A stretch of DNA of 64,000 nucleotides from Pedobacter lusitanus. GTDB lineage: Bacteria; Bacteroidota; Bacteroidia; Sphingobacteriales; Sphingobacteriaceae. Each line of letters begins with the position of its first letter. Within the stretch, counting starts at the first letter, position 1. The DNA lies in NCBI RefSeq assembly GCF_040026395.1, contig NZ_CP157278.1:4836001-4900000 (forward strand), written 5' to 3'. The notes under the pieces were generated by a model, which saw only the letters and a list, made by a program, of their open reading frames with translations, had not been told where the DNA came from and made no database searches. A program made the translations under genes and the position numbers. Positions 1 through 64,000 of this stretch are shown here, one piece after another.

Positions 1-43
1 CAAAGAACTTAAACCATAATAATTCTATTATATAAAGATTAAT

Positions 44-1528
44 ATGAAGAAGATTTTAATTGCCAACAGGGGCGAGATTGCATTGCGTATCATGCGTTCT
101 GCAAAAGAAATGGGCATATTGACTGTCGCTGTATTTTCTGAAGCCGACAGAGAAGCCCTTCACGTACGTTATGCAGACGAAGCTATTTTTATTGGCCCTG
201 CACCTGCAAGCCAGTCTTATCTGGTAGGACAAAAGATTATAGACGCCTGTATAACCACAGGTGCTGAAGCTATACATCCTGGATATGGATTCTTATCAGA
301 AAACGCCGAATTTGCCAGGATGGTGAAAGATGCCGGACTGATTCTAATAGGGCCTTCACCAGAAGCGATGGCAACAATGGGCAATAAATTATCTGCTAAA
401 GCTGCCGCATTGAAATATCATATTCCTATGGTTCCCGGAACCGAAGAAGCCATTACTGATATAGAAGAAGCTAAACGCAGGGCACAGGAAGTTGGCTTTC
501 CGATTCTGATTAAGGCTGCCGCAGGCGGAGGAGGAAAAGGGATGCGTATTGTAGAAGAACTGGCTGTTTTTGAAGAGCAGATGCAGCTGGCGGTAAGTGA
601 AGCCAAATCCGCATTTGGTGATGGAGCAGTTTTTATAGAAAGATATGTTTCATCACCCAGACATATCGAAATACAGGTATTGGGAGATAATCATGGAAAT
701 ATAGTTCATCTTTTTGAAAGAGAATGCTCTATTCAGCGAAGACATCAGAAGGTCATTGAAGAAGCACCTTCCAGTGTGCTCACTCCTGAAATCAGAGAGA
801 AAATGGGTAAATGTGCTGTAGACGTTGCCAGATCTGTTAATTATACCGGAGCAGGTACTGTAGAGTTTATTTTAGATGAAAACCTGGATTTCTTTTTTCT
901 GGAAATGAATACCCGTTTGCAGGTAGAACATCCGGTTACAGAATTAATTACCGGGCTTGATCTGGTTAAAGAACAGATTAAAATAGCCAGGGGCGAGAAA
1001 TTGAGCTATAGCCAGGAGGATTTAAAAATTAACGGACATGCCGTGGAACTCAGAGTTTATGCAGAAGATCCGCAGCATAATTTCCTTCCGGACATTGGCA
1101 TATTAAAGACTTACCGCACGCCAAAAGGGAATGGAGTCAGAGTAGATGATGGATTTGAACAGGGGATGGAAATTCCTGTTTACTATGATCCAATGATTGC
1201 CAAGCTGATTACCTATGGTGCAAACCGGGAGGAAGCTATTTCCAGAATGAGCCGTGCGATTTCAGAATATGACATTACAGGCATTCAAACTACTTTGAAC
1301 TTTGGTAAATTTGTCATGGGACATGAGGCTTTTACTTCCGGAAATTTTGATACCCATTTCGTAAGTAAATATTTTAACCCACAGGACAGGGAAAAAACAG
1401 AAGAAGATGAAGCCCTTATTGCGGCTATAGTTGCACTGAAAAACCTGAAGAAGAAAAAAAGCACTGCAGTAACAGAAACGGCAGGCGGGACAACCAGTAA
1501 CTGGCTTAAAAACCGGACAAAATATTAG
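44..1528 (+). CDS. accC: Acetyl-CoA carboxylase, biotin carboxylase subunit
   Basis: Carboxylates the biotin on the carrier protein AccB using ATP and bicarbonate, the first half-reaction of fatty-acid synthesis, in the cytoplasm. The N-terminus MKKILIANRGEIALR is the biotin carboxylase N-domain, and the ATP-grasp glycine loop GGGGKGMRIVE lies near residues 161-171. ERECSIQRRHQK and the NTRLQVEHPVTE motif follow, and the biotin carboxylase C-domain fills about 330-445. At 494 residues it is about 45 longer than the Escherichia coli protein; the extra is a Lys/Thr/Ser-rich tail. ribE starts 5 bases after the stop, so the two are probably co-transcribed. An accB gene would be expected just upstream, outside the window. 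Identification is firm. Confidence 0.95.
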   Translation: MKKILIANRGEIALRIMRSAKEMGILTVAVFSEADREALHVRYADEAIFIGPAPASQSYLVGQKIIDACITTGAEAIHPGYGFLSENAEFARMVKDAGLILIGPSPEAMATMGNKLSAKAAALKYHIPMVPGTEEAITDIEEAKRRAQEVGFPILIKAAAGGGGKGMRIVEELAVFEEQMQLAVSEAKSAFGDGAVFIERYVSSPRHIEIQVLGDNHGNIVHLFERECSIQRRHQKVIEEAPSSVLTPEIREKMGKCAVDVARSVNYTGAGTVEFILDENLDFFFLEMNTRLQVEHPVTELITGLDLVKEQIKIARGEKLSYSQEDLKINGHAVELRVYAEDPQHNFLPDIGILKTYRTPKGNGVRVDDGFEQGMEIPVYYDPMIAKLITYGANREEAISRMSRAISEYDITGIQTTLNFGKFVMGHEAFTSGNFDTHFVSKYFNPQDREKTEEDEALIAAIVALKNLKKKKSTAVTETAGGTTSNWLKNRTKY

Positions 1529-1533
1529 AATTT

Positions 1534-2118
1534 ATGTTTACAGGCATTATTGAAACACTAGGAACAGTTAAAGAGATCAGAGTAGAAGGAACAAACATTC
1601 ATTATACAATTGAATCTGCGCTTAGTCACGAATTGAAAATTGATCAGAGTGTATCGCATAACGGCGTATGTCTGACAGTAGTAGCAATTAATGAGCGTAC
1701 CCATACGGTTACTGCAATCCAGGAGACCCTGGAGAAAAGTAATATGCAGCACCTGACCGAAGGAATGAAGGTGAATCTGGAAAGATGTATGCAGATGAAT
1801 GGCCGTCTTGACGGGCATATAGTTCAGGGACATGTGGACCAGACGGCTGTATGTGTACGGAGAGAAGAACTTGATGGGAGCTGGGAGTACCGTTTTAAAT
1901 ACGATAGCAGTAAGGGAAATGTAACTGTGGAAAAAGGATCTGTATCGGTAAATGGAATTAGTCTTACCGTAGTCAATTCTGCTGAAGATGAATTCTCTGT
2001 GTTTATCATTCCATATACTTTTGAACATACCAATTTACAGGAAGTAAATACCGGAGATACAGTGAATCTTGAGTTTGATATTATAGGTAAATATGTAGCC
2101 CGCTTAATCAATAAATAA
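1534..2118 (+). CDS. ribE: Riboflavin synthase alpha chain
   Basis: Dismutates two 6,7-dimethyl-8-ribityllumazine molecules to riboflavin, the last step of vitamin B2 synthesis. The 194-residue protein shows the internal duplication of the family: the first lumazine-binding repeat begins MFTGIIETLGTV and carries NGVCLTVV, and the second (from about residue 98) carries NGISLTVV. Length is typical (about 195-215). It follows accC by 5 bases and is the last gene of that pair; a strong terminator-like hairpin lies after the next small gene. The functional link with accC is positional only. Confidence 0.95.
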   Translation: MFTGIIETLGTVKEIRVEGTNIHYTIESALSHELKIDQSVSHNGVCLTVVAINERTHTVTAIQETLEKSNMQHLTEGMKVNLERCMQMNGRLDGHIVQGHVDQTAVCVRREELDGSWEYRFKYDSSKGNVTVEKGSVSVNGISLTVVNSAEDEFSVFIIPYTFEHTNLQEVNTGDTVNLEFDIIGKYVARLINK

Positions 2119-2196
2119 ACAGAATTCAAATCTATGGCAAGGTAATTGGTTGATATTGACTGTAAATATTTACATCATAATTTAAAATACAATTAT

Positions 2197-2496
2197 ATGG
2201 ATACCTTAAAGAAGTTTGAATTGATGGAGAAAATTGTAAGAGAATTAGAAGACTTACAGCATTCACAACAGGCAATTATTCAAAAGATAGGAAAAATTGA
2301 AGTTGATAATATTGAGTTAAGTGACAAAAAACTGGATAAAGATTTACCGGATATGCATCAACGGGTTGCTGATAACTTAGATACCATTGTAGAGATACTG
2401 GCATATTTTGCAGATAAAACTCAGAATTTCGGAAATAAAAATAATGTTGATGCGCTGAAAGAAAGGCAAATCATTAATGATGCAACCAAAGGATAG
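2197..2496 (+). CDS. Small helical protein of unknown function
   Basis: A 99-residue, highly charged and mostly helical protein (MDTLKKFELMEKIVRELEDLQ...), probably coiled coil, with no signal peptide, membrane segment or cysteine. I chose the ATG at 2197 over a TTG 51 bases upstream because the upstream codons lack protein-like character and the A-rich stretch before this ATG is typical of Bacteroidota starts. It lies downstream of ribE in the same direction and is followed by a hairpin terminator at 2521. I do not recognise the family. Confidence 0.7.
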   Translation: MDTLKKFELMEKIVRELEDLQHSQQAIIQKIGKIEVDNIELSDKKLDKDLPDMHQRVADNLDTIVEILAYFADKTQNFGNKNNVDALKERQIINDATKG

Positions 2497-2520
2497 TCAA
2501 TAAATTGATTGCATTACCAG

Positions 2521-2557
2521 AAGGGACTGTTCTGAAAAGAATGGTCCCTTTTTTATA
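2521..2557 (+). terminator. Rho-independent terminator after the small gene at 2197
   Basis: A 13-bp stem (two G-T wobbles) closed by a GAAA tetraloop, arms 2521-2533 and 2538-2550, followed by a run of T. It ends the accC-ribE-small-gene direction. The histidine kinase converges from the right and stops at 2575, so it may also use this hairpin. Confidence 0.85.
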
Positions 2558-2574
2558 CTGCCGGATTCAGGTTT

Positions 2575-4341
2575 TTACAAAGACCGTCTGGGAATCTGAA
2601 GTTTGAAGGTAGTTCCTTTACCCAGCTCACTTTCGATATGAATACTGCCTTCATTTCTGGCCATAAAGTCCCAGCAGACCATCAGTCCTATTCCTGTTCC
2701 TTTTTCATTCTGTGTTCCTCTGCTGGAGAAGTTCTCTCCCTTAAATATCTTTTGAATATTTTCAAAGGCGATACCAACACCGTTATCCTGAATATTCAGT
2801 CCTATATAATCGGGATTTAAATAAGTAGCAGAAATATTGATCCTGCAGTTCTCATGACAGAATTTGATCGCATTGATAATCAGATTTCTGATCACGATCT
2901 GCATCATCAGCAGGTCGGCATGGGCAGTCAGATCATCAGCCAGCTGCTGGATAATTTCTATTTTTTTTCCTGTAGCTGCTTTAAGATGATAATTGACTTC
3001 CGTATTGATCAGATTTTTCAGATCAAAAAGATCCTTATTGATTCCATATCCTTTAAGCTGGCTTCTTGACCAGTGCAGGATATTTTCCAGGAGGTCTGTT
3101 GTATAAGAAATATCTTTGGTAAGCGTAGGAGAGAGGTCTTTAAACTCTTCAGCACTTATCGTATCATCAGAAGTCATTTTTAGTACTTCTGCAAGATTTA
3201 ACAGCGGGCCTCTCAGATCATGTGCCATAATAGAGAATATTCTGTCCTTTAACTGGTTCAGCTTTTGCAGCTCTTCTGCCTGGCGTTTGGATTTCAGTGC
3301 TTCCTGTCTGACATTGGTTAAATCCTGTAGCTTGATAATGGTTGCATTACGGTTTAACTTATTCTCGTTTAAAAAGCAGATATCAGCTTCCAGATCAAAT
3401 ACACCATTAGCTGTATGCACGAGTAATTCTACTTTTCCGGATTCCTGATGATTGAGCAGATCCAGGAGTTCTGGCTGATATTGCAGTAATTCATTAATGT
3501 CTTTACCTATGATTTTATCAGAATGATACACACTGATGTATTTTTTGAATGCAGAGTTGTAATCTATAACCCGGTTCCGGTAATCCAGTACGATAAATCC
3601 ATCCTGCATCAGCTCCAGAACCTTTTCTCTGGCAACCGGCAGGACACTCAGAAATTTAAACCGGTAAATGGCAATAAAGATCAGGAAAGTGGAGAGCTGA
3701 AAAGCAAAAGGAGTAATATCCAGATTGGGTATAGGTCTTAATCCTACCAGATAAGAGAAGTTTGCCAGCCATGGAATCATGGCTGCGGTTAGGATAACCT
3801 GGTTTTGTTTTTTATAAATCCGGTCAGAATTTCTGAATTTCCTGATCAGGAAATAATTCCCTACAATAAGCAGGGTATAGAAATAACCGATAAAAAAATA
3901 AAAAGCTATCCCCGGCATAATCTTGAGCATCGGGAAGCTGCCACTGTAATCTACACTAAGCATCTTATAATGCAGATGATGCACATGATTGGTCCATACC
4001 AGTATCAGTGAAAGTATCGGAACAGCAGTGATCAATAATTGATTGCCTGTTTTTTTTAACCATTCTTCTTTTCCCGAAAGATCCATGCAGAACAAAAACC
4101 AGTAAAAAGGGACTGCAACAATTCCTATGTACTCGATGTTGATCAGGAATTTCATTTGGCTCAGCGTGGTGCTTGCCAGTTCAAAACCATAAGCCAGAGA
4201 CCAGATCGAATTGGATAACATCAGGTATCCGACCCAGCGGACTGTCCCCTTTTCATTACTCAGTATGTAACTTGAAAGAAGAAGAGTGATGATGCCGGAA
4301 ATAATCAGGCTTAATGCATAGAGGTTAAAATCAAAATCCAT
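2575..4341 (-). CDS. Membrane sensor histidine kinase with 7TM N-terminus and PAS domain
   Basis: A 588-residue sensor kinase. Residues 1 to about 230 form seven hydrophobic segments resembling the histidine kinase N-terminal 7TM sensor region. A PAS domain follows (about 235-345, starting LELMQDGFIVLDYRNRVID), then a short coiled linker and a dimerisation/phosphoacceptor domain with H374 in SIMAHDLRGPLLNL. The ATPase domain shows the N box (NLIINAIKFC), G1 (DNGVGI) and G2 (GTGIGLMVC). No receiver domain is attached and no response regulator gene is adjacent, so it is an orphan whose signal and partner cannot be told from here. A TAGATTTG box lies 38 bases before the ATG. Confidence 0.9.
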   Translation of the reverse strand: MDFDFNLYALSLIISGIITLLLSSYILSNEKGTVRWVGYLMLSNSIWSLAYGFELASTTLSQMKFLINIEYIGIVAVPFYWFLFCMDLSGKEEWLKKTGNQLLITAVPILSLILVWTNHVHHLHYKMLSVDYSGSFPMLKIMPGIAFYFFIGYFYTLLIVGNYFLIRKFRNSDRIYKKQNQVILTAAMIPWLANFSYLVGLRPIPNLDITPFAFQLSTFLIFIAIYRFKFLSVLPVAREKVLELMQDGFIVLDYRNRVIDYNSAFKKYISVYHSDKIIGKDINELLQYQPELLDLLNHQESGKVELLVHTANGVFDLEADICFLNENKLNRNATIIKLQDLTNVRQEALKSKRQAEELQKLNQLKDRIFSIMAHDLRGPLLNLAEVLKMTSDDTISAEEFKDLSPTLTKDISYTTDLLENILHWSRSQLKGYGINKDLFDLKNLINTEVNYHLKAATGKKIEIIQQLADDLTAHADLLMMQIVIRNLIINAIKFCHENCRINISATYLNPDYIGLNIQDNGVGIAFENIQKIFKGENFSSRGTQNEKGTGIGLMVCWDFMARNEGSIHIESELGKGTTFKLQIPRRSL

Positions 4342-4379
4342 TAGAATACTGATTGTTGCATGTGGTTTGAGGGCATCAA

Positions 4380-4387
4380 CAAATCTA
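4380..4387 (-). promoter_or_regulatory. Predicted -7 box (TAGATTTG) of the histidine kinase gene
   Basis: On the minus strand the sequence reads TAGATTTG, matching the Bacteroidota -7 consensus TAnnTTTG, 38 bases before the ATG at 4341. I did not find a clear TTTG at the -33 spacing, so this is a motif match only. Confidence 0.45.
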
Positions 4388-4510
4388 TGAAATAAGGCCC
4401 GATTAATTTAAATTGACGTAATTTAGTTTGCAAAAAAAATATTCCTAATTTTACTCAATATAAAACAGCTGATGTTTTATTAAAATTGATAAATAAACAA
4501 ATAAAAATTT

Positions 4511-5110
4511 ATGAAAAAAATAATCCTATTCTCATTGTTTATCTGCTTTAGTGCAGTTGCCTTCGGCCAGATATTACCAACTTTTCAGTTTGGTGTAAAA
4601 GGAGGAGCCAATCTTTCTAAACTAAGCAGTCATAACACATTCAGCAGTGATAACTCAGCTGGTTACTATGCGGGTGTTTGGGCAAGAATCGGTGCAGCTG
4701 GCATACACTTCCAGCCAGAGCTTTATTTGTCGGGTAAAAACACAAAGATGACCAGTAACGATCCTGCAAGTGTTGGTCAGGAAAACAAAGTTAAATTTAC
4801 AAGTCTTGATGTACCATTGTTAATTGGAACCAAGATTGGTGCTGCCGGTATTGGCGTGCGTTTAAATACAGGTCCTGTAGTTTCATTTATCCTGGATGAT
4901 AAACAATCCCTTGGAGATGCAACAGGTAATATTTTTAGAGGTGACTTTAAAAAACAGGCTGTAGCATGGCAATTTGGTGCTGGTGTTGATATTGGTAAAT
5001 TAGGTGTAGATCTTAGATACGAAGCTGGTATTACAAAGCTGGGAAAACAAAACTATGATGGTCAGAGACTGAACTTATTTACCTTGGGACTTGCGTTAAG
5101 ACTGTTCTAA
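4511..5110 (+). CDS. Outer-membrane beta-barrel protein (PorT-like family)
   Basis: A 199-residue protein with a clear signal peptide (MKKIILFSLFICFSAVAFGQ) and alternating amphipathic strands, including QFGVKGGANLSKL near the mature N-terminus, which is typical of the Bacteroidota outer-membrane beta-barrel/PorT-like family. It ends in a strand with terminal phenylalanine (LGLALRLF), as expected for an outer-membrane barrel. It is a single-gene unit: divergent from the histidine kinase and closed by a hairpin terminator at 5136. Substrate or partner unknown. Confidence 0.82.
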   Translation: MKKIILFSLFICFSAVAFGQILPTFQFGVKGGANLSKLSSHNTFSSDNSAGYYAGVWARIGAAGIHFQPELYLSGKNTKMTSNDPASVGQENKVKFTSLDVPLLIGTKIGAAGIGVRLNTGPVVSFILDDKQSLGDATGNIFRGDFKKQAVAWQFGAGVDIGKLGVDLRYEAGITKLGKQNYDGQRLNLFTLGLALRLF

Positions 5111-5135
5111 AAATCAGTGCTGTAAAATATGACAT

Positions 5136-5172
5136 AAAGGGGTGAGCCATGCAGGCTTACCCCTTTATTTTT
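5136..5172 (+). terminator. Terminator of the beta-barrel gene
   Basis: Arms 5136-5148 and 5154-5166 pair over 13 positions (one wobble) around the loop ATGCA. The downstream side is T-rich (ATTTTTGG). It lies 26 bases after the stop codon. Confidence 0.8.
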
Positions 5173-5177
5173 GGCTT

Positions 5178-5185
5178 TAAATTTG
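5178..5185 (+). promoter_or_regulatory. Predicted -7 box (TAAATTTG) before the gene at 5222
   Basis: TAAATTTG matches the TAnnTTTG consensus 36 bases before the ATG at 5222 and directly after the preceding terminator, which fits a separate transcript. Confidence 0.5.
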
Positions 5186-5221
5186 CAGAGGTAATCTTCC
5201 CTAACCTTAAATCCTTCAGCT

Positions 5222-5500
5222 ATGAGTATCAAAGAGTTATTATTGAATGGAACAAGCTTTTTATTGCTAATGAAAGAGTATGCTATCGACATCGCCGATA
5301 TTAAAATTAAGGACGAAGATGTAATAGCTGACCAATTTTTGCAACACCCCGAGGTCAGTAAGGAGAGTATTTGTATCGAAGGGAAAAATAAAGATGGAAT
5401 AATTAATTTTTTTGGCACCCTTCATTATAACCTTCTGAATAAATTAGCAGTCTTTGAGATGCATGGCTTTGAGCGGACGGCAATGCAGGAACTGACTTAG
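5222..5500 (+). CDS. Small protein of unknown function (92 aa)
   Basis: A 92-residue soluble protein starting MSIKELLLNGTSFLLLMKEYAIDIADIKI, with no signal peptide, cysteine cluster or motif that I recognise. Support as a real gene comes from its own TAnnTTTG box at 5178, an ATG start, and a snug convergent arrangement with the YihY-family gene (the two stop codons overlap by 4 bases). The hydrophobic N-terminal stretch is too short and interrupted to be a confident membrane segment. Confidence 0.65.
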   Translation: MSIKELLLNGTSFLLLMKEYAIDIADIKIKDEDVIADQFLQHPEVSKESICIEGKNKDGIINFFGTLHYNLLNKLAVFEMHGFERTAMQELT

Positions 5501-6417
5501 GATGGTTTTAAAACCTCTTTGATTTCATAATTAAACGCACCTTTAACGGGACGTATGGGAGTCTCTTTGGCATCACTCAGTATCTTTACAAAACAAGCCC
5601 CGAAATAAAAAATAAAAGAAGAGTAGAATACAAAAAGCATAATCAGAACAATAGATCCTGATGCCCCATAAATGTTGCCTATATTACTCATCGGCAGGGC
5701 GATACGTAGAATGTATTTCCCTAAGGTGAAAAGTATGCCTGTCAGGATACCCCCTCTGACAGAAGATTTCCAGGTAGGCCTTCCATTAGTGAGAAATCTG
5801 AATAAAACACTAAACCAGGTAGTTACAATAGCAATAAACAGGAGTTGATTTAGTATACTTAAAAAGACATGACCAAAAGTCGGTGCAGCAGTATTGATGT
5901 ACACGCCTATAAATGCCTGGATACTGTCCGTAAGCAATCCTACAAAGAAAAGTATACCTGCCACCAGAATAATCGCCATAGACCTTGCTCTTATTTTTAG
6001 TTTAAACAGGAAGCTGGTCTTATCTTTTATCCCGATAGACCAGATCTGATCCATGGAGTTTTTAATCACTGCAAAAAGTGTGGTAGCAACAAAAAGAAAA
6101 AAGATGAAACTGAGCAGGGTGGCATACCATTCATGATCCATCCCCCTGATATTTCTTAGGGTCTGCCTGATCTGCTGAGTACTGCTGTCATCCAGTAATG
6201 TGCCCAGGCGTTCAAAAATTCTGTTAACCAGTGTTTTCCGGTCTATAAAAAAACCAAACAGGCGGATCAGAATTAATAAGATGGGTGGCAAAGCAAAATT
6301 TGCAAAGAAGGCAGTCGCTCCCGCAAGTCTTAAAGGGTCATTCTTTTGAAACAGTTTAAATGCTTTCCGAAAATGCACGGTAAAAATATGAACGTTCTGG
6401 ATAGTATTGTTAAACAT
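5497..6417 (-). CDS. YihY/BrkB-family inner-membrane protein
   Basis: A 306-residue polytopic membrane protein with about six hydrophobic segments. It contains the family hallmarks: an early LAGATAFFANFALPPI segment, a middle region with amphipathic helices, and GASGSIVLIMLFVFYSSFIFYFGACF near the C-terminus. The family was once called ribonuclease BN but is not an established nuclease; its molecular function is unsettled. Its 3' end overlaps the stop of the convergent small gene by 4 bases. The long upstream gap (6418-6904) holds several repeats and hairpins. Confidence 0.85.
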   Translation of the reverse strand: MFNNTIQNVHIFTVHFRKAFKLFQKNDPLRLAGATAFFANFALPPILLILIRLFGFFIDRKTLVNRIFERLGTLLDDSSTQQIRQTLRNIRGMDHEWYATLLSFIFFLFVATTLFAVIKNSMDQIWSIGIKDKTSFLFKLKIRARSMAIILVAGILFFVGLLTDSIQAFIGVYINTAAPTFGHVFLSILNQLLFIAIVTTWFSVLFRFLTNGRPTWKSSVRGGILTGILFTLGKYILRIALPMSNIGNIYGASGSIVLIMLFVFYSSFIFYFGACFVKILSDAKETPIRPVKGAFNYEIKEVLKPS

Positions 6418-6522
6418 GCCTCTCTGGTTGCCGGTGAAGCCCGAAAGTACTTATTTTTTCCGAATGAAAAGATATAAAAAAAGATTGGTGGTAAGAAAAA
6501 ACACAGACTACTGTGCTTTTAT

Positions 6523-6580
6523 ACCAGGGAGATCCCGTGGGAGACCCTAAGGCCTTCCCACGAGGTATACCTGGTTTTTT
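6523..6580 (+). terminator. Imperfect long hairpin with T tract
   Basis: ACCAGG (6523-6528) pairs with CCTGGT (6570-6575). After a mismatched stretch the stem continues CGTGGGA (6536-6542) with TCCCACG (6555-6561). The T tract follows on the plus strand. No plus-strand gene ends nearby, so either it terminates an unannotated transcript or it is a repeat-type hairpin rather than a terminator. Confidence 0.4.
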
Positions 6581-6712
6581 AAGAACAATTTAGCTAAACA
6601 CACCACATAATTAACTAAACAACACCCCATATAGTTGAGACACTATACAAGTAACACACCATATGTCATTACCCTGAATGATAATGATTGATATGGATAA
6701 ATATTTTATAAA

Positions 6713-6733
6713 CAGGGTGATTAAATCACCCTG
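6713..6733 (-). terminator. Palindrome, possible terminator of hmgA-hppD
   Basis: Arms CAGGGTGATT and AATCACCCTG flank a single central base. On the minus strand the hairpin is followed by the AT-rich TTTATAAAATATTT. It is 172 bases beyond the hppD stop, so it could end the leftward hmgA-hppD transcript; the T tract is imperfect, and a regulatory palindrome for the YihY-family gene is the alternative. Confidence 0.4.
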
Positions 6734-6904
6734 AATTTTTCATGTCAGACAAAGTCAGATAACTCGTCCTGGTATAAGACGCTTAAAAAAGGAAAGCCCC
6801 TATGCGCTTATGATATTTATTTTAAAAAAAATGTGCTTATGTGATGAAATTACTCCTTACCCCCTCAGACAAGGTATTACTGACAACGCACAGCACATTT
6901 TCTT

Positions 6905-8032
6905 TTATAGATTTCCTCTTAATTCCTGTTCGCGTTCCAATGACTCAAACAAAGCTTTAAAGTTTCCTGCACCAAAAGACTGCGCACCTTTTCTTTGAAT
7001 AATCTCAAAAAATAAGGTAGGACGATCCTGAACAGGTTTAGTGAAAATTTGCAGTAAATAACCTTCTTCGTCATAATCTACTAAAATTCCCAGTTCCTGC
7101 AGCGGAGCGATGTCCTCATCAATTTTTCCAACACGTTCCAGTAAAGTATCATAATAGGCTTTTGGCGGAGCACTTAAGAACTCTACACCACGCAATTTCA
7201 TTTCTCTTACTGTTTTGATGATATCATGAGTAGCTACTGCAATATGCTGTACGCCCTCACCCTCATAAAATTCCAGGTATTCTTCGATCTGTGATTTCTT
7301 TTTACCTTCAGCAGGTTCGTTGATCGGGAATTTTACGTAACCATTTTTGTTACTCATCACTTTACTCATTAAAGCAGAGTATTCTGTGTTGATCTGTTTG
7401 TCATCAAAAGAAAGGATGTTTTTAAAGCCCATCACATCTTCATACCACTTTACAGCTTCATTCATTCTGTTCCACCCAACATTTCCTACGCAGTGGTCAA
7501 TATATAAAAGACCAGTGCTACCTGGGGTGTAGCCACCTTCAACCGCAACATAACCAGGCATAAATGCACCTTTATAGTTTTTACGTTCTACAAATAAGTG
7601 GACAGTTTCGCCATAAGTATAAATACCTGCAGTGCGCACTTCTCCGAATTCATCAGTCAGGGTTTTAGGCTCCTGATAGGATACCGCACCACGTTTAACG
7701 GTTTCTTCATAAGATTTGTAGGCATCATCTACCCATAGGGCAAGGATCTTAACCCCATCACCATGTTTTTTGATATGCTCTGCGATTAAACCTTCTGAGT
7801 TCATCGGGGTGGTCAGTACCAATCTGATTTTTCCCTGTTGTAATACATAGGAAGCCCTGTCTCTCAGGCCGGTTTCTGGTCCCGCATACGCCACAGTTTC
7901 AAAACCAAAGGCTGTTTTATAGAAGTGTGCAGATTGTTTGGCATTACCTACATAAAGCTCAAGATGGTCTGTGCCATTAAGCGGCAGGAAATCACGTACT
8001 TCTGTGTCTTTTTCTACAACTAGTGTTTGCAT
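6905..8032 (-). CDS. hppD: 4-Hydroxyphenylpyruvate dioxygenase
   Basis: Converts 4-hydroxyphenylpyruvate to homogentisate with O2 and non-haem iron, in tyrosine breakdown. The 375-residue length is typical. The N-terminal vicinal-oxygen-chelate half starts DHLELYVGNAKQSAHFY. In the catalytic C-terminal half the iron ligands are H180 (LLYIDHCVGNV), H263 (GVQHIAVATHDI) and E343 (TLFFEIIQRKG), and the C-terminal gate sequence with RKGAQSFGAGNFKALFE is present. It is the second gene of the leftward hmgA-hppD pair (53-base gap), next to fumarylacetoacetase and phenylalanine hydroxylase genes, which fits one catabolic route. Confidence 0.96.
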   Translation of the reverse strand: MQTLVVEKDTEVRDFLPLNGTDHLELYVGNAKQSAHFYKTAFGFETVAYAGPETGLRDRASYVLQQGKIRLVLTTPMNSEGLIAEHIKKHGDGVKILALWVDDAYKSYEETVKRGAVSYQEPKTLTDEFGEVRTAGIYTYGETVHLFVERKNYKGAFMPGYVAVEGGYTPGSTGLLYIDHCVGNVGWNRMNEAVKWYEDVMGFKNILSFDDKQINTEYSALMSKVMSNKNGYVKFPINEPAEGKKKSQIEEYLEFYEGEGVQHIAVATHDIIKTVREMKLRGVEFLSAPPKAYYDTLLERVGKIDEDIAPLQELGILVDYDEEGYLLQIFTKPVQDRPTLFFEIIQRKGAQSFGAGNFKALFESLEREQELRGNL

Positions 8033-8085
8033 GTCTTGTTTTTTTATTTTAAAAAAATGTATTTGGGTATAAGGTTAGTTTTGGT

Positions 8086-9252
8086 TTATTTAATATTAAT
8101 CTGCCAGCTTTTATGATAACTTTCATCTTCGATTGCCAGTGCGTCTTCAGTTAACATCAGAGGACGGAAAGGATCAATCATGACAGCCAGTTCTTCTGTG
8201 TTTTCCTTACCGATCGATTTTTCGACTGTGCCAGGGTGTGGTCCGTGAGGAATACCTCCGGGGTGAAGTGTGATTTGTCCTTTAACTACACTTTTTCTGC
8301 TCATAAAATCACCATCTACATAGTATAAAACCTCATCACTGTCTACATTACTATGATTATAAGGTGCAGGAATAGATAGCGGATGATAATCAAATTTGCG
8401 GGGTACAAAAGAACAGATGACAAAGTTGTGTCCTTCAAAAGTCTGGTGTACCGGTGGTGGCTGATGAAGACGACCGGTAATAGGTTCGAAATCATGAATA
8501 GAGAAAGCCCACGGATAATGGAAACCGTCCCAGCCTACAAAATCAAAAGGATGTGTACCATAAGTATAAGGATACATTAATCCCTGTTTTTTGATCAGTA
8601 CCTTAAAATCACCGAATTCATCAATCGTTTCCAGGTCAGCGGGTCTTCTGATATCACGTTCACAATAAGGTGAATGTTCCATCAGCTGGCCATATTCATT
8701 TCTGTAACGTTTTGGCGACCGGATAGGGCTGAAGCTTTCAACGATAAATAAGCGGTTCTTTTCGTCATCAAATTCCATCTGGTAAATAGTGCCGCGGGGT
8801 ACGACCAGATAATCACCATAGCCAAAACGAATCTTTCCGAAGCCTGTTTTTAAAGTACCTGATCCTTCATGGATGAAGATAACCTCATCGGCCTGACTGT
8901 TTTTATAGAAATAATCAGTCATGGATTTTCTTGGTGCGGCAAGAGAGATATGCAGATCGCTGTTAACCAGTACCGGTTTTCTGCTTTTCAGATAATCATC
9001 TTCAGGAGCAACATTGAAACCGATCAGGGAAGTATGTTTTAAATGCTTCTCTCTGGCAATTTTTGGCTCTACAGAATAAGGTTCACCAAGCGATTTAACG
9101 ATGGTTGGCGGGTGACAGTGGTAAACAAGCGAATACAGGCTTGAAAATCCTTCAGTGGAGACCAGTTCCTCAGCATAGAGCTCACCATCAGGCTTTCTAA
9201 AAACAGTGTGCCTTTTAGGGGGAATGGTTCCTAAGGTATGATAAATAGGCAT
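8086..9252 (-). CDS. hmgA: Homogentisate 1,2-dioxygenase
   Basis: Opens the ring of homogentisate to maleylacetoacetate using iron and O2. The 388-residue protein is a cupin of the bacterial homogentisate dioxygenase family; the region FIHEGSGTLKTGFGKIRFG and the C-terminal HPGGIPHGPHPG histidine cluster carry the likely metal and substrate residues. It is shorter than the human enzyme (about 445) but in the range of Bacteroidota homologues. It is the first gene of the leftward pair with hppD and is divergent from the fumarylacetoacetase gene, so the 347-base gap between them is the shared control region. Confidence 0.93.
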   Translation of the reverse strand: MPIYHTLGTIPPKRHTVFRKPDGELYAEELVSTEGFSSLYSLVYHCHPPTIVKSLGEPYSVEPKIAREKHLKHTSLIGFNVAPEDDYLKSRKPVLVNSDLHISLAAPRKSMTDYFYKNSQADEVIFIHEGSGTLKTGFGKIRFGYGDYLVVPRGTIYQMEFDDEKNRLFIVESFSPIRSPKRYRNEYGQLMEHSPYCERDIRRPADLETIDEFGDFKVLIKKQGLMYPYTYGTHPFDFVGWDGFHYPWAFSIHDFEPITGRLHQPPPVHQTFEGHNFVICSFVPRKFDYHPLSIPAPYNHSNVDSDEVLYYVDGDFMSRKSVVKGQITLHPGGIPHGPHPGTVEKSIGKENTEELAVMIDPFRPLMLTEDALAIEDESYHKSWQINIK

Positions 9253-9599
9253 ATCTATAGGTTATAAATTGGTTAAAATATAGGATGGATAGAAAACGCG
9301 AGAACGTTTAATATACTTGGGCTTTAGGAAAAAGCTTAAATGGAATATTGTGCAAAAATGATCTTAGAGAGCATAGCATACCTGAACCCGGCCAGTACTT
9401 GGCTGGCAATACGATCCTGATATTTTAATTTGCGCTTTGTCATTGTTGCGAAGGCTAATTTAAGAATTATATTATTAGCGATCAAATTTATACCATATAT
9501 TCTATTGTCATTTATTTTTAACGCTCCTGTTCATTGTGAGCTAAATTCTCTAGCTTTGACCAGCTGTACTATACATTGTGCTACCAAACATAAAACTAT
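9253..9599. other. Divergent control region between hmgA and the fah-family gene
   Basis: No gene seen. It holds a TAGCTTTG box at 9551-9558 for the rightward gene, a possible leftward TAAATTTG box at 9490-9483 (about 230 bases from hmgA), and a small GCCAG...CTGGC inverted repeat at 9391-9407. No Lrp, TyrR or IclR operator could be assigned by eye. Confidence 0.5.
9551..9558 (+). promoter_or_regulatory. Predicted -7 box (TAGCTTTG) of the fah-family gene
   Basis: TAGCTTTG matches TAnnTTTG and lies 41 bases before the ATG at 9600. The -33 position (around 9527-9532, CTGTTC) is only a weak match. Confidence 0.5.
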
Positions 9600-10595
9600 A
9601 TGAAATTAGTATCCTACAAAACAGAAGACAGAGAACATCTTGGTGTTTTCATCAACGGACATATCTATAATCTGCATTCTTGCGATAAGCAGATACCAAA
9701 TGATATGAACGGGTTTTTAAAAGATTCAGAAGTATTGATGGAAAGAGCATTGGCTATCGATGCTAAAATTAAGTCGGGAGAAATAGAGCCTAAAGAAGAA
9801 GCGTTTTATGAAGTTGTAGCTCCGGTTCCGCACCCAAGTTCGTGCAGAGATGGTTATGCTTTTCGTCAGCATGTTGCTGCCGCGCGCAGAAACCGTAAGG
9901 TGGATATGATCCCTGAATTTGATCAGTATCCTATATTTTATTTTACCAACCATAATGCTATTCAGGGGCCGGGAGAAATTGAATGTATGCCCGATCATTT
10001 CCAGAAGCTGGATTTTGAACTTGAGGTAGCTGTTGTTATCGGTAAAAAAGGAAGAAATATTAAAGCTGCAGAGGCTGACGCTTATATCGCAGGATATATG
10101 ATTATGAATGACATGAGTGCCAGAACGTTGCAGATGGAAGAAATGTTGTTAAACTTAGGTCCTGCGAAAGGAAAAGACTTCTCTACTGTTATCGGGCCGT
10201 GGTTGGTTACTCCGGATGAGCTGGAAGTTTATAAAGTGGCTCCTAAAGCAGGGCATACCGGAAACAGCTATAACCTGGAGATGACCTGTTCAGTAAATGG
10301 AAAACAGGTTTCTGCGGGAAATACTGCTGATATGGACTGGACATTTGCAGAAATTATTGAGCGCTGTGCTTATGGTGTCGATATTTTACCAGGTGATGTA
10401 ATCGGTTCTGGTACAGTAGGAACAGGATGTTTTCTTGAACTTAACGGTACTGGATTATTAAACAATCCGGACTTTAAACCGCAATGGTTACAGGATGGTG
10501 ATGTGGTAGAAATGGAAATTACCGGTCTTGGCCGTTTGAGTAATACAATCCGTAAAGTTGATACTGATTTCTCTATTTTAGCCCTTAAAAAATAA
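9600..10595 (+). CDS. fahA: Fumarylacetoacetate hydrolase family protein (probable fumarylacetoacetase)
   Basis: Expected to split fumarylacetoacetate into fumarate and acetoacetate, the last step of tyrosine catabolism. The 331-residue protein has the FAH metal site: E..E in KLDFELEVAVVIGKKGRNI, then NDMSARTLQMEE, the lysine in GPAKGKDFSTVIGPWL and GSGTVGTGC near the end. It is shorter than eukaryotic fumarylacetoacetase (about 420) and belongs to the smaller bacterial FAH group, some of whose members act on other beta-diketo acids. Position beside hppD and hmgA makes fumarylacetoacetase the best reading. Its stop overlaps the next start (TAATG). Confidence 0.85.
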   Translation: MKLVSYKTEDREHLGVFINGHIYNLHSCDKQIPNDMNGFLKDSEVLMERALAIDAKIKSGEIEPKEEAFYEVVAPVPHPSSCRDGYAFRQHVAAARRNRKVDMIPEFDQYPIFYFTNHNAIQGPGEIECMPDHFQKLDFELEVAVVIGKKGRNIKAAEADAYIAGYMIMNDMSARTLQMEEMLLNLGPAKGKDFSTVIGPWLVTPDELEVYKVAPKAGHTGNSYNLEMTCSVNGKQVSAGNTADMDWTFAEIIERCAYGVDILPGDVIGSGTVGTGCFLELNGTGLLNNPDFKPQWLQDGDVVEMEITGLGRLSNTIRKVDTDFSILALKK

Positions 10596-11488
10596 TGCTG
10601 ACAGTTAAAACTTCAGACTTAAGTCCGGCGCAGCTGCAAAACTATTTGCAGTATGCAGTTGCGCCCAGACCTATATGTTTCGCTACTACTATTGATAACG
10701 AAGGAAATATCAATCTGAGTCCTTTCAGTTTCTTTAATATGTTCAGTACCAATCCGCCGCTGTGTATTTTCTCTCCGGCAAGAAGAGTACGTGATAATAC
10801 GACAAAACATACCCTGGAGAACGTTCTGGAGGTAAAGGAGTGTGTGATTAATATAGTGAACTATCCGATGGTTCAGCAGACCAGTCTGGCTAGTACCGAG
10901 TATGCAAAAGGAATAAACGAGTTTGAGAAAGCTGGTTTGACAATGCTTCCTTCAGAACTGGTCCGGCCACCCCGGGTGGCAGAGGCTCCTGTTCAAATGG
11001 AATGTATTGTTACCGAGGTGATCCATCTCGGAGATAATCCCGGTGCCGGTAACCTGATTCTTGCAGAAATAAAGCTGATTCACATTAAAGAAGAGATTTT
11101 AGATGCTGACGGTAAAATTGATCAGGCAAAGATAGATCTGGTTGCCCGTTTAGGCGGAGACTGGTATTGCAGGGTAACAGCCGATAACCTGTTTAAAGTG
11201 GCTAAACCTTTAACTACGTTGGGTATAGGGGTAAATGCTTTACCACATGGTGTAAGAAATTCTTATGTATTAAGCGGTAATGATCTGGGGATGCTGGGAA
11301 ATATAGAAAAGATACCAGCTGAAGAGGAAATCGATCTGATCAGAAGCCATGCTGCTGTAAAAGAAGTTCTCGACGCTACCATTGGCGATAGTGTGAACCG
11401 TCAGCGTGAGCTGCATGAAGTAGCCAGAGAAATGCTTAGCAGGGGTGAAGTGCTTGATGCTTTGAAGGTGGTCTTGCTGGAAAGCTAA
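10595..11488 (+). CDS. Flavin reductase-like protein (FMN-binding split barrel)
   Basis: A 297-residue member of the flavin reductase-like domain family: the N-terminal 190 residues form the split-barrel FMN domain (APRPICFATTIDNEGNINLSPFS, then FSPARRVRDNTTKHT). The C-terminal ~100 residues are an extra helical part seen in the longer members. Translationally coupled to fahA through a one-base overlap (TAATG), so it is in the tyrosine-catabolism operon. What it reduces is unknown; it might provide reduced flavin or act on an aromatic-pathway intermediate, but neither is shown by sequence. Confidence 0.82.
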   Translation: MLTVKTSDLSPAQLQNYLQYAVAPRPICFATTIDNEGNINLSPFSFFNMFSTNPPLCIFSPARRVRDNTTKHTLENVLEVKECVINIVNYPMVQQTSLASTEYAKGINEFEKAGLTMLPSELVRPPRVAEAPVQMECIVTEVIHLGDNPGAGNLILAEIKLIHIKEEILDADGKIDQAKIDLVARLGGDWYCRVTADNLFKVAKPLTTLGIGVNALPHGVRNSYVLSGNDLGMLGNIEKIPAEEEIDLIRSHAAVKEVLDATIGDSVNRQRELHEVAREMLSRGEVLDALKVVLLES

Positions 11489-11491
11489 TTA

Positions 11492-11995
11492 TTAAAGAAT
11501 ACTGACTGCTTTCATCAGCCGGCTTTTGTAATAAGGATTAAGGGTGGTTACGGTTACTCCATGTGCTTTACCAGAGGTAGAGTGGATGAATTTTATCGTA
11601 TCGCCTTCAATATCTGCAATAATGCCGACATGTCCTACTACACGTCTTCTTGGGTTGGTCCCTGTGAAAATAAGCACATCACCAACCTTTGCATTTTCCA
11701 GTTTAACAGGTGTTCCCGTCTGATTAAATTCTGTAGAAGAGCGTGGAACATTAAATCCGAAGTTATGGAATACATAACTGACAAAGCCCGAGCAGTCGAA
11801 CCCTATAGCCGGATTGCTTGATGCATATCTGTAAGGAATACCAATCAGTGTTTTTGCGAAACCTATCAATTGATTAGAGGTCTTATTAGCGACCATCTTT
11901 TTAAGTAATTCCTGATACTTTACAGGGACGGTCTGCGACTTGCCTGATGCGGCAAACAGAGCTACGAAGCAGAATAATAACAGGCTTTTCTTCAT
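11492..11995 (-). CDS. Secreted NlpC/P60 family peptidase
   Basis: A 167-residue protein with a signal peptide (MKKSLLLFCFVALFAASGKSQ) and one NlpC/P60 domain. The catalytic cysteine is in AIGFDCSGFVSYVF, the histidine in RRVVGHVGIIAD, and the third polar residue likely the histidine in IKFIHSTSGKAHGV. Such enzymes cut peptidoglycan stem peptides. No binding domain is attached. It ends 3 bases from the convergent flavin reductase gene; its upstream region contains the 59-bp palindrome described separately. Confidence 0.88.
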   Translation of the reverse strand: MKKSLLLFCFVALFAASGKSQTVPVKYQELLKKMVANKTSNQLIGFAKTLIGIPYRYASSNPAIGFDCSGFVSYVFHNFGFNVPRSSTEFNQTGTPVKLENAKVGDVLIFTGTNPRRRVVGHVGIIADIEGDTIKFIHSTSGKAHGVTVTTLNPYYKSRLMKAVSIL

Positions 11996-12120
11996 ATATC
12001 GCCCGCTAAGTTATCAAAATATTTCACAAAGCAATAAAAAAGCAGTTGATTATCATGAGTTAACAGGGACAAGTGTGGTGTTGCCGGCAACAGGTTGGTA
12101 ATGCTAAACAGTGTAAGCGG

Positions 12121-12179
12121 TCGGGGTTGGTATAGGGTTGGTATACCCCGGGGGTATACCAACCCTATACCAACCCCGA
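12121..12179. repeat. 59-bp perfect palindrome with internal tandem repeats
   Basis: Arms 12121-12149 and 12151-12179 are perfectly complementary over 29 bp around one central G. Each arm contains two tandem copies of GGGTTGGTATA, and the centre is C4/G4. It lies upstream of the NlpC gene, 45 bases from a second hairpin element. It is not followed by a T tract, so it is not a standard terminator; a REP-like or other palindromic element is the likelier class. Confidence 0.9.
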
Positions 12180-12225
12180 ACAGCAACAAGTCTTAAAGTA
12201 CCCTTTGATCAGTTAACCGTACATA

Positions 12226-12311
12226 AAAAAAGCGCCTTGCTCTGTGAAGTGAACCCCAAAAGTTTTTGTCCAACTTTTGGGGTTCACTTCACTGTAGCAA
12301 GGCGCTTTTTT
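12226..12311 (-). terminator. Terminator of the phhA-SDR operon, interrupted by a palindromic insert
   Basis: The outer stem is 16 bp and perfect (12226-12241 with 12296-12311), with A6 and T6 flanks that give a U tract in either direction. It lies 20 bases beyond the SDR stop codon. Between the arms sits a second, independent 47-bp hairpin (12245-12291) bounded by CTG on both sides. Without the insert the terminator would have a simple CTGT tetraloop. Confidence 0.8.
12245..12291. mobile_element. 47-bp palindromic mini-element with IS3-like ends and CTG duplication
   Basis: Perfect 20-bp terminal inverted repeats (12245-12264 and 12272-12291) begin TG and end CA around the 7-base centre TTTGTCC. 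Both flanks are CTG (12242-12244 and 12292-12294), which fits a 3-bp target duplication. The end TGAAGTGAACCCCAAAAGTT resembles the GACCCCAAAAGTTGGACA-type ends of IS3-family elements, as far as I recall them. It has no coding capacity; I read it as a MITE-like or end-to-end remnant. Confidence 0.6.
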
Positions 12312-12330
12312 ATTCTTTTAGAAAATCCAG

Positions 12331-13032
12331 CTATGGAGTAGTCACGGCAACAGGAATAATCTTACCGTTGAAAAACTTCTGACCGGTTTTAGCAAAGTCT
12401 GCCACATATTTCCCCATTTCAAAAGCCATCACCGGAGACTGGTAACCTGGAAATGCCTGTTCAAGCATTTCTGTCTGAGCAGAACCCAGTGCCAGGCAGT
12501 TTATTTTGATCCCTGTGTCAGCCAGTTCAAAAGCCAGACACTCCGTAAGTGTGTGTAAAGCTCCTTTACTTGAGGAGTAAGCTGCAAGTCCCGGGAACTT
12601 AACGCTTCCCTGAAAACCGCCCATACTGCCAATATTTACAATATGACTTCCACTATTCATTAACGGAAGCAGATTTTTGATCATATTAAAATGTCCGGTT
12701 ACATTACTCTGAAACATTTCATTTAAATCGGCTGCAGAAGTCTCCAGGAAGGGTTTGTTAATTAATGCCCCGGCATTATTGATCAGGATATCTACTGTAC
12801 CCAGTCTTTCTTTCAGAAAAGGTACCAATGCAGCATAGTCATCATGAACAATATCAAACTCTACCGGCAGCAATGTACAGTCCGGATTAATTCCTTTGGC
12901 TATTTCTAATAATTTTCTGAGTTTATCAGCAGATCTGGCAATACATACGACTTTATTTTCAGTCTGTAAAGTAAATTCTAAAGCAGCTTCAAAGCCTATT
13001 CCGCTGCTTGCTCCTGTTAATACAATATTCAT
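12331..13032 (-). CDS. Short-chain dehydrogenase/reductase next to phenylalanine hydroxylase
   Basis: A 233-residue classical SDR: nucleotide-binding TGASSGIG (residues 6-13), NNAG motif, a serine in NIGSMGGFQG, and the catalytic Y-S-S-S-K. Its start is one base past the phhA stop, so the two are surely co-transcribed. Because phenylalanine hydroxylase needs a pterin cofactor to be recycled, and dihydropteridine and sepiapterin reductases are SDRs, a role in pterin recycling is an attractive inference; sequence alone does not fix the substrate. A terminator follows at 12226-12311. Confidence 0.85.
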   Translation of the reverse strand: MNIVLTGASSGIGFEAALEFTLQTENKVVCIARSADKLRKLLEIAKGINPDCTLLPVEFDIVHDDYAALVPFLKERLGTVDILINNAGALINKPFLETSAADLNEMFQSNVTGHFNMIKNLLPLMNSGSHIVNIGSMGGFQGSVKFPGLAAYSSSKGALHTLTECLAFELADTGIKINCLALGSAQTEMLEQAFPGYQSPVMAFEMGKYVADFAKTGQKFFNGKIIPVAVTTP

Positions 13033-13033
13033 T

Positions 13034-14818
13034 TTAGTCTTCTTCTGTAATTAGTTGGGTAACAGGGTTTTCAATAACATGGAGCCCGTCATGAATCAGT
13101 TTCTGGTGTCCGGGTTCGGCCAAAGCTTTTGTTTCCAGGTAATTCCTGATTTCTTTTTCCAGTTCCGGATGAGTTCCTTTATAATGTACGATTTCCAGTA
13201 TTTCCAATGCAGAAAGCCAGTCCTGCGTATAAGTTGTTTTCAGCGCATTAAATAATGACGGTAATCTTTCTTCGTTATTTCCTCCCTCTCTGATCTGTCT
13301 TACTTCCTTATAGATATTATGCAGTTGATTGGTGGCTTCATCATAAACAATCTTTTCAGTTTGTTTATCACTGATATAAGTGATTTCCTCATAGGCACCT
13401 TTATCTGCGGCACCATTGAATACCGAGACAATCTTATCGCCTACAGCCATATCATAAGTACCCCATTCCGGCTGGAAAAGAATATTTCCATTACTTTCTT
13501 TAACGGTACAGTCTTCAAAAGTGATTAGGATAATACGATCTTCAGCTTTATAAACAGCTTTTACAACACCGTTTACCCGGATACCACTTTCAAAAAGAAG
13601 TTCAGCAGTATTTCCTTCTATAATTCCATGCGCATAAAGTTCTTCACTGCCAAAGTTTTCTACCGGTGTAGCAGCACCTTTCAGTTTACCAACCGGAGAA
13701 GAGAAGCCGTCTTTATGGTAAAGTTTGCCATGACCTTCCAGTTGTTTATCCGCTATAGCCAGGGCAGACGGACCAGTGGTTTTGATGAAAATAAGTTCAC
13801 CGGCATCATTGAGTCCCATATCACTGAATACGCCGGTTACCTGTAAACCTGAACTGTAAACTGCCGTAGCAGGGTTTTTGGAGTCAATTGCCTTGCGGAT
13901 ACTTTCGGCTCCGCCTTTTCTGAAGGCCATGGTATTGGCAAATTGTTCCAGTACATCGATCAGATTTTGAAAGGTTTCAGTTACAAAAAGCTGAGGCTGG
14001 GTTTTGGTAATATCGTACGAATAGTTAATCGTATCTATAGTATAAGGCAGTTTCTTTACCTCCTTGGTCATACAGCTTGAACTTTCTCCAATGGAAGAAA
14101 GCAGGCCTGCACCATATATTTTAGGGTCAGTCAGACTGCCGATCAAACCATATTCTACTGTCCACCAGTGTAACCTGCTGAGCAGAGCCATTTCTGAAGG
14201 TTCGCCCATGTTGGCAGAAATTTCCTTCAGCTGTTCTTCAGCTTTGGTAATTTCAAATTCAGGGACATCAACAGCTTCTTTTAAGATAGAAAGCGCACGT
14301 ATGGCCTCATATAATTCAAAATCTTTAGCCGAAAACATAGCTTTGGCACCAATAGAGCCGATATAGCTCAGGTAGCTATTATAATCCGCGTCAGCAATAA
14401 TAGGGGCATGTCCTGCCGACTCATGGATAATATCCGGAGCTGGTGTATATTCAATATGATTAATCTGACGAATGTCTGCCGCAATAACAAGTACATGGTA
14501 GGCCTGATATTCCATAAAAGCTGCCGGAGGAATAAATCCATCTACTGTAACTGCGCCCCAGCCCAGTTTACCCAGGTTGTCATTCATGGTTTGCAGGTCA
14601 GGGATATATTCAATGCTCAGGCCCGCACGCTGCAGACCTTTGATATATGGATAGTAGGCAACATCTTTCAGATAACTATAATTCTGGCGCATAACATAAC
14701 GCCAGACTGCCTGGTCAACAGGCGTGTATTTAGCATAGTTCTGATCTACGATAAATTGCCTGAGATGCCTGGGAAGCTGGGCTACCCTGGGGTTGTTAAA
14801 GTCGTTAAAATCGCTCAT
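13034..14818 (-). CDS. phhA: Aromatic amino acid (phenylalanine) 4-hydroxylase with long C-terminal extension
   Basis: Hydroxylates phenylalanine to tyrosine with a tetrahydropterin and O2. The catalytic domain occupies roughly residues 20-350. Iron ligands are H132 and H137 (PDIIHESAGHAPI) and E222 (RLHWWTVEYGLIG). At 594 residues it is about twice the length of proteobacterial PhhA; the extra part (about 350-594) begins with beta-rich sequence and ends helical, and I do not recognise it. It lies near hppD, hmgA and fahA, giving a phenylalanine-to-fumarate route. A possible promoter (TTG, 20 bases, TATCTTTA) precedes it. A tyrosine or tryptophan substrate cannot be excluded. Confidence 0.88.
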   Translation of the reverse strand: MSDFNDFNNPRVAQLPRHLRQFIVDQNYAKYTPVDQAVWRYVMRQNYSYLKDVAYYPYIKGLQRAGLSIEYIPDLQTMNDNLGKLGWGAVTVDGFIPPAAFMEYQAYHVLVIAADIRQINHIEYTPAPDIIHESAGHAPIIADADYNSYLSYIGSIGAKAMFSAKDFELYEAIRALSILKEAVDVPEFEITKAEEQLKEISANMGEPSEMALLSRLHWWTVEYGLIGSLTDPKIYGAGLLSSIGESSSCMTKEVKKLPYTIDTINYSYDITKTQPQLFVTETFQNLIDVLEQFANTMAFRKGGAESIRKAIDSKNPATAVYSSGLQVTGVFSDMGLNDAGELIFIKTTGPSALAIADKQLEGHGKLYHKDGFSSPVGKLKGAATPVENFGSEELYAHGIIEGNTAELLFESGIRVNGVVKAVYKAEDRIILITFEDCTVKESNGNILFQPEWGTYDMAVGDKIVSVFNGAADKGAYEEITYISDKQTEKIVYDEATNQLHNIYKEVRQIREGGNNEERLPSLFNALKTTYTQDWLSALEILEIVHYKGTHPELEKEIRNYLETKALAEPGHQKLIHDGLHVIENPVTQLITEED

Positions 14819-14903
14819 TGCTGTTTATATTTGTGTTTGTCTAAAGATAAGGCTGACGCCAGGATTTATCAAGGAAACCGTAATGCTTTTACTTCTAAAT
14901 GAT

Positions 14904-15383
14904 TTATTTTTTTACCTTGAAAGAAAAGTGCTTCTGGCTAAAATAACTGAATACAGCAAGGATGACTGTACAGATGATTTTTGCAATAGTGGGATAGAGA
15001 TGACAGGTTTCTACCAATACTTTCAGCATTGCGAAATTAAGCAGAATATTCGTGGCTACTACTGTGCCATAGCGAAAAAGCTGTATTCTCCCTTTTAATT
15101 GTGATTGGGTAAATACCAGGTATTTATTAAGGGCAAAGCCGATGATAAAAGTGATTACAGATTCTATAATCAGTGCTGCAACCGGGGCAGTAATCATTCC
15201 CGGAGGAAATGGCAGATCAACATGCTGCTGGTGCAGGATGAAATTATAGACGATATAATAAACTATAATTCCTGTTGCGGCTGTCGTACCACCAGAAATA
15301 ATATATCTGAAAGTATGCAGTGACACCCAGCGTGAAAAAGGCGGATGGAAAAAGTCTATAAATCTGAGTACAGCTTTGCGCAT
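14904..15383 (-). CDS. GtrA-family membrane protein
   Basis: A 159-residue protein with four hydrophobic helices and the GtrA-like start FRYIISGGTTAATGIIVYYIVYNF, followed by a FIIGFALNKYLVF segment and a basic tail (SQKHFSFKVKK). GtrA proteins are thought to flip polyprenyl-linked sugars during surface polysaccharide modification. No glycosyltransferase gene is adjacent, so the pathway is unknown. It is a single gene between phhA and a CAP-domain gene, all leftward. Confidence 0.82.
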   Translation of the reverse strand: MRKAVLRFIDFFHPPFSRWVSLHTFRYIISGGTTAATGIIVYYIVYNFILHQQHVDLPFPPGMITAPVAALIIESVITFIIGFALNKYLVFTQSQLKGRIQLFRYGTVVATNILLNFAMLKVLVETCHLYPTIAKIICTVILAVFSYFSQKHFSFKVKK

Positions 15384-15453
15384 GGGGGATTACAATTCAA
15401 TAAAAGGGCGCAAGTTAGGAATTGATATCCGATATCGAAAATAACAGCTCATA

Positions 15454-16143
15454 TTAACGTGTTGGTGGTGCAGAAATAAAGTCTATCACCGCACAGTATT
15501 TGTATCCCGGATGTGTACTGATATTGACGCCAACAAGACTTAAATTATAGCTTGTTCCAAGAATTGTTTTCCGGTGTCCAAGATCCGGGACATTTTTATC
15601 GAGTAATAGCATACATACATTAGCCAATCCTTTAGAAAAACCAAAGGCCAGGTTTTCTGAAACTGCTCTTTTGGGATAATATTTCCATATTCTGTCAGAT
15701 ACTGATCTCCCGTCACTTGAATTATGACCGGCAAGATTATTTTTTTTCATGTCTTTGGCATGTTGCTGTGAAATCCAGGTCAGCGTTTCGTCCGGACTGA
15801 ATAATGTCAGACCTTTAATATCCTTAAGATCTTTTTCCAGACCTCTGTAGTATCTGTCTTTTCGGTTGATTTTTAGCTCGTTGTAATTGCTGTATTGCTG
15901 CATATCTACATTGTATGCTTCTACGAAGTCCTGGAAATAGGTGTTGAAAAACTTTTCCCCGTCGGTACGTGCCAGATTCATATAAAGAATAATTTTCTTT
16001 TCTTCTTCGTTCAGGTAACTCGTGTTTTTGGCGGTATTCGCATTTTCGAGTTCTTCAGTTGTCCAGGTTTTGGCCGATGACTGTGCATTAGTCACATTTA
16101 TGCCTGAAAAGAAGAGAAGGAATGCTATAAGGATGAATTTCAT
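15454..16143 (-). CDS. Secreted CAP-domain (SCP/PR1-like) protein
   Basis: A 229-residue protein with a signal peptide (MKFILIAFLLFFSGINVTNAQ) and a CAP/SCP domain. Family hallmarks are LYMNLARTDGEKF, QQHAKDMKKNNLAGHNSSDGRS, SENLAFGFSKG and DLGHRKTIL with the conserved histidines and glutamate. Bacterial CAP proteins are secreted with largely unknown function. Single gene; the next gene upstream (glyS) has its own terminator at 16294-16323. Confidence 0.85.
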   Translation of the reverse strand: MKFILIAFLLFFSGINVTNAQSSAKTWTTEELENANTAKNTSYLNEEEKKIILYMNLARTDGEKFFNTYFQDFVEAYNVDMQQYSNYNELKINRKDRYYRGLEKDLKDIKGLTLFSPDETLTWISQQHAKDMKKNNLAGHNSSDGRSVSDRIWKYYPKRAVSENLAFGFSKGLANVCMLLLDKNVPDLGHRKTILGTSYNLSLVGVNISTHPGYKYCAVIDFISAPPTR

Positions 16144-16293
16144 GTTAAGGTTAACGGCATAAGGTCTGTTTAATTATCTGCTGTTAACAATAATAAGACC
16201 ATGCTTTGCAGATATTGGAAATTAGGGCACTTTTGAATTGTTTCGGAGGTGAAATTTTGTGCAAAAGGTCAGCGATTAATTTTTTTGTATAAA

Positions 16294-16323
16294 AAAAGCC
16301 TTCTCTTTATAGAGAAGGCTTTT
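16294..16323 (-). terminator. Terminator of glyS
   Basis: A 13-bp stem (16294-16306 with 16311-16323) around a TTAT loop, with seven A on the left side that become the U tract of the leftward transcript. It starts about 20 bases after the glyS stop. Confidence 0.88.
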
Positions 16324-16344
16324 GAATGAATATATGCTGATCTG

Positions 16345-17832
16345 TTAAATCTGTCTTAACAGATTTTTCCAGCTTACTTTATTAGCAATCAGTTCTTCCA
16401 GATCTTTGATGTCAATTCTCTGCTGCTCCATGCTGTCACGGTGACGGATAGTTACGGTATCGTCTTCCAGTGTCTGATGATCAACAGTGATACAGAAAGG
16501 TGTACCGATTGCATCTTGTCTGCGGTAACGTTTTCCGATTGAATCTTTCTCTTCATAAACGACATTGTAATCCAGTTTCAGATTATCCATGATCGTTTGT
16601 GCTTTTTCCGGTAAACCGTCTTTTTTGGTTAATGGTAAAATAGCTGCTTTTACCGGAGCAAGGCATGGGTGTAAATGAAGTACAATGCGACTGTCAGTTT
16701 TTTCGCCATCGCTCAGATCCTGATCTTCGAAAGCACCGATCATGGTCAGCAGGAACATACGGTCAAGACCAATAGAAGTTTCAATTACATATGGAATATA
16801 GTTGCCATAAGGTTTTCCGTCTTCATTCAGGTCATTATCGAAGTATTGCATTTTCTTACCTGAAAACTCCTGGTGTTGTTTTAAATCGAAGTCTGTACGG
16901 CTATGGATACCTTCAACTTCTTTGAAGCCGAATGGGAATTCAAATTCGATATCAACTGCTGCATTTGCATAATGTGCAAGTTTAGCGTGATCATGATATT
17001 TATATTTTGCAGGATCTGTACCTAATGCAGTGTGCCATTTAAGACGTGCTTCTTTCCAGTAGGCATACCATTTCATTTCCTCGCCCGGACGTACAAAGAA
17101 TTGCATTTCCATTTGTTCAAACTCACGCATACGCATGATGAACTGACGTGCAATTACCTCGTTTCTGAAAGCTTTACCGATTTGTGCAATACCGAAAGGA
17201 ATTTTCATTCTTCCTGATTTCTGAACATTCAGGAAGTTTACAAAAATACCCTGTGCAGTTTCAGGACGTAAATATACTTCTTCAGCGCCTTCTGCCATTG
17301 CTCCGAACTGTGTACTGAACATCAGGTTAAACTGACGTACATCAGTCCAGTTTTTTGTTCCGCTTACAGGACAGGCAATTTCATGCTCTTCAATCAATAC
17401 TTTAAGCTGTGGCAGGTTTTCAGCTTTAAGGGCCTCATCCATATCAGCCTGTAATTTTGCTGCTTTATCTGTTTTTCCGTCCTTTTCATAACGGGTAATT
17501 TTATCTTCTAATAACTGGTCAGCACGGTAACGTTTTTTCGAATCTTTATTATCGATCATCGGATCGCTGAATCCGTCTACGTGGCCGCTGGCTTTCCATA
17601 CTTTCGGATGCATAAAGATTGCAGAGTCAATTCCTACAATGTTTTCATGCATCTGAACCATAGATTTCCACCAGTAAGTTTTGATGTTATTCTTTAGTTC
17701 AGCACCTAACTGACCATAATCATAAACGGCACTTAAGCCATCATAAATTTCGCTGCTTTGAAATACGAAACCATATTCCTTGGCGTGGGAGATCACATTT
17801 TTAAATTGTTCGTCGTTATTTGTTTTGGCCAT
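16345..17832 (-). CDS. glyS: Glycine--tRNA ligase, single-chain (alpha2) type
   Basis: Charges tRNA-Gly. This is the eukaryote/archaea-like class II homodimeric enzyme, not the bacterial alpha2beta2 GlyQ/GlyS form. Class II motifs are visible: motif 2 FRNEVIARQFIMRMREFEQMEM (split here as FRNEVIARQF and MREFEQMEMQ) and motif 3 SIGLDRMFLL; LRPETAQGIFVNF is the family signature. I start it at the ATG at 17832 (495 residues, MAKTNNDEQFK) rather than 13 codons upstream because a TATATTTG promoter box sits at 17847-17840, which would fall inside a longer reading frame. Confidence 0.95.
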   Translation of the reverse strand: MAKTNNDEQFKNVISHAKEYGFVFQSSEIYDGLSAVYDYGQLGAELKNNIKTYWWKSMVQMHENIVGIDSAIFMHPKVWKASGHVDGFSDPMIDNKDSKKRYRADQLLEDKITRYEKDGKTDKAAKLQADMDEALKAENLPQLKVLIEEHEIACPVSGTKNWTDVRQFNLMFSTQFGAMAEGAEEVYLRPETAQGIFVNFLNVQKSGRMKIPFGIAQIGKAFRNEVIARQFIMRMREFEQMEMQFFVRPGEEMKWYAYWKEARLKWHTALGTDPAKYKYHDHAKLAHYANAAVDIEFEFPFGFKEVEGIHSRTDFDLKQHQEFSGKKMQYFDNDLNEDGKPYGNYIPYVIETSIGLDRMFLLTMIGAFEDQDLSDGEKTDSRIVLHLHPCLAPVKAAILPLTKKDGLPEKAQTIMDNLKLDYNVVYEEKDSIGKRYRRQDAIGTPFCITVDHQTLEDDTVTIRHRDSMEQQRIDIKDLEELIANKVSWKNLLRQI

Positions 17833-17839
17833 AATACTG

Positions 17840-17847
17840 CAAATATA
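17840..17847 (-). promoter_or_regulatory. Predicted -7 box (TATATTTG) of glyS
   Basis: TATATTTG on the minus strand is separated from the chosen ATG by only 7 bases, implying an almost leaderless mRNA and supporting the shorter glyS start. Confidence 0.6.
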
Positions 17848-17940
17848 GAATTTGGAGGGTAATTTTAACATATATTAAATACGAATTATTACTTTTGAAC
17901 TGATAGTTATCTGCTATCAGTCACAATTAAAATTAGCCCA

Positions 17941-18648
17941 TTGAGTATAAAGGTAGAAGGACTGTCAAAAACATATGGTCAGCAAAAAGCAGTAGATAAT
18001 ATCAGTTTCGAGGCTACGGCAGGCAAAATTCTTGGTTTCCTGGGGCCAAACGGAGCGGGTAAATCTACAACCATGCGTATGCTGACCGGTTATTTACAGC
18101 CAACTTCAGGAAAATCCAGTTTAGGTGGTTATGATACGCAGCTTCAAAGTCTTGAAATGCGTCGTATTCTGGGTTATCTGCCAGAAAATACGCCTTTATA
18201 TACAGATATGTATGTTCGGGAATTTCTGACTTTCGTAGCAAATACCTATCAGCTGAGTCATACAGAAATTAAGGTAAGGGAAGTCATTGAAAAGGTAGGA
18301 CTGGGAGAGGAGCAGCATAAAAAGATTGCTATGCTGAGCAAGGGATATAAGCAGCGGGTTGGATTGGCACAGGCAATTATTCATGATCCTGAGATCTTAA
18401 TTCTGGATGAACCTACAACGGGCCTGGACCCTAATCAGCTGTCGGATATCCGTGAACTGATCAGAAATCTGGGCAGGGATAAAACTGTAGTTCTTTCCAC
18501 ACATATTATGCAGGAGGTTGAAGCTCTTTGTGAACAGGTCGTGATTATCAGTAAAGGAAAAATTGTAGCAGATTCGTCATTAATTGATCTTAAAAAACAA
18601 CATAAAACTGACTCTTTGGAGGATTTGTTCAGGGTGCTAACTAGTTGA
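17941..18648 (+). CDS. gldA: Gliding-motility ABC transporter ATPase GldA
   Basis: A 235-residue ABC ATPase: Walker A GPNGAGKST, signature LSKGYKQRVGLAQ, Walker B ILILDEPTTGLDPNQ and the switch histidine in STHIMQEVEAL. The opening MSIKVEGLSKTYG and overall length match GldA, which works with GldF and GldG. The start is a TTG at 17941, since no ATG is available before the conserved N-terminus. The permease genes gldF-gldG are 2.3 kb away on the same strand, separated by two beta-barrel genes and one inverted gene. Another ABC-2 ATPase role is the alternative. Confidence 0.85.
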   Translation: MSIKVEGLSKTYGQQKAVDNISFEATAGKILGFLGPNGAGKSTTMRMLTGYLQPTSGKSSLGGYDTQLQSLEMRRILGYLPENTPLYTDMYVREFLTFVANTYQLSHTEIKVREVIEKVGLGEEQHKKIAMLSKGYKQRVGLAQAIIHDPEILILDEPTTGLDPNQLSDIRELIRNLGRDKTVVLSTHIMQEVEALCEQVVIISKGKIVADSSLIDLKKQHKTDSLEDLFRVLTS

Positions 18649-18737
18649 TATGTAGTTTTTTGAGTATCTTATTTTAGTTTGGCCGGCTTTTTGTTTAATC
18701 TATAGTGGATTATATCCGCTAACTTAAATAAGAAAAT

Positions 18738-19280
18738 ATGAAAAGGTTATTTTTACTAACAGCTATAGCAGGAATTTTTGCATTCTCAAACGTTTCAGCT
18801 CAGAAAAAAGATCCTGCAATGTCAGGTCAGAAATTAGGTATTGGTGTTGATTTTGGATTGCCAACTGGTAACTTTAACAACGCTTATAAATTAGGAGTAG
18901 GTGGTTCATTATTATTCCAGACACCGGTTGCACATAATTTAAATTTTACTGCCAGTGCAGGATATCTTAGTTTTTCAGGTAAATCTATTAGTTTAGGTTC
19001 ATTGGGAACTTATAAGGCACCTAATTTTGCTGCTATTCCAGTAAAAGCTGGTTTAAGATATTTCTTAGCAGAAAATGTGTTTGTTGGTGGTGAGCTGGGT
19101 GCTGCTTTCGGTACTAGTACTGGTGCAGGAACTTCATTTATTTATACACCAAATTTAGGAGTAGAATTCCCGGTTGCAGACAAATCAACAATTGAATTAG
19201 GCGCAAGATATGAGTCATGGTCTAAAGATGGTGCTGCAAGATTCGTAGGCTTCAGGTTAGCTTATAACTTCGGTATATAA
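18738..19280 (+). CDS. Outer-membrane beta-barrel protein, tandem copy 1
   Basis: A 180-residue protein with signal peptide MKRLFLLTAIAGIFAFSNVSAQ and about eight amphipathic strands (GIGVDFGLPTGNF..., FRLAYNFGI at the end). It is a clear paralogue of the next gene: same length, nearly the same signal peptide, shared GGSLLFQTP, NFTASAGYLS, IPVKAGLRYF and RLAYNFGI segments. Probably an outer-membrane barrel of the OmpA/PorT-like group with no known substrate. Ends at a terminator (19321-19353). Confidence 0.8.
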   Translation: MKRLFLLTAIAGIFAFSNVSAQKKDPAMSGQKLGIGVDFGLPTGNFNNAYKLGVGGSLLFQTPVAHNLNFTASAGYLSFSGKSISLGSLGTYKAPNFAAIPVKAGLRYFLAENVFVGGELGAAFGTSTGAGTSFIYTPNLGVEFPVADKSTIELGARYESWSKDGAARFVGFRLAYNFGI

Positions 19281-19320
19281 TTTGGATATTATATAGTCGG
19301 GTTTTAAACCTTAATACTCG

Positions 19321-19356
19321 AAAAGGGCTGTCATAAATTGTGACAGCCCTTTTTTA
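19321..19356 (+). terminator. Terminator between the two beta-barrel genes
   Basis: AAAA plus GGGCTGTCA (19325-19333) pairs with TGACAGCCC (19341-19349) plus T-run, around a 7-base loop. It separates the tandem paralogues into independent transcripts. Confidence 0.88.
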
Positions 19357-19513
19357 TTTCATTTGTTTTCTTTTGATGATGATAACAGAGGTTACTTCAG
19401 GCCGTTATAAATTTTAACTCGCTTATTTCTAATTATTTGTTTATTAAGTTTTCTTGTTAATTGTTTTTTGTTTAGTCTTGCTGTTAATTTAATATCTAAA
19501 CAATTAACACAAA

Positions 19514-20056
19514 ATGAAAAAGTTATTCTTATTAACGGCTATTGCCGGAGTTTTTGCATTTGGTAATGTATCAGCTCAAAAAATTAAAGGCCCGAAGTTA
19601 GGTATCGGAGCTGATTTTGCTATTCCTGTCGGGAACCTGAGTAATGGTTATAAATTTGGTTATGGAGGATCTTTATTATTTCAAACTCCAATTGCACCAA
19701 AATTGAATTTTACAGCCTCAGCTGGCTATCTGAGTATGGTTGGTAAGACTTTAGACTTTTATTACGGGAATTACTCATTATCCGGAAAAGTCCCTAATTC
19801 AAACGTAATTCCAGTAAAAGTCGGAGCAAGATATTTTGTTACAGACAGTTTTTATGCAGGTGGTGAGGTTGGCGCTGCTTTTGTTTCAGAAGATGGTGAT
19901 AACGGAACTGCTTTCGCCTATGCGCCGGGTATTGGTTTAGAGCTTCCTCTGGCTAATAAAAAGGCAGTTGATTTAGGTGTAAGATACGAAGGATGGTCAA
20001 AAAATTCTTCAGTAGGATTTTTTGGTTTGAGAGTTGCCTATAATTTTGGAATATAA
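19514..20056 (+). CDS. Outer-membrane beta-barrel protein, tandem copy 2
   Basis: A 180-residue paralogue of the preceding gene: signal peptide MKKLFLLTAIAGVFAFGNVSAQ, GIGADFAIPVGNLSNGYKFGYGG (given in part: GIGADFAIPVGNL), GGSLLFQTPIAPKLNFTASA and the terminal GLRVAYNFGI. It has its own upstream region of 160 AT-rich bases after the intervening terminator, with a TAGTCTTG promoter-like box, so the two copies can be expressed differently. Ends at a palindromic bidirectional terminator. Confidence 0.8.
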   Translation: MKKLFLLTAIAGVFAFGNVSAQKIKGPKLGIGADFAIPVGNLSNGYKFGYGGSLLFQTPIAPKLNFTASAGYLSMVGKTLDFYYGNYSLSGKVPNSNVIPVKVGARYFVTDSFYAGGEVGAAFVSEDGDNGTAFAYAPGIGLELPLANKKAVDLGVRYEGWSKNSSVGFFGLRVAYNFGI

Positions 20057-20093
20057 ACCGGAATTGATCAGACAGATTTTAAATCTTAAATAA

Positions 20094-20129
20094 AAAAGGC
20101 GTCTTAAATTATAATTTAAGACGCCTTTT
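20094..20129. terminator. Perfect 36-bp palindromic bidirectional terminator
   Basis: 18-bp arms with no loop, flanked by A and T runs, between the converging beta-barrel gene (ends 20056) and the YdeI-like gene (ends 20191). Suitable as terminator for both strands. Confidence 0.88.
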
Positions 20130-20190
20130 CTTTAAAATAATACCAGTCCGTACGGACGGTAAAATATCGGCATGTGTAGTTAAAACGAGT

Positions 20191-20799
20191 TTATCTCTGG
20201 TATTTCCAGTTTCTGGATTTTCCTTCAGTTATCCATTCCAGGGCTGTGTCCATCCGTTTATTTCTTGTGGCTTCAGTTTTTGCCTCGCTGAACCATTCCA
20301 GGTAATCCTTTTTCTGCGAATAGCTGAATTTCTCAAAATTGATTCCAGCCTGAGGGACACTAACCAGTCTCTCCACAAAATCATCAGGAACCTGTAAAGC
20401 TACTTTTGGGGCTGCTGGCTTTTTGGGTACCTTGACACCTTCTTTATTCAGAATCACAGCGTTTTGTATATAAGTGATCAAAACATCATCGCCTGGCAAA
20501 TCTTCTACAGATTCAAGTTTACCCAGGTGACCCATAGAATGCGGTTTATCTTCACCTGTCAGGTGACGCAGATCGGGGATCAGAGAAGCTTTCCAGAAAC
20601 CAAAAGAACAATGGTTTTTAAAAGCAGCCATGCCACAGACAGGTCCTTTATAATCGAAGTGCGGACAACCCCACTTAATGGTTTCAATAATTTCGGGACA
20701 GGCCTCATGCACAAGCATTCTGAGGTGGTTTAATATCGGCTGTGCAAATGCTGCAGCGTTATCAATATAAAGATCGATGCGGTTGTCATATTTTCCCAT
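20191..20799 (-). CDS. YdeI/OmpD-associated-type protein with DUF1801 domain
   Basis: A 202-residue cytoplasmic protein. The N-terminal part (MGKYDNRIDLYIDNAAAF..., with HEACPEIIETIKWGCPHFDY) is a DUF1801/YdhG-like domain, and the C-terminal part (VPDDFVERLVSVPQAGINFEKFSY..., given in part, then SQKKDYLEWFSEAKTEATR) is the YdeI helical domain. Function is not established. I use the ATG at 20799 rather than a TTG four codons upstream. It is inverted inside the gldA-gldFG interval, and nothing suggests a link to gliding. Confidence 0.8.
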   Translation of the reverse strand: MGKYDNRIDLYIDNAAAFAQPILNHLRMLVHEACPEIIETIKWGCPHFDYKGPVCGMAAFKNHCSFGFWKASLIPDLRHLTGEDKPHSMGHLGKLESVEDLPGDDVLITYIQNAVILNKEGVKVPKKPAAPKVALQVPDDFVERLVSVPQAGINFEKFSYSQKKDYLEWFSEAKTEATRNKRMDTALEWITEGKSRNWKYQR

Positions 20800-20950
20800 G
20801 GCCTGTATCAATTAATAGATTATAATAATAATGGTTACTAAATTAGTCAAAAATGTGTTTTTATCTATGGTATGATGTAATCTAATATAAGACTGCTATA
20901 CTTTCCCATTCTCCCGATATTTACTAACTTCGGCAACATTATAATTTTTC

Positions 20951-21679
20951 ATGTACGCAGTATTTAAACGCGAATTATTCAGTTTATTAAATTCATTAAT
21001 GGCTTACATCACTATTGGTGTATTCCTGCTGGTTTCAGGCTTGCTACTCTGGTTTTTTCCGGATACTTCAATTCTTGAATATGGTTATGCTGAACTAAAC
21101 GGCTTTTTTAGTCTCACTCCATTTTTATTTATGTTTCTGATCCCTGCAATTACGATGCGCTCTTTTGCAGAGGAACGCAGAGAGGGTACCTATATTTTGC
21201 TGGCCAGCAGACCGCTTACAGACTGGCAGATTATTCTGGCTAAATACCTGGCTTGTTTTACCCTGATCCTCTTTGCCCTGATTCCTACCTTATTATATTA
21301 TTATACCATCGTGCAGCTTGGTATGCCGAAAGGTAATATAGACGGAGGGGCCGTTGCCGGATCTTATATAGGTTTGTTATTATTGGGAGCCGCTTTTGCT
21401 TCCATTGGTGTTTTTGCATCATCGGTTACTAAAAATCAGGTTATTGCTTTTGCCGTGGCCGTTTTATTGTCTTTTATCGCTTATAGTGGTTTTGATTCAC
21501 TGGGTAAGATTTTCTCTGCCACTGTGTTTGAAGATATATTTGTTTGGCTGAGTATCAATGAACATTTTCAATCCATGAGCAGGGGAGTACTTGATACACG
21601 TGATCTGGTTTATTTTATCTCTTTTATTTTATTGTTTCTGGGGATAACCCGGATAGTGATTGGAGGTAGAAAATGGTAA
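20951..21679 (+). CDS. gldF: Gliding-motility ABC transporter permease GldF
   Basis: A 242-residue inner-membrane protein with about six transmembrane helices. MYAVFKRELFSLLNSLMAYI and FLIPAITMRSFAEERREGTY are characteristic of the ABC-2 permease family that includes GldF. It overlaps gldG by 7 bases, so both are translated together. With GldA and GldG it is thought to form an ABC complex needed for gliding in flavobacteria; whether this organism glides is not shown by the sequence. Confidence 0.88.
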   Translation: MYAVFKRELFSLLNSLMAYITIGVFLLVSGLLLWFFPDTSILEYGYAELNGFFSLTPFLFMFLIPAITMRSFAEERREGTYILLASRPLTDWQIILAKYLACFTLILFALIPTLLYYYTIVQLGMPKGNIDGGAVAGSYIGLLLLGAAFASIGVFASSVTKNQVIAFAVAVLLSFIAYSGFDSLGKIFSATVFEDIFVWLSINEHFQSMSRGVLDTRDLVYFISFILLFLGITRIVIGGRKW

Positions 21680-23352
21680 ATAAGCAAATAAAGATCCGTA
21701 TGCTGTTTTTTGCAGCACTGCTCATCTTTTTAAATTTAATAGCCAGTCATTTTTATACCCGTTTTGATTTTACGAAGGAAAAAAGGTTTACGTTAAATCC
21801 TAAATCCAAAGCTGTTTTAGCTAAAGCAAAACAAGAAATTACAGTTACCGTATTTCTGGATGGAGAACTACCTGCTGCTTTTAAACGTTTACAGCGGGCC
21901 ACAGCAGATTTACTGAATGATTATAAGGCTACTTCGGGAGTAAAAATTAATGTAGTATTTACTGATCCGGTCAGTGGACTGGCACAGCAGGAACAGGATA
22001 CGGTTTTGAGTAATTTATACCGCATCGGCATTGAGCCTACCAATCTGAATATTAAAAATGAAGCGGGTTTTACGCAGAAAACAATCTTCCCTATGGCTAT
22101 TGTACAAGCCGGGGACAGACAGATTGCGGTTAAACTGCTTCAGAATCTTGATGCAGGCGGAGGATATGAAGATAATATCAATAATTCTATTCAAAACCTG
22201 GAATATGTTTTTACTTCCGCCATTAAAAAAGTAAGCACAGGAGAGAACCCGCGTATTGGTTTTACAGAAGGAAACGGAGAACCTTCAGATCTGTATCTGA
22301 GTGATGCGATGAAATCCCTGTCTGATAGTTATGAAGTAGGGCGGGTAGATTTGAATCAGATCAGTAAACAGGGACTGGATAAACTCAAAATCCTTTTTAT
22401 TACCAAACCTCAGCGTGAGTTTTCTGAAGCTGTAAAATATAAAATCAATTATTTTGTGATGAATGGCGGCAGGGTAGTCTGGAGTCTTGACCAGGTGAGT
22501 GCAAGTCTGGATAGCCTGAAGGGTAAAGGTGAGCAACTGGCTTTTAATAATAAGCTGAATCTCGATGATCAGTTATTTATGTATGGTGCCAGAATAAATT
22601 ATAATCTGGTAGCTGATCTGAATTGTGCAGAGATTCCGGTAGCGATGAGGGGCGGAGCAGGGCGTGATATACAAATGGCTCCATGGATTTATTATCCTGT
22701 ACTGGTTCCGGACACGTCGAATAATATAGTCAGAAATATTGATGGAGTAAAAACTGAATTCCTGAGTACAGTAGACACAATCGGGGTAAAAGGTATACGT
22801 AAAACAGTTATTCTGCGTACCTCTCCTTATCATATCGTTTATCAAACACCTAAATTACTCACTTTAGCTACTGTTGCTGAAACACCTGATCAGAAGTTAT
22901 ATTCAAATCCGGCGCAAAATGCTGCAGTTTTGCTTGAAGGTGTTTTTCCTTCAGTGTTTGCAAACCGCGCAGTCCCTGCAGGAATAACGGAAAACTACGG
23001 CGTTCCGGGGCAAAGTAAAAATACCAGAATGATCGTAATTGGTGATGGAGATATTTTTCTGAACCAGGTGAGCGGACGTGATGGTTCTGTTTTTCCTCTT
23101 GGTTTTGACAGGTATACCCAAAGAAATTTTGGGAACAAGGCTTTTCTGCTAAATATTGCAGATTATTTATCCAGTGACGATAATTTAATTGAATTAAGGA
23201 ATAAAGAGGTTAAGGTCAGGCTGCTGGATAAACAGCTTTTGAGACAATCAAAAACCAAATGGCAGTTTATTAATCTTATTTTACCATTATTACTGTTAAT
23301 ATTGTTCGCAATTTTTCAACATTATTACCGCAAGTATAAGTATGCAAGGTAA
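21673..23352 (+). CDS. gldG: Gliding-motility accessory ABC protein GldG
   Basis: A 559-residue protein with an N-terminal membrane helix (RMLFFAALLIFLNLIASHF), a large periplasmic ABC-type auxiliary domain (about 40-520) and a C-terminal helix (LILPLLLLILFAIFQHYYRK) ending in a basic tail. The arrangement, the strain SGVKINVVFTDP and the adjacency to gldF identify it. dnaN begins 34 bases downstream, a common neighbour in this phylum. Confidence 0.88.
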   Translation: MVNKQIKIRMLFFAALLIFLNLIASHFYTRFDFTKEKRFTLNPKSKAVLAKAKQEITVTVFLDGELPAAFKRLQRATADLLNDYKATSGVKINVVFTDPVSGLAQQEQDTVLSNLYRIGIEPTNLNIKNEAGFTQKTIFPMAIVQAGDRQIAVKLLQNLDAGGGYEDNINNSIQNLEYVFTSAIKKVSTGENPRIGFTEGNGEPSDLYLSDAMKSLSDSYEVGRVDLNQISKQGLDKLKILFITKPQREFSEAVKYKINYFVMNGGRVVWSLDQVSASLDSLKGKGEQLAFNNKLNLDDQLFMYGARINYNLVADLNCAEIPVAMRGGAGRDIQMAPWIYYPVLVPDTSNNIVRNIDGVKTEFLSTVDTIGVKGIRKTVILRTSPYHIVYQTPKLLTLATVAETPDQKLYSNPAQNAAVLLEGVFPSVFANRAVPAGITENYGVPGQSKNTRMIVIGDGDIFLNQVSGRDGSVFPLGFDRYTQRNFGNKAFLLNIADYLSSDDNLIELRNKEVKVRLLDKQLLRQSKTKWQFINLILPLLLLILFAIFQHYYRKYKYAR

Positions 23353-23358
23353 TTTTTA

Positions 23359-23366
23359 TATTTTTG
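23359..23366 (+). promoter_or_regulatory. Predicted -7 box (TATTTTTG) of dnaN
   Basis: TATTTTTG fits TAnnTTTG, in the short gldG-dnaN gap, 20 bases before the dnaN ATG. It suggests that dnaN has its own promoter besides read-through from gldFG. Confidence 0.45.
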
Positions 23367-23386
23367 AGAACTGACAAGATCATATT

Positions 23387-24511
23387 ATGAGATTTATTGT
23401 ATCCACATCAACGCTATTAAAACATTTACAAACGGTTAATGGTGCTTCAAGCAGCAGTACTGTTTTGCCGATACTGGAAAATTTCCTTTTCGAGATTAAA
23501 GACGGAAGTTTAACGATTTCCGCTACAGATTTGCAGACAAGTATGACTACTTCTTTACCTGTTGAATCAAAAGAGGGCGGAAAAGTTGCTGTACCTTCAA
23601 GAATCTTATTAGATACTTTGAAAACGCTTCCTGATCAACCTATTTCTTTCAATATTGATGATGCTACATTTTCTATTGAAATTAGTGCAGGTGACGGAAA
23701 ATACAAACTGAGTGGCGAAAACGGAGATGATTTTCCTAAAATTCCGGTAGTAGAAAACGCTTCATCAGTAAACCTGCCTGCTTCAGTGCTGACAGAAGCC
23801 ATTACCAAGACTATTTTTGCTGTAAGTAATGACGAGCTTCGTCCGGCAATGACTGGTGTTTTTTGCCAGTTATCTGATCAGTTTATCACTTTTGTAGCTA
23901 CTGATGCTCACAAACTGGTAAGATACAGACGTATGGACAGCAAAGCAGATAAAACAGCTTCATTCATTCTGCCTAAAAAAGCACTTACTTTATTAAAAGC
24001 AGCTTTACCTTCAACAGATATTAATGTATCGGTTGATTATAATGCAACCAGCGCATTCTTCAAATTTGAGAATATCAACCTGGTATGTCGTTTAATCGAT
24101 GAGCGTTACCCTGATTATGAAGCAGTAATCCCTGCTAACAACCCGAATAAACTAATTATTGACAGAGCTTTATTCCTGAATACACTGCGTCGTGTAGTTA
24201 TTTTTGCTAATAAAACAACTCACCAGGTAAGATTAAAAATCAATGGAAGTGAACTGAATATCTCTTCTGAAGATCTTGACTTTGCTAATGAGGCTCATGA
24301 GCGTTTAAGCTGTCAGTATCAGGGTGAAGACCTGGAAATTGGTTTTAACGCACGTTTCCTGATCGAAATGCTGAGTAACCTTTCTGGTGAGGAAGTAACT
24401 TTAGAACTTTCTACGCCAAACCGTGCTGGTTTACTGATTCCTCAAACCAATGACGAAAACGAAGATGTCCTGATGCTGGTTATGCCGGTTATGCTAAACA
24501 ACTATAATTAA
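23387..24511 (+). CDS. dnaN: DNA polymerase III sliding clamp (beta subunit)
   Basis: Forms the ring clamp that tethers DNA polymerase to the template. The 374 residues correspond to three clamp domains of about 120-125 residues. Recognisable segments are MRFIVSTSTLLKHLQTVNG, DELRPAMTGVFCQL, FVATDAHKLVRYRR, and the C-terminal LVMPVMLNNYN, which carries the hydrophobic-pocket end typical of the family (normally VMPMRL). It is not next to dnaA here, and the region shows no origin-like DnaA box cluster. Confidence 0.96.
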   Translation: MRFIVSTSTLLKHLQTVNGASSSSTVLPILENFLFEIKDGSLTISATDLQTSMTTSLPVESKEGGKVAVPSRILLDTLKTLPDQPISFNIDDATFSIEISAGDGKYKLSGENGDDFPKIPVVENASSVNLPASVLTEAITKTIFAVSNDELRPAMTGVFCQLSDQFITFVATDAHKLVRYRRMDSKADKTASFILPKKALTLLKAALPSTDINVSVDYNATSAFFKFENINLVCRLIDERYPDYEAVIPANNPNKLIIDRALFLNTLRRVVIFANKTTHQVRLKINGSELNISSEDLDFANEAHERLSCQYQGEDLEIGFNARFLIEMLSNLSGEEVTLELSTPNRAGLLIPQTNDENEDVLMLVMPVMLNNYN

Positions 24512-24531
24512 TTTTATATAAAATTTATCTG

Positions 24532-24572
24532 AACGTCATTATATGCGGAAATAAACACGCTATAATGACGTT
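24532..24572. terminator. Hairpin between dnaN and the DedA gene
   Basis: 12-bp perfect arms (24532-24543 and 24561-24572) with an inner GCG/CGC extension and a 10-base apical loop. It is 20 bases after the dnaN stop and only 14 bases before the DedA ATG, with no strong T tract. It may be a weak terminator or a regulatory hairpin of the DedA gene. Confidence 0.55.
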
Positions 24573-24586
24573 TGCTATGTTACACT

Positions 24587-25246
24587 ATGGACATCATCAA
24601 TCAGCTGATACAGTTTATTCTGCACACAGATGTAGAATTGGTTAAGCTGGTAAGCAATTACCAGACCTGGACCTATCTTATTTTATTCATTATTATTTTT
24701 GCCGAAACCGGATTTGTTGTCACTCCATTTTTGCCCGGAGACTCGATGCTATTTGCTGTAGGCGCATTAATTGCCAAAGGAAATACCGGTCTGGAAATCT
24801 GGATTATGTTTTTTATTCTGTCTGTGGCAGCTATTGTGGGCAACAGTTTAAATTACCGTTTAGGCAGTTTCTTTGGGGTAAAAGTCTTCAAGGAAGGAAA
24901 TAAAATCTTAAAACTTGAGTATTATAACAAATCACATATGTTTTTTGAAAAACATGGTGGTAAGGCTATTATATTCAGCCGTTTTCTACCGATTTTCAGA
25001 ACTATAGCTCCTTTTGTTGCTGGTGTGGCAAAAATGCCATTCGGCAGATTTACCTATTATAATATCATCGGTGGATTGGGATGGATTGGAAGTTTATTGT
25101 TCGCAGGATTTTTACTGGGACAGATTCCTGTAGTAAGGGATAACTTCTCTATCGTGATTTTAATTATAGCGGTAGTCACATTTGCTCCTGTGATCTTTGC
25201 AGCAGTAAAATCAAGATTTAAATCTAAAGAAATCATAGAGAATTAA
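24587..25246 (+). CDS. DedA-family membrane protein
   Basis: A 219-residue polytopic membrane protein of the DedA/VTT family, linked to polyprenyl-phosphate and phospholipid flipping. Signature segments: FAETGFVVTPFLPGDSMLFAVG, in which E and the PGDS motif are conserved (long form split: FAETGFVVTPFLP, GDSMLFAVG), then FFEKHGGKAIIFSRFLPIFR with the conserved FxRFxPxxR, and GGLGWIGSLLFAGFLLGQIP. I start at the ATG at 24587, five codons inside the longest frame. Its stop overlaps the convergent next gene by 4 bases. Confidence 0.9.
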   Translation: MDIINQLIQFILHTDVELVKLVSNYQTWTYLILFIIIFAETGFVVTPFLPGDSMLFAVGALIAKGNTGLEIWIMFFILSVAAIVGNSLNYRLGSFFGVKVFKEGNKILKLEYYNKSHMFFEKHGGKAIIFSRFLPIFRTIAPFVAGVAKMPFGRFTYYNIIGGLGWIGSLLFAGFLLGQIPVVRDNFSIVILIIAVVTFAPVIFAAVKSRFKSKEIIEN

Positions 25247-26199
25247 TTTTCTCTGCCAATAATTTTTCCGGAGCTGAACTTCCTGTTCAGCTCCATTGTT
25301 TCTCTCTCTGCTGCCAGATCAGGCTTTGTTTTAATCATATTTTCCAATTGTGGCTGCCCGGCATCTACCCAGGCTGAATACCAGAAGGAGCCTATAGCCA
25401 ATACTGAAGCCCTCATTTGCTTTTCTACCATTTTATTCATCGCCTCATGATAACTGCGGGCATATTCAAAAGAGTATTGTTTCATCACCTGTTTATTCCT
25501 TTTGGAGTAGCTGTACTTTCTGTAAGAAGGAAAACGTCTGTTCAGTTCAGCTTCTGTAACTAAGGCACTATCAACCAGCTGATGAGTATGTCTGATAATT
25601 TTCCAGGTTTCCTTTAACGGATCATCAATGTAAAGGGCTCTTCCTACTAAAAAGTTATAGGTTCCGGCAAATAATTCAGGTAAGCGGCTTTCCCAGAAAG
25701 CATGGATGCCATACTGATTACTGAGTTGTCCGTTATGGTTTTCTGTAGTGTGCAGCGGGACATGAGCATCTGCAATATAATGTCCCAGAAATGCAGAATG
25801 GATCAGGATCTTTACAGAATCTTTTAATTTAAAAGCACTGACCAGCTGAAAATAGGTGCGTTGAATCTGCCAGGGCAATATTCCATTTTTATTTAATTGA
25901 CTTATGCCGTATTTTTTTACAGCATCATTCCATTTAGCCGGGATACTGTCAATTTGTGTTTCATATAGCTCCACATCAAGATAATGCCTTGGTGCTTCAG
26001 CTGTATCTGCATAACGTCTTTTATCTGCGTCTGTCGCATGATCTGCCAGGTAATGTATATTGGACTTGTAAAATCTGCTCATCCCGGTAGGCAGCGTAAA
26101 TACAGCGAGCCGGTTAATACGGATATGTGCAAAAAAGCCCCATGAGCCTGTAAGCAATGTAATAGCCGAAAGAATTACGAAAATGAAAGGTCTTTTCAT
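25243..26199 (-). CDS. Zinc-dependent phospholipase C/S1-P1 nuclease-like secreted protein
   Basis: A 318-residue protein with an N-terminal signal sequence ending before the conserved tryptophan (SWGFFAHIRINRLAV). It carries the histidine/aspartate-rich fold seen in zinc-dependent phospholipase C and S1/P1 nucleases: NIHYLADHATDAD, APRHYLDVELYE, LGHYIADAHVPLHTTENHNG, and a HAFWESRLPE motif. The tryptophan at the mature N-terminus would be a zinc ligand. Activity (lipid or nucleic acid) cannot be decided by eye. It follows hscA leftward by 55 bases. Confidence 0.8.
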   Translation of the reverse strand: MKRPFIFVILSAITLLTGSWGFFAHIRINRLAVFTLPTGMSRFYKSNIHYLADHATDADKRRYADTAEAPRHYLDVELYETQIDSIPAKWNDAVKKYGISQLNKNGILPWQIQRTYFQLVSAFKLKDSVKILIHSAFLGHYIADAHVPLHTTENHNGQLSNQYGIHAFWESRLPELFAGTYNFLVGRALYIDDPLKETWKIIRHTHQLVDSALVTEAELNRRFPSYRKYSYSKRNKQVMKQYSFEYARSYHEAMNKMVEKQMRASVLAIGSFWYSAWVDAGQPQLENMIKTKPDLAAERETMELNRKFSSGKIIGREN

Positions 26200-26254
26200 T
26201 TTCGTAAAACTAATTCTAATCCTGAATATTCTGGTAATTAATCTGTCTGAGGGA

Positions 26255-28111
26255 CTAATCGATAGCTTTCCCTTTCATGGCTTTAGAAACAGCCATGTCC
26301 ATTAACCGCTCTGCAAAAGGGCGGGTAAATTCATTCAGTTCATCTGCTTTTTTAAGGATATTGTCTTTGCTTCCTTCATTCAGCGCATCTCTTAAAGCAG
26401 TAATATATACTTTTGTATTTTCTAATTCTTCAGGAGTCAGGACGAAACTGTTTTTCTCTATGAAACGTTCTGCGGTATAAGCCAGCTGTTCTCCTTCGCC
26501 ACGTGCTTCAATCAGCATCCGTTGCGCTACATCGCTTTCTGCATGTGTAATACTGTCAATCAGCATTTTCTCTACGGTATCATCCGTAAGGCCGTAACTT
26601 GGGGTAATATCTATTTCCTGTTTCACACCCGAGCGCAGTTCAACTGCCTGAACGGTTAATATTCCGTCCGCATTCAGAATAAAGTTAATATCTACTTTTG
26701 GCATACCTGCAGGCATAGAAGGGATGCCTTTTAAGTCAAACTCAGCCAGTTTCCTGTTTTCTTTAACCAGGTCACGCTCTCCCTGATAAACAGAAATCTT
26801 CATATTCACCTGGCCATCAATAGAAGTGGTATACTGGCGACCGGCCTTTGTAGGTACTTTAGCATTTCTGGCAATAATTACGTCCATCAGCCCACCCATC
26901 GTTTCAATTCCGAGAGAAAGCGGGGTGACATCCAGCAACAGAATATCTGAACGGTTACCAGCAAGGATGTCTGCCTGTATGGCTGCTCCCAGGGCTACTA
27001 CTTCGTCAGGATTAATCTGATCGTGCGGCTTACGGCCAAAGAATGCCTCTACCTGTGCTTTTACATAAGGGGTACGGGTAGAACCGCCTACCATCACTAC
27101 TTCGTCAATAGCTTCGATAGTTAATTTAGCATCTTTCAGGGCCTGTTTGCAGGAGTTTAAAGTCTCGGTAACTTTGGCTTCGATTAACTGCTCAAATGTA
27201 TGCCTGTCAAGAGTGAACCAGATATCATCTGATTTTTCATTGAACAGATTCTGTGTGCTTAGGGCCTTTTTCGCTTCCTCCGCTTTTAAACGCAGTTTTT
27301 GCATTAAACCTGAATCTGCTGACAGTGTTGTGGTATCTATATTGTTTTTTTCTATCCAGTAATGAACAATTGCACGGTCAAAGTCATCGCCACCAAGAAA
27401 AGTATTTCCATTGGTTGAAAGCACTTCAAATATGCCATTCTGAATAGCAAGGATAGAAACATCAAATGTTCCTCCGCCCAGGTCATATACTGCAATCGTT
27501 TTTTGTTCTGCAGGATCAAGACCTATTCCATAAGCCAGACTTGCTGCTGTAGGTTCGTTAACAATTCTTAAAACATCAAGTCCTGCCAACCGGCCAGCAT
27601 CTCTCGTAGCCTGGCGCTGGCTATCGTTAAAATAAGCAGGAACGGTAATCACAGCACGGTTGACCGGCGTTTTTAAGGCATGTTCAGCCCTTGCTTTCAG
27701 CTCTTTTAAAATCTCTGCTGATAATTCAATCGGGGTATAGAATTTATCACCGGCCTGTATTTTAACCAGTGAATCATTGCCTTCGTCTATCAGTTTATAG
27801 GAGAAAGTATCCTGGTGGCCCGCAATATCTTTATAAGACCTGCCCAGTAAACGTTTAACTGAAAATATAGTATTGGCCGGATCGGTAATCAGAAATTCTC
27901 TGGCTTCATTACCTACCAAGGTATCTCCTGCAGCATTAAAATGGACTATGGAAGGGACTAATAATCCTTTTCCGGTGTCATTAATAACTTTAGGATTTTT
28001 ATCGGGATCTATAAAGGCTACCAGACTGTTGGTCGTTCCTAAATCAATACCTACGATAATCTCTTCTTTTTGTAAAGAACCTGTTGCCAGGTTGATGGAT
28101 ATCTTTGCCAT
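26255..28111 (-). CDS. hscA: Hsp70-type iron-sulfur assembly chaperone HscA
   Basis: A 618-residue Hsp70 protein. The ATPase domain has VGIDLGTTNSLVAFI, AVITVPAYFNDSQRQATRDA, NEPTAASLAYGIGL, YDLGGGTFDVSIL and VVMVGGSTRTPYV; the substrate-binding domain begins with LLLDVTPLSLGIETMGG. The extended N-terminus (MAKISINLATGSLQKEEI), the shorter C-terminus and NEV-type Fe-S partners nearby (fdx-iscX at 43.6 kb) favour HscA over DnaK; dnaJ and grpE are elsewhere in the window, and no dnaK adjoins them. No hscB is adjacent. A 20-bp palindrome covers its start codon. Confidence 0.85.
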   Translation of the reverse strand: MAKISINLATGSLQKEEIIVGIDLGTTNSLVAFIDPDKNPKVINDTGKGLLVPSIVHFNAAGDTLVGNEAREFLITDPANTIFSVKRLLGRSYKDIAGHQDTFSYKLIDEGNDSLVKIQAGDKFYTPIELSAEILKELKARAEHALKTPVNRAVITVPAYFNDSQRQATRDAGRLAGLDVLRIVNEPTAASLAYGIGLDPAEQKTIAVYDLGGGTFDVSILAIQNGIFEVLSTNGNTFLGGDDFDRAIVHYWIEKNNIDTTTLSADSGLMQKLRLKAEEAKKALSTQNLFNEKSDDIWFTLDRHTFEQLIEAKVTETLNSCKQALKDAKLTIEAIDEVVMVGGSTRTPYVKAQVEAFFGRKPHDQINPDEVVALGAAIQADILAGNRSDILLLDVTPLSLGIETMGGLMDVIIARNAKVPTKAGRQYTTSIDGQVNMKISVYQGERDLVKENRKLAEFDLKGIPSMPAGMPKVDINFILNADGILTVQAVELRSGVKQEIDITPSYGLTDDTVEKMLIDSITHAESDVAQRMLIEARGEGEQLAYTAERFIEKNSFVLTPEELENTKVYITALRDALNEGSKDNILKKADELNEFTRPFAERLMDMAVSKAMKGKAID

Positions 28112-28123
28112 AATTATGGCAAA
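28104..28123. promoter_or_regulatory. 20-bp perfect palindrome over the hscA start codon
   Basis: TTTGCCATAATTATGGCAAA is its own reverse complement. It spans the first codons of hscA and reaches into the TAAATTTG -7 box (28127-28120). A repressor bound here would block promoter and start together, so an operator is plausible; part of the symmetry could be chance because the right half encodes Met-Ala-Lys. Confidence 0.45.
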
Positions 28124-28127
28124 TTTA
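28120..28127 (-). promoter_or_regulatory. Predicted -7 box (TAAATTTG) of hscA
   Basis: TAAATTTG on the minus strand ends 8 bases before the hscA ATG, implying a near-leaderless mRNA. Confidence 0.55.
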
Positions 28128-28151
28128 GGAATGTTTTATCCTTTTTTTGTA

Positions 28152-29252
28152 TCAGGGGCGTAATGTTTTGGCCAATTCCTTTTTATGGAGATTAAATACC
28201 CATAAAACAATGTCCTGATAACTATCTGTTCCTTTAGTCTGGTTATTGATTTTAAGAAATTTGTCAAAAGCGGCTCCAAGGTATCCGGACATTTCAGAAT
28301 TATACTTTTTCCAGAATTCCTGTTCCCGGAGGAAATCTGCAAGGGTAGCTGCATTTATTTTTTTATACAGTGCACCATAATCTTCAGGAGATTTAATTCT
28401 GATTTCCAAAAGGACATTCCGCAGGATATTATAATAACCTGAGTACTGAAAATTAAGGTCTGTACTGCCGGTGCTGACCAGATAGCCTACCAGGTTAGCT
28501 TCGTCTTCACGTGCAACGCCCAGTTCATGAGAAATTTCATGACAGGTAATAAAGGGCAAATCTATTGCGGGAATACGCATATTGACATTAGCTTCTCCCG
28601 AAGGGGGAGCATAATAGCCTTCTATACCCATTTTTGTAATCATGAGATCCATAATCACTGCCTTTACTGCGGGAACTCTGTAGGTGAAAAAGGAATTGGT
28701 TCTGGCTAAACGGTCATAGGCAGATTTAGATCCGCTTTCCAGTTCTTTAATATTGAACTCTTTTTGTAAACCTTTCTTCTCTATTTCCTGCTTAATGGTA
28801 TTTACCCGGCTAATGAGAAAATCGCCCAGTAAAACGAGATCTTTTGTGGTGTACTTTTGATTACTTATTCCTAATTGTCTGGAAACAGATGGTCTGGAAT
28901 AGTTTAACCCCCAGAGAAGCTTGAATGCGATATACAGGATCAGTGTAAAACTGGTAATCTGAAGCGGGAAGAGAAATTGCAATTGTTGCTCAGGTGTTCT
29001 GTTCTTTATTTTTCTGATCGCTTTAAATACTGACCAGAGACAGTAAATGATTAACAGCAGATAGAGAAAATCGCCCACCGCAAAAGGAAACGGTGAGCTG
29101 ATCAGACGTTGTGCGACCGAAGTCAGCTGGTAAATCCCGCTGGAATAAACTGCTTCTGTGAGCCCACTGTTCAATCCTAAAAGAAAGATGAGTAAAGCGA
29201 TACAGCTCAGGATTATTAAACGACGGATTTTTGACTTGATCGCAGGGTTCAT
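28152..29252 (-). CDS. DUF3810 membrane protein with a zinc-protease-like HExxH motif
   Basis: A 366-residue protein. Three hydrophobic helices in the first ~115 residues (CIALLIFLLGLNSGL; FAVGDFLYLLLIIYCLW; ITSFTLILYIAFKLLWGLNY) are followed by a large soluble domain with FITCHEISHELGVAREDEANL. HEISH plus the later E in EDEANLVGY is the gluzincin-like pattern, so it may be a membrane-anchored metallopeptidase. The protease role is inferred from the motif only. It is between hscA and pyrC, 8 bases after the pyrC stop, so it probably shares the pyrC transcript. Confidence 0.8.
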   Translation of the reverse strand: MNPAIKSKIRRLIILSCIALLIFLLGLNSGLTEAVYSSGIYQLTSVAQRLISSPFPFAVGDFLYLLLIIYCLWSVFKAIRKIKNRTPEQQLQFLFPLQITSFTLILYIAFKLLWGLNYSRPSVSRQLGISNQKYTTKDLVLLGDFLISRVNTIKQEIEKKGLQKEFNIKELESGSKSAYDRLARTNSFFTYRVPAVKAVIMDLMITKMGIEGYYAPPSGEANVNMRIPAIDLPFITCHEISHELGVAREDEANLVGYLVSTGSTDLNFQYSGYYNILRNVLLEIRIKSPEDYGALYKKINAATLADFLREQEFWKKYNSEMSGYLGAAFDKFLKINNQTKGTDSYQDIVLWVFNLHKKELAKTLRP

Positions 29253-29260
29253 TTGCTATG

Positions 29261-30595
29261 TTATCGGTTGAAAGCTAATCGCTGTCCGGTTTTATTAGTC
29301 ATAAACTTTCCTTTGTGGTAAGCCAGATTTCCTGAAATAAAGGTATGGGTAATATCTGCCTTGAAAGTCTGACCTTCAAAAGGAGACCATCCGCATTTAT
29401 AAAGAATATTAGCTTTGGTAACTTTAACCGGGTCATTCAGGGCTACCAGTACCAGATCCGCCCAGTATCCTTCTCTGATATATCCTCTTCTGTCAATCTG
29501 GAAACAGGTAGCTACGTTATGTGCTGTTTTTTCAACTATTTGTTCCAGTGAGATTTTTCCCTGGTGATACATTTCAAGCAAAGCAGAAAGTGCATGCTGT
29601 ACTAATGGTCCTCCTGCCGGAGCTTTCAGATAAGACTGTGCTTTTTCTTCTGAAGTATGAGGGGCATGATCTGTTGCAATCACATCGATATGGCCATCTA
29701 AAACACCTTTCAGAATGGCATCTCTGTCTGCAGCGGTTTTAACAGCCGGGTTCCATTTAATCAGGTTTCCTTTTTCTGCATAATCCTGATCGCTGAACCA
29801 TAAATGGTGAACACAGGCCTCGGCAGTAATTCTTTTAGCTGCCAGTGGTGTAACAGCGTCGAATAAAGCAATTTCTTTTGCGGTAGAGATATGCAGAATA
29901 TGAAGACGGGTATTGTGTTTTTTTGCAAGGGAAACAGCAAGAGATGAAGATAGATAACATGCTTCGGCATTACGGATCAGCGGATGCATATCTATAGTGA
30001 TGTTTTCTCCGTATTTCTCTTTGAAAGCAGCCATATTAGTCCTGATAGTCAGCTCATCTTCACAGTGAGTAGCTACCAGTATCGGTGCTTCCCTGAAAAT
30101 ATTGTCTAATACCTGTTCGTTATCGACCAGCATATTTCCGGTAGATGAACCCATAAATACTTTGATACCGCACACTTTTGCCGGATCAGTTTTCAGGACT
30201 TCTTCAATATTATCGTTTGAAGCTCCCATGAAAAAGGAATAGTTGGCCAGTGAAAGTTCTGAGGCAATCTTATATTTATCTGCTAATAACTCCTGTGTTA
30301 AAGTATTAGGGACAGTGTTAGGCATTTCCATAAAGGAAGTAATTCCTCCGGCTACGGCAGCCATGCTTTCTGTAAATATGTCTGCTTTATGGGTTAAACC
30401 AGGTTCTCTGAAGTGTACCTGATCATCAATCATTCCGGGTAACAGGTGTAACCCTTCTGCATTGATTTCCTGATCTGCGGACCTGTTTATCTCCGGACTG
30501 ATTTCTTCAATTAATCCGTCTTTGATAAATACGTCCGCAACATATATTTTTCCTTCGTTAACTAAGGTTGCGGCTTTTATAAGGATGGTGTTCAT
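29261..30595 (-). CDS. pyrC: Dihydroorotase
   Basis: Interconverts carbamoyl-aspartate and dihydroorotate in pyrimidine synthesis. The 444-residue protein is an amidohydrolase-fold, class I type dihydroorotase: metal-site segment IDDQVHFREPGLTHK (residues 57-71), GIKVFMGSSTGNM, ATHCEDE, LHILHIST and the catalytic aspartate in DHAPHTSEEK. The usual HxH of the metal site reads Q59-V-H61 here. I start at the ATG at 30595 because the TAGATTTG box at 30608-30601 would otherwise fall within the coding region; a frame 37 codons longer exists but looks non-coding. Confidence 0.92.
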   Translation of the reverse strand: MNTILIKAATLVNEGKIYVADVFIKDGLIEEISPEINRSADQEINAEGLHLLPGMIDDQVHFREPGLTHKADIFTESMAAVAGGITSFMEMPNTVPNTLTQELLADKYKIASELSLANYSFFMGASNDNIEEVLKTDPAKVCGIKVFMGSSTGNMLVDNEQVLDNIFREAPILVATHCEDELTIRTNMAAFKEKYGENITIDMHPLIRNAEACYLSSSLAVSLAKKHNTRLHILHISTAKEIALFDAVTPLAAKRITAEACVHHLWFSDQDYAEKGNLIKWNPAVKTAADRDAILKGVLDGHIDVIATDHAPHTSEEKAQSYLKAPAGGPLVQHALSALLEMYHQGKISLEQIVEKTAHNVATCFQIDRRGYIREGYWADLVLVALNDPVKVTKANILYKCGWSPFEGQTFKADITHTFISGNLAYHKGKFMTNKTGQRLAFNR

Positions 30596-30600
30596 ATTGT

Positions 30601-30608
30601 CAAATCTA
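30601..30608 (-). promoter_or_regulatory. Predicted -7 box (TAGATTTG) of pyrC
   Basis: TAGATTTG on the minus strand lies 5 bases before the pyrC ATG, pointing to a leaderless transcript and supporting the shorter start. Confidence 0.55.
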
Positions 30609-30727
30609 AGGAATTTGATGCAATATTTTTTAACGTGATTGAGATCGGTAATCTGGCAAAACATGGAATATACGATTATTTTTGTACTGGTTCCTGTCAT
30701 AACCAATTTAAACCCAATTAATATGAC

Positions 30728-30735
30728 TAATTTTG
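30728..30735 (+). promoter_or_regulatory. Predicted -7 box (TAATTTTG) of the GIY-YIG gene
   Basis: TAATTTTG fits TAnnTTTG, 3 bases before the ATG at 30739. No clear -33 element is seen. Confidence 0.4.
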
Positions 30736-30738
30736 GAG

Positions 30739-31407
30739 ATGATTATTAAACACGTACTAACCAAAACACAGGAAAGCTTTATTAAGAAACACAAGATCCC
30801 GGCAGAATTGCTGGTTGACGCACAGGGAGAGGGGATGACAGAAGAGCTTAAGCAGCGTATGCAGGAGACAAATACAGTTTTTGCCTACAATACTGTTGGT
30901 TGTATTAAAGATGATAATCATAATTTCAAAACTATCGGAGGTCATTGTCCGCAATGTGAGCCGGGTAAAATCGCACTTTTGCTAAGAGAGTGTGAGGCTG
31001 GTTTCATTTATATTGCCGGATCAAGAAAAGGAACTTTAATCAAAGTTGGTTCTACCACCAATGTCCTTGACAGAATTAAAAGTTTAAATATGCCTAAGAC
31101 AAAGTTCGCCGGTTTTGATGACTGGGTACTTTTATTTGATGCGAAAACTTCCATGCAGGGTAGAAGTGAACGTAAAATTCAACAGAGACTGAGCGAGAAT
31201 AAAGTTCAGTATCAGGTTGAAAAAAGTGGAAAATCAACTGATGGTGGTGAGTTATACAGATGTTCTTATAATAAGGCCAAGGATGCAATTACGGCTCTGG
31301 AAACTGAAGAATCTTTTGAATTTACTCAGGTGCATGAAAAAAGAGATTTAATTCCTGATTATCAATTCAAAAATTTAAAAGCAAGGGTACAGGCTGTGGA
31401 AGCTTAA
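30739..31407 (+). CDS. GIY-YIG nuclease-fold protein
   Basis: A 222-residue cytoplasmic protein whose middle part carries the GIY-YIG/T5orf172 nuclease pattern: GFIYIAGSRKGTLIKVGSTT, then VLDRIKSLN and later YRCSYNKAKDAI. The tyrosine/isoleucine of the first strand, KVG in place of YIG, and the arginine in DRI are visible. A short cysteine cluster (GGHCPQCEPGK) precedes it and may bind zinc. Target unknown; it is not next to a restriction or repair gene. I prefer the ATG at 30739 over the TTG two codons upstream. Confidence 0.75.
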   Translation: MIIKHVLTKTQESFIKKHKIPAELLVDAQGEGMTEELKQRMQETNTVFAYNTVGCIKDDNHNFKTIGGHCPQCEPGKIALLLRECEAGFIYIAGSRKGTLIKVGSTTNVLDRIKSLNMPKTKFAGFDDWVLLFDAKTSMQGRSERKIQQRLSENKVQYQVEKSGKSTDGGELYRCSYNKAKDAITALETEESFEFTQVHEKRDLIPDYQFKNLKARVQAVEA

Positions 31408-31413
31408 TCCTGT

Positions 31414-31722
31414 TTATAGATCTTTAGAGACATCTATTTGTTTGTGCTTAAAATAGACAGTTTTTTGGGGATCGGTTCCTTTAATTATTTTCATTTTTAT
31501 AAATGAGGGGGTGGCAGAAATGAATTTCAATTTTATTTCTGCCATTTGTTCGAATTGATGATAGGCACCTAAAGGGAAATGAAACGGATTTCCATCGACT
31601 TCATCTTGAAATGAGGAGATCAGCATGAGCTTTCTGGAATTTGTATCGGGTTGCTCATAGCCAAAATGACGGTAGGTGAGCAGTGCTTTAGAGAACAAAT
31701 CTTTTAGCGTGCTATCTTTCAA
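31414..31722 (-). CDS. Hypothetical protein (102 aa)
   Basis: A 102-residue soluble protein (TTG start, MKDSTLKDLFSKALLTYRHFG...), rich in Phe and Lys, with no recognisable motif. Ends 6 bases from the convergent GIY-YIG gene. Codon content looks protein-like but there is no recognisable promoter and no ATG near the start, so the first few residues are uncertain. Function unknown. Confidence 0.55.
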   Translation of the reverse strand: MKDSTLKDLFSKALLTYRHFGYEQPDTNSRKLMLISSFQDEVDGNPFHFPLGAYHQFEQMAEIKLKFISATPSFIKMKIIKGTDPQKTVYFKHKQIDVSKDL

Positions 31723-31865
31723 AGAGATAAACGCAGTCTCTTCTTTTATACCTTAACATTAATTTTTTCATAGCAGACAATTAACAAAGGTTTAGATTCC
31801 AGACTATCCCTTATCATAAAAATAACATTTAAACAGAGCTTAATTAGCTTCCTGTTAAAATATAG

Positions 31866-31873
31866 TATATTTG
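31866..31873 (+). promoter_or_regulatory. Predicted -7 box (TATATTTG) of the DEAD-box helicase gene
   Basis: TATATTTG is followed by CAAA and then the ATG at 31878. Only 4 bases separate box and start codon, so transcription should begin at or next to the ATG. Confidence 0.6.
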
Positions 31874-31877
31874 CAAA

Positions 31878-33215
31878 ATGCCAAAAACATTCGAAGAGTT
31901 CAACCTTAACAGACAGATTTTAAATGCTGTCGCTGATGCAGGGTTTACGGTTGCAACTCCAATACAAGAAAAAGCAATCGCACCGGTTCTATCGGGACAG
32001 GATATTTTTGGTATCGCTGAAACGGGAACCGGAAAAACGGCAGCTTATGTGTTGCCTATATTAATGAAGCTTAAATATGCTCAGGGTGATGCTGCACGTG
32101 CTTTAATACTTGCGCCAACACGTGAACTGGCTATGCAGATTGCTGAACATGTTAAGATATTCTCTAAATATACAGATTTACGCTCGGTAGTTATTTTCGG
32201 AGGAATTGGCCCGAAAACACAGATTGAACAGATCAAAGCTGGTGTAGATATTATTATTGCTACTCCTGGCCGTTTCCTTGATATTTATCTGGCCGGACAT
32301 ATTAATACGCAGTATCTGAAATTCCTGGTATTGGATGAAGCGGATAAAATGATGGATATGGGCTTTATCGGTTCTATTCACAGAATTCTTGAAGTTGTTC
32401 CGCGTAAAAGACAAAACCTGCTTTTCTCAGCAACAATGAGTGATCTGGTTCATAAGATTGCAGGTGATTTTCTTAAAAATCCAACCATCATTGAAGTTGG
32501 CCAGCAGGCAACTCCGGCACAAACTGTTACACAGGGATTATATGAGGTTCCCAACTTTAAGACTAAAATCAATCTTTTACAGCATTTGCTGAAGAATGAG
32601 ATAGAATTTAAACGTTTGATTATCTTTTGCAAGACCAAAACTGTAGCAGATAATATATTCAGTTTTATTGAACGCAGATATGGTGCTGAAGAAGTAAGAG
32701 TAATTCATGCGAATAAAGGACAGAATACAAGAATCAATTCAATTAATAGTTTTAAAGAAGGTCATATTCGTGTATTGGTAGCTACAGATGTAGCTTCACG
32801 CGGGATTGACGTGGCTGAAGTAAGTCACGTGATTAATTTTGACGTTCCTATTATTATTGAGGATTATGTTCACCGTATAGGCCGGACCGGAAGAGCTTAT
32901 GCTAAAGGCGACGCACTTACTTTCTGTACTGAAGCTGAAAAATACTATATCAAAAAGATTGAGAAACTGATGCGTCAGGATATTCCTGTCATAGAGTTAC
33001 CCAAGGAAGTTTTTGTAGAGGAAACTCCTTATGAAGAACGTCAGTATATAGCCAGGGAGATAGATAACCAGAAACGGAAAGATGATCCTGATTTTAAAGG
33101 GGCTTTCCATGAGAAAAAACATGCTGCTGCGATTGCTGCGGCTGCCGTTATCGCTGCGAAGAAAAAGATGAATAAAACTCCGGCCTGGAAGAAAAGAAAA
33201 TTCAAAAAAACTTAA
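31878..33215 (+). CDS. DEAD-box RNA helicase
   Basis: A 445-residue helicase with all family motifs in order: Q motif (TFEEFNLN...TPIQEKAI), motif I AETGTGKTAAY, Ia PTRELAMQ, Ib TPGRFLD, II DEAD in VLDEADKMMDMG, III SATM, IV FCKTKT, V ATDVASRGID and VI HRIGRTGR. The tail is rich in Ala and Lys and ends KKRKFKKT, probably RNA-binding. It resembles RhlE/DbpA-type helicases used in ribosome assembly or cold adaptation. Leaderless promoter at 31866. Confidence 0.93.
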   Translation: MPKTFEEFNLNRQILNAVADAGFTVATPIQEKAIAPVLSGQDIFGIAETGTGKTAAYVLPILMKLKYAQGDAARALILAPTRELAMQIAEHVKIFSKYTDLRSVVIFGGIGPKTQIEQIKAGVDIIIATPGRFLDIYLAGHINTQYLKFLVLDEADKMMDMGFIGSIHRILEVVPRKRQNLLFSATMSDLVHKIAGDFLKNPTIIEVGQQATPAQTVTQGLYEVPNFKTKINLLQHLLKNEIEFKRLIIFCKTKTVADNIFSFIERRYGAEEVRVIHANKGQNTRINSINSFKEGHIRVLVATDVASRGIDVAEVSHVINFDVPIIIEDYVHRIGRTGRAYAKGDALTFCTEAEKYYIKKIEKLMRQDIPVIELPKEVFVEETPYEERQYIAREIDNQKRKDDPDFKGAFHEKKHAAAIAAAAVIAAKKKMNKTPAWKKRKFKKT

Positions 33216-33217
33216 TC

Positions 33218-33487
33218 TTGAAATTAACTCCGTTAAATATAGTTACTTCAGGCTGCCTGGTGTTAGCACTGCTAATGTTCTTTGGCCCGGATAAAGAACT
33301 TCCTGTCCAGAAAGGAGTCAATGGGATGCTGATAGGTCTTTGTGTTTTAACTGCAATTATTGCTTTCATTTCAGATCTGATTTTCCGGAAGTTTATACCT
33401 TTGCTCAGCAAATTATGGATAGTGGAGTGTGCTTTGATTGTATTCACAGTAGTATTAATGATAATTCTGAAAGTTACTTTGGGGTAA
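33218..33487 (+). CDS. Small integral membrane protein, unknown function
   Basis: An 89-residue protein with three hydrophobic segments (NIVTSGCLVLALLMFFG; MLIGLCVLTAIIAFISDLIF; LWIVECALIVFTVVLMIILK), starting at a TTG two bases after the helicase stop. The closeness suggests co-transcription with the helicase. No family recognised. Confidence 0.65.
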   Translation: MKLTPLNIVTSGCLVLALLMFFGPDKELPVQKGVNGMLIGLCVLTAIIAFISDLIFRKFIPLLSKLWIVECALIVFTVVLMIILKVTLG

Positions 33488-33566
33488 TCTTTATTACGGG
33501 GAAACAGGAAAGATCCAGTTGAAAAATTGGCGGCAATAAAAAATATAAAAAAACAAATTTATACTG

Positions 33567-33902
33567 ATGAAAACAGCAGAAATTAAAATAACAGTTGAAC
33601 TTGATGATAATAATGTTCCTGAGAACTTAATGTGGGAATCTACGGATGCGGAAACTCAGGAAAAAGTTCCTGTGAAATCTATGATGCTGGCTTTATGGGA
33701 TCATAACTACAAGAATTCAATGCGTATTGATCTGTGGACTAAGGATATGCCTGTGGATGAAATGAAAAGATTCTTTTATGAAACTTTACAGACTATGGGA
33801 GATAGCTTTCTGAAAGCAACCGGTGAGAAACTGATTATTGAAGATCTGAGAGATTACTGTGCACATTTTGCTGATAAAATGGGGATAGATCCAGGGAAGT
33901 AA
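33567..33902 (+). CDS. gldC: Gliding-motility protein GldC
   Basis: A 111-residue cytoplasmic-looking protein. The start MKTAEIKITVELDDNNVPEN, LMWESTDA and the segment SMRIDLWTKDMPVDEMKRFF match GldC as I know it. GldC is part of the gliding/type IX secretion gene set but its action is unclear, and homologues also occur in non-gliding species. It stands alone, closed by an unusually long hairpin at 33911-33992. Confidence 0.85.
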   Translation: MKTAEIKITVELDDNNVPENLMWESTDAETQEKVPVKSMMLALWDHNYKNSMRIDLWTKDMPVDEMKRFFYETLQTMGDSFLKATGEKLIIEDLRDYCAHFADKMGIDPGK

Positions 33903-33910
33903 TTCCTGGA

Positions 33911-33992
33911 TAAAAAGCAGAAAGGTGGTATTTCAGGCCGCGTTCACCCGAAGGGGCGAACAATGCCTGAAATACCACCTTTCTGCTTTTTA
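33911..33992. terminator. Long terminator hairpin after gldC with structured loop
   Basis: 28-bp perfect arms (33911-33938 and 33965-33992) with A5 and T5 ends; the 26-base loop itself can fold (GTTCACCCGAAGGGGCGAAC). Far longer than needed for termination. It lies 8 bases after the gldC stop. Confidence 0.85.
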
Positions 33993-34223
33993 ACATATTC
34001 CTACGTAAACTGGATGGGGGAGGTTGTTAGTAGGGATAGTTTTTTTTTACCTTTTTTAAGGAAAACCTGTTCCCTTTTTCCAGCAGGAGCTTCGGGTGTG
34101 GATAATAGTTTTGTTCCTGAATTGCTTAATTAGCATACGATAACACTCATTTGTGTGTTATTAAAGTTAAATTGTTTGTTTTTAAATTAATCCAGGTAGC
34201 TTTATTGTCAGAGATTTAATTAT
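33993..34223. other. Upstream region of the coiled-coil gene
   Basis: No gene seen in these 231 bases. A TAGTTTTG box at 34106-34113 is a possible promoter about 110 bases before the ATG at 34224, and a small TAACAC...GTGTTA hairpin lies at 34141-34160 in the would-be leader. Confidence 0.4.
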
Positions 34224-34640
34224 ATGAAACAATTTAAAGAGCAATTAGCTGTTTTAGTAAGAATTATCCAGACAGTAACCGGTCTTTTGGGGCGTATAAA
34301 TATCGAAATTGCCAGTATTAATGAAAGACTTAATGAAATTGAGCTAAGACTGGATAAAGTAGAATACAGGAAGGTCCCGATCGCAGATAAGTCTGAAATA
34401 ATACCCAAAGGAGAAGATGAAAGACTAAATCAGGTTGAAGACAGGTTAAATCACTTAGATGGAAGAGCGGATAAGCCGGACAAGATAACTGATGAGGCTC
34501 CGGTTAGACCTGATGTGGTTAAATATAATTCTGATGAGGTTAATAAAAAACTAGACTTTTTAATACAGGAAATTGTCAGGATGGAGGGGGTAACCCGGTA
34601 TGTCGATCCGGAAGGGAATCTCAGGACAATGAATTCTTAG
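34224..34640 (+). CDS. Coiled-coil protein of unknown function
   Basis: A 138-residue, strongly charged helical protein. Heptad-like sequence runs through residues 15-50 and 65-85 (INERLNEIELRLDKVE; RLNQVEDRLNHLDGR). There is no signal peptide or membrane segment. Likely an oligomeric coiled coil; no family recognised. Single gene with a separate downstream promoter for the next gene. Confidence 0.7.
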   Translation: MKQFKEQLAVLVRIIQTVTGLLGRINIEIASINERLNEIELRLDKVEYRKVPIADKSEIIPKGEDERLNQVEDRLNHLDGRADKPDKITDEAPVRPDVVKYNSDEVNKKLDFLIQEIVRMEGVTRYVDPEGNLRTMNS

Positions 34641-34771
34641 ACCGGATGAATAGCTAATAGTTCCGGGTGTTAAACCGGAGATCCCATAGCAGAATTGCCA
34701 TTGCTCAACTATTTGTCCGTGATGCAGGATTATTTGTTTATAATCTTATCTCAAATTCAGTAAATAGATGA

Positions 34772-34779
34772 TACTTTTG
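34772..34779 (+). promoter_or_regulatory. Predicted -7 box (TACTTTTG) of the gene at 34810
   Basis: TACTTTTG matches TAnnTTTG 30 bases before the ATG at 34810. Confidence 0.5.
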
Positions 34780-34809
34780 TCTCTGTTTATTTAAAACATT
34801 TAATTTTTT

Positions 34810-35229
34810 ATGAAGATTCAAGGTGTGATTGGTGTCTTATTGATGGCTGTAGGCGGAATGTGTCCGCTCGTACATGTACCTATTATTGGAAACTGGAACT
34901 ATTTCGGAATAGACCAGTCCCTGGGGATTATCTTTTACGTGATAGTTGTACTGGCTTTTTTAGGCGCATTTCTGAATAAAACAGGTTTACTGCGGTTTTG
35001 CGGATGGGCTGCTATTGCGTTGGTGATTCTGACACTGGCTGCAGTCTGGTTTAAATCACATGATTACTTTAGTTTTATACATTTTAAGAAACTGATCAAT
35101 CTGGCTTCAGGTATGGTGAAATATAAATGGGGATGGTTTGTCATTCTTGCGGGAGTATTGCCTTTGATTACAGTACGGAAAACAGTTCCGGTACAGCAGA
35201 TCCCGGTAGTACCACTCTCAGAGGCATAG
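34810..35229 (+). CDS. Four-helix membrane protein of unknown function
   Basis: A 139-residue protein with about four hydrophobic segments (IQGVIGVLLMAVGGMCPLVH; LGIIFYVIVVLAFLGAFL; FCGWAAIALVILTLAAVWF; WGWFVILAGVLPLITV). The first may be a signal anchor. No family recognised. It precedes ccmB by 206 bases, and ccmB has its own promoter box, so there is no evidence of a link with cytochrome maturation. Confidence 0.7.
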   Translation: MKIQGVIGVLLMAVGGMCPLVHVPIIGNWNYFGIDQSLGIIFYVIVVLAFLGAFLNKTGLLRFCGWAAIALVILTLAAVWFKSHDYFSFIHFKKLINLASGMVKYKWGWFVILAGVLPLITVRKTVPVQQIPVVPLSEA

Positions 35230-35420
35230 CAGAATTGCTTTCTGTCAGTAATTTTTATGTTTTAGTTTAATCCTTCAGGTCTTCACACATTCTTAATGTA
35301 AATTCTGTATATCCAACAGATTCTTGTGTTACAGGTCTGTTCTTTTATCATAGAAGTACAATATAATCAATATTTGAGCAGGAAATGGGTGTTGTCCGGT
35401 GAAAAAACAATCCATAAAAT

Positions 35421-35428
35421 TATCTTTG
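35421..35428 (+). promoter_or_regulatory. Predicted -7 box (TATCTTTG) of ccmB
   Basis: TATCTTTG lies 7 bases before the ccmB ATG, implying a very short leader. Confidence 0.55.
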
Positions 35429-35435
35429 TGCCGAA

Positions 35436-36095
35436 ATGCAATTAATAAAGGAAGTTAAATATTTGATTGGGAAAGAGTTGCTGCTGGAGTGGCGCTCAAA
35501 ATATGCTTTGAATGGGGTAGTACTGTATGTGGTATCTACAGTATTTGTCTGCTTTCTTTCCTTTGTATCACTCAAAGGAATAACCTGGAATGCTTTATTC
35601 TGGATTATTATGTTGTTTGCCTCTATTAATGCGGTCTCGAAAAGTTTTCTTCAGGAGAGCAAGGGGAGGCAATTGTATATATATACTATAGCGAGCCCGC
35701 TTGCGCTGATTATTTCAAAAACTATATACAATATTTTTCTCATGCTGCTGCTCACCCTGATTGCTTTAGGGTTTTATACACTGGTATTTGATTATGTCCC
35801 TGAAGATATGGGCCTGTATCTTGTGGCCACTATATTGGGAAGCCTGAGTTTTTCGACGATATTCACAATGATATCAGCAATAGCATCAAAGGCCGGTAAT
35901 GGGGGGATGCTAATGGCTATCTTAAGCTTTCCGGTAATCATTCCGGTGATTACGCTGCTGATTAAGCTAAGTAAAAATGCAATCGACGGACTTGATAGAA
36001 GTGTAAGTCTTGATGAAATTGGTATTCTTTTAATTATCAATGTTCTGGTTGCTGTATTTGCATTGATGTTATTTCCGTATTTGTGGCGGGATTAG
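35436..36095 (+). CDS. ccmB: Haem exporter permease CcmB
   Basis: A 219-residue inner-membrane protein with about six transmembrane helices. The start IKEVKYLIGKELLLEWRSKYALNG (given for its position: residues 3-26) followed by helices and a GMLMAILSFPVIIPVITLLI segment is typical of CcmB, the permease of the CcmABCD haem-handling complex. The length equals that of other CcmB proteins. The ATPase CcmA is not next to it here. Confidence 0.9.
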   Translation: MQLIKEVKYLIGKELLLEWRSKYALNGVVLYVVSTVFVCFLSFVSLKGITWNALFWIIMLFASINAVSKSFLQESKGRQLYIYTIASPLALIISKTIYNIFLMLLLTLIALGFYTLVFDYVPEDMGLYLVATILGSLSFSTIFTMISAIASKAGNGGMLMAILSFPVIIPVITLLIKLSKNAIDGLDRSVSLDEIGILLIINVLVAVFALMLFPYLWRD

Positions 36096-36133
36096 CGGAA
36101 TTATAAAAATTAAAAAAATATATAAAGCTTTAT

Positions 36134-36141
36134 TACCTTTG
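36134..36141 (+). promoter_or_regulatory. Predicted -7 box (TACCTTTG) of ccmC
   Basis: TACCTTTG fits TAnnTTTG, in the ccmB-ccmC gap, about 70 bases before the ccmC ATG. Confidence 0.4.
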
Positions 36142-36212
36142 AACTCGCAAAATTAAAATATCGTGCTGAGTTGTGAGCTGATTAATAAGCGAGCGATCTT
36201 AAATTTAAATAA

Positions 36213-36872
36213 ATGTATAAATCCTGGTGGAAAATTTTGGGAGCAGTACTGGTAGTTTATTCTACAGTATTCGGCTTCTTGTCTTCAGTTCCTGCTTTAC
36301 CTATATTGCATCAAAGCATTAGAAATCTATATTTCCATGTACCCATGTGGTTTAGTATGATTGTGCTTTTCAGTGTATCAGTATTTCACAGTATAAAATA
36401 CCTGAGCAATAATAATGAAGAGCATGACAGGAAAGCTGTACAAAGTGTTAATGCAGGTGTGATATTCGGTATTCTGGGGATCATTACAGGGGCTATCTGG
36501 GCTAAATTTACGTGGGGGCAGGCCTGGAGTTTTGATGTGAAACAAAATTTTGCAGCTATCGCACTTCTGCTGTATTTTGCATATCTGATACTTAGAAATG
36601 CAATTGATGAAGATCAGAAAAGAGCCAAAATTGCAGCTATCTATAATATTTTTGCGTTTCCCATGATGGTGGTATTACTTTTTGTATTGCCACGATTATC
36701 AGATTCTCTGCATCCGGGTAATGGTGGTAATCCAGGATTTAATGCCTATGATCTGGATAGCCATATGAGAATGGTCTTTTATCCTGCCTGTCTGGGATGG
36801 ATCCTGATTGGCTACTGGATATATACTTTACTTTTCAGAGTATCTTCTTTAGAGAAAAATAAAACAGCATAA
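36213..36872 (+). CDS. ccmC: Cytochrome c maturation protein CcmC
   Basis: A 219-residue membrane protein with six predicted helices of the haem-handling family. The tryptophan-rich segment is seen in IWAKFTWGQAWSFDVKQNFA (compare WGTWWxWD), and conserved histidines lie in YFHVPMWFSM and in the periplasmic loop before the fifth helix (DSLHPGN). CcmC passes haem to CcmE. ccmD follows after 149 bases. Confidence 0.92.
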   Translation: MYKSWWKILGAVLVVYSTVFGFLSSVPALPILHQSIRNLYFHVPMWFSMIVLFSVSVFHSIKYLSNNNEEHDRKAVQSVNAGVIFGILGIITGAIWAKFTWGQAWSFDVKQNFAAIALLLYFAYLILRNAIDEDQKRAKIAAIYNIFAFPMMVVLLFVLPRLSDSLHPGNGGNPGFNAYDLDSHMRMVFYPACLGWILIGYWIYTLLFRVSSLEKNKTA

Positions 36873-37021
36873 TTCTATAAATAATAAATACAACGGTGTC
36901 GCCTGCCGATTTGGCCAACTCAATCAGCTAATCAGATCCACGAAGTTTTAATACGAACTGAAGATCAAAACTGGTCCCGGTTTAGCTAAAATAACAGGTG
37001 CTCCGAAAAAAATATAATCAG

Positions 37022-37228
37022 ATGAAGAAACTAATTACTACAGTCCTGATGTTAATGGTTACCATGCAGCTTTTTGCACAGGAACAGAGTTCTGTCATTA
37101 CTGATACCCTTGCCGGATCAGAGAAAATTTATGTAGTTGCTGTATGTGCAGTAGTTATTTTACTGGGACTGATCTTTTTCATGTTCTCAATTGACCGGAG
37201 ATTAAAAAAACTAGAAAAAAAATCTTAA
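37022..37228 (+). CDS. ccmD: Small haem-exporter accessory protein, CcmD-like
   Basis: A 68-residue protein with a signal-like N-terminus (MKKLITTVLMLMVTMQLFAQ), one transmembrane helix (IYVVAVCAVVILLGLIFFMF) and a basic cytoplasmic tail (DRRLKKLEKKS). CcmD proteins are small, single-helix and basic at the C-terminus; position after ccmC supports the call. I start at the ATG at 37022 rather than 8 codons upstream, so that the signal sequence begins correctly. Confidence 0.78.
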   Translation: MKKLITTVLMLMVTMQLFAQEQSSVITDTLAGSEKIYVVAVCAVVILLGLIFFMFSIDRRLKKLEKKS

Positions 37229-37313
37229 GGTAAAAATTTTATTCTAAAGCCTTTAACACAGGTTTTTGGGTGATTTTAAATGGGGTGTTTCACTTACACT
37301 AAGCAATTATTAA

Positions 37314-37346
37314 TTTGTATTAATCGTTTTTTTTAGTGCAATTTTG
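37314..37346 (+). promoter_or_regulatory. Predicted gdhA promoter (TTTG, 21 bases, CAATTTTG)
   Basis: TTTG at 37314-37317 and CAATTTTG at 37339-37346 are spaced by 21 bases, close to the Bacteroidota -33/-7 pattern except for C in the first -7 position. It would give a leader of about 40 bases before the ATG at 37393. Confidence 0.5.
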
Positions 37347-37392
37347 CAGGTATAAGAATAAGAACATAATTCAAATTCATAAAAATCAAATA

Positions 37393-38814
37393 ATGGCTAC
37401 TACAGCAAACGAGACAAATTTTTTTACAGATGTCTGTAAAAACTTTGATAACGCAGCACAATTCACCGGTCACCCAGAGGGTTTACTATCACAAATTAAA
37501 GCTTGTAACAGTGTTTATCGTTTCCAATTCCCAATTCGCAGAGGAAATGGCTTCGAGGTAATTGATGCATGGCGTGTTGAGCACTCTCACCACATGAGTC
37601 CTACCAAAGGAGGGATTCGCTACAGTGAAATGGTTAATGAAGATGAGGTAATGGCATTGGCAGCATTAATGACTTACAAATGTGCTATCGTGAATGTTCC
37701 TTTTGGTGGTGCAAAAGGTGGTATTAAAATTACGCCAAAAAACTATACTACAGGTGAATTGGAAAATATCACCCGTCGTTATACTACTGAATTAATTAAA
37801 AAGAATTTTATCGGTCCTGGTATTGACGTTCCTGCTCCTGATTACGGATCTGGTGAACGTGAAATGAGCTGGATCGCTGATACATATATGACAATGAATC
37901 CAGGTCAGCTGGATGCTTTGGGTTGCGTAACCGGAAAGCCGATCGCTTTACACGGTATCCGCGGACGTAAAGAGGCTACTGGTCGTGGTGTTGCTTTTGC
38001 CATAAGAGAATGCGTAAGAGTAACTGAAGACATGAATAAACTAGGTTTTAAAGCTGGTTTAGAAGATAAAAGAGTTATCGTTCAGGGATTAGGAAATGTA
38101 GGGTATCACTCTGCAAAATTCCTTACTGAATTTGGTGCTACAATTGTTGGACTTTGTGAATATGAAGGTGCTATCTACAATGAGAACGGACTTAATGTTG
38201 ACGAGGTGTTTGCACATCGTAAATTAACAGGTTCAATCTTAGGTTTCCCGGGAGCTAAAGAATTTAAAAATTCTATGGAAGGTCTGGAGCAGCCATGTGA
38301 TATCCTTGTTCCTGCAGCTCTGGAGAATCAGATTACTGTAGAAAACATCAAAAACATCAAGGCGAAAATTATTGCTGAAGGTGCAAACGGACCATGTACT
38401 CCTGAAGCTGAAGAAATCTTCACTGAAATGGGTGGTATTATCATTCCTGATATGTACTGTAATGCTGGTGGTGTAACCGTTTCTTACTTTGAGTGGTTGA
38501 AAAACCTTTCTCACGTAGCTTTTGGCCGTATGGAAAAACGTTATGCAGAAAACTCAAACGCTAACTTAATCAATACACTGGAAAGTTTAACTGGTCAGAG
38601 CATTCCGGCTGAGCACCGTTTAATGATTGTTAAAGGTGCTTCTGAGATGGAACTGGTAAATTCAGGATTAGAAGATACTATGATTCACTCTTACCATGAA
38701 ATCAGAGAGACTTTAGTAACTAAACCAGGTATCCAGACTTTAAGAACTGCTGCTTTTGTTGGTTCAATTGACAAAATTGCTGTTTCTTACATGAACTTAG
38801 GTATCTGGCCATAA
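37393..38814 (+). CDS. gdhA: Glutamate dehydrogenase (Glu/Leu/Phe/Val family)
   Basis: Interconverts glutamate and 2-oxoglutarate plus ammonia. The 473-residue protein shows the substrate-binding GGAKGGI loop, the [12 protein letters not shown] region, and the nucleotide-binding [27 protein letters not shown] and [11 protein letters not shown] follow. The start at 37393 (MATTANETN) is chosen over one 19 codons upstream because the promoter at 37314-37346 lies within that longer frame. Coenzyme preference cannot be read reliably. It has its own promoter and terminator inside the ccm cluster. Confidence 0.93.
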
Positions 38815-38837
38815 GGTTCAGCTAAATAAATTATTGA

Positions 38838-38869
38838 ATCCGCAACGTGAAAACGTTGCGGATTTTTTT
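38838..38869 (+). terminator. Terminator of gdhA
   Basis: 11-bp perfect stem (38838-38848 with 38853-38863), GAAA tetraloop, then a run of T. It is 23 bases after the gdhA stop. Confidence 0.93.
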
Positions 38870-38957
38870 ATGCTCCAATATGACATTCATCTTGAAATCC
38901 CTGCACCGGTAATTTCGTATATTGGTATGGAGGAATGATTGCTGAAATCATCTGGTT

Positions 38958-39617
38958 ATGAAAAGAGTTATATATTTCTTAATTGTCTGTTTACTGCTCG
39001 CTTCCTGTTCGGGCAGAGAGCAAAAGATATCCAGTAAAAATGGATTTGCAGTATTACCCAAACCTAATTCCGATGAAGCTGTAGCTACCTTTGCAGGTGG
39101 TTGTTTCTGGGCTATGCAGGAAAGCCTGATCCAGCTGAAAGGAGTGAATACAGTAATCAGCGGATATGCTGGCGGAACTACCGTAAATCCTACCTATGAA
39201 GATATGATGGGGCAGAATACCGGTCATGCAGAATCGGTACAGGTTTATTATAATCCGGCGCAGATTTCCTATGAACAACTGGTACATGCTTTTTTCTTTG
39301 CACATGACCCCACTCAGTTAAACAGACAGGGGCCGGATGTAGGAGATAATTACCGGTCTGTTGCTTTTTACCGGAGTACGCAGGAAAGAAAGACAATAGC
39401 TAAAGTAATGACAGAAATGCAGGCTGCCAATTACTATGCCGGTGGTTTTGTTACAGAACTGGAGCCTTTTCGGGCATTTTATCCAGCAGAAACCTCTCAG
39501 CAAGACTATTATGAACGCAATTTATGGGATCCATACATTAGAAACGTTTCTAAACCTAAAGTCATGCACGTAAGAAAAGAGCTGCCTCAACTTATTAAAA
39601 ATGAATATCTTAAGTAG
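38958..39617 (+). CDS. msrA: Peptide methionine sulfoxide reductase MsrA, lipoprotein
   Basis: Reduces methionine-S-sulfoxide in oxidised proteins. A lipobox ends at C17 (CLLLASC), so the enzyme is lipid-anchored in the cell envelope, unlike the usual cytoplasmic MsrA. The catalytic cysteine is C49 in AGGCFW, followed by SGYAGG, GHAESVQV and the conserved Tyr/Glu residues. No MsrB domain is fused. It lies between gdhA and ccmE; an envelope repair role next to cytochrome maturation is plausible but positional. Confidence 0.93.
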   Translation: MKRVIYFLIVCLLLASCSGREQKISSKNGFAVLPKPNSDEAVATFAGGCFWAMQESLIQLKGVNTVISGYAGGTTVNPTYEDMMGQNTGHAESVQVYYNPAQISYEQLVHAFFFAHDPTQLNRQGPDVGDNYRSVAFYRSTQERKTIAKVMTEMQAANYYAGGFVTELEPFRAFYPAETSQQDYYERNLWDPYIRNVSKPKVMHVRKELPQLIKNEYLK

Positions 39618-39741
39618 GTTGTTTCTCCCTGTTCAAAATATAGAGGCTGGCATTATGTCGTTTATTTGTCAGCCAACTATCAATATTTTGTCATCTAAAG
39701 TAATAGCCGGTGCCTAAAGGATATTAGGTACTTATATTTTT

Positions 39742-39749
39742 TATCTTTG
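39742..39749 (+). promoter_or_regulatory. Predicted -7 box (TATCTTTG) upstream of ccmE
   Basis: TATCTTTG is 165 bases before the ccmE ATG, an unusually long distance for this genome. Confidence 0.45.
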
Positions 39750-39754
39750 TGTAC

Positions 39755-39835
39755 TCTTTTAACTGGTTAGGGAAGGAGGTTCGTGTGAGCAAGCTATATC
39801 CTATTTTAAACTGGCGGAGCCGGTTTGATTTTTAA
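39755..39835 (+). ncRNA. Possible short structured RNA or ccmE leader
   Basis: About 80 bases between a TATCTTTG box and a terminator-like hairpin: AAACTGGC (39808-39815) pairs with GCCGGTTT (39819-39826; one G-T wobble) around GGA, followed by GATTTTT. It matches no RNA family I know (not SRP RNA, not a standard riboswitch core). It could be a small RNA ending at the hairpin or an attenuated leader of ccmEF. Confidence 0.3.
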
Positions 39836-39913
39836 CCATGAAAAAGCTTATGACACATTTTTTAATAATGTACGTCTGCGAACATCAAATTTGACAAAAA
39901 ACGATATATTCTC

Positions 39914-40324
39914 ATGAAGAAAAGTGCAATTATTGGCTTAATTACAATAGCTATCTGTGTTTGTTTCCTGGTAAGCTTAAATGCTGATACCAGTAACTAT
40001 TCGACTTTTACAGAGGCGGCTAAGGACTCGAGAGAGTTTCACGTAATGGGACACTGGGCAAAAGAAAAGGGAACTTATTATGATGCTTTAAAAGATGCCA
40101 ATCATTTTTCATTCTATATGAAAGATGAAAAGGGTGATGTTAAAAAAGTGATTTACAGTGGTACCAAACCACAGGATTTTGAACGTTCTGAAAAGCTTGT
40201 ACTGATCGGTAAAATGAACAGTGATACTTTTTATGCTTCTAAAATATTAATGAAGTGCCCTTCTAAATATAATAACGACCTAGTAGAGATAAAGCAGGAC
40301 GGACAGGTTAAACGATACAAATAA
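39914..40324 (+). CDS. ccmE: Haem chaperone CcmE, CxxxY variant
   Basis: Carries haem covalently from CcmC to CcmF in the periplasm. The 136-residue protein has an N-terminal membrane anchor (AIIGLITIAICVCFLVSL) and an OB-fold domain. The haem-binding position, a histidine in HxxxY in most bacteria, is a cysteine here: C115-P-S-K-Y119. This CxxxY type is known from archaea and Desulfovibrio. ccmF starts 6 bases downstream, so the two are one unit. Confidence 0.9.
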   Translation: MKKSAIIGLITIAICVCFLVSLNADTSNYSTFTEAAKDSREFHVMGHWAKEKGTYYDALKDANHFSFYMKDEKGDVKKVIYSGTKPQDFERSEKLVLIGKMNSDTFYASKILMKCPSKYNNDLVEIKQDGQVKRYK

Positions 40325-40329
40325 TTTTA

Positions 40330-42798
40330 ATGGACATACAATTCACAGGAGAAACCCTCCTCCCCGGCAAAGTTGGGCAGTTTTTTATTGTTTTAGCGTT
40401 TGCCGCTGCATTACTTTCAACGATTTCTTATTTCTTTGCAACCCGCAATAAAGACCTTGCTGATAAATCCTGGCAAAGGTTGGGAAGAATAGCATTCTTA
40501 ATTAATCTGTTTAGTGTAATTGGAATTGGTGTAACCTTGTTTTACCTGATCCTTAATCATTATAACGAATACTATTACGTTTATTCGCACTCTTCAAAAA
40601 CACTTCCTGTTTACTATATTGTTTCTGCCTTCTGGGAAGGACAGGAAGGTAGTTTCTGGCTTTGGGCATTCTGGCAGGCAATATTGGGAACTATCCTGAT
40701 GTGGAAAGCGAGGACATGGGAAAACGGTGTAATGACAGTTGTCTCTTTCTCGCAGGTGTTCTTGACCTCGATGCTTTTAGGCGTTCAGATCTGGACAGAG
40801 CGTGTCGGAAGTTCTCCTTTTATCCTTTTAAGGGATGCTGTAAATCTTAAAGAAATGGCACCGGTAGTATTTGCTGATGCTGAAAACTATAAAAACTACC
40901 TGAAGTTTATTACTGATGGAAGAGGATTAAACCCACTTTTACAGAATTACTGGATGGTTATTCACCCGCCAACCCTGTTCCTTGGTTTTGCAAGTATGGT
41001 TGTTCCTTTTGCTTATGTGATTACCGGTTTATGGCAAAAAAGATATAAAGAATGGGTAAAACCTGCTATGCCATGGGCACTGTTCGCAGTAATGGTTTTA
41101 GGAACGGGAATCATCATGGGCTCTTTCTGGGCTTATGAGGCACTTAACTTTGGTGGATTCTGGGCATGGGACCCGGTTGAAAATGCATCCCTGATTCCAT
41201 GGCTTACTTTAATTGGTGCTGTCCATGTGATGATTGCTTTCAAAAACACAGGGCATGCTTTTTTTACTTCAATCGCACTGGTTTTAGTAAGTTTTATCCT
41301 GGTACTATATGCTTCTTTCTTAACCAGAAGTGGTATTCTTGGAGAGACATCAGTACATTCATTCACAGATCTTGGAATGTTCGGACATCTGATTCTTTAC
41401 AATGTAGTTTTCCTGGTTATTCCGGTTGTACTGATTGTTTTACGCTGGAAAGAATTACCTATTACCAATAAAGACGAAGAAACTTATTCAAGAGAATTCT
41501 GGATGTTCATCGGAGCATTGGTTGTAACAGTAGCGTGTATACAGGTAATCTTTTCTACCTCAGTTCCGGTATTTAATAAAGCATTCGGAACTAATTTTGC
41601 TCCGCCTATTGACGCGATTAAGTATTATAATCAATGGCAGGCCCCTTTTGCTATTCTGATTACGATGATTTCTGGTTTCTCCCAGTTCTTAAAATACAAA
41701 CGAACCGATACCCGTAAGTTCTACAGCAGCCTGATTGCTACATTAATTATTGCTGTAGTAGTTACAGCAGGTTTTGTTTATATAACCAATGTATACAACA
41801 ACCTGATCTATATTTTACTGTCGTTCAGCTGTATGTTCGCTATCCTTTCCAATGCCCGTATTCTGACACAAGGATTTAGTGGTAAAGGTAAATTAGTCGG
41901 AGCAGCTGTAGCACACATCGGATTTGCATTATTACTGGTAGGTGCACTGGTTGCTGCTGCTACAAGCAGACCTGTTTCTATCAATGCAACGAACTTTATT
42001 CCCGTAAAAGATTTCGAGAAGGTTGAAAAACCAGGTGAAAACATGGTGTTGTACAAAAATGAGCCTAAGAAAATGGGACGTTTCACTGTGACTTACACTA
42101 ATGATACCACGATAGCACCTAATACTTATTACACCCTGAATTTTAAGGTGATTGATGAAAAAACAGGTAAGCTTAAAGAAGATTTTAATCTGAATCCACG
42201 TGTTCAGATCAATGAGAAAATGGGGCTGATTGCATCTCCTGATACCAAACATTATCTTACTTACGATGTGTATACACATATTACCAGTGCTCCGGATAAA
42301 AAAGAGGCACATGCAGAGAGTGATGCCCAGAGTGAAGAACAGAATTATAAAAAACCAAGAGTAGTTACCGTTAGCACAGGTGATACCTTACATACCAGCA
42401 GTGGTATTATCACGGTGAAAGATCTTAACTTCAAACCAACTGCAAAAAGTCTTGCGCTGGCTGAAGGTGATATCGCAGTAGGTCTTCCATTGGAGATCGA
42501 CCTGAATGGAAAGATTTATAAAGCAGAGCCTATATTCCTGGTTAAAGGACATAATACATTTGACTTTGCCCGCAATATTCCTGAATTAGGTTTAAGACTG
42601 AGATTTACCAAGATACTTCCTGATCAGAAAAAAGTAGAACTGCAGGTATTTGAAAAACCTCAGCAGTCTAAAGACTGGGTAGTGTTTAAGTCTATTGAAT
42701 TCCCTTATATCAATTTATATTGGGTAGGTTTGATTGTAATGGTGATTGGATTTGTAATTTCCATTATCAGACGACAAAAAGAAATTAAGACAGTCTGA
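40330..42798 (+). CDS. ccmF: Cytochrome c haem lyase subunit CcmF
   Basis: An 822-residue polytopic protein that attaches haem to apocytochrome c. It has the WWD signature (GGFWAWDPVENASLIPW, about residues 275-291), flanking conserved histidines (VIHPPTLFLGF, FLTRSG region) and a large periplasmic domain before the last helix (about 560-790). It is longer than the proteobacterial protein (about 650). No CcmG, CcmH or CcmI gene is near, so the apocytochrome-handling part is elsewhere or absent. Confidence 0.93.
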   Translation: MDIQFTGETLLPGKVGQFFIVLAFAAALLSTISYFFATRNKDLADKSWQRLGRIAFLINLFSVIGIGVTLFYLILNHYNEYYYVYSHSSKTLPVYYIVSAFWEGQEGSFWLWAFWQAILGTILMWKARTWENGVMTVVSFSQVFLTSMLLGVQIWTERVGSSPFILLRDAVNLKEMAPVVFADAENYKNYLKFITDGRGLNPLLQNYWMVIHPPTLFLGFASMVVPFAYVITGLWQKRYKEWVKPAMPWALFAVMVLGTGIIMGSFWAYEALNFGGFWAWDPVENASLIPWLTLIGAVHVMIAFKNTGHAFFTSIALVLVSFILVLYASFLTRSGILGETSVHSFTDLGMFGHLILYNVVFLVIPVVLIVLRWKELPITNKDEETYSREFWMFIGALVVTVACIQVIFSTSVPVFNKAFGTNFAPPIDAIKYYNQWQAPFAILITMISGFSQFLKYKRTDTRKFYSSLIATLIIAVVVTAGFVYITNVYNNLIYILLSFSCMFAILSNARILTQGFSGKGKLVGAAVAHIGFALLLVGALVAAATSRPVSINATNFIPVKDFEKVEKPGENMVLYKNEPKKMGRFTVTYTNDTTIAPNTYYTLNFKVIDEKTGKLKEDFNLNPRVQINEKMGLIASPDTKHYLTYDVYTHITSAPDKKEAHAESDAQSEEQNYKKPRVVTVSTGDTLHTSSGIITVKDLNFKPTAKSLALAEGDIAVGLPLEIDLNGKIYKAEPIFLVKGHNTFDFARNIPELGLRLRFTKILPDQKKVELQVFEKPQQSKDWVVFKSIEFPYINLYWVGLIVMVIGFVISIIRRQKEIKTV

Positions 42799-42827
42799 TT
42801 AGAACCTGTAAATTTAAAAGACTCTCG

Positions 42828-43592
42828 ATGAACATTGTTTGTATAGGTTCGGGAAATGTGGCAACACATTTTGCCATTGCTTTAAAAGCGATAGGGGCAG
42901 ACATTGTTCAGGTCTGGAGTCATGATGGTAAAAATGCAGAGATTCTTGCGGCTTTGACAAAGGCAGAACCAATCAGTAACTGGGACGATCTGGATCGTTC
43001 TGCTGATTGTTATCTGATTGCGGTAAAAGATGATGCAATTGCTGGAGTGGCTGCCCATTTAACAGATGTAAAAGGTGTAGTTATTCATACTTCGGGAGCA
43101 ACACCTATGAGTGTACTCTCTGAAGTGAAAAGCGGGTATGGCGTTATTTATCCCCTGCAAACCTTTTCCAAATCAAAAGCTGTAGATATGACTCAGGTAC
43201 CTTTGTGTATTGAGGCAGATCAGCCGCTTACTTTAGAAAAAATACAGGTAATTGCACAGTTATTGAGTCCTAAAGTTTCTGTGATTACTTCACAGCAGCG
43301 AAGTATTTTACATCTGGCAGCCGTTTTTGCCTGTAACTTCAGCAATCATCTTTATCAGTTAAGCAGCGGATTGCTGGAACAGTATAACCTTAATTTCGAT
43401 TTACTAAAGCCACTGATTCTGGAGACGGCAGAGAAAGTACAGTCAAATGCACCGGCCGAAGCGCAGACAGGCCCGGCCAGCAGAGGTGATCAGAAGACCA
43501 TAAAAAAACATCTGGATTTGCTGAACGGTAATCCCGATCTGCAAAAAATCTACGAAACGTTAAGTAATAGCATTAAAAAAACGCATCTATAA
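42828..43592 (+). CDS. Rossmann-fold DUF2520 protein
   Basis: A 254-residue protein with a NAD(P)-binding start (MNIVCIGSGNVATHFAIALK) and a helical C-terminal DUF2520 domain (LHLAAVFACNFSNHLYQLSS, GPASRGDQKTIKKHL). It resembles F420-dependent NADP oxidoreductase and pyrroline-5-carboxylate reductase folds, but the substrate is unknown. It begins 29 bases after ccmF on the same strand; fdx follows with its own promoter box. Confidence 0.85.
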   Translation: MNIVCIGSGNVATHFAIALKAIGADIVQVWSHDGKNAEILAALTKAEPISNWDDLDRSADCYLIAVKDDAIAGVAAHLTDVKGVVIHTSGATPMSVLSEVKSGYGVIYPLQTFSKSKAVDMTQVPLCIEADQPLTLEKIQVIAQLLSPKVSVITSQQRSILHLAAVFACNFSNHLYQLSSGLLEQYNLNFDLLKPLILETAEKVQSNAPAEAQTGPASRGDQKTIKKHLDLLNGNPDLQKIYETLSNSIKKTHL

Positions 43593-43614
43593 CAGTATTG
43601 CGGTTTTTGCTGCT

Positions 43615-43622
43615 TATTTTTG
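43615..43622 (+). promoter_or_regulatory. Predicted -7 box (TATTTTTG) of fdx-iscX
   Basis: TATTTTTG fits TAnnTTTG, 9 bases before the fdx ATG at 43632. It lies inside the longer possible fdx frame (TTG at 43620), which supports the later start. Confidence 0.55.
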
Positions 43623-43631
43623 AGACCAATT

Positions 43632-43964
43632 ATGAATATTTATCAATTAACAGTCAATTTTGAGGAAAAGGGTAAAGCGCAGGTTCAACTACCAATTGCA
43701 GGTGGAGAATCAGTTCTGGAAGTCTGCCTGGATAATGGAATAGATCTACAACATAACTGCGGCGGTGTTTGCGGTTGCAGTACCTGTCATGTATATGTGA
43801 CTAAGGGAATGGATAACATTCAGGAAATATCTGATAAAGAAGAAGACTTCATTGACCGGGCTATAAGTCCAAAAATCTCTTCCAGATTAGGTTGCCAGTG
43901 TGTAGTCATCAACGGAAATATAGAAGTTACTATCCCTAACCAATCTGAATTTTTAGGCCATTAA
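43632..43964 (+). CDS. fdx: [2Fe-2S] ferredoxin, Isc type
   Basis: A 110-residue adrenodoxin-like ferredoxin. The cluster cysteines are in HNCGGVCGCSTCHVYV (CxxxxxCxxC pattern, with one extra Cys) and the later RLGCQCVV. It supplies electrons to iron-sulfur cluster assembly. iscX follows after 21 bases, supporting the Isc type over a P450-type ferredoxin. Start at 43632 (MNIYQLTVNFEE) is chosen because of the promoter box overlapping the upstream codons. Confidence 0.9.
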   Translation: MNIYQLTVNFEEKGKAQVQLPIAGGESVLEVCLDNGIDLQHNCGGVCGCSTCHVYVTKGMDNIQEISDKEEDFIDRAISPKISSRLGCQCVVINGNIEVTIPNQSEFLGH

Positions 43965-43985
43965 TTAATATAAAAAAAATAGAAC

Positions 43986-44228
43986 ATGCAGGATAAGTTT
44001 GCTTTACCAATTCACTGGCAGGATCATGAAGATATCGCTCAGGAGTTATATGAAAAGTTTGGTGATGATTTTAACGAATCTAAAATCTACCGTATCAGGT
44101 TCACTGAATTGATAGACTGGGTTCTTTCATTACCTAATTTCAAAGGTACAAGAGAAGAAAGCAATGAAGGTCACCTGGAGCAAATCCAGTCTGCCTGGGT
44201 TTACGAGTGGAGAGATAATCAGGATTAA
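43986..44228 (+). CDS. iscX: Iron-sulfur cluster assembly protein IscX
   Basis: An 80-residue acidic protein. LPIHWQDHEDIAQELYEKF and the C-terminal IQSAWVYEWRDN are diagnostic of IscX, which binds IscS and modulates cluster assembly. It pairs with fdx in one unit; the kdsC start follows directly on its stop codon, giving a three-gene transcript. Confidence 0.93.
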   Translation: MQDKFALPIHWQDHEDIAQELYEKFGDDFNESKIYRIRFTELIDWVLSLPNFKGTREESNEGHLEQIQSAWVYEWRDNQD

Positions 44229-44756
44229 ATGTTACTGCAGAAACTTAAAGGGATTACGACATTTGTCTTTGATGTCGACGGTGTTTTAACCAACGGCGAT
44301 GTTATAGCTTCGGATTCCGGAGAGCTTATGCGTACTTTCAATATTAAAGACGGCTATGCTTTACAGCTGGCCGTTAAAAAAGGATATCATGTCTGTATTA
44401 TTTCGGGTGGTCGTGGTCAGGCAATGGAAAAACGTTTTGAGGGTTTAGGTATTCCGGATGTGTTCCTTGGTGTTTCTGACAAAGTTGAAGTATTCAACGA
44501 CTATCTGGAGATTTATAATATCAAAGCCAGGCAGGTATTATACATGGGGGATGATATTCCTGACCTGAATGTAATGAAGCTGGTGGGAATACCGACCTGT
44601 CCGGCTGATGCCTGTCCTGATATCAAAGCGATCAGCGAATACATTTCTCCTTTCAGTGGCGGGAAAACTGCAGTGAGAGATGTTATTGAAAAGGTTCTCC
44701 GGGTGCAGGAGAAATGGTTTGATGCAAACCCTTCGGCAGCTGATTCCAGTAAATAA
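44229..44756 (+). CDS. kdsC: 3-Deoxy-D-manno-octulosonate 8-phosphate phosphatase (KdsC, HAD type)
   Basis: Removes phosphate from KDO-8-phosphate on the way to lipopolysaccharide. The 175-residue HAD protein is the cap-less KdsC size. Motif I is DVDGVLTNGD, motif II SGG in CIISGGRGQAM, the lysine in SDKVEVF, and motif III MGDDIPDLNVM. Its ATG is adjacent to the iscX stop codon. A different HAD phosphatase of this class is the only real alternative. Confidence 0.9.
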   Translation: MLLQKLKGITTFVFDVDGVLTNGDVIASDSGELMRTFNIKDGYALQLAVKKGYHVCIISGGRGQAMEKRFEGLGIPDVFLGVSDKVEVFNDYLEIYNIKARQVLYMGDDIPDLNVMKLVGIPTCPADACPDIKAISEYISPFSGGKTAVRDVIEKVLRVQEKWFDANPSAADSSK

Positions 44757-44820
44757 GTTACACAACGTTTTTAAACCTTCTTTTAATTTCTGACTCTATC
44801 ACTAAAAATAAAGAATAGAT

Positions 44821-45219
44821 ATGAAGAAATTATTGATGATTTGCGGAATGTTATTCAGTGTAATAACATTTGCACATGCACAAGGTGGTAATCGTGGCGG
44901 AACGCCAGAAGAAAGAGCAACCAAAGCTACTGCTCAGCTTACAGAAAAACTGACACTCACAGCTGACCAGCAAACAAAAATTCATGACATCCTTTTAGAT
45001 CAGAATACCCAGATGAACAAAGCACGTGAAGAAGCGGGCGATGACAGAAAAGCAATGCGTACAAAAATGATGACGCTGATGCAGGGTAACAACGAAAAGA
45101 TTAAGGCGGTATTGACTGACGATCAGAAAAAGGCCTATGAGACTTTTCTGGAAGAAAGAAGAAATGCAATGAAAAACAGAAGTGGAGGGCAGGGCGATAA
45201 CAAACCTGCTGAAAACTAA
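44821..45219 (+). CDS. Small exported helical protein (Spy/LTXXQ-like)
   Basis: A 132-residue protein with signal peptide MKKLLMICGMLFSVITFAHAQ, then a Gly/Arg-rich linker, and a charged helical part with repeated LTADQQTKIHDIL and LTDDQKKAYETFL segments. These resemble the LTxxQ motifs of the Spy/CpxP periplasmic chaperones, which is a tentative link. It ends in a Gly/Asn-rich tail. Followed by a terminator. Confidence 0.7.
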   Translation: MKKLLMICGMLFSVITFAHAQGGNRGGTPEERATKATAQLTEKLTLTADQQTKIHDILLDQNTQMNKAREEAGDDRKAMRTKMMTLMQGNNEKIKAVLTDDQKKAYETFLEERRNAMKNRSGGQGDNKPAEN

Positions 45220-45282
45220 GATCTGTTTGGAAATTTAACAGTTAATCTGGCTTTTCAGATTTCAGTACCATTAAATATCAAA

Positions 45283-45317
45283 AATAATAGAAGCGGCTTT
45301 GGGCCGCTTTTATTATT
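45283..45317 (+). terminator. Terminator before maf
   Basis: AATAATA and AAGCGGC (45283-45297, one mismatch) pair with GCCGCTT and TATTATT around a short TTTGG loop. It is followed by TTAG, so the T tract is inside the stem end. It lies between the Spy-like gene and maf. Confidence 0.75.
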
Positions 45318-45336
45318 TTAGCGCAAAAAAATAAAT

Positions 45337-45906
45337 ATGTATAAGCAAACCACTCCTCTTATTCTGGCTTCTAAATCACCCCGCAGACAAGAATTGATGC
45401 AATTGATGGGACTTGACTTTAAAGTTTTATTAAAAGATGTAGATGAGAGTTATCCGGAGGATCTTACACCCGAAGCAATTGCCTGTTATATCTCAGAAAA
45501 GAAAGCAATGGCATTTGTCGAAGAGCGGTTATCAAACCTGGTCATCACAGCCGATACCATCGTAGCGTATAACGGAGAAATATTAGGTAAACCAGCAGAT
45601 GCGGCACATGCCAGAGTAATGCTGGAAAAACTATCCGGAACCAGCCATCACGTCTACACAGGGGTAAGCCTGGCTTATAAAGACAAACTGAAAACCTTTG
45701 TTGACCGGACAGAAGTACGTTTCAGAGTGCTCAGTACAGAAGAAATAGAACATTATATCAATAAATACAGTCCTCTGGATAAAGCAGGATCTTATGGAAT
45801 TCAGGACTGGCTTGGATTTATTGCGGTAGAGCAAATAGAAGGATCCTATACCAATGTGATGGGCTTACCTACCGAAAAACTTTATTTCGAGCTATCAAAT
45901 TTCTGA
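45337..45906 (+). CDS. Maf-family nucleotide pyrophosphatase
   Basis: A 189-residue Maf protein that hydrolyses non-canonical or dTTP/UTP-type nucleoside triphosphates. Signature: LILASKSPRRQELMQLMGL, then VITADTIVAYNGEILGKP, SGTSHHVYTGVS and DKAGSYGIQDWLG. The last is the YhdE/dTTPase-type pattern. Its final 25 bases overlap the convergent ppx gene. Confidence 0.92.
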   Translation: MYKQTTPLILASKSPRRQELMQLMGLDFKVLLKDVDESYPEDLTPEAIACYISEKKAMAFVEERLSNLVITADTIVAYNGEILGKPADAAHARVMLEKLSGTSHHVYTGVSLAYKDKLKTFVDRTEVRFRVLSTEEIEHYINKYSPLDKAGSYGIQDWLGFIAVEQIEGSYTNVMGLPTEKLYFELSNF

Positions 45907-46811
45907 TCCGCGAGTATATCGTATAATACACCCATTTTTAAATCATAAGTAGATAAACTGATTGCTTTTAATCCTGTTTTACTGATAACATAATTAGTCA
46001 GGATAGCAGCGATAACGATCATATCCACTCTGAGTGGAATCAGCTTAGGCATTAATGCCCTTTCAGCATGTGTAGAAGCAATCAGTTTTTCAGAAAGACT
46101 ATGATATTTATCTATGTCCAGTACTGCTGAACAGAGAGTTTTCAGATCAGCATCTTCCAGTAACATAGCTGCAAAAGTTTCAAATGCACCTGCAGAACCG
46201 ATCAGTATCTGTGGCTGGTATTTCTGACAGGCTGTAATCAGGCCGGCCAGTTCTTCGTCCAGGTGATTGCTGATAGCAGTCTGCTCTTCAGTACTAATGG
46301 GGTCAGTATGAAAATAGGCCTGCAATAATCTCGCAGCACCTATATTATAACTTTTCTTCCATAGCGGCCCATCCGGATTACAGATAATAAATTCTGTACT
46401 ACCGCCACCTATATCCATGATCAGTGATTGCTGACTGATCACACCTGTAGCTTTTACACCTTTAAATATATAAGCAGCTTCCTGTTCACCAGTGATTACT
46501 TTAATAGCTATACCGGCTATTTTAAGTGCAGCAGTAACAAAATCTTTTCCATTCGAGGCACTGCGTACCGCAGAAGTGGCAGTAGCCCGGACTACTTCTG
46601 CCTGATGGGAATCTATCAGCGTTTTAAAGTCCTTTAGCGCCTTTATCCCGCGCTCAAAGGCTGCAGGTATAATCATGTTCTCATTGATACGGCCCTGTCC
46701 TAATTGTACAGGCAGATTCGTTTTGTAAATGACCTGAACTCCCGCAGGAGTAAGGTCTGCTATAATCAGGTGGAAAGTATTTGTCCCTAAGTCAATAACT
46801 GCTGCTCTCAT
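45882..46811 (-). CDS. Exopolyphosphatase (Ppx/GppA family)
   Basis: A 309-residue phosphatase of the Ppx/GppA family, degrading polyphosphate or pppGpp. The actin-like fold motifs are visible: AVIDLGTNTFHLIIAD, RATATSAVRSASNGKDF, LIMDIGGGSTEFII and a late IGSAGAFE. It has only the two core domains; the C-terminal extension of the long forms is missing. Overlaps maf by 25 bases tail to tail. Confidence 0.88.
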   Translation of the reverse strand: MRAAVIDLGTNTFHLIIADLTPAGVQVIYKTNLPVQLGQGRINENMIIPAAFERGIKALKDFKTLIDSHQAEVVRATATSAVRSASNGKDFVTAALKIAGIAIKVITGEQEAAYIFKGVKATGVISQQSLIMDIGGGSTEFIICNPDGPLWKKSYNIGAARLLQAYFHTDPISTEEQTAISNHLDEELAGLITACQKYQPQILIGSAGAFETFAAMLLEDADLKTLCSAVLDIDKYHSLSEKLIASTHAERALMPKLIPLRVDMIVIAAILTNYVISKTGLKAISLSTYDLKMGVLYDILADQKFDSSK

Positions 46812-46860
46812 TTCTCTTCTGTGTATACCGGGTTTTGTATTAGCTGTTCTCTGCGGGTTA

Positions 46861-48195
46861 TTAATTCTTATACGTAAACCATTTGATCATTTCTTTCAGA
46901 CTGGTTTTCTTACCATACATTAATATACCTACTCTGTATATTCTGGAAGCTATCCATACCGTACCGATAAATCCAACCACTAACAGCGCCATTGATAAAG
47001 CCAGTTGCCAGTCCGGTACACCATAAGGCAACCTTACCATCATAGCTATAGGAGAAGTAAAAGGAATCATGGATAACCAGAAAGCAATAGTGCCATATGG
47101 ATCATTTGTGACCACACTTAATGATAATACATAACCAAGTGTAAGCGGCATCATGACGGGCATGATAAACTGCTGTGTTTCTGTTTCACTGTCCACAGCC
47201 GAGCCGATGGCAGCATAAAGCGCACTATAGAATAAATAGCCGCCAATAAAGAAAAACAGAAAGACCAGTAAGATTTTGGTCAGGTCAAGATTAGCTATAC
47301 TCTTTTGTACATAAGCAATCGGGCCATCTTCACTTACCTGTTTATCTACCGTAACAGCGGTGCCTGTTTTTGCCTTAATGACAGCGGCTGTACTTTGCTG
47401 CAGATCCTTTTTGTCTACAAATGCTTTAACCGCTACTGTAGAAATCGATGCAGACAGGATAATCCATAATACAAACTGAGTAAGTCCTACCAAAGCAATG
47501 CCGATGATCTTACCCATCATCAGTTGAAATGGTTTTACAGAAGAAATCATCACTTCAATAATTCTGCTTGTTTTCTCTTCAATAACGCCACGCATTACCT
47601 GAATACCATAGATCAGGATAAACATAAACATCAGAATACCTGCTGCTGAGCCGATAATAGTTGTTGCCCCGGCACTGGAATCCTCTTCTTTCCCGGTTTC
47701 ATCTATTTTTTTGTTATCTATGTTTACCGAAGACTTTAATTTGTCCAGGTCTTCCTGTGCTATTCCGCTGGCTTTAAGTTTCTGAATTCTGATGGTATTC
47801 TCCACGTCGTCAACAACCTTACTGTTCATGGATAAGCCAGCCTGCTTATTGCCCAGAAGCTGTATTCCTGTTGGTGCATCCAGGTCAAACTCCGGCAGAT
47901 AGAGAATATAGTCGAAACCATCTTTACCAAGACTTGACTTCATTTCTGCCAGTGATTTATTGACATAAACGTAAGAAGTATTTTTCGTGGAAGCCAGTTT
48001 CTCTGTCAGTGTTTTATTCTCACTGACAACTGCGATTTTGTTATTTGTGGATGAAGCTCCCTGTATAGAAAAATAGATTAGCAGACCATAAAAGGTAGCG
48101 ACTACAATTGGGGTTAACAAGGTCATTACAATGAATGATTTTTTTCTGACCCTGCTTAGATATTCTCTTTGTATGATGAGTAAAATTTTGTTCAT
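46861..48195 (-). CDS. ABC-2 type transporter permease
   Basis: A 444-residue permease with one N-terminal helix (IVMTLLTPIVVATFYGLLI), a large extracytoplasmic domain, and five C-terminal helices. MNKILLIIQREYLSRVRKKS and EEKTSRIIEVMISSVKPFQL are typical of the NatB/YhaP-like group. It starts 5 bases after the ATPase stop; I use the ATG at 48195, 14 codons inside the longest frame, which avoids overlap with the ATPase. Substrate unknown. Confidence 0.88.
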   Translation of the reverse strand: MNKILLIIQREYLSRVRKKSFIVMTLLTPIVVATFYGLLIYFSIQGASSTNNKIAVVSENKTLTEKLASTKNTSYVYVNKSLAEMKSSLGKDGFDYILYLPEFDLDAPTGIQLLGNKQAGLSMNSKVVDDVENTIRIQKLKASGIAQEDLDKLKSSVNIDNKKIDETGKEEDSSAGATTIIGSAAGILMFMFILIYGIQVMRGVIEEKTSRIIEVMISSVKPFQLMMGKIIGIALVGLTQFVLWIILSASISTVAVKAFVDKKDLQQSTAAVIKAKTGTAVTVDKQVSEDGPIAYVQKSIANLDLTKILLVFLFFFIGGYLFYSALYAAIGSAVDSETETQQFIMPVMMPLTLGYVLSLSVVTNDPYGTIAFWLSMIPFTSPIAMMVRLPYGVPDWQLALSMALLVVGFIGTVWIASRIYRVGILMYGKKTSLKEMIKWFTYKN

Positions 48196-48199
48196 AGCA

Positions 48200-49105
48200 C
48201 TAGTTTTTTTGTTTAACCTGGTCAATAAAAATGTCATTCATAGTAGGGATTACTTCATCCAGACGATGAATGTTCACCACCGGCAGTAATACAGACAGAA
48301 GCTGGTTAGCTGTCTTCCCTTCTATGATCTGTACCTTAAGCGTAGTTTTCCCTTTCAGTACATCTTTTTGCAGGATATCAAAGATACCGGTTGCAAGTTC
48401 AGGATTAAACTCACCGTCATATTCTACCCAGTAAGTATTGTTTCTGTATTTCTCTTTGATGTCAGAGACAGAACCGTCCAGTATTTTTTTAGAATGATGA
48501 ATCAGCGCAATGCTGTCACATAACTCCTCTACAGATTCCATACGGTGCGTAGAGAAAATGAAAGTGGCACCCTGTTTATTCAGTTCCAGGATTTCGTTTT
48601 TTATAATATCAGCATTTACAGGGTCAAAGCCAGAAAATGGCTCATCCAGAATGATCAGTTCAGGTTCATGTAAAACTGTAGCCACAAACTGAACTTTTTG
48701 CTGCATACCTTTACTCAGATCCTCTACTTTTTTGTTCCACCAGCTGCCCATCTCCAGTTTTTCGAACCAGAACTTAACTCTTTTTGTAGCCTCGGCAGTA
48801 CTCATCCCTTTCAGTTTGGCCAGGTACATTACCTGTTCACCAATCTCCATCTTTTTGTACAGACCACGTTCTTCAGGAAGATATCCGATCCGGGCAATGT
48901 GAGAAGCATTTAAACGCTGGCCGTTAAAGATAACCTCGCCACTATCCGGCGCAGTAATCTGGGTGATAATTCTGATCAGGGATGTTTTACCGGCACCGTT
49001 GGGTCCCAGTAAGCCGAATATCTTGCCTTGTTCTACACTCAGACTTACATTGTCCAGAGCAAGATGCGTAGCATATTGTTTAACAATATTATTTACGTTA
49101 AGCAT
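48200..49105 (-). CDS. ABC transporter ATP-binding protein
   Basis: A 301-residue ATPase: Walker A GPNGAGKTSLIRI, signature LSKGMQQKVQFVA, Walker B LIILDEPFSGFDPVN and switch histidine in FSTHRMESVEEL. It partners the permease that follows after 4 bases. The C-terminal 90 residues are the extension found in NatA-like ATPases. The pair forms a transporter of unknown substrate. Confidence 0.9.
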   Translation of the reverse strand: MLNVNNIVKQYATHLALDNVSLSVEQGKIFGLLGPNGAGKTSLIRIITQITAPDSGEVIFNGQRLNASHIARIGYLPEERGLYKKMEIGEQVMYLAKLKGMSTAEATKRVKFWFEKLEMGSWWNKKVEDLSKGMQQKVQFVATVLHEPELIILDEPFSGFDPVNADIIKNEILELNKQGATFIFSTHRMESVEELCDSIALIHHSKKILDGSVSDIKEKYRNNTYWVEYDGEFNPELATGIFDILQKDVLKGKTTLKVQIIEGKTANQLLSVLLPVVNIHRLDEVIPTMNDIFIDQVKQKN

Positions 49106-49167
49106 TTGTTCTTTAAATTTAGTTTTTTAGTTAACCGTTAGACTATGATCTGACAAAATGTTACAGC

Positions 49168-49914
49168 CTATTGGTCTGCGGAATTCGTCAGCTTAATTAA
49201 TTGTTTCGCATTAATTAATGCTGCAGTCCCCCAGGTATTGTTGAAATATACGAATACTTGTTTGTTTACTGGTAATATAGATTTAGCGAATGCCGCAATT
49301 TCCTGTTCCGGATAAAGAGATTTATACAGTACCGGTTTACCGTGAAAGCGATAGTAGACAGGATCATTAAATTGAATCACCTCATCGGGCAGGGGCGATG
49401 GATAACTTAGTCCGCTAAATGTCAGGCGGTTTTGTTTGAATTGCCTGATTACCTCATTATTCCACCAGCTGATATGTCTGAATTCGACGACATTGTTAAA
49501 TGCCGGATCTAAATTTCTGATCAGCATGGAGAGTCTTTCCTCACTATAGGTAAAAGAGGGGGGAAGCTGAAATAATACACACCCCAGTTTTTCTCTGAGG
49601 CCGGCAATGATGACCTGGTAAAAATCAGCAATCAGCTCTTCAGACGCTGTAAATTTATGGTCATGGGTAATTGTCCGGGGAGCTTTGATACTGAAAAGGA
49701 AATCAGGCGGACTGCTTTCATACCAGGCAGTCAAACTTTTCTGTGAAGGTTGTTTGTAAAAAGAAGAGTTGATTTCTATCGTGTTGAAATAGCTGCAGTA
49801 ATAACTGAACCATTGTTTCTGTGCCAGCCCGGCAGGATAGAAGATTTCTTTCCATTCTTTGTAATAATAACCCGAGCAGCCGATCCGCCAGTCTGTTGAT
49901 TGATTTTCTTCCAT
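49168..49914 (-). CDS. DUF72 protein (YecE-like)
   Basis: A 248-residue cytoplasmic protein with the DUF72 signature: WRIGCSGYYYKEWKEIFYPAGL (residues 8-29), FNTIEINSSFYKQPS, FSIKAPRTITHDHK, and YRFHGKP. It has a TIM-barrel fold by family knowledge; the function is not known. Its upstream region contains a strong terminator-like hairpin (49960-49994) shared with the dnaJ end. Confidence 0.88.
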   Translation of the reverse strand: MEENQSTDWRIGCSGYYYKEWKEIFYPAGLAQKQWFSYYCSYFNTIEINSSFYKQPSQKSLTAWYESSPPDFLFSIKAPRTITHDHKFTASEELIADFYQVIIAGLREKLGCVLFQLPPSFTYSEERLSMLIRNLDPAFNNVVEFRHISWWNNEVIRQFKQNRLTFSGLSYPSPLPDEVIQFNDPVYYRFHGKPVLYKSLYPEQEIAAFAKSILPVNKQVFVYFNNTWGTAALINAKQLIKLTNSADQ

Positions 49915-49959
49915 ATGTTTTACAAGAACAACGGTACGGGAGCAAAGTTTTGATATAAA

Positions 49960-49994
49960 AAAACAGGCTGCATCTATCAGATGCAGCCTGTTTT
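49960..49994 (-). terminator. Terminator of grpE-dnaJ
   Basis: 16-bp perfect stem (49960-49975 with 49979-49994) around ATC. On the leftward strand the right-hand arm starts AAAACAGG and the T tract follows. It lies about 46 bases after the dnaJ stop. Confidence 0.9.
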
Positions 49995-50040
49995 AAATCT
50001 TCAGGTAATTCCCTGAAAGTACTTATGCTATAAACTCTGA

Positions 50041-51213
50041 TTACTCAAAGTATTCTTTCATTTTTTCGAAGAAGCTCTTGTCATTTTTACCCGGCTGAGG
50101 TTTGAAATTCGGAGATTCACGTAGTTTCTCCAGCATATTCCGTTCATCGCTGCTCAGGGCCTTAGGTGTCCAGATATTCACATGGATAATCTGATCACCA
50201 CGGTGATAAGAATTCACTTCAGGAATACCCTTGCCTTTAAGACGTAACAACTTTCCGCTTTGCGTACCCGGTTCAATTTTGATTTTGGCTTTACCATCAA
50301 TTGTTGGTACTTCGGCACTGTAACCCAAAGCAGCATCAATGATACTTAAATGTAAATCATAAACGATATTGTTACCTTCACGTTTCAGGGTTTCGTGAGG
50401 GATTTCCTCAATCAGAATGATCAGATCACCGGGTATACCACCATTAGGGGCGGCATTACCTTTTCCGCTCATGCTTAACTGCATACCGTCACTCACACCC
50501 GCAGGGATGTTGATTGTAATGGTTTCTTCACCACGGACAGTTCCTTCACCATGACATGATGTACATTTAGAAGTGATCTGTGATCCCGCACCGTTACAGG
50601 TAGGACAGGTAGATGTAGTCTGCATCTGTCCTAAAATAGTGTTGGTTACTCTGCGAACAGAACCGCTTCCGCCACAGGTCTTACAGGTACTGATAGATGA
50701 TTTATCCTTAGCTCCTGAACCATCACAGGTTTTACAAACTATCTGTTTGTTAACCTTTATTTTTTTCTCTGCGCCATGCGCAATTTCTTCAAGGGTAAGT
50801 TTGACTTTAATACGAAGGTTAGAACCTTTAGCTACACGTCTGCCGCTGCTGCGTTGCTGTCCTCCAAAAAAGCTGTCGAAAGGACTGCCGCCACCGCCGC
50901 CGCCACCAAAGATATCACCAAACTGGCTGAATATATCTTCCATGTTCATACCGCCGCCGCCATAGCCGCCACCGCCAGCTGAAGCTCCTCCAACTCCTGC
51001 ATGACCATAATGATCATACCGTTGTTTTTTCTCCGGGTTGCTTAAAATCTCGTAAGCTTCAGCAGCTTCCTTAAATTTATCCTCAGCAGTATGGTCATCC
51101 GGATTTTTGTCCGGGTGAAATTTTATCGCCAGCTTTCTGTAGGCTTTTTTAATCTCTTCCGGGGAAGAACTTTTGCTTACACCAAGGATATCGTAATAAT
51201 CTCTCTTACTCAT
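50041..51213 (-). CDS. dnaJ: Molecular chaperone DnaJ
   Basis: A 390-residue full-length DnaJ that stimulates Hsp70 ATPase. J domain with HPD ([11 protein letters not shown]), a long Gly/Phe region (residues about 75-130 with [12 protein letters not shown]), four CxxCxGxG zinc motifs ([32 protein letters not shown]), then the C-terminal substrate-binding domain. It starts 2 bases after the grpE stop, so grpE-dnaJ is one unit; dnaK is not next to it. Confidence 0.97.
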
Positions 51214-51215
51214 AA

Positions 51216-51794
51216 TTAACTACCTACAACTACTTTTGCAAAGCGTATAACTTTGTCATTTAAAGTGTATCCTTTTTCTAATTCATCTATAACTTTTCCT
51301 TTCAACTCTTCAGTTGGTGCAGGAACTTTAGTGATTGCTTCGTGGTGGTCTGTATCAAAAGGAGTATTGATACTTTCCATTTCTTTTAAGCCTTTCTGAG
51401 CCAGAATGCTTTTAAGTTTGGTGTGCACCAATTGAATACCTTCGCGGATAGCATTGATATCTGTAGCATTTTCAGTTGCCTTATTTGCACGGTCAAAATC
51501 GTCCAGAACAGCAAGCATGGAAACAATTACATCCTTACCAGCAGTCTGTAAAAGCTCAACACGCTCTTTCTGAGTACGTCTTTTGAAGTTGTCAAATTCA
51601 GCAAAAAGACGAAGATATTTATCGTTCAGTGCTGCATTATCAAGCTTTAACTGCTCTTCAGCAGAGATTTCTACCACAGGTTCTGTGGTCGTATCCGCAT
51701 TTGCGTCGTCAGTAAGCTCGTTGTTCAACTGCTCTTCAGCAGTATTTTCCGTAATAGGATTTTCCGTATCGTTTGTTTTCTTCTTGCTAAACAT
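51216..51794 (-). CDS. grpE: Nucleotide exchange factor GrpE
   Basis: A 192-residue Hsp70 nucleotide exchange factor. The N-terminal ~55 residues are acidic and low complexity ([20 protein letters not shown]), then the long coiled coil with [20 protein letters not shown], and the beta domain with [14 protein letters not shown] and [16 protein letters not shown]. First gene of grpE-dnaJ. Its upstream 145 bases fold into two hairpins described below. Confidence 0.95.
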
Positions 51795-51815
51795 GCTATA
51801 GTAGAATTTTATGAT

Positions 51816-51927
51816 GCAAACTCAAAAGGTTTGCCAATGAAATATATCAGCCATGCTGTCAGTTTTGTTTGAACAAGACTGTACAGAATGGCTGAAAAGG
51901 AATTATTTTGTCAGGAATAGTCTTGTT
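51816..51927 (-). promoter_or_regulatory. grpE upstream region with alternative hairpins
   Basis: A 49-base near-palindrome (51848-51896; 22 paired positions, a few mismatches) directly precedes a TATATTTC -7-like box (minus strand 51847-51840). Its AACAAGACT (51873-51881) can instead pair with AGTCTTGTT (51919-51927). A smaller GCAAAC/GTTTGC hairpin (51816-51834) sits in the leader. No CIRCE-type repeat is seen. Confidence 0.4.
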
Positions 51928-51939
51928 TTTAAACAGAAC

Positions 51940-52623
51940 CTAGTTTATCGTTGCATCTTCGTGCACGATACCTGCTTCACATTTAATAATACGTGAAGGA
52001 AGCGTACGGATGATATGATAATCATGCGTAGCCATTAATACGGCTGTACCGCTCTGGCTGATTTGTTTCAGCAGTAATACAATTTCTTCGGAGGTTTCAG
52101 GATCAAGGTTTCCTGTCGGCTCATCCGCAAGAATGATATCCGGGTTGTTTAATAAGGAACGTGCAATCACGACACGCTGCTGCTCACCACCAGAAAGTTC
52201 ATGCGGCATTTTTCTTATTTTTGAACGCAGACCAACCTTTTCCAGTACGTCTTTAATCCGTTCCTCGATCAGTTTTTTGTCTTTCCAGCCCGTAGCCTTT
52301 AAAACGAAATTAAGATTTTGTTCGATAGTACGGTCTGTCAGTAGCTGGAAATCCTGGAATACGATTCCTAATTTTCTGCGCAGATAGGGGACATCTCTTT
52401 CTGCCAGTTTTTTAAGATCGAAACCTGCAATTTCCCCCTCACCGTTACCGATATGAAGTTCACCATAAATGATTTTCAATAAACTACTTTTTCCTGATCC
52501 GGTTTGTCCGATCAGAAATACGAATTCACCTTTATCTATGTTAAGATTAACATTAGAGAGTACAAGGTGTTTTTGTTGAAATACATCTACGTTCTTTAAA
52601 TTTATAACTGCGTTTCCTGCCAT
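51940..52623 (-). CDS. FtsE-like ABC ATPase
   Basis: A 227-residue ABC ATPase of the FtsE/LolD group: Walker A GQTGSGKSSLLKI, Q loop FQDFQLLTDRTIEQN, signature LSGGEQQRVVIARS, Walker B DIILADEPTGNLDPET. The QDFQLL sequence and short length favour FtsE, which works with FtsX in cell division, but no ftsX is adjacent, so an alternative substrate is possible. It follows the 67-residue gene by 3 bases. Confidence 0.82.
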   Translation of the reverse strand: MAGNAVINLKNVDVFQQKHLVLSNVNLNIDKGEFVFLIGQTGSGKSSLLKIIYGELHIGNGEGEIAGFDLKKLAERDVPYLRRKLGIVFQDFQLLTDRTIEQNLNFVLKATGWKDKKLIEERIKDVLEKVGLRSKIRKMPHELSGGEQQRVVIARSLLNNPDIILADEPTGNLDPETSEEIVLLLKQISQSGTAVLMATHDYHIIRTLPSRIIKCEAGIVHEDATIN

Positions 52624-52626
52624 GTC

Positions 52627-52830
52627 TTAAATATCTAATTTTGCAATCTGACCAAATGGTAAATCTTTTACCATCTCCATAATATAAGGTAGTTTGTCAC
52701 CCAGACCTAATTTTTCAAGTGATTTATCAGGCCGGTCTACCCTGAAATAAGCCAGAAGGGTAAATTTATCGTCCCTTAGCTGGACATAATCCGGGATTTT
52801 GGCAATGCCTTTTACTTTGATTACATACAT
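52627..52830 (-). CDS. Small hypothetical protein between ftsE and acyl-CoA reductase
   Basis: A 67-residue soluble protein (MYVIKVKGIAKIPDYVQLRD...) with a beta-rich start and DKLPYIMEMVKDLPFGQIAKL at the end. Start taken at the ATG at 52830 rather than a TTG three codons upstream. It lies 36 bases after the acyl-CoA reductase gene and 3 bases before ftsE, so it belongs to that transcript. Function unknown. Confidence 0.7.
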   Translation of the reverse strand: MYVIKVKGIAKIPDYVQLRDDKFTLLAYFRVDRPDKSLEKLGLGDKLPYIMEMVKDLPFGQIAKLDI

Positions 52831-52866
52831 TTTTTTCAAAAATAGTGTTTCAGAATGAGAAAAAAG

Positions 52867-53886
52867 CTATAAAGAATTTAAGAAATCAATCGTATTGACA
52901 TTATCTGCATAATCCCATAAGCGGGGATGCTGGCTCTGGCCGAAAGTTACACTAGCTGTATCCAGTTTAATAGCTGCATCAGTAACCACACACTGGATAT
53001 CAGACTGCATGGCTATCAGTTTTTCTGTCAGCTGATCCAGTGTTTTGTATTTTTCGAAGTATAAAACAGCCAGGGGAGAAGAGAGTCCTTCATCCTCTTT
53101 TAACAATAAAAAGCCATTATCAAAATGCTGAACACTATTGACCAGGTAAATGGACTTGTTGTAATCGTAGTTGTTATTGTATTTGAAATGGTTGATGATG
53201 TCCTGATATTGCTCCAGCGGTTCAAAAAGGTTTTTGATCTCATAATCTTCAGGCAGATAGACTTTAGAAACGTTTCTGCAGCCCAGTCCAAAATAATCAA
53301 AGATATCATGACCCAGCAGGCTGATATCCTGGGTACTTTCATTACCCGTTAATATCGCAATACTGTTTCTGTTTTTTCTGATGATATTCGGCACCTTGCC
53401 AAAATAATAATCAAAGTATCTGGATGTATTATTACTTCCAGTTGCAATGATGGCGTCAAAATCCTTTAATCTTTCTGCATAAACAATACGCTCTGCTAAA
53501 AGAGGTTCAACTGTTATGAGTTGTTTAAGCAGTGCAGGTAATAACTGATTATCAGAAGATGAGAGTTTGATCACAGCAATGTTTCCTGTAGCCAGAACAG
53601 ATAAAATGTCGTGGAAACCCACCAGCGGAATGTTTCCTGCCAGAATCAGACCTACCTTTTTAGGGTGCTGGCTGATCGTAATTTGTTCAAACCATTTTTC
53701 CAGGTCACTTAAATTAAGCATTTCCTGTAATGAAGATAAAGATCTTCTGACCTCGGCATGAGTAAACCATGCATTATGATTAGGTGCAGAATTGATTGTA
53801 TGATTAAATTCATCGCTGGGGTGATTTAAGAAATCACTTAGTTTATGGAATGCAATAATTAACTTTTCAGCGGTAAGGATTGACAT
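52867..53886 (-). CDS. Acyl-CoA reductase (LuxC-like, aldehyde dehydrogenase fold)
   Basis: A 339-residue protein of the acyl-CoA reductase (LuxC) family within the aldehyde dehydrogenase superfamily. Visible features: VGLILAGNIPLVGFHDILSV, IATGSNNTSRYFDYYFGKVP, a glycine-rich IAILTGNES and the catalytic cysteine in YFGLGCRNVSKVYLP. It may reduce acyl-CoA to aldehyde; the physiological product is unknown. It is divergent from the ferredoxin gene. Confidence 0.82.
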   Translation of the reverse strand: MSILTAEKLIIAFHKLSDFLNHPSDEFNHTINSAPNHNAWFTHAEVRRSLSSLQEMLNLSDLEKWFEQITISQHPKKVGLILAGNIPLVGFHDILSVLATGNIAVIKLSSSDNQLLPALLKQLITVEPLLAERIVYAERLKDFDAIIATGSNNTSRYFDYYFGKVPNIIRKNRNSIAILTGNESTQDISLLGHDIFDYFGLGCRNVSKVYLPEDYEIKNLFEPLEQYQDIINHFKYNNNYDYNKSIYLVNSVQHFDNGFLLLKEDEGLSSPLAVLYFEKYKTLDQLTEKLIAMQSDIQCVVTDAAIKLDTASVTFGQSQHPRLWDYADNVNTIDFLNSL

Positions 53887-53914
53887 GTTTGAAGTAATTT
53901 TAAAGTATAAATGT

Positions 53915-53922
53915 TATATTTG
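53915..53922 (+). promoter_or_regulatory. Predicted -7 box (TATATTTG) of the ferredoxin gene
   Basis: TATATTTG 41 bases before the ferredoxin ATG; a TTTG at 53888-53891 is 23 bases upstream, slightly wide for -33. Confidence 0.5.
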
Positions 53923-53963
53923 CAAGGCAAAGGTAACTTTAGCAAATAGATTTATACGAAGAC

Positions 53964-54314
53964 ATGGCTATTAAAATAACAGACGAATGTATTAATTGCG
54001 GAGCATGTGAGCCTGAATGCCCAAATAATGCAATTTATGACGCAGGTACAGCCTGGAGATTTTCTGATGGAACCAACTTAAATGGTATCATTGATTTTGG
54101 TAATCAGGAAGTAGATGCTGAAGCAGCACAGGAAGCAGTTTCTGATGAGGTATATTATATCGTTTCAGATAAGTGTACAGAATGTAAAGGTTTTCATGAC
54201 GAACCTCAGTGTGCGGCAGTGTGCCCGGTAGATTGTTGTGTGGATGATGAAGATATCCGTGAAACCGAAGAAGAATTATTAAAGAAAAAGGCCTGGTTAC
54301 ATCAGGAAAACTAG
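53964..54314 (+). CDS. 2[4Fe-4S] ferredoxin (Alvin type)
   Basis: A 116-residue ferredoxin. First cluster motif [17 protein letters not shown] (CxxCxxCxxxC); second [22 protein letters not shown], in which the CxxC and the next cysteine are spaced by eight residues, as in the Allochromatium vinosum-type ferredoxins. An acidic insert of about 50 residues separates them, longer than usual. Electron partner unknown. Confidence 0.9.
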
Positions 54315-54326
54315 TTCTTTAATTGA

Positions 54327-54370
54327 TATATAACAGAAAAGGACGCATATGCGTCCTTTTCTGTTATATA
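54327..54370. terminator. 44-bp perfect palindromic bidirectional terminator
   Basis: 22-bp arms meeting with no loop, between the ferredoxin (ends 54314) and the converging UspA gene (ends 54388). Flanking A4/T4 blocks give weak U tracts both ways. Confidence 0.85.
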
Positions 54371-54387
54371 ATACCTTTATCAGTTCT

Positions 54388-54837
54388 TTATACATCTGCC
54401 TTATTGGGGATGATCAATACAGGGCATGCCGATTTCCTGGCCACATGTTCAGCTACACTTCCCATTAAAAAGTGATACAGGCCGGTTTTACCATGCGTTC
54501 CGATCACAATGAGATCAGATCCCCACTCATCAGACTGCTGAATGATACCATGTGCAGCAGTATCTACCACAGTTAAATAAGTTGTTTTTATACCATTGGC
54601 ATAGGTATCCTCTATTTCCTTAAGCAGCTGATGGCTGTTCTCTTCACTATTATCAAAACTTTCCAGAAAAACAGGTGCTAAAGTAAGATCCTGATTGATG
54701 GTTGCCGGCATAGGCTCAATAATATTAACCAATGCGACCTCTGCATCAAAGGTCTTAGCCAGCTCGTAGCCCGTTTTTGCTGCTTTTTCTGAGCAGGTAC
54801 TGTTGTCTACCGCGATTAATATCTTTCTGACGTTCAT
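54388..54837 (-). CDS. Universal stress protein, UspA family
   Basis: A 149-residue single UspA domain: ILIAVDNSTCSEKAAKTGY at the start and the ATP-binding GTHGKTGLYHFLMGSVAEHV signature followed by SACPVLIIP at the end. The G-x2-G-x9-G-S pattern fits the ATP-binding class. Single gene. Confidence 0.93.
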   Translation of the reverse strand: MNVRKILIAVDNSTCSEKAAKTGYELAKTFDAEVALVNIIEPMPATINQDLTLAPVFLESFDNSEENSHQLLKEIEDTYANGIKTTYLTVVDTAAHGIIQQSDEWGSDLIVIGTHGKTGLYHFLMGSVAEHVARKSACPVLIIPNKADV

Positions 54838-54967
54838 AATTTCTCAGCGTTAATGAATGTAATACCTATATAACAATTTTATGAATCATATGTTTTCTAA
54901 ATCAAATCTGTAATTTAGAGCGTTTAAAATTTATATCAGAACAATTGCTCAAAGGCTATATTTCAAT

Positions 54968-55768
54968 ATGGAACAACTATTCGCAGTTTGCAGAGTCTCG
55001 GTAGCTCCCTTAAGAGCTGAACCTTCCGATAGAGCAGAAATTACCACGCAGTTATTATTTGGAGATCAGGTAGAAGTGCTTGAAAAAGCAGAACCCTGGT
55101 GGCGCATACGTAATACATATGACGGATATGAAGGCTGGATAGATTTTAAGCAATTGGCTGAAATTACTGCAGCAGCCTGGCAGCAGTATCAGGAACATAA
55201 CGCACTGGTACCTTTAGGGATTAGTAATAAAGTGATTTCGGCTGATGGAAGTGCTTATTATTTAGCTGCTTCAGGTAATCTTCCCGGCTATAAAGATGGC
55301 TTTTGTGAACTGGGTAAAGAAAAATTTGAGGTATGCTTTGAACCGGTGAAGGTACCTGCACAGGTTTCAGCAGCCGATCTGGCAGCATCAGCCTTGTTTT
55401 TTCAGAATGCACCTTATTTATGGGGAGGCCGTACTTTATTTGGTATTGACTGTTCAGGCTATGTACAGGCTGTTTTTAAACTGAGTGGAATACCATTGAA
55501 AAGAGATGCCTCACAACAGGCAGAACAGGGGCATACAGTTAATTTCCTGCCCGAAGCGCAGACAGGAGATCTGGCCTTTTTTGATAATGCAGAAGGGAAA
55601 ATCATTCATGTCGGTATGATGCTGGATGCAGGCCGTATCATTCATGCTTCAGGAAAAGTAAGGATTGATCCGATTGATGATCAGGGGATATATAATCCTG
55701 AACTCGGACGATACAGCCACAAGCTCAGGATTATTAAAAGGTTTACAGGTCCCATTCCCACACCATAA
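54968..55768 (+). CDS. NlpC/P60 peptidase with N-terminal SH3 domain
   Basis: A 266-residue protein. Residues 1-60 form a bacterial SH3 domain (VAPLRAEPSDRAEITTQLLF...), a second SH3-like part follows to about 125, and the C-terminal half is NlpC/P60 with the catalytic cysteine in FGIDCSGYVQAVFKL, histidine in KIIHVGMMLD and IHASGKVRID. No signal peptide is seen, which is common for this cytoplasmic YkfC-like type that cleaves recycled peptidoglycan peptides; the location is an inference. Its end overlaps the WD40 gene by 26 bases. Confidence 0.88.
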   Translation: MEQLFAVCRVSVAPLRAEPSDRAEITTQLLFGDQVEVLEKAEPWWRIRNTYDGYEGWIDFKQLAEITAAAWQQYQEHNALVPLGISNKVISADGSAYYLAASGNLPGYKDGFCELGKEKFEVCFEPVKVPAQVSAADLAASALFFQNAPYLWGGRTLFGIDCSGYVQAVFKLSGIPLKRDASQQAEQGHTVNFLPEAQTGDLAFFDNAEGKIIHVGMMLDAGRIIHASGKVRIDPIDDQGIYNPELGRYSHKLRIIKRFTGPIPTP

Positions 55769-56642
55769 CCAGTTTGTCGTCACCTGTGGTAATTAAGTAT
55801 TTACCATCTTCGCTCCAGATCAGTTTATTAATGGAATGGGTATGCCCGTGCGTGTTTTTTTCTATGCTCAGAATTTTATAGAGTTTCAGATCATCACTGC
55901 CCCATAGTTTGATACTCTTATCCTGGCTTACCGTGGCAAAATAAGGCAGGGTAGGATGAAAAGCAATACCATAAACACTGAACAGGTGAGCCGGAATAGT
56001 GTGCTGAAGCTGATAATCCGGTGTTGACCAGAAATTCAGCTGTGCATCTCTTCCCCCTGAAATCAGATATTTGCCATCCGGCGAATATTGAACAGAAGTA
56101 ACCGGTAAAGTATGCTGTTCCAGGATATGCAGCAGACTATAGTCCGTCAGCTGATAAATACGTATGTTGCCGTCCTTGCAGCCAAAGGCAGCCTGCCGAT
56201 GATCAGGACTAAGTGCAATGGCTCTTACTGTATCAGCAGAAACCCGGATCCGGTACAGCAGAGACAGATCTGTTAAAGACCATACCCCAACAGTCCCGTC
56301 TTCACCAGCAGTTAAAAACTCCTGTTTTTCAGGGATCACAGCGATGTCAAATACAGGTTTTTCATGTGCCTGAAAGTTAGCAGTTACAGCCTGTTTACTG
56401 AGGTCAAATATGCTCAGTTCACCACTTCTCTGACCTACAAAAAGCAGGTCATTATACTGATGAAGACTGTAAACAGAAGTTTTTACAGGCATCAGCACCT
56501 TGATAAATGACATTTTTGACAATGACCACTCCACTACACCTTTATCATTTCCACCGGTAAAAAAAATCCCTGCCTGAGCAGAGCCCGTTAAGGCATAAAC
56601 AGGATTCTGATGACCACTAAGCGATCTTAAATGTTTCAGCAT
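55743..56642 (-). CDS. WD40-repeat protein at the end of the his operon
   Basis: A 299-residue beta-propeller of about seven WD40 repeats, without other domains or signal peptide. Clear repeats are VTSVQYSPDGKYLISGGRD, FSVYGIAFHPTLPYFATVS and HSINKLIWSEDGKYLITTGD, most ending in a tryptophan (NFW, KLW, MVW). The ATG at 56642 (9 bases after the hisIE stop) is used rather than the TTG two codons earlier. Immediate proximity to hisIE makes it the last gene of the histidine operon; a scaffold role is likely but its link to histidine is unclear. Confidence 0.82.
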   Translation of the reverse strand: MLKHLRSLSGHQNPVYALTGSAQAGIFFTGGNDKGVVEWSLSKMSFIKVLMPVKTSVYSLHQYNDLLFVGQRSGELSIFDLSKQAVTANFQAHEKPVFDIAVIPEKQEFLTAGEDGTVGVWSLTDLSLLYRIRVSADTVRAIALSPDHRQAAFGCKDGNIRIYQLTDYSLLHILEQHTLPVTSVQYSPDGKYLISGGRDAQLNFWSTPDYQLQHTIPAHLFSVYGIAFHPTLPYFATVSQDKSIKLWGSDDLKLYKILSIEKNTHGHTHSINKLIWSEDGKYLITTGDDKLVMVWEWDL

Positions 56643-56651
56643 ATCCAAATA

Positions 56652-57239
56652 TTAACGATGTCTGCTTTCCAGGTTTACCCCTATGTCCGCCAGTGTTTTA
56701 CCTTTTTCTCTCAATAAAACCAATAAGTGGAAAATCAAGTCAGAACTCTCATTGACAAAATCAACATCAGTTTCATTCAGCGCAGCAATCACAGTTTCAA
56801 CACCTTCTTCGCCAACTTTCTGTGCGATCTTGTTTAATCCTTTTTTACGCAGTTTATTGACATATGATTCTTCAGTAGGATGATCATATCTGTCATGAAT
56901 TATTTTTTCCAGTTCGAAGATAAAGTTCTGACTGAAATTAGTTTTAAAACAGCTTCTGCTGCCAGTATGACAAGTTGGTCCGACAGGAGTAACCTTAATC
57001 AGTATCGTGTCCCTGTCACAGTCGATATGCGTCTCTTTGACATATAAAAAGTTGCCACTTTCTTCCCCTTTAGTCCATAAACGGCTTTTAGAACGGGAAT
57101 AGAAAGTTACTTTTCCTTCCTGCTGTGTTTTTGTCCAGGCTTCCTGGTTCATATAACCCAGCATTAACACTTCCAATGTCTGTATATCCTGAATGATTAC
57201 AGGAACCAGTCCATCGGTTTTCTCAAAATCTATATTCAT
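56652..57239 (-). CDS. hisIE: Bifunctional phosphoribosyl-AMP cyclohydrolase/phosphoribosyl-ATP pyrophosphatase
   Basis: Catalyses steps 2 and 3 of histidine synthesis. Residues 1 to about 105 are the HisI part ([32 protein letters not shown] and [12 protein letters not shown] with zinc/catalytic cysteines); residues about 110-195 are HisE ([20 protein letters not shown]). Length is that of the fused enzyme. It overlaps hisF by 4 bases and is followed closely by the WD40 gene. Confidence 0.96.
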
Positions 57240-57991
57240 AACCTTACTGGTATGTTGTGTTTTTTTAATTCGTTTTTCAGGTAGGGAATAGGAATCTCAC
57301 CAAAATGAAAGACCGATGCGGCCAGGGCTGCATCGACACCTGTAGTTGTAAAAACTTCTGTGAAATGTTCAGTTTTTCCAGCTCCGCCCGAAGCAATTAC
57401 AGGAATATTGATCATTTTGCTGATGCTATCCAGTAATTTACAGTCGAAGCCTTGTTTAGTGCCATCATGATCCATGGAGGTCAGCAATATTTCTCCGGCA
57501 CCTGCTTCTTCTGCCTGTTTGATCCAGTGTTCTGTTTCAAGCGTTGTCATCAGCCTGCCTCCGTTCAGATGAACCCAGTTTTTGCCTGCTATAAATTTGG
57601 TATCTACAGCGACAACCACAAACTGCACACCGAATACTTTGGCCAGATCGGCAATCAGCTGCGGATTTTTAACCGCCGCAGAATTAATGCTGATCTTGTC
57701 GGCACCGGCATTCAGTAAAGCTTCAGCATCAGCAATCTCTGTAATTCCGCCACCAATGGTGAAAGGAATATTCAGCTGCCTGGCTACAGACTTAACCATT
57801 TCTATCATCGTTTTACGACGCTCATGGGTAGCTGTAATATCCAGGAACACCAGTTCATCAGCACCTTGCTGCGCATATTGCCAGGCAAGTTCAACCGGAT
57901 CACCAGCATCTTTCAGATCTACAAAGTTAACGCCTTTTACTGTCCTTCCGTCTTTGACATCCAGACATGGAATGATACGTTTGCTTAGCAT
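57236..57991 (-). CDS. hisF: Imidazole glycerol phosphate synthase cyclase subunit
   Basis: A 251-residue TIM barrel that uses ammonia from HisH to form imidazole glycerol phosphate and AICAR. Catalytic aspartates lie in [15 protein letters not shown] and [21 protein letters not shown] and [10 protein letters not shown] are the phosphate-binding loops. Overlaps hisIE by 4 bases and follows hisA by 3. Confidence 0.97.
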
Positions 57992-57994
57992 CGC

Positions 57995-58744
57995 TTATAA
58001 AGATGTCATCGCTTTGAGATTCCATTCTTTAATCTCTTCAATAGAGATGCGGTTTTCATAAATGGCTTTGCCAACTACACAAGATCTGATTTCCAGTTTT
58101 GCCAGTTCTTCAATATCTTCCATTGAACTGATTCCGCCAGATGCGATCAGTTTGATAAAAGGGGAATGTTCGAGTAGTTTTTTATACAGATCTACAGCTG
58201 CACCACCTAATTTTCCATCCTTGTTGATATCTGTACAAAGGAATCTGAAAAAGCCCAGCTGAAGACATTTGTCCACGTAATCCATTAATTTGATAGGTGA
58301 GCTTTCCATCCAGCCTGAGTATTTAATTACTTCATCCAGCACGTCGATGGCGATGACAATACGATTCGCATAATCATACTTTTTGCCTACTTCCTTGCTC
58401 AGATCGGCCAGGAAATCAGGATTGGTGATTGCCTGTGTCCCTACAATAACCCGGTGTATCCCGGCGTCAAGCAGATTAGTTACTTGCTCAATGGTACGGA
58501 TACCACCGCCGTACTGCACACGCATATCTGTTTTTTTGATAATATCAAAAAGTTCAGCCTGATTGCTGAAATCTCCTTTAGCACCGTTTAAATCAATAAT
58601 ATGTATGAATTCTGTACCGTTAGACCTGTAAGTCTCAATCATTTCGGCAATTGACACGTCATATACTGTCTTTTGGTTATAGTCACCTTCTCTGAGGCGG
58701 ACAACTTTACCATCTAAAATATCTATAGCGGGAATAATGTACAT
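57995..58744 (-). CDS. hisA: ProFAR isomerase
   Basis: A 249-residue TIM barrel that isomerises the linear ribulose intermediate. AIDILDGKVVRLREGDY with the catalytic aspartate, GGGIRTIEQV, and SGGISSMEDIEEL match HisA; the second catalytic aspartate is in CTDINKDGKLGG. It sits between hisH (1-base gap) and hisF. Confidence 0.96.
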   Translation of the reverse strand: MYIIPAIDILDGKVVRLREGDYNQKTVYDVSIAEMIETYRSNGTEFIHIIDLNGAKGDFSNQAELFDIIKKTDMRVQYGGGIRTIEQVTNLLDAGIHRVIVGTQAITNPDFLADLSKEVGKKYDYANRIVIAIDVLDEVIKYSGWMESSPIKLMDYVDKCLQLGFFRFLCTDINKDGKLGGAAVDLYKKLLEHSPFIKLIASGGISSMEDIEELAKLEIRSCVVGKAIYENRISIEEIKEWNLKAMTSL

Positions 58745-58745
58745 C

Positions 58746-59339
58746 TTAATTGTTTAGTTTTGAAAAGTTCAATAATAATTGTTCACCTGCGGCACCGGAT
58801 TTTTCAGGGTGAAACTGAACCCCGTAAAAATTATCCTTTTGTATAGCTGCAGAATATTGCAGACCATAATTTGCAGTAGCTATCTCAAAAATAGCGTTAT
58901 ATTCAATAAAGTACGAATGCACAAAGTAAAATTGTGTCTGATTTTCAACACCTTCGAATAGCAAATTGTTTTTAATCTGAATATTATTCCAGCCCATATG
59001 CGGGATTTTAATACCCAGATCCTTGTCAAATAGTTTCGTTTCCAGCGGGATAATATTCATCAGCTGTGCATCGCCTTCTTCTGAATGTGCAGTGAGCAGT
59101 TGCATCCCCACACAAATTCCCAGTACAGGCTTTGTCAGTTTTTTAACAGACTCTACCAGGCCGGTCTGATTCAGTTTTTCCATGGCCGCTCCGGCATGGC
59201 CCACACCTGGGATAATGATATGGGAGTACTCCTCAAAATCATGTGCGGTGTTGATCATTCCATAACTCAGTCCCAGTCTGGATAAAGCTGAAGTCAGCGA
59301 GAAGATATTACCTGCCCCGTAATTAACGATTCCTATCAT
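58746..59339 (-). CDS. hisH: Imidazole glycerol phosphate synthase glutaminase subunit
   Basis: A 197-residue class I glutamine amidotransferase feeding ammonia to HisF. The nucleophilic cysteine is in VLGICVGMQLL, and the His-Glu pair in GVQFHPEKSG. The oxyanion loop PGVGHAGA is present. Start follows the hisB stop by 1 base. Confidence 0.96.
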   Translation of the reverse strand: MIGIVNYGAGNIFSLTSALSRLGLSYGMINTAHDFEEYSHIIIPGVGHAGAAMEKLNQTGLVESVKKLTKPVLGICVGMQLLTAHSEEGDAQLMNIIPLETKLFDKDLGIKIPHMGWNNIQIKNNLLFEGVENQTQFYFVHSYFIEYNAIFEIATANYGLQYSAAIQKDNFYGVQFHPEKSGAAGEQLLLNFSKLNN

Positions 59340-59340
59340 T

Positions 59341-60474
59341 TTATAATAAGCCTTTTGTACTTGGTAAAACTAATTTTTCAGGATCTCTTTTGATAGCCAT
59401 TTTGATAGCTTTGGCAAAAGCCTTAAAAATAGATTCAATTTTATGATGCTCGTTTTCGCCCTCAGCTTTAATGTTGAGGTTGCATTTTGCAGCATCACTA
59501 AAAGATTTAAAAAAGTGATAAAACATCTCTGTAGGTACATCACCTACTTTTTCGCGTTTAAATTCTGCATCCCAGACTATCCAGTTTCTGCCGCCAAAAT
59601 CTATAGCTGCCTGTGCCAGACAATCATCCATAGGTAAGCAGAAACCATAACGCTCCAGCCCCAGTTTGTTGCCTATAGCTTTAGCAAAAGCTTCGCCCAG
59701 TGCAATTCCGGTATCCTCAACAGTATGATGTTCATCAATATGCAAATCACCTTTTGCTGTGATATTCAGATCAACGCCACCATGACGGGCTATCTGATCC
59801 AGCATGTGGTTAAAGAAATTCAAACCCGTTTCTATTTTAGCCTTTCCGGTTCCGTCAAGATTCAGTTCAATTTCTATATCAGTTTCATTGGTTTTTCTGA
59901 TATGGTGAAATTGTCTGCTACCGGCACTCAAAAAAGTATAGATGTCTACCCAGTTTTGTGTTTGCAGTGCGATAACAGCAGTCAGTGTTTCTGCTTTATC
60001 CAGCATTTCTGCTGATCCTAAAGTATCATTGTTTCTTAACCAGATCGCTTTTGCACCCAGATTTTTAGCCAGTACCACATCATTAATGCGGTCGCCAATC
60101 ACAAATGATCCTGCCAGGTCATATTCACCGGTCATATAATGCTGTAACAAGCCCGTGTTTGGTTTACGGGTAGGTGCATTTTCATGAGCAAAAGTTTTAT
60201 CAATGATCACTTCAGAAAAAACTACGCCCTCACCTGCAAAAGTATCAATCACTAAATTATGGATTGGCCAGAAGTTCACTTCCGGGTGCGAGTCTGTACC
60301 CAGTCCGTCCTGATTGGTGACCATAACCAGTTCAAAATCCAGTTCTGCGGCTATTTTAGCCATATAATACAAAGATCTGGGATAAAATTTAAGCTTGGAA
60401 AATGAATCTACCTGTTCATCTTCCGGTTCTGTGATCAGTGTACCATCACGATCTATGAAAAGTATCTTCTTCAT
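59341..60474 (-). CDS. hisB: Bifunctional histidinol-phosphatase/imidazoleglycerol-phosphate dehydratase
   Basis: A 377-residue fusion. Residues 1 to about 165 are the HAD phosphatase ([24 protein letters not shown]); residues about 185-377 are the dehydratase with the repeated metal motifs [11 protein letters not shown] and [13 protein letters not shown], and [11 protein letters not shown]. Catalyses steps 6 and 8 of histidine synthesis. The same fusion exists in Escherichia coli. Confidence 0.97.
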
Positions 60475-60476
60475 GG

Positions 60477-61523
60477 CTAATTAGTTAACGATTTTAAAGC
60501 GGATATTAGTATTTCATTTTCTGCCGGTGTTCCAACAGTAATTCTCAGGCAGCCTTCGCAAAGAGTTACTTTTGCACGGTTACGGACAATGATTCCGCGG
60601 TCTACCAGAGCATCATAAGTCCGATTGGCATCATCAACCTCTGTAAGGATAAAATTCGCATCAGAAGGATAGACCTTTCTGACCATGGCAAGTTCCTGCA
60701 GTGACTGACTCAGTTTTTCTCTTTCGGCAACTGTGGTTTTGATCCACTCATTTACCTGTCCTATATTTTCAAGTGCAGCCAGTGCCAGATCCTGTGTAGA
60801 CTGACTGATATTATAAGGCGCCTTTACTTTGTTTAAGATGTCAATGACGATGGTTGAAGCAAAGGCCATTCCCAGTCTTAAACCGGCAAGACCCCAGGCT
60901 TTGGAAAAAGTCTGTAATACAACTAAATGCGGATATTCAGTTAATTCCTGTATGAACGTACGTTGTTTGGCAAAATTGATATAAGCTTCATCAATTACAA
61001 CCAGACCGTTAAAATTAGCCAGTATTGTTTCTATATCTGTGCGGATGATTGAATTTCCGGTTGGATTATTAGGGGAGCAGATAAAAATCAGTTTGGTGTT
61101 GGCATCAATAGCTTCTGCGATACCTTCCAGGTCTAACTGGAAATTTGGCAGCAGATTCACTTTGCGGATCTCCACATCATTGATGTTTGCAGAAACCTCA
61201 TACATACCATAGGTAGGTGGCAGGATAATCACATTGTCCTTTCCCGGGTTACAGAAGGCACGAAACAAAAGATCTATTGCTTCATCACTGCCATTCCCCA
61301 AAAAGGTGTTTTCTATCGGTACGCCTTTGATTTTACTAAGTGCATCCTTCAGATCCAGTTGTAAAGGATCAGGATAACGGTTAAAGTTTTCCGGTAAAGG
61401 AGAGCCATAACTATTTTCATTTGCATCTAAAAATACGCTTGCCTGACCTTTGTACTCATCTCTTGCAGTAGAGTAGGGACGAAGCGTTTTTATATTTTCT
61501 CTTTGTAGGTTCTTAATATCCAT
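60477..61523 (-). CDS. hisC: Histidinol-phosphate aminotransferase
   Basis: A 348-residue PLP aminotransferase. The Schiff-base lysine is in [15 protein letters not shown], the aspartate-tyrosine in [11 protein letters not shown], and NPNNPTGN (seen as [10 protein letters not shown]). Transaminates imidazole acetol phosphate. Its first 11 bases overlap the end of hisD, so translation is coupled. Confidence 0.96.
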
Positions 61524-62811
61524 CTGATGATTTTAAACGAATGGTGATTGCATTTTTGTGTGCCTGAAGTCCTTCTGCAGCAGCAAGGATTTCAACAGTA
61601 GGGCCAATAGCCGTCAGTCCCTGCGGACTGATATGCTGGAATGTAATCTTTTTGATAAAAGAGTCAATAGAAACACCAGAATAGGCTTTGGCAAAACCAC
61701 TTGTAGGTAAAGTGTGATTAGTGCCTGAGGCATAGTCTCCGGCACTTTCCGGAGTCAGATTACCCAGAAAAACAGATCCGGCATTGATAATCTGCGGAAT
61801 GAGCTCTTCATAGTGGTCTGTTGCCAGGATTAAGTGTTCAGGAGCATAAGCATTACTGAAAGCCATAGCCTGCGTCATATTTTCTACCAGTACTGCATAA
61901 GAATTGACGATAGCCTGAGCAGCAATATCCTTTCTGGGCAGTTCGCTGAGCTGAAGCTCAATTTGCTGCAGGGTCTCAGTAATCAGCGCTGCGGAGTTGG
62001 CAATCAGGATAGCCTGACTGTCTGTACCATGTTCTGCCTGTGCTAAAAGATCAGCCGCAACAAATGCCGGACTTGCAGTTTCATCAGCAATAACCAGTAC
62101 TTCTGACGGACCTGCAGGCATGTCAATTGCAGTAATACCAGATGCCAGCACCTGTTGTTTAGCCTGGGTTACATAACGGTTCCCCGGACCAAAAATCTTG
62201 TAAACCTCTGGTACACTTTCTGTGCCGAATGCCATAGCGGCAATAGCTTGTGCACCACCGGCCAGATAAATCTTTTCAATCCCTAAAAGCTGAGCACAGT
62301 AAGCCAGAAAACAATTGGTTTTTCCATTTTGCTGAGGTGGTGAACAGACTACGATTTCCTGACAGCCTGCCAGTATTGCCGGTATGCCAAGCATCAGAAA
62401 AGTACTCGGTAAAACAGCCGTTCCACCAGGAATATATAAGCCGACACGCGCTATTGCTCTGGCTTCCCGCCAGCACGAAACACCGGGCATAGTCTCCACT
62501 TTAGCTTCCTGAGAAATTTGCGCGGCGTGGAATTTTTTGATATTTGCATAGGCCGTATCGATAGCAGCACGGGCATCATCAGGAATCTCTGAGGCAATCT
62601 GTGCGATCTCATCTTTGGTGAGGAAGAGCTGGTCCAGATTTACCTTGTCAAACTGCAGGGCGTAATCTCTGAGCGCCTGGTCTCCTGCTGATTTTACCTT
62701 TCCAATGATCGCTTTGACGCTTTTAGCAATGCTTGCATCATCAGCCAGTTGTCTTAAACAGAGTTCTTCAATATTCTGTTTAGATAAATCAGTATACTTG
62801 TAGATTTTCAA
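61513..62811 (-). CDS. hisD: Histidinol dehydrogenase
   Basis: A 432-residue zinc enzyme that oxidises histidinol to histidine in two NAD-dependent steps. IDMPAGPSEVLVIAD, LLAQAEHGTDSQAIL and GTNHTLPTSGFAKAYSG are diagnostic, with the metal/catalytic Gln-His and the catalytic glutamate-histidine pair. Start is a TTG (MKIYKYTDLSK) with no ATG nearby. It follows hisG by 65 bases. Confidence 0.96.
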   Translation of the reverse strand: MKIYKYTDLSKQNIEELCLRQLADDASIAKSVKAIIGKVKSAGDQALRDYALQFDKVNLDQLFLTKDEIAQIASEIPDDARAAIDTAYANIKKFHAAQISQEAKVETMPGVSCWREARAIARVGLYIPGGTAVLPSTFLMLGIPAILAGCQEIVVCSPPQQNGKTNCFLAYCAQLLGIEKIYLAGGAQAIAAMAFGTESVPEVYKIFGPGNRYVTQAKQQVLASGITAIDMPAGPSEVLVIADETASPAFVAADLLAQAEHGTDSQAILIANSAALITETLQQIELQLSELPRKDIAAQAIVNSYAVLVENMTQAMAFSNAYAPEHLILATDHYEELIPQIINAGSVFLGNLTPESAGDYASGTNHTLPTSGFAKAYSGVSIDSFIKKITFQHISPQGLTAIGPTVEILAAAEGLQAHKNAITIRLKSSDGY

Positions 62812-62876
62812 TGTTTTATATTTTTATGTTAACTAATAGTTAACGGTAAAAAGAAGCTATTTGATTAAAATAATGC

Positions 62877-63728
62877 CTAAGAAATGATCTTTTCAATCGG
62901 CATAACCACAATTCCTTCTGCACCTGCAGCTTTTAAACTGTTGATCTTTTCCCAGAAGTCCTGCTCTGCAATTACCGAATGCACGGCTACCCAGTCTTCT
63001 TCAAAAAGAGGTACAATTGTCGGGCTTTTAACTCCCGGAAGTAAACTCACGACTTTATCAAGATTGGATTTGGCAACATTCAGGACTACATATTTTGTCT
63101 CTTTGGCGCGCAGTACGGAACGGATTCTTTGCAGCAATTCTATGACGTCTTCATTGAGTTCCATACCTTTACTGGCAATCAGTACAGCTTCAGATTTCAT
63201 GACTTCACCAAAGGGTTTCAGTCCATTGCTTTTTAAAGTTCCGCCGGTAGAAACAATATCACATATCGCGTCACTCAGACCCAGCCCGGGACCAATTTCT
63301 ACTGATCCGGAAATGGTACGGACTACTGCATTTACTTTGTTATCATCCAGATATTTTTGAAGGATTACCGGATAAGAAGTGGCGATTACTTTTCCTTCCA
63401 GTCCGCTGACACTGGTAACTTCACTGTCATTGGGAACAGCAATTTTCAGCGTGCATTTTCCAAAGCCCAGTTTTTGAAGATAGGCTACATCCGCATCAAC
63501 TTCTGTGATTACGTTTTCGCCGACTATACCCAGATCGGCAATACCATCCTGAACATATTCAGGAATATCATCATCTCTCAGAAATAAGATTTCCAGTGGG
63601 AAATTTGTAACAGTCGATATTAAGGAGCTTTTGTAGTTTTCGAATGATAAACCACAATTTTTAAGAATCTCTACGGATTTTTCGTTAAGCCTGCCAGATT
63701 TCTGGATAGCAATTTTAAGTGTTTTCAA
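62877..63728 (-). CDS. hisG: ATP phosphoribosyltransferase, long form
   Basis: First and feedback-controlled step of histidine synthesis. The 283-residue protein is the long HisG with a C-terminal regulatory domain (about 215-283, ending AEGIVVMPIEKI), so no separate HisZ is needed. LKIAIQKSGRLNEKSVEIL starts the catalytic domain; ADLGIVGENVI and ICDIVSTGGTLKSNGL are conserved. I start at the TTG at 63728; an upstream TTG at 63773 would add 15 residues unlike HisG. The start codon lies in a small hairpin (63723-63738). Confidence 0.95.
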   Translation of the reverse strand: MKTLKIAIQKSGRLNEKSVEILKNCGLSFENYKSSLISTVTNFPLEILFLRDDDIPEYVQDGIADLGIVGENVITEVDADVAYLQKLGFGKCTLKIAVPNDSEVTSVSGLEGKVIATSYPVILQKYLDDNKVNAVVRTISGSVEIGPGLGLSDAICDIVSTGGTLKSNGLKPFGEVMKSEAVLIASKGMELNEDVIELLQRIRSVLRAKETKYVVLNVAKSNLDKVVSLLPGVKSPTIVPLFEEDWVAVHSVIAEQDFWEKINSLKAAGAEGIVVMPIEKIIS

Positions 63729-63773
63729 TTGATTGAAATTATTGAATGAAACAGGAAAATAATTCGGAAACAA

Positions 63774-63790
63774 GTTTTGAAGTACAAAAC
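63774..63790 (-). terminator. Candidate his attenuator hairpin
   Basis: GTTTTG and CAAAAC arms (6 bp) around a 5-base loop, about 45 bases before the hisG TTG. On the leader RNA it is followed by TTGTTTCC, a weak U-rich tract. It may alternate with TTTTGAA pairing in the leader ORF. Its strength as a terminator is doubtful. Confidence 0.35.
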
Positions 63791-63799
63791 ATTAAATAT

Positions 63800-63856
63800 C
63801 TATCGCCATAACTGGCGATGGTACAAATGTGAGTGATGGTTCAAAATATTGTTCAT
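63800..63856 (-). CDS. hisL: Histidine leader peptide (his attenuator)
   Basis: An 18-codon ORF with ATG at 63856-63854, reading MNNILNHHSHLYHRQLWR and ending in TAG. Four His codons fall within residues 7-13. It lies between a TATATTTG promoter box and hisG, in the his-operon direction. A 7-bp hairpin (63802-63819) overlaps its last codons. This is the layout of ribosome-controlled attenuation: stalling at His codons when charged tRNA-His is scarce would change downstream folding. It is too short for standard gene callers. Chance is the only alternative, and the His density makes it unlikely. Confidence 0.85.
   Translation of the reverse strand: MNNILNHHSHLYHRQLWR
63802..63819 (-). promoter_or_regulatory. 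Hairpin over the end of the his leader ORF
   Basis: ATCGCCA and TGGCGAT arms, 7 bp, 4-base loop, GC-rich for this region. It overlaps codons 13-18 of hisL and is therefore opened or left closed depending on ribosome position, as expected for an attenuator or pause hairpin. Confidence 0.6.
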
Positions 63857-63899
63857 AATCTATGTCTCTATTCAATAATGCGTTGCACACTGAGTGCCA

Positions 63900-63907
63900 C
63901 AAATATA
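63900..63907 (-). promoter_or_regulatory. Predicted his operon promoter -7 box (TATATTTG)
   Basis: TATATTTG on the minus strand, with TTTTG at 63930-63926 as a possible -33 element (spacing about 18). It lies about 44 bases before hisL and about 170 bases before hisG, giving the long leader needed for attenuation. Nothing further upstream (to 64000) looks coding. Confidence 0.6.
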
Positions 63908-64000
63908 TAGATAGAATTGACAAATCAAAAATATATGGCATTTTATTTGTTTAGCATGCTCGTGAAGCCTGTTAACAAAGCTCAATTTATTTAAATACCG

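Follow-up and report, generated by a model that had tools for sequence, protein, structure and literature searches.

The window, a stretch of 64,000 nucleotides of Pedobacter lusitanus DNA, carries a his operon on its minus strand, whose genes were identified by family search as, in order, hisG, hisD, hisC, hisB, hisH, hisA, hisF and hisIE, in agreement with the hisGDCBHAFIE order read in a first-pass annotation of the same DNA. The window's genome is close to Pedobacter cryoconitis, its hisG being 97% identical to that of L032. Just downstream of hisIE lies an open reading frame (ORF) of 301 residues (55743–56648, minus strand), for which no NCBIfam family was found at an E-value of 1e-20. 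The start codon of hisG is probably the TTG at 63728–63726, which was picked because it aligned with the ATG, GTG or TTG starts of relatives.

Upstream of hisG, and between it and a promoter box as the first-pass annotation had placed it, lies the short reading frame hisL, which ends 71 nt before the hisG start. Translation of the minus strand agreed with the earlier description of a frame running from ATG to TAG with histidines at residues 7, 8, 10 and 13. Around it, the leader contains two hairpins and the arms of long-range pairings, the coordinates of which are collected in Table 1.

Table 1 Features of the hisG leader, listed from the promoter box towards hisG (positions are those of the window)
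Feature	Position	Strand	Remarks
Promoter −7 box TATATTTG	63900..63907	-	Bacteroidota type; transcription start expected near 63893
P1 5' arm AUUAUUGAAU-A-GAGACA	63863..63879	-	Just upstream of the hisL start; 16 predicted pairs with 63738–63753, one A bulged
hisL leader peptide ORF MNNILNHHSHLYHRQLWR	63800..63856	-	ATG to TAG; His at residues 7, 8, 10 and 13 (translation)
P3 5' arm UUUUGAA	63840..63846	-	Inside hisL; competes with hairpin B for its 3' arm (predicted fold)
His-codon cluster (codons 7, 8, 10, 13)	63818..63838	-	Relatives usually HHxHxHH
Hairpin A ATCGCCA-GTTA-TGGCGAT	63802..63819	-	Overlaps the end of hisL; no U run follows
Hairpin B GUUUUG-UACUU-CAAAAC	63774..63790	-	Stem changes on both sides across the family
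P1 3' arm UGUUUCAUUCAAUAAU	63738..63753	-	Ends 9 nt before the hisG start
hisG (ATP phosphoribosyltransferase)	62877..63728	-	TIGR00070, 190.7 bits; first structural gene of hisGDCBHAFIE

Conservation of hisL and its promoter box

We compared the leader across 142 loci of the window's family (Sphingobacteriaceae, judging by how most near relatives are named), comprising the window, 80 loci that were the best 80 of 509 confirmed hisG relatives, 60 further loci and one more family genome, the further genomes being drawn from among the matches listed. At least seven genomes are counted twice among these family rows, and a set of 31 representatives (alignment score at most 0.72) removes the duplicates. 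Six family genomes in which the hisG start was missed by the pattern were left out; they too have the His-rich ORF. Work on RNA structure used 138 leaders, that is, all rows except L072, G388 and G352, for which the finder gave no hairpin B, and G374, which has too little upstream DNA. Twenty additional family genomes, 18 of them from a genus with one earlier row, served as a held-out set, 16 of which were used for the long-range pairing P1. Outside the family, 53 hand-picked genomes were examined (41 of class Bacteroidia and 12 of other classes), in which the hisG start was not fixed.

An ATG-initiated ORF with at least four histidines within eight residues was present before hisG in all 142 family rows (regions of up to 400 nt); when the 300 nt closest to hisG in the 31 representatives were shuffled by dinucleotides, such an ORF arose in 4 of 1860 trials. 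The best eight residues contain four histidines in 19 rows, five in 105 and six in 18; the peptide of the window has four, and those of most relatives five or six. The exact core HHxHxHH is found in 104 of the 138 leaders, and since both CAT and CAC occur at every one of the five histidine positions, it is the amino acid that is kept and not the base. All 20 held-out genomes have hisL with at least three histidines in eight residues; in two of them (G485 and G467) the call is short, with three histidines, and an in-frame ATG lies 30 nt further upstream. NCBIfam models searched against the hisL peptide (two residues appended; 20-residue minimum) gave no match at E-values up to 10.

The first-pass annotation had taken the frame, in its Bacteroidota setting, for a histidine leader peptide, a reading that a conserved short His-rich ORF with synonymous changes would support and that relatives lacking such an ORF upstream of hisG would contradict. 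The CAT/CAC exchanges are synonymous changes of just this kind, and the ORF was found in 142 of 142 family rows, 20 of 20 held-out genomes and 39 of 41 other genomes of class Bacteroidia. We regard it as near certain that hisL is a genuine histidine leader peptide.

Each of the 138 leaders carries a box of the form TAnnTTTG no more than 80 nt upstream of hisL (133 of them TATATTTG), at a median of 39 nt before the ORF; mononucleotide shuffles contained TAnnTTTG by chance in 181 of 3100 cases. Boxes of the TATATTTG/TAnnTTTG type are what we take to be the Bacteroidota promoter consensus. Comparison within the family thus shows a His-rich ORF together with a fixed promoter box in every row examined and, in most rows, two hairpins whose predicted stems covary.

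The conserved histidines also bear on the possibility that hisL is a translational 'antenna' or coupling ORF, which would load ribosomes upstream of hisG without any sensing of histidine. Leader genes near structural genes have indeed been proposed to raise translation by reinitiation (PMC4833913). Against such a role for hisL, its histidine enrichment is far above that of shuffles and is kept in all family rows, and the distance from its stop codon to the hisG start is far from the peak of 11–14 bp given for Bacteroidetes in the same text (PMC4833913), making this explanation highly improbable in our judgement.

Hairpins and terminators in the his leaders

The reading of hisL as a sensor of histidine leaves open which RNA structures it acts on. 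The first-pass annotation had seen the design of the enterobacterial his attenuator in this leader, pointing to a GC-rich hairpin that overlaps hisL. That hairpin is real (hairpin A), but no U run follows it, and it is not a terminator of the enterobacterial type; the likeness in design was not supported, as no intrinsic terminator was found between hisL and hisG and the conserved structures (hairpin A, hairpin B and P1) are other ones. Hairpin A was rejected as a terminator for its missing U run.

All 138 family leaders have a local stem of at least five pairs where hisL ends, with at least three G-C pairs in 133. Nearly all of these stems are ATCGCC/GGCGAT or the compensated forms ATCACC/GGTGAT and ATCGCT/AGCGAT, and a few are of other sequence. 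Its covariation comes from this wider set, because the stem is invariant within the 48 Pedobacter-type leaders analysed with RNAalifold (MAFFT alignment A1, drawn from the 81 leaders of the window and the 80 best loci). On those 48 leaders, RNAalifold returned hairpins A and B only, with a covariation term of −0.42 and three hairpin B pairs changed on both sides.

Hairpin B was accepted by our finder in 139 of the 142 rows, with stems such as GUUUUG/CAAAAC, GUUUC/GAAAC and GUUCUG/CAGAAU. Leaders that have hisL and in which the finder saw no hairpin B are L072 and those of genera g161 (L212, L237; G388, G352) and g163 (L256; G354), possibly further variants of the leader. In the held-out genomes the finder missed hairpin B in four of the 20: G426, G407 and G485 carry a variant of the GGCTCTACG type, and G354 lacks the hairpin. 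In some genera, though not in Pedobacter, inspection by eye suggested that the loop of hairpin B might pair with the His codons (CACGUA with UACGUG), an idea that was dropped. In many genera a CCCCG-like stretch recurs some 10 nt beyond hairpin B and ahead of P1.

Despite the covarying stem, the loop of hairpin B (63784–63780) begins with UAC in 130 of the 139 rows, and two of the nine remaining rows (L062 and G429) look like mis-picks by the finder. Base pairing alone does not explain a fixed loop, which speaks for a factor acting in trans: a protein or RNA would bind hairpin B with its UAC loop, and translation of hisL would do no more than place ribosomes so as to show or hide that site. 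The exact 15-base core of hairpin B occurs once in the window's genome, and its one-mismatch sites number three, as do those of a reversed-pattern control. These counts, being equal to the control, give no sign of a regulon, and we consider a trans-acting factor rather unlikely.

We scanned the same leaders for terminators. No terminator-like site was found in the window between 63500 and 64000, which includes the interval from hisL to hisG. Across the family, a scan for strong terminators gave weak matches in 8 of 138 leaders (2 of the 31 representatives, and 0 of 620 shuffles), and in each of the eight the match was to hairpin A, followed by an AT-rich tail. Applied after hisL in the other class Bacteroidia genomes, the same scan was positive in 35 of 41, compared with 3 of 245 shuffles; one of the 35 (G166) is doubtful, with a five-pair stem inside hisL, and another genome, G181, fails the scan, yet its GC-poorer stem is followed by a T run. 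An ATG-initiated ORF with at least three histidines in eight residues was present in 39 of these 41 genomes, and one with at least four in 31, the corresponding numbers for shuffles of all 53 non-family regions being 26 and 2 of 1060. In 29 of the 35 scan-positive leaders, one per genus label, the sequence downstream of the last His codon shows lineage-specific complementarity to the 5' arm of the terminator (cognate −12.16 versus swapped −8.78 kcal/mol, z −6.5). Judged by these predicted structures, such his leaders of other class Bacteroidia families are classical attenuators, and attenuators of this kind with terminators are widespread in the class (L118–L165, upstream of hisG). This distribution indicates that the window's family has lost a terminator that most other Bacteroidia his leaders examined keep.

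Among the 12 genomes from other classes, a His-rich ORF was seen in eight and a strong terminator in five. Two of another class (L166 and L167, family f43) have longer, very His-rich ORFs of the HHDVHHAHRGHHHIDVH type before hisG and gave no strong terminator match; they are possibly another terminator-less group.

Leader peptides rich in the cognate residue also precede a trpE-like gene (MINNKHTTWQWRGNSEKSFVAVSCTL), the aspartokinase (thr) gene (MINNSTLTSIIITTTGKAGGRCILVY) and pheA (MRNITTYWFSYFYYFSKSRD) in the window's own genome, the trpE-like gene scoring below its family cut-off. All three leaders have GC-rich terminator stems with T runs (L265:282–420, L267:257–395 and L268:375–505, respectively; outside the window). 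The trp and phe terminators were reported on the strand of the gene; the thr stem, which the scan reported on the other strand, reads by eye as GCGCCTTCC-GGAAGGCGC followed by nine T. From their predicted features the trp, thr and phe leaders are classical attenuators, and since they keep their terminators, terminator loss is specific to his among the four leaders examined. The ilvD gene of this genome lies inside a run of genes, where no leader was seen.

The terminators of other families in the class, and those that the same genome uses for trp, thr and phe, at the same time lend weight to another explanation, in which the his operon would still be under transcription attenuation by a non-canonical terminator. 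Once hisL is fully translated, transcription would then end either at one of the two hairpins, A or B, helped by weak U tracts, or through the action of Rho on the unstructured RNA that separates hairpin B from hisG. T runs do follow hairpin B in some Pedobacter (CAAAACTTTTTTTCC), and the stretch after hairpin B is G-poor, often with a CCCCG-like run. However, the T tract that follows hairpin B is not a conserved feature (CTTGTTTCCG in the window), the few leaders that pass the terminator scan do so by hairpin A and its AT-rich tail, and in the modelled folds described below hairpin B is favoured when the ribosome stalls, which is opposite to what a terminator would require. For its unconserved U tract and this direction, hairpin B was set aside as a terminator, and we hold transcription attenuation of this kind to be a doubtful, if serious, alternative.

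Long-range pairing and the modelled effect of ribosome position

The bases just before hisG are complementary to those just before hisL. This pairing, P1, first surfaced in a scan of 91 window pairs, 14 of which exceeded |z| 2.5. Between the 25 nt before hisL and the 30 nt before hisG, the predicted energy in the 31 representatives was −8.88 kcal/mol for cognate and −5.34 kcal/mol for swapped partners (z −8.3, 0 of 2000 permutations), with z −7.6 in the 25 representatives that have short spacers. The controls were flat: z −0.4 and −0.6 when the 5' window was moved by 25 and 50 nt, and z −0.4 in canonical families, for which a 35-nt window near the start was used as the hisG start was not fixed. 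When leaders were set against shuffles one at a time, 15 of the 31 representatives reached p 0.05 for P1, as did 8 of the 16 held-out leaders. It was not recovered by RNAalifold on alignment A1 (48 leaders), and for that reason we relied on the cognate-versus-swapped comparison.

The first 18 nt of hisL behaved likewise towards the 3' arm of hairpin B and the 14 nt that follow (P2/P3; cognate −8.00 versus swapped −5.06, z −8.3). P3 and hairpin B are mutually exclusive; an exclusive pair of antiterminator and terminator is absent from this leader, there being no terminator, and hairpin B versus P3 is found in its place. A fourth candidate pairing, P4, in which the linker ahead of hairpin B would pair with the His codons, was weak (z −2.6) and was not relied on. 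Comparison across lineages shows that the P1 arm and hisL codons 1–6 (P2 and P3) are complementary, lineage by lineage, to a predicted partner region that extends from the hairpin B 3' arm through the bases before hisG. A conserved RNA strand is thereby predicted to pair with the hisG start region, which is one feature of a translational attenuator.

The spacing between these elements varies. In some genera the hisG start is much further from P1, by up to 232 nt (L105), and hisG follows the hisL stop by about 100–320 nt in L104, L105, L187, L189, L195 and L234 (g162, Parapedobacter) and in L076 and L079 (Olivibacter). Inspection by eye shows a short ORF in L234 that ends in an ATGA overlap with hisG, and one that overlaps the hisG start in L104/L189; these short ORFs could couple hisG to a second small cistron.

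We modelled the effect of a ribosome on the leader by blocking an assumed footprint of 30 nt and refolding the remaining RNA, considering equilibrium folds. In the 31 representatives, the predicted probability of hairpin B was 0.81 when the first His codon occupied the A site (28 of 31 reaching at least 0.5) and 0.14 at the hisL stop codon (at least 0.5 in 4 of 31), compared with 0.14–0.21 in the free RNA; the model gave 0.53 with the A site on codon 2, 0.61 on codon 4 and 0.59 on the last His codon. Replacing the 5' segment with that of 12 other lineages raised hairpin B from 0.17 to 0.41, the cognate value being the lower in 25 of 31 (Wilcoxon p 7e-5), so that the competition is lineage-specific. 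For the window's own sequence, hairpin B was still predicted at 0.81 with the ribosome at the stop codon, and its switch therefore looks weaker than that of most relatives. Overall, the folds make a ribosome-position switch in the hisG leader likely.

Whether this switch is read out on hisG translation could, in our estimation, go either way. The predicted cost of opening the hisG start region in the 25 short-spacer representatives was 7.58 kcal/mol in free RNA, 7.43 with a ribosome at the hisL stop and 7.34 with one at the last His codon, compared with 4.25 for an initiating ribosome alone and 4.42 for a stalled and an initiating ribosome together. The difference between the stop position and the stalled-plus-initiating arrangement was above 1 kcal in 19 of the 25 and below −0.5 in four. 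A single ribosome on the first His codon, compared with one at the stop, lowered the cost by a mean of 0.65 kcal/mol across the 31 representatives, with a gain of over 0.5 in 13 and a reversal by over 0.5 in four. Because a single stalled ribosome lowers the cost so little, the read-out would lean on queued ribosomes, and because an initiating ribosome alone opens hisG equally, dwell time would have to carry the signal.

In the mechanism that we propose, plentiful histidine would allow the ribosome to reach the hisL stop or leave, whereupon P1–P3 would form, hairpin B would be broken and the region before hisG would be tied to the hisL start via P1. When histidine is scarce, a ribosome held on the first His codons would cover P2 and P3 and let hairpin B form, and a following ribosome held at the hisL start would cover P1 too. 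The freed hisG start region would then give more hisG translation and, indirectly, more operon mRNA. That a ribosome on hisL determines how the hisG leader RNA folds, with no intrinsic terminator involved, and that a translational attenuator has so replaced the transcriptional one of other Bacteroidia, is a reading to which we assign an even chance. More tentatively still, we suggest that the his attenuator went from transcriptional to terminator-free translational in an ancestor of the Sphingobacteriaceae, with the starts of hisL and hisG masking each other through one long-range helix and queued ribosomes at the His codons opening both.

Relation to known leaders

Histidine leader peptides and start-masking attenuators are both already known kinds. 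The enterobacterial his leader (Rfam RF00514, His_leader) likewise has, immediately upstream of hisG, a short ORF that carries a run of His codons, and it has alternative folds set by ribosome position, which in our case are modelled; it differs from the leader in the window, which is without an intrinsic terminator and has other hairpins and a predicted long-range helix to the hisG start. An Rfam search of 62500–64000 with E-values up to 1 returned no family of any kind, including RF00514 His_leader and T-box, and the His_leader model reached at best 36.7 bits, against a cut-off of 49, on the loci of 20 relatives (18 of other families).

Closer in phylogeny, a transcriptome study of Flavobacterium psychrophilum reports strong clues that amino-acid operons are preceded by leader peptides acting in attenuation, and it also describes a conserved 5' element before hisG in Flavobacteriaceae (PMC9723704). 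This element concerns the same phylum and the same gene; family f26, which its peptides lead us to guess is Flavobacteriaceae, has a terminator, whereas the window's family does not.

The erm and cat leaders are examples of attenuators that sequester a ribosome-binding site. Attenuators that act in this way instead of terminating are mentioned as a known kind in PMC9413887. In these, as in our model, stalling of the leader ribosome unmasks the start of the next gene. They differ from the present leader, in which no Shine-Dalgarno sequence is expected and the strand predicted to do the masking sits immediately ahead of the hisL start codon itself; because the strand adjoins the hisL start codon, the hisL and hisG starts would mask each other.

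The Bacteroid-trp motif precedes trp genes. It is listed as RF01692, a candidate cis-regulatory RNA of Bacteroidetes, in PMC2864571. The motif relates to another amino acid, and the region 62500–64000 of the window has no match to it. Short ORFs in long 5' untranslated regions of Bacteroides thetaiotaomicron have been called reminiscent of leader peptides (PMC7366714); they share with our case the phylum and a suspected leader-peptide control, and no his gene is named in the portion of that text that was found. According to an article of 2010, leader peptide systems had not been shown outside Proteobacteria and Actinobacteria (PMC2965389). A terminator-free his leader with mutual masking of two starts and no Shine-Dalgarno pairing was not met in the open-licence literature searched. 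Earlier predictions for Bacteroidetes may be contained in Lopatovskaya et al. 2010, which PMC4833913 cites.

Start-site choice in Bacteroidota does not rely on Shine-Dalgarno pairing. The leader therefore offers a direct test of how RNA structure alone gates translation in such a phylum, and this genome's trp, thr and phe leaders provide built-in controls. The comparison indicates that class Bacteroidia commonly use a textbook device for histidine, which one family has rebuilt without the terminator; if the proposed mechanism is true, an amino-acid translational attenuator without Shine-Dalgarno pairing would operate in one cell together with transcriptional attenuators that remain intact for trp, thr and phe. 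As a minor observation on the limits of the family, L063 and L109 have hisG and a leader of the Pedobacter type, though their records are titled Flavobacteriaceae bacterium and Flavihumibacter soli, respectively, and these titles may be off.
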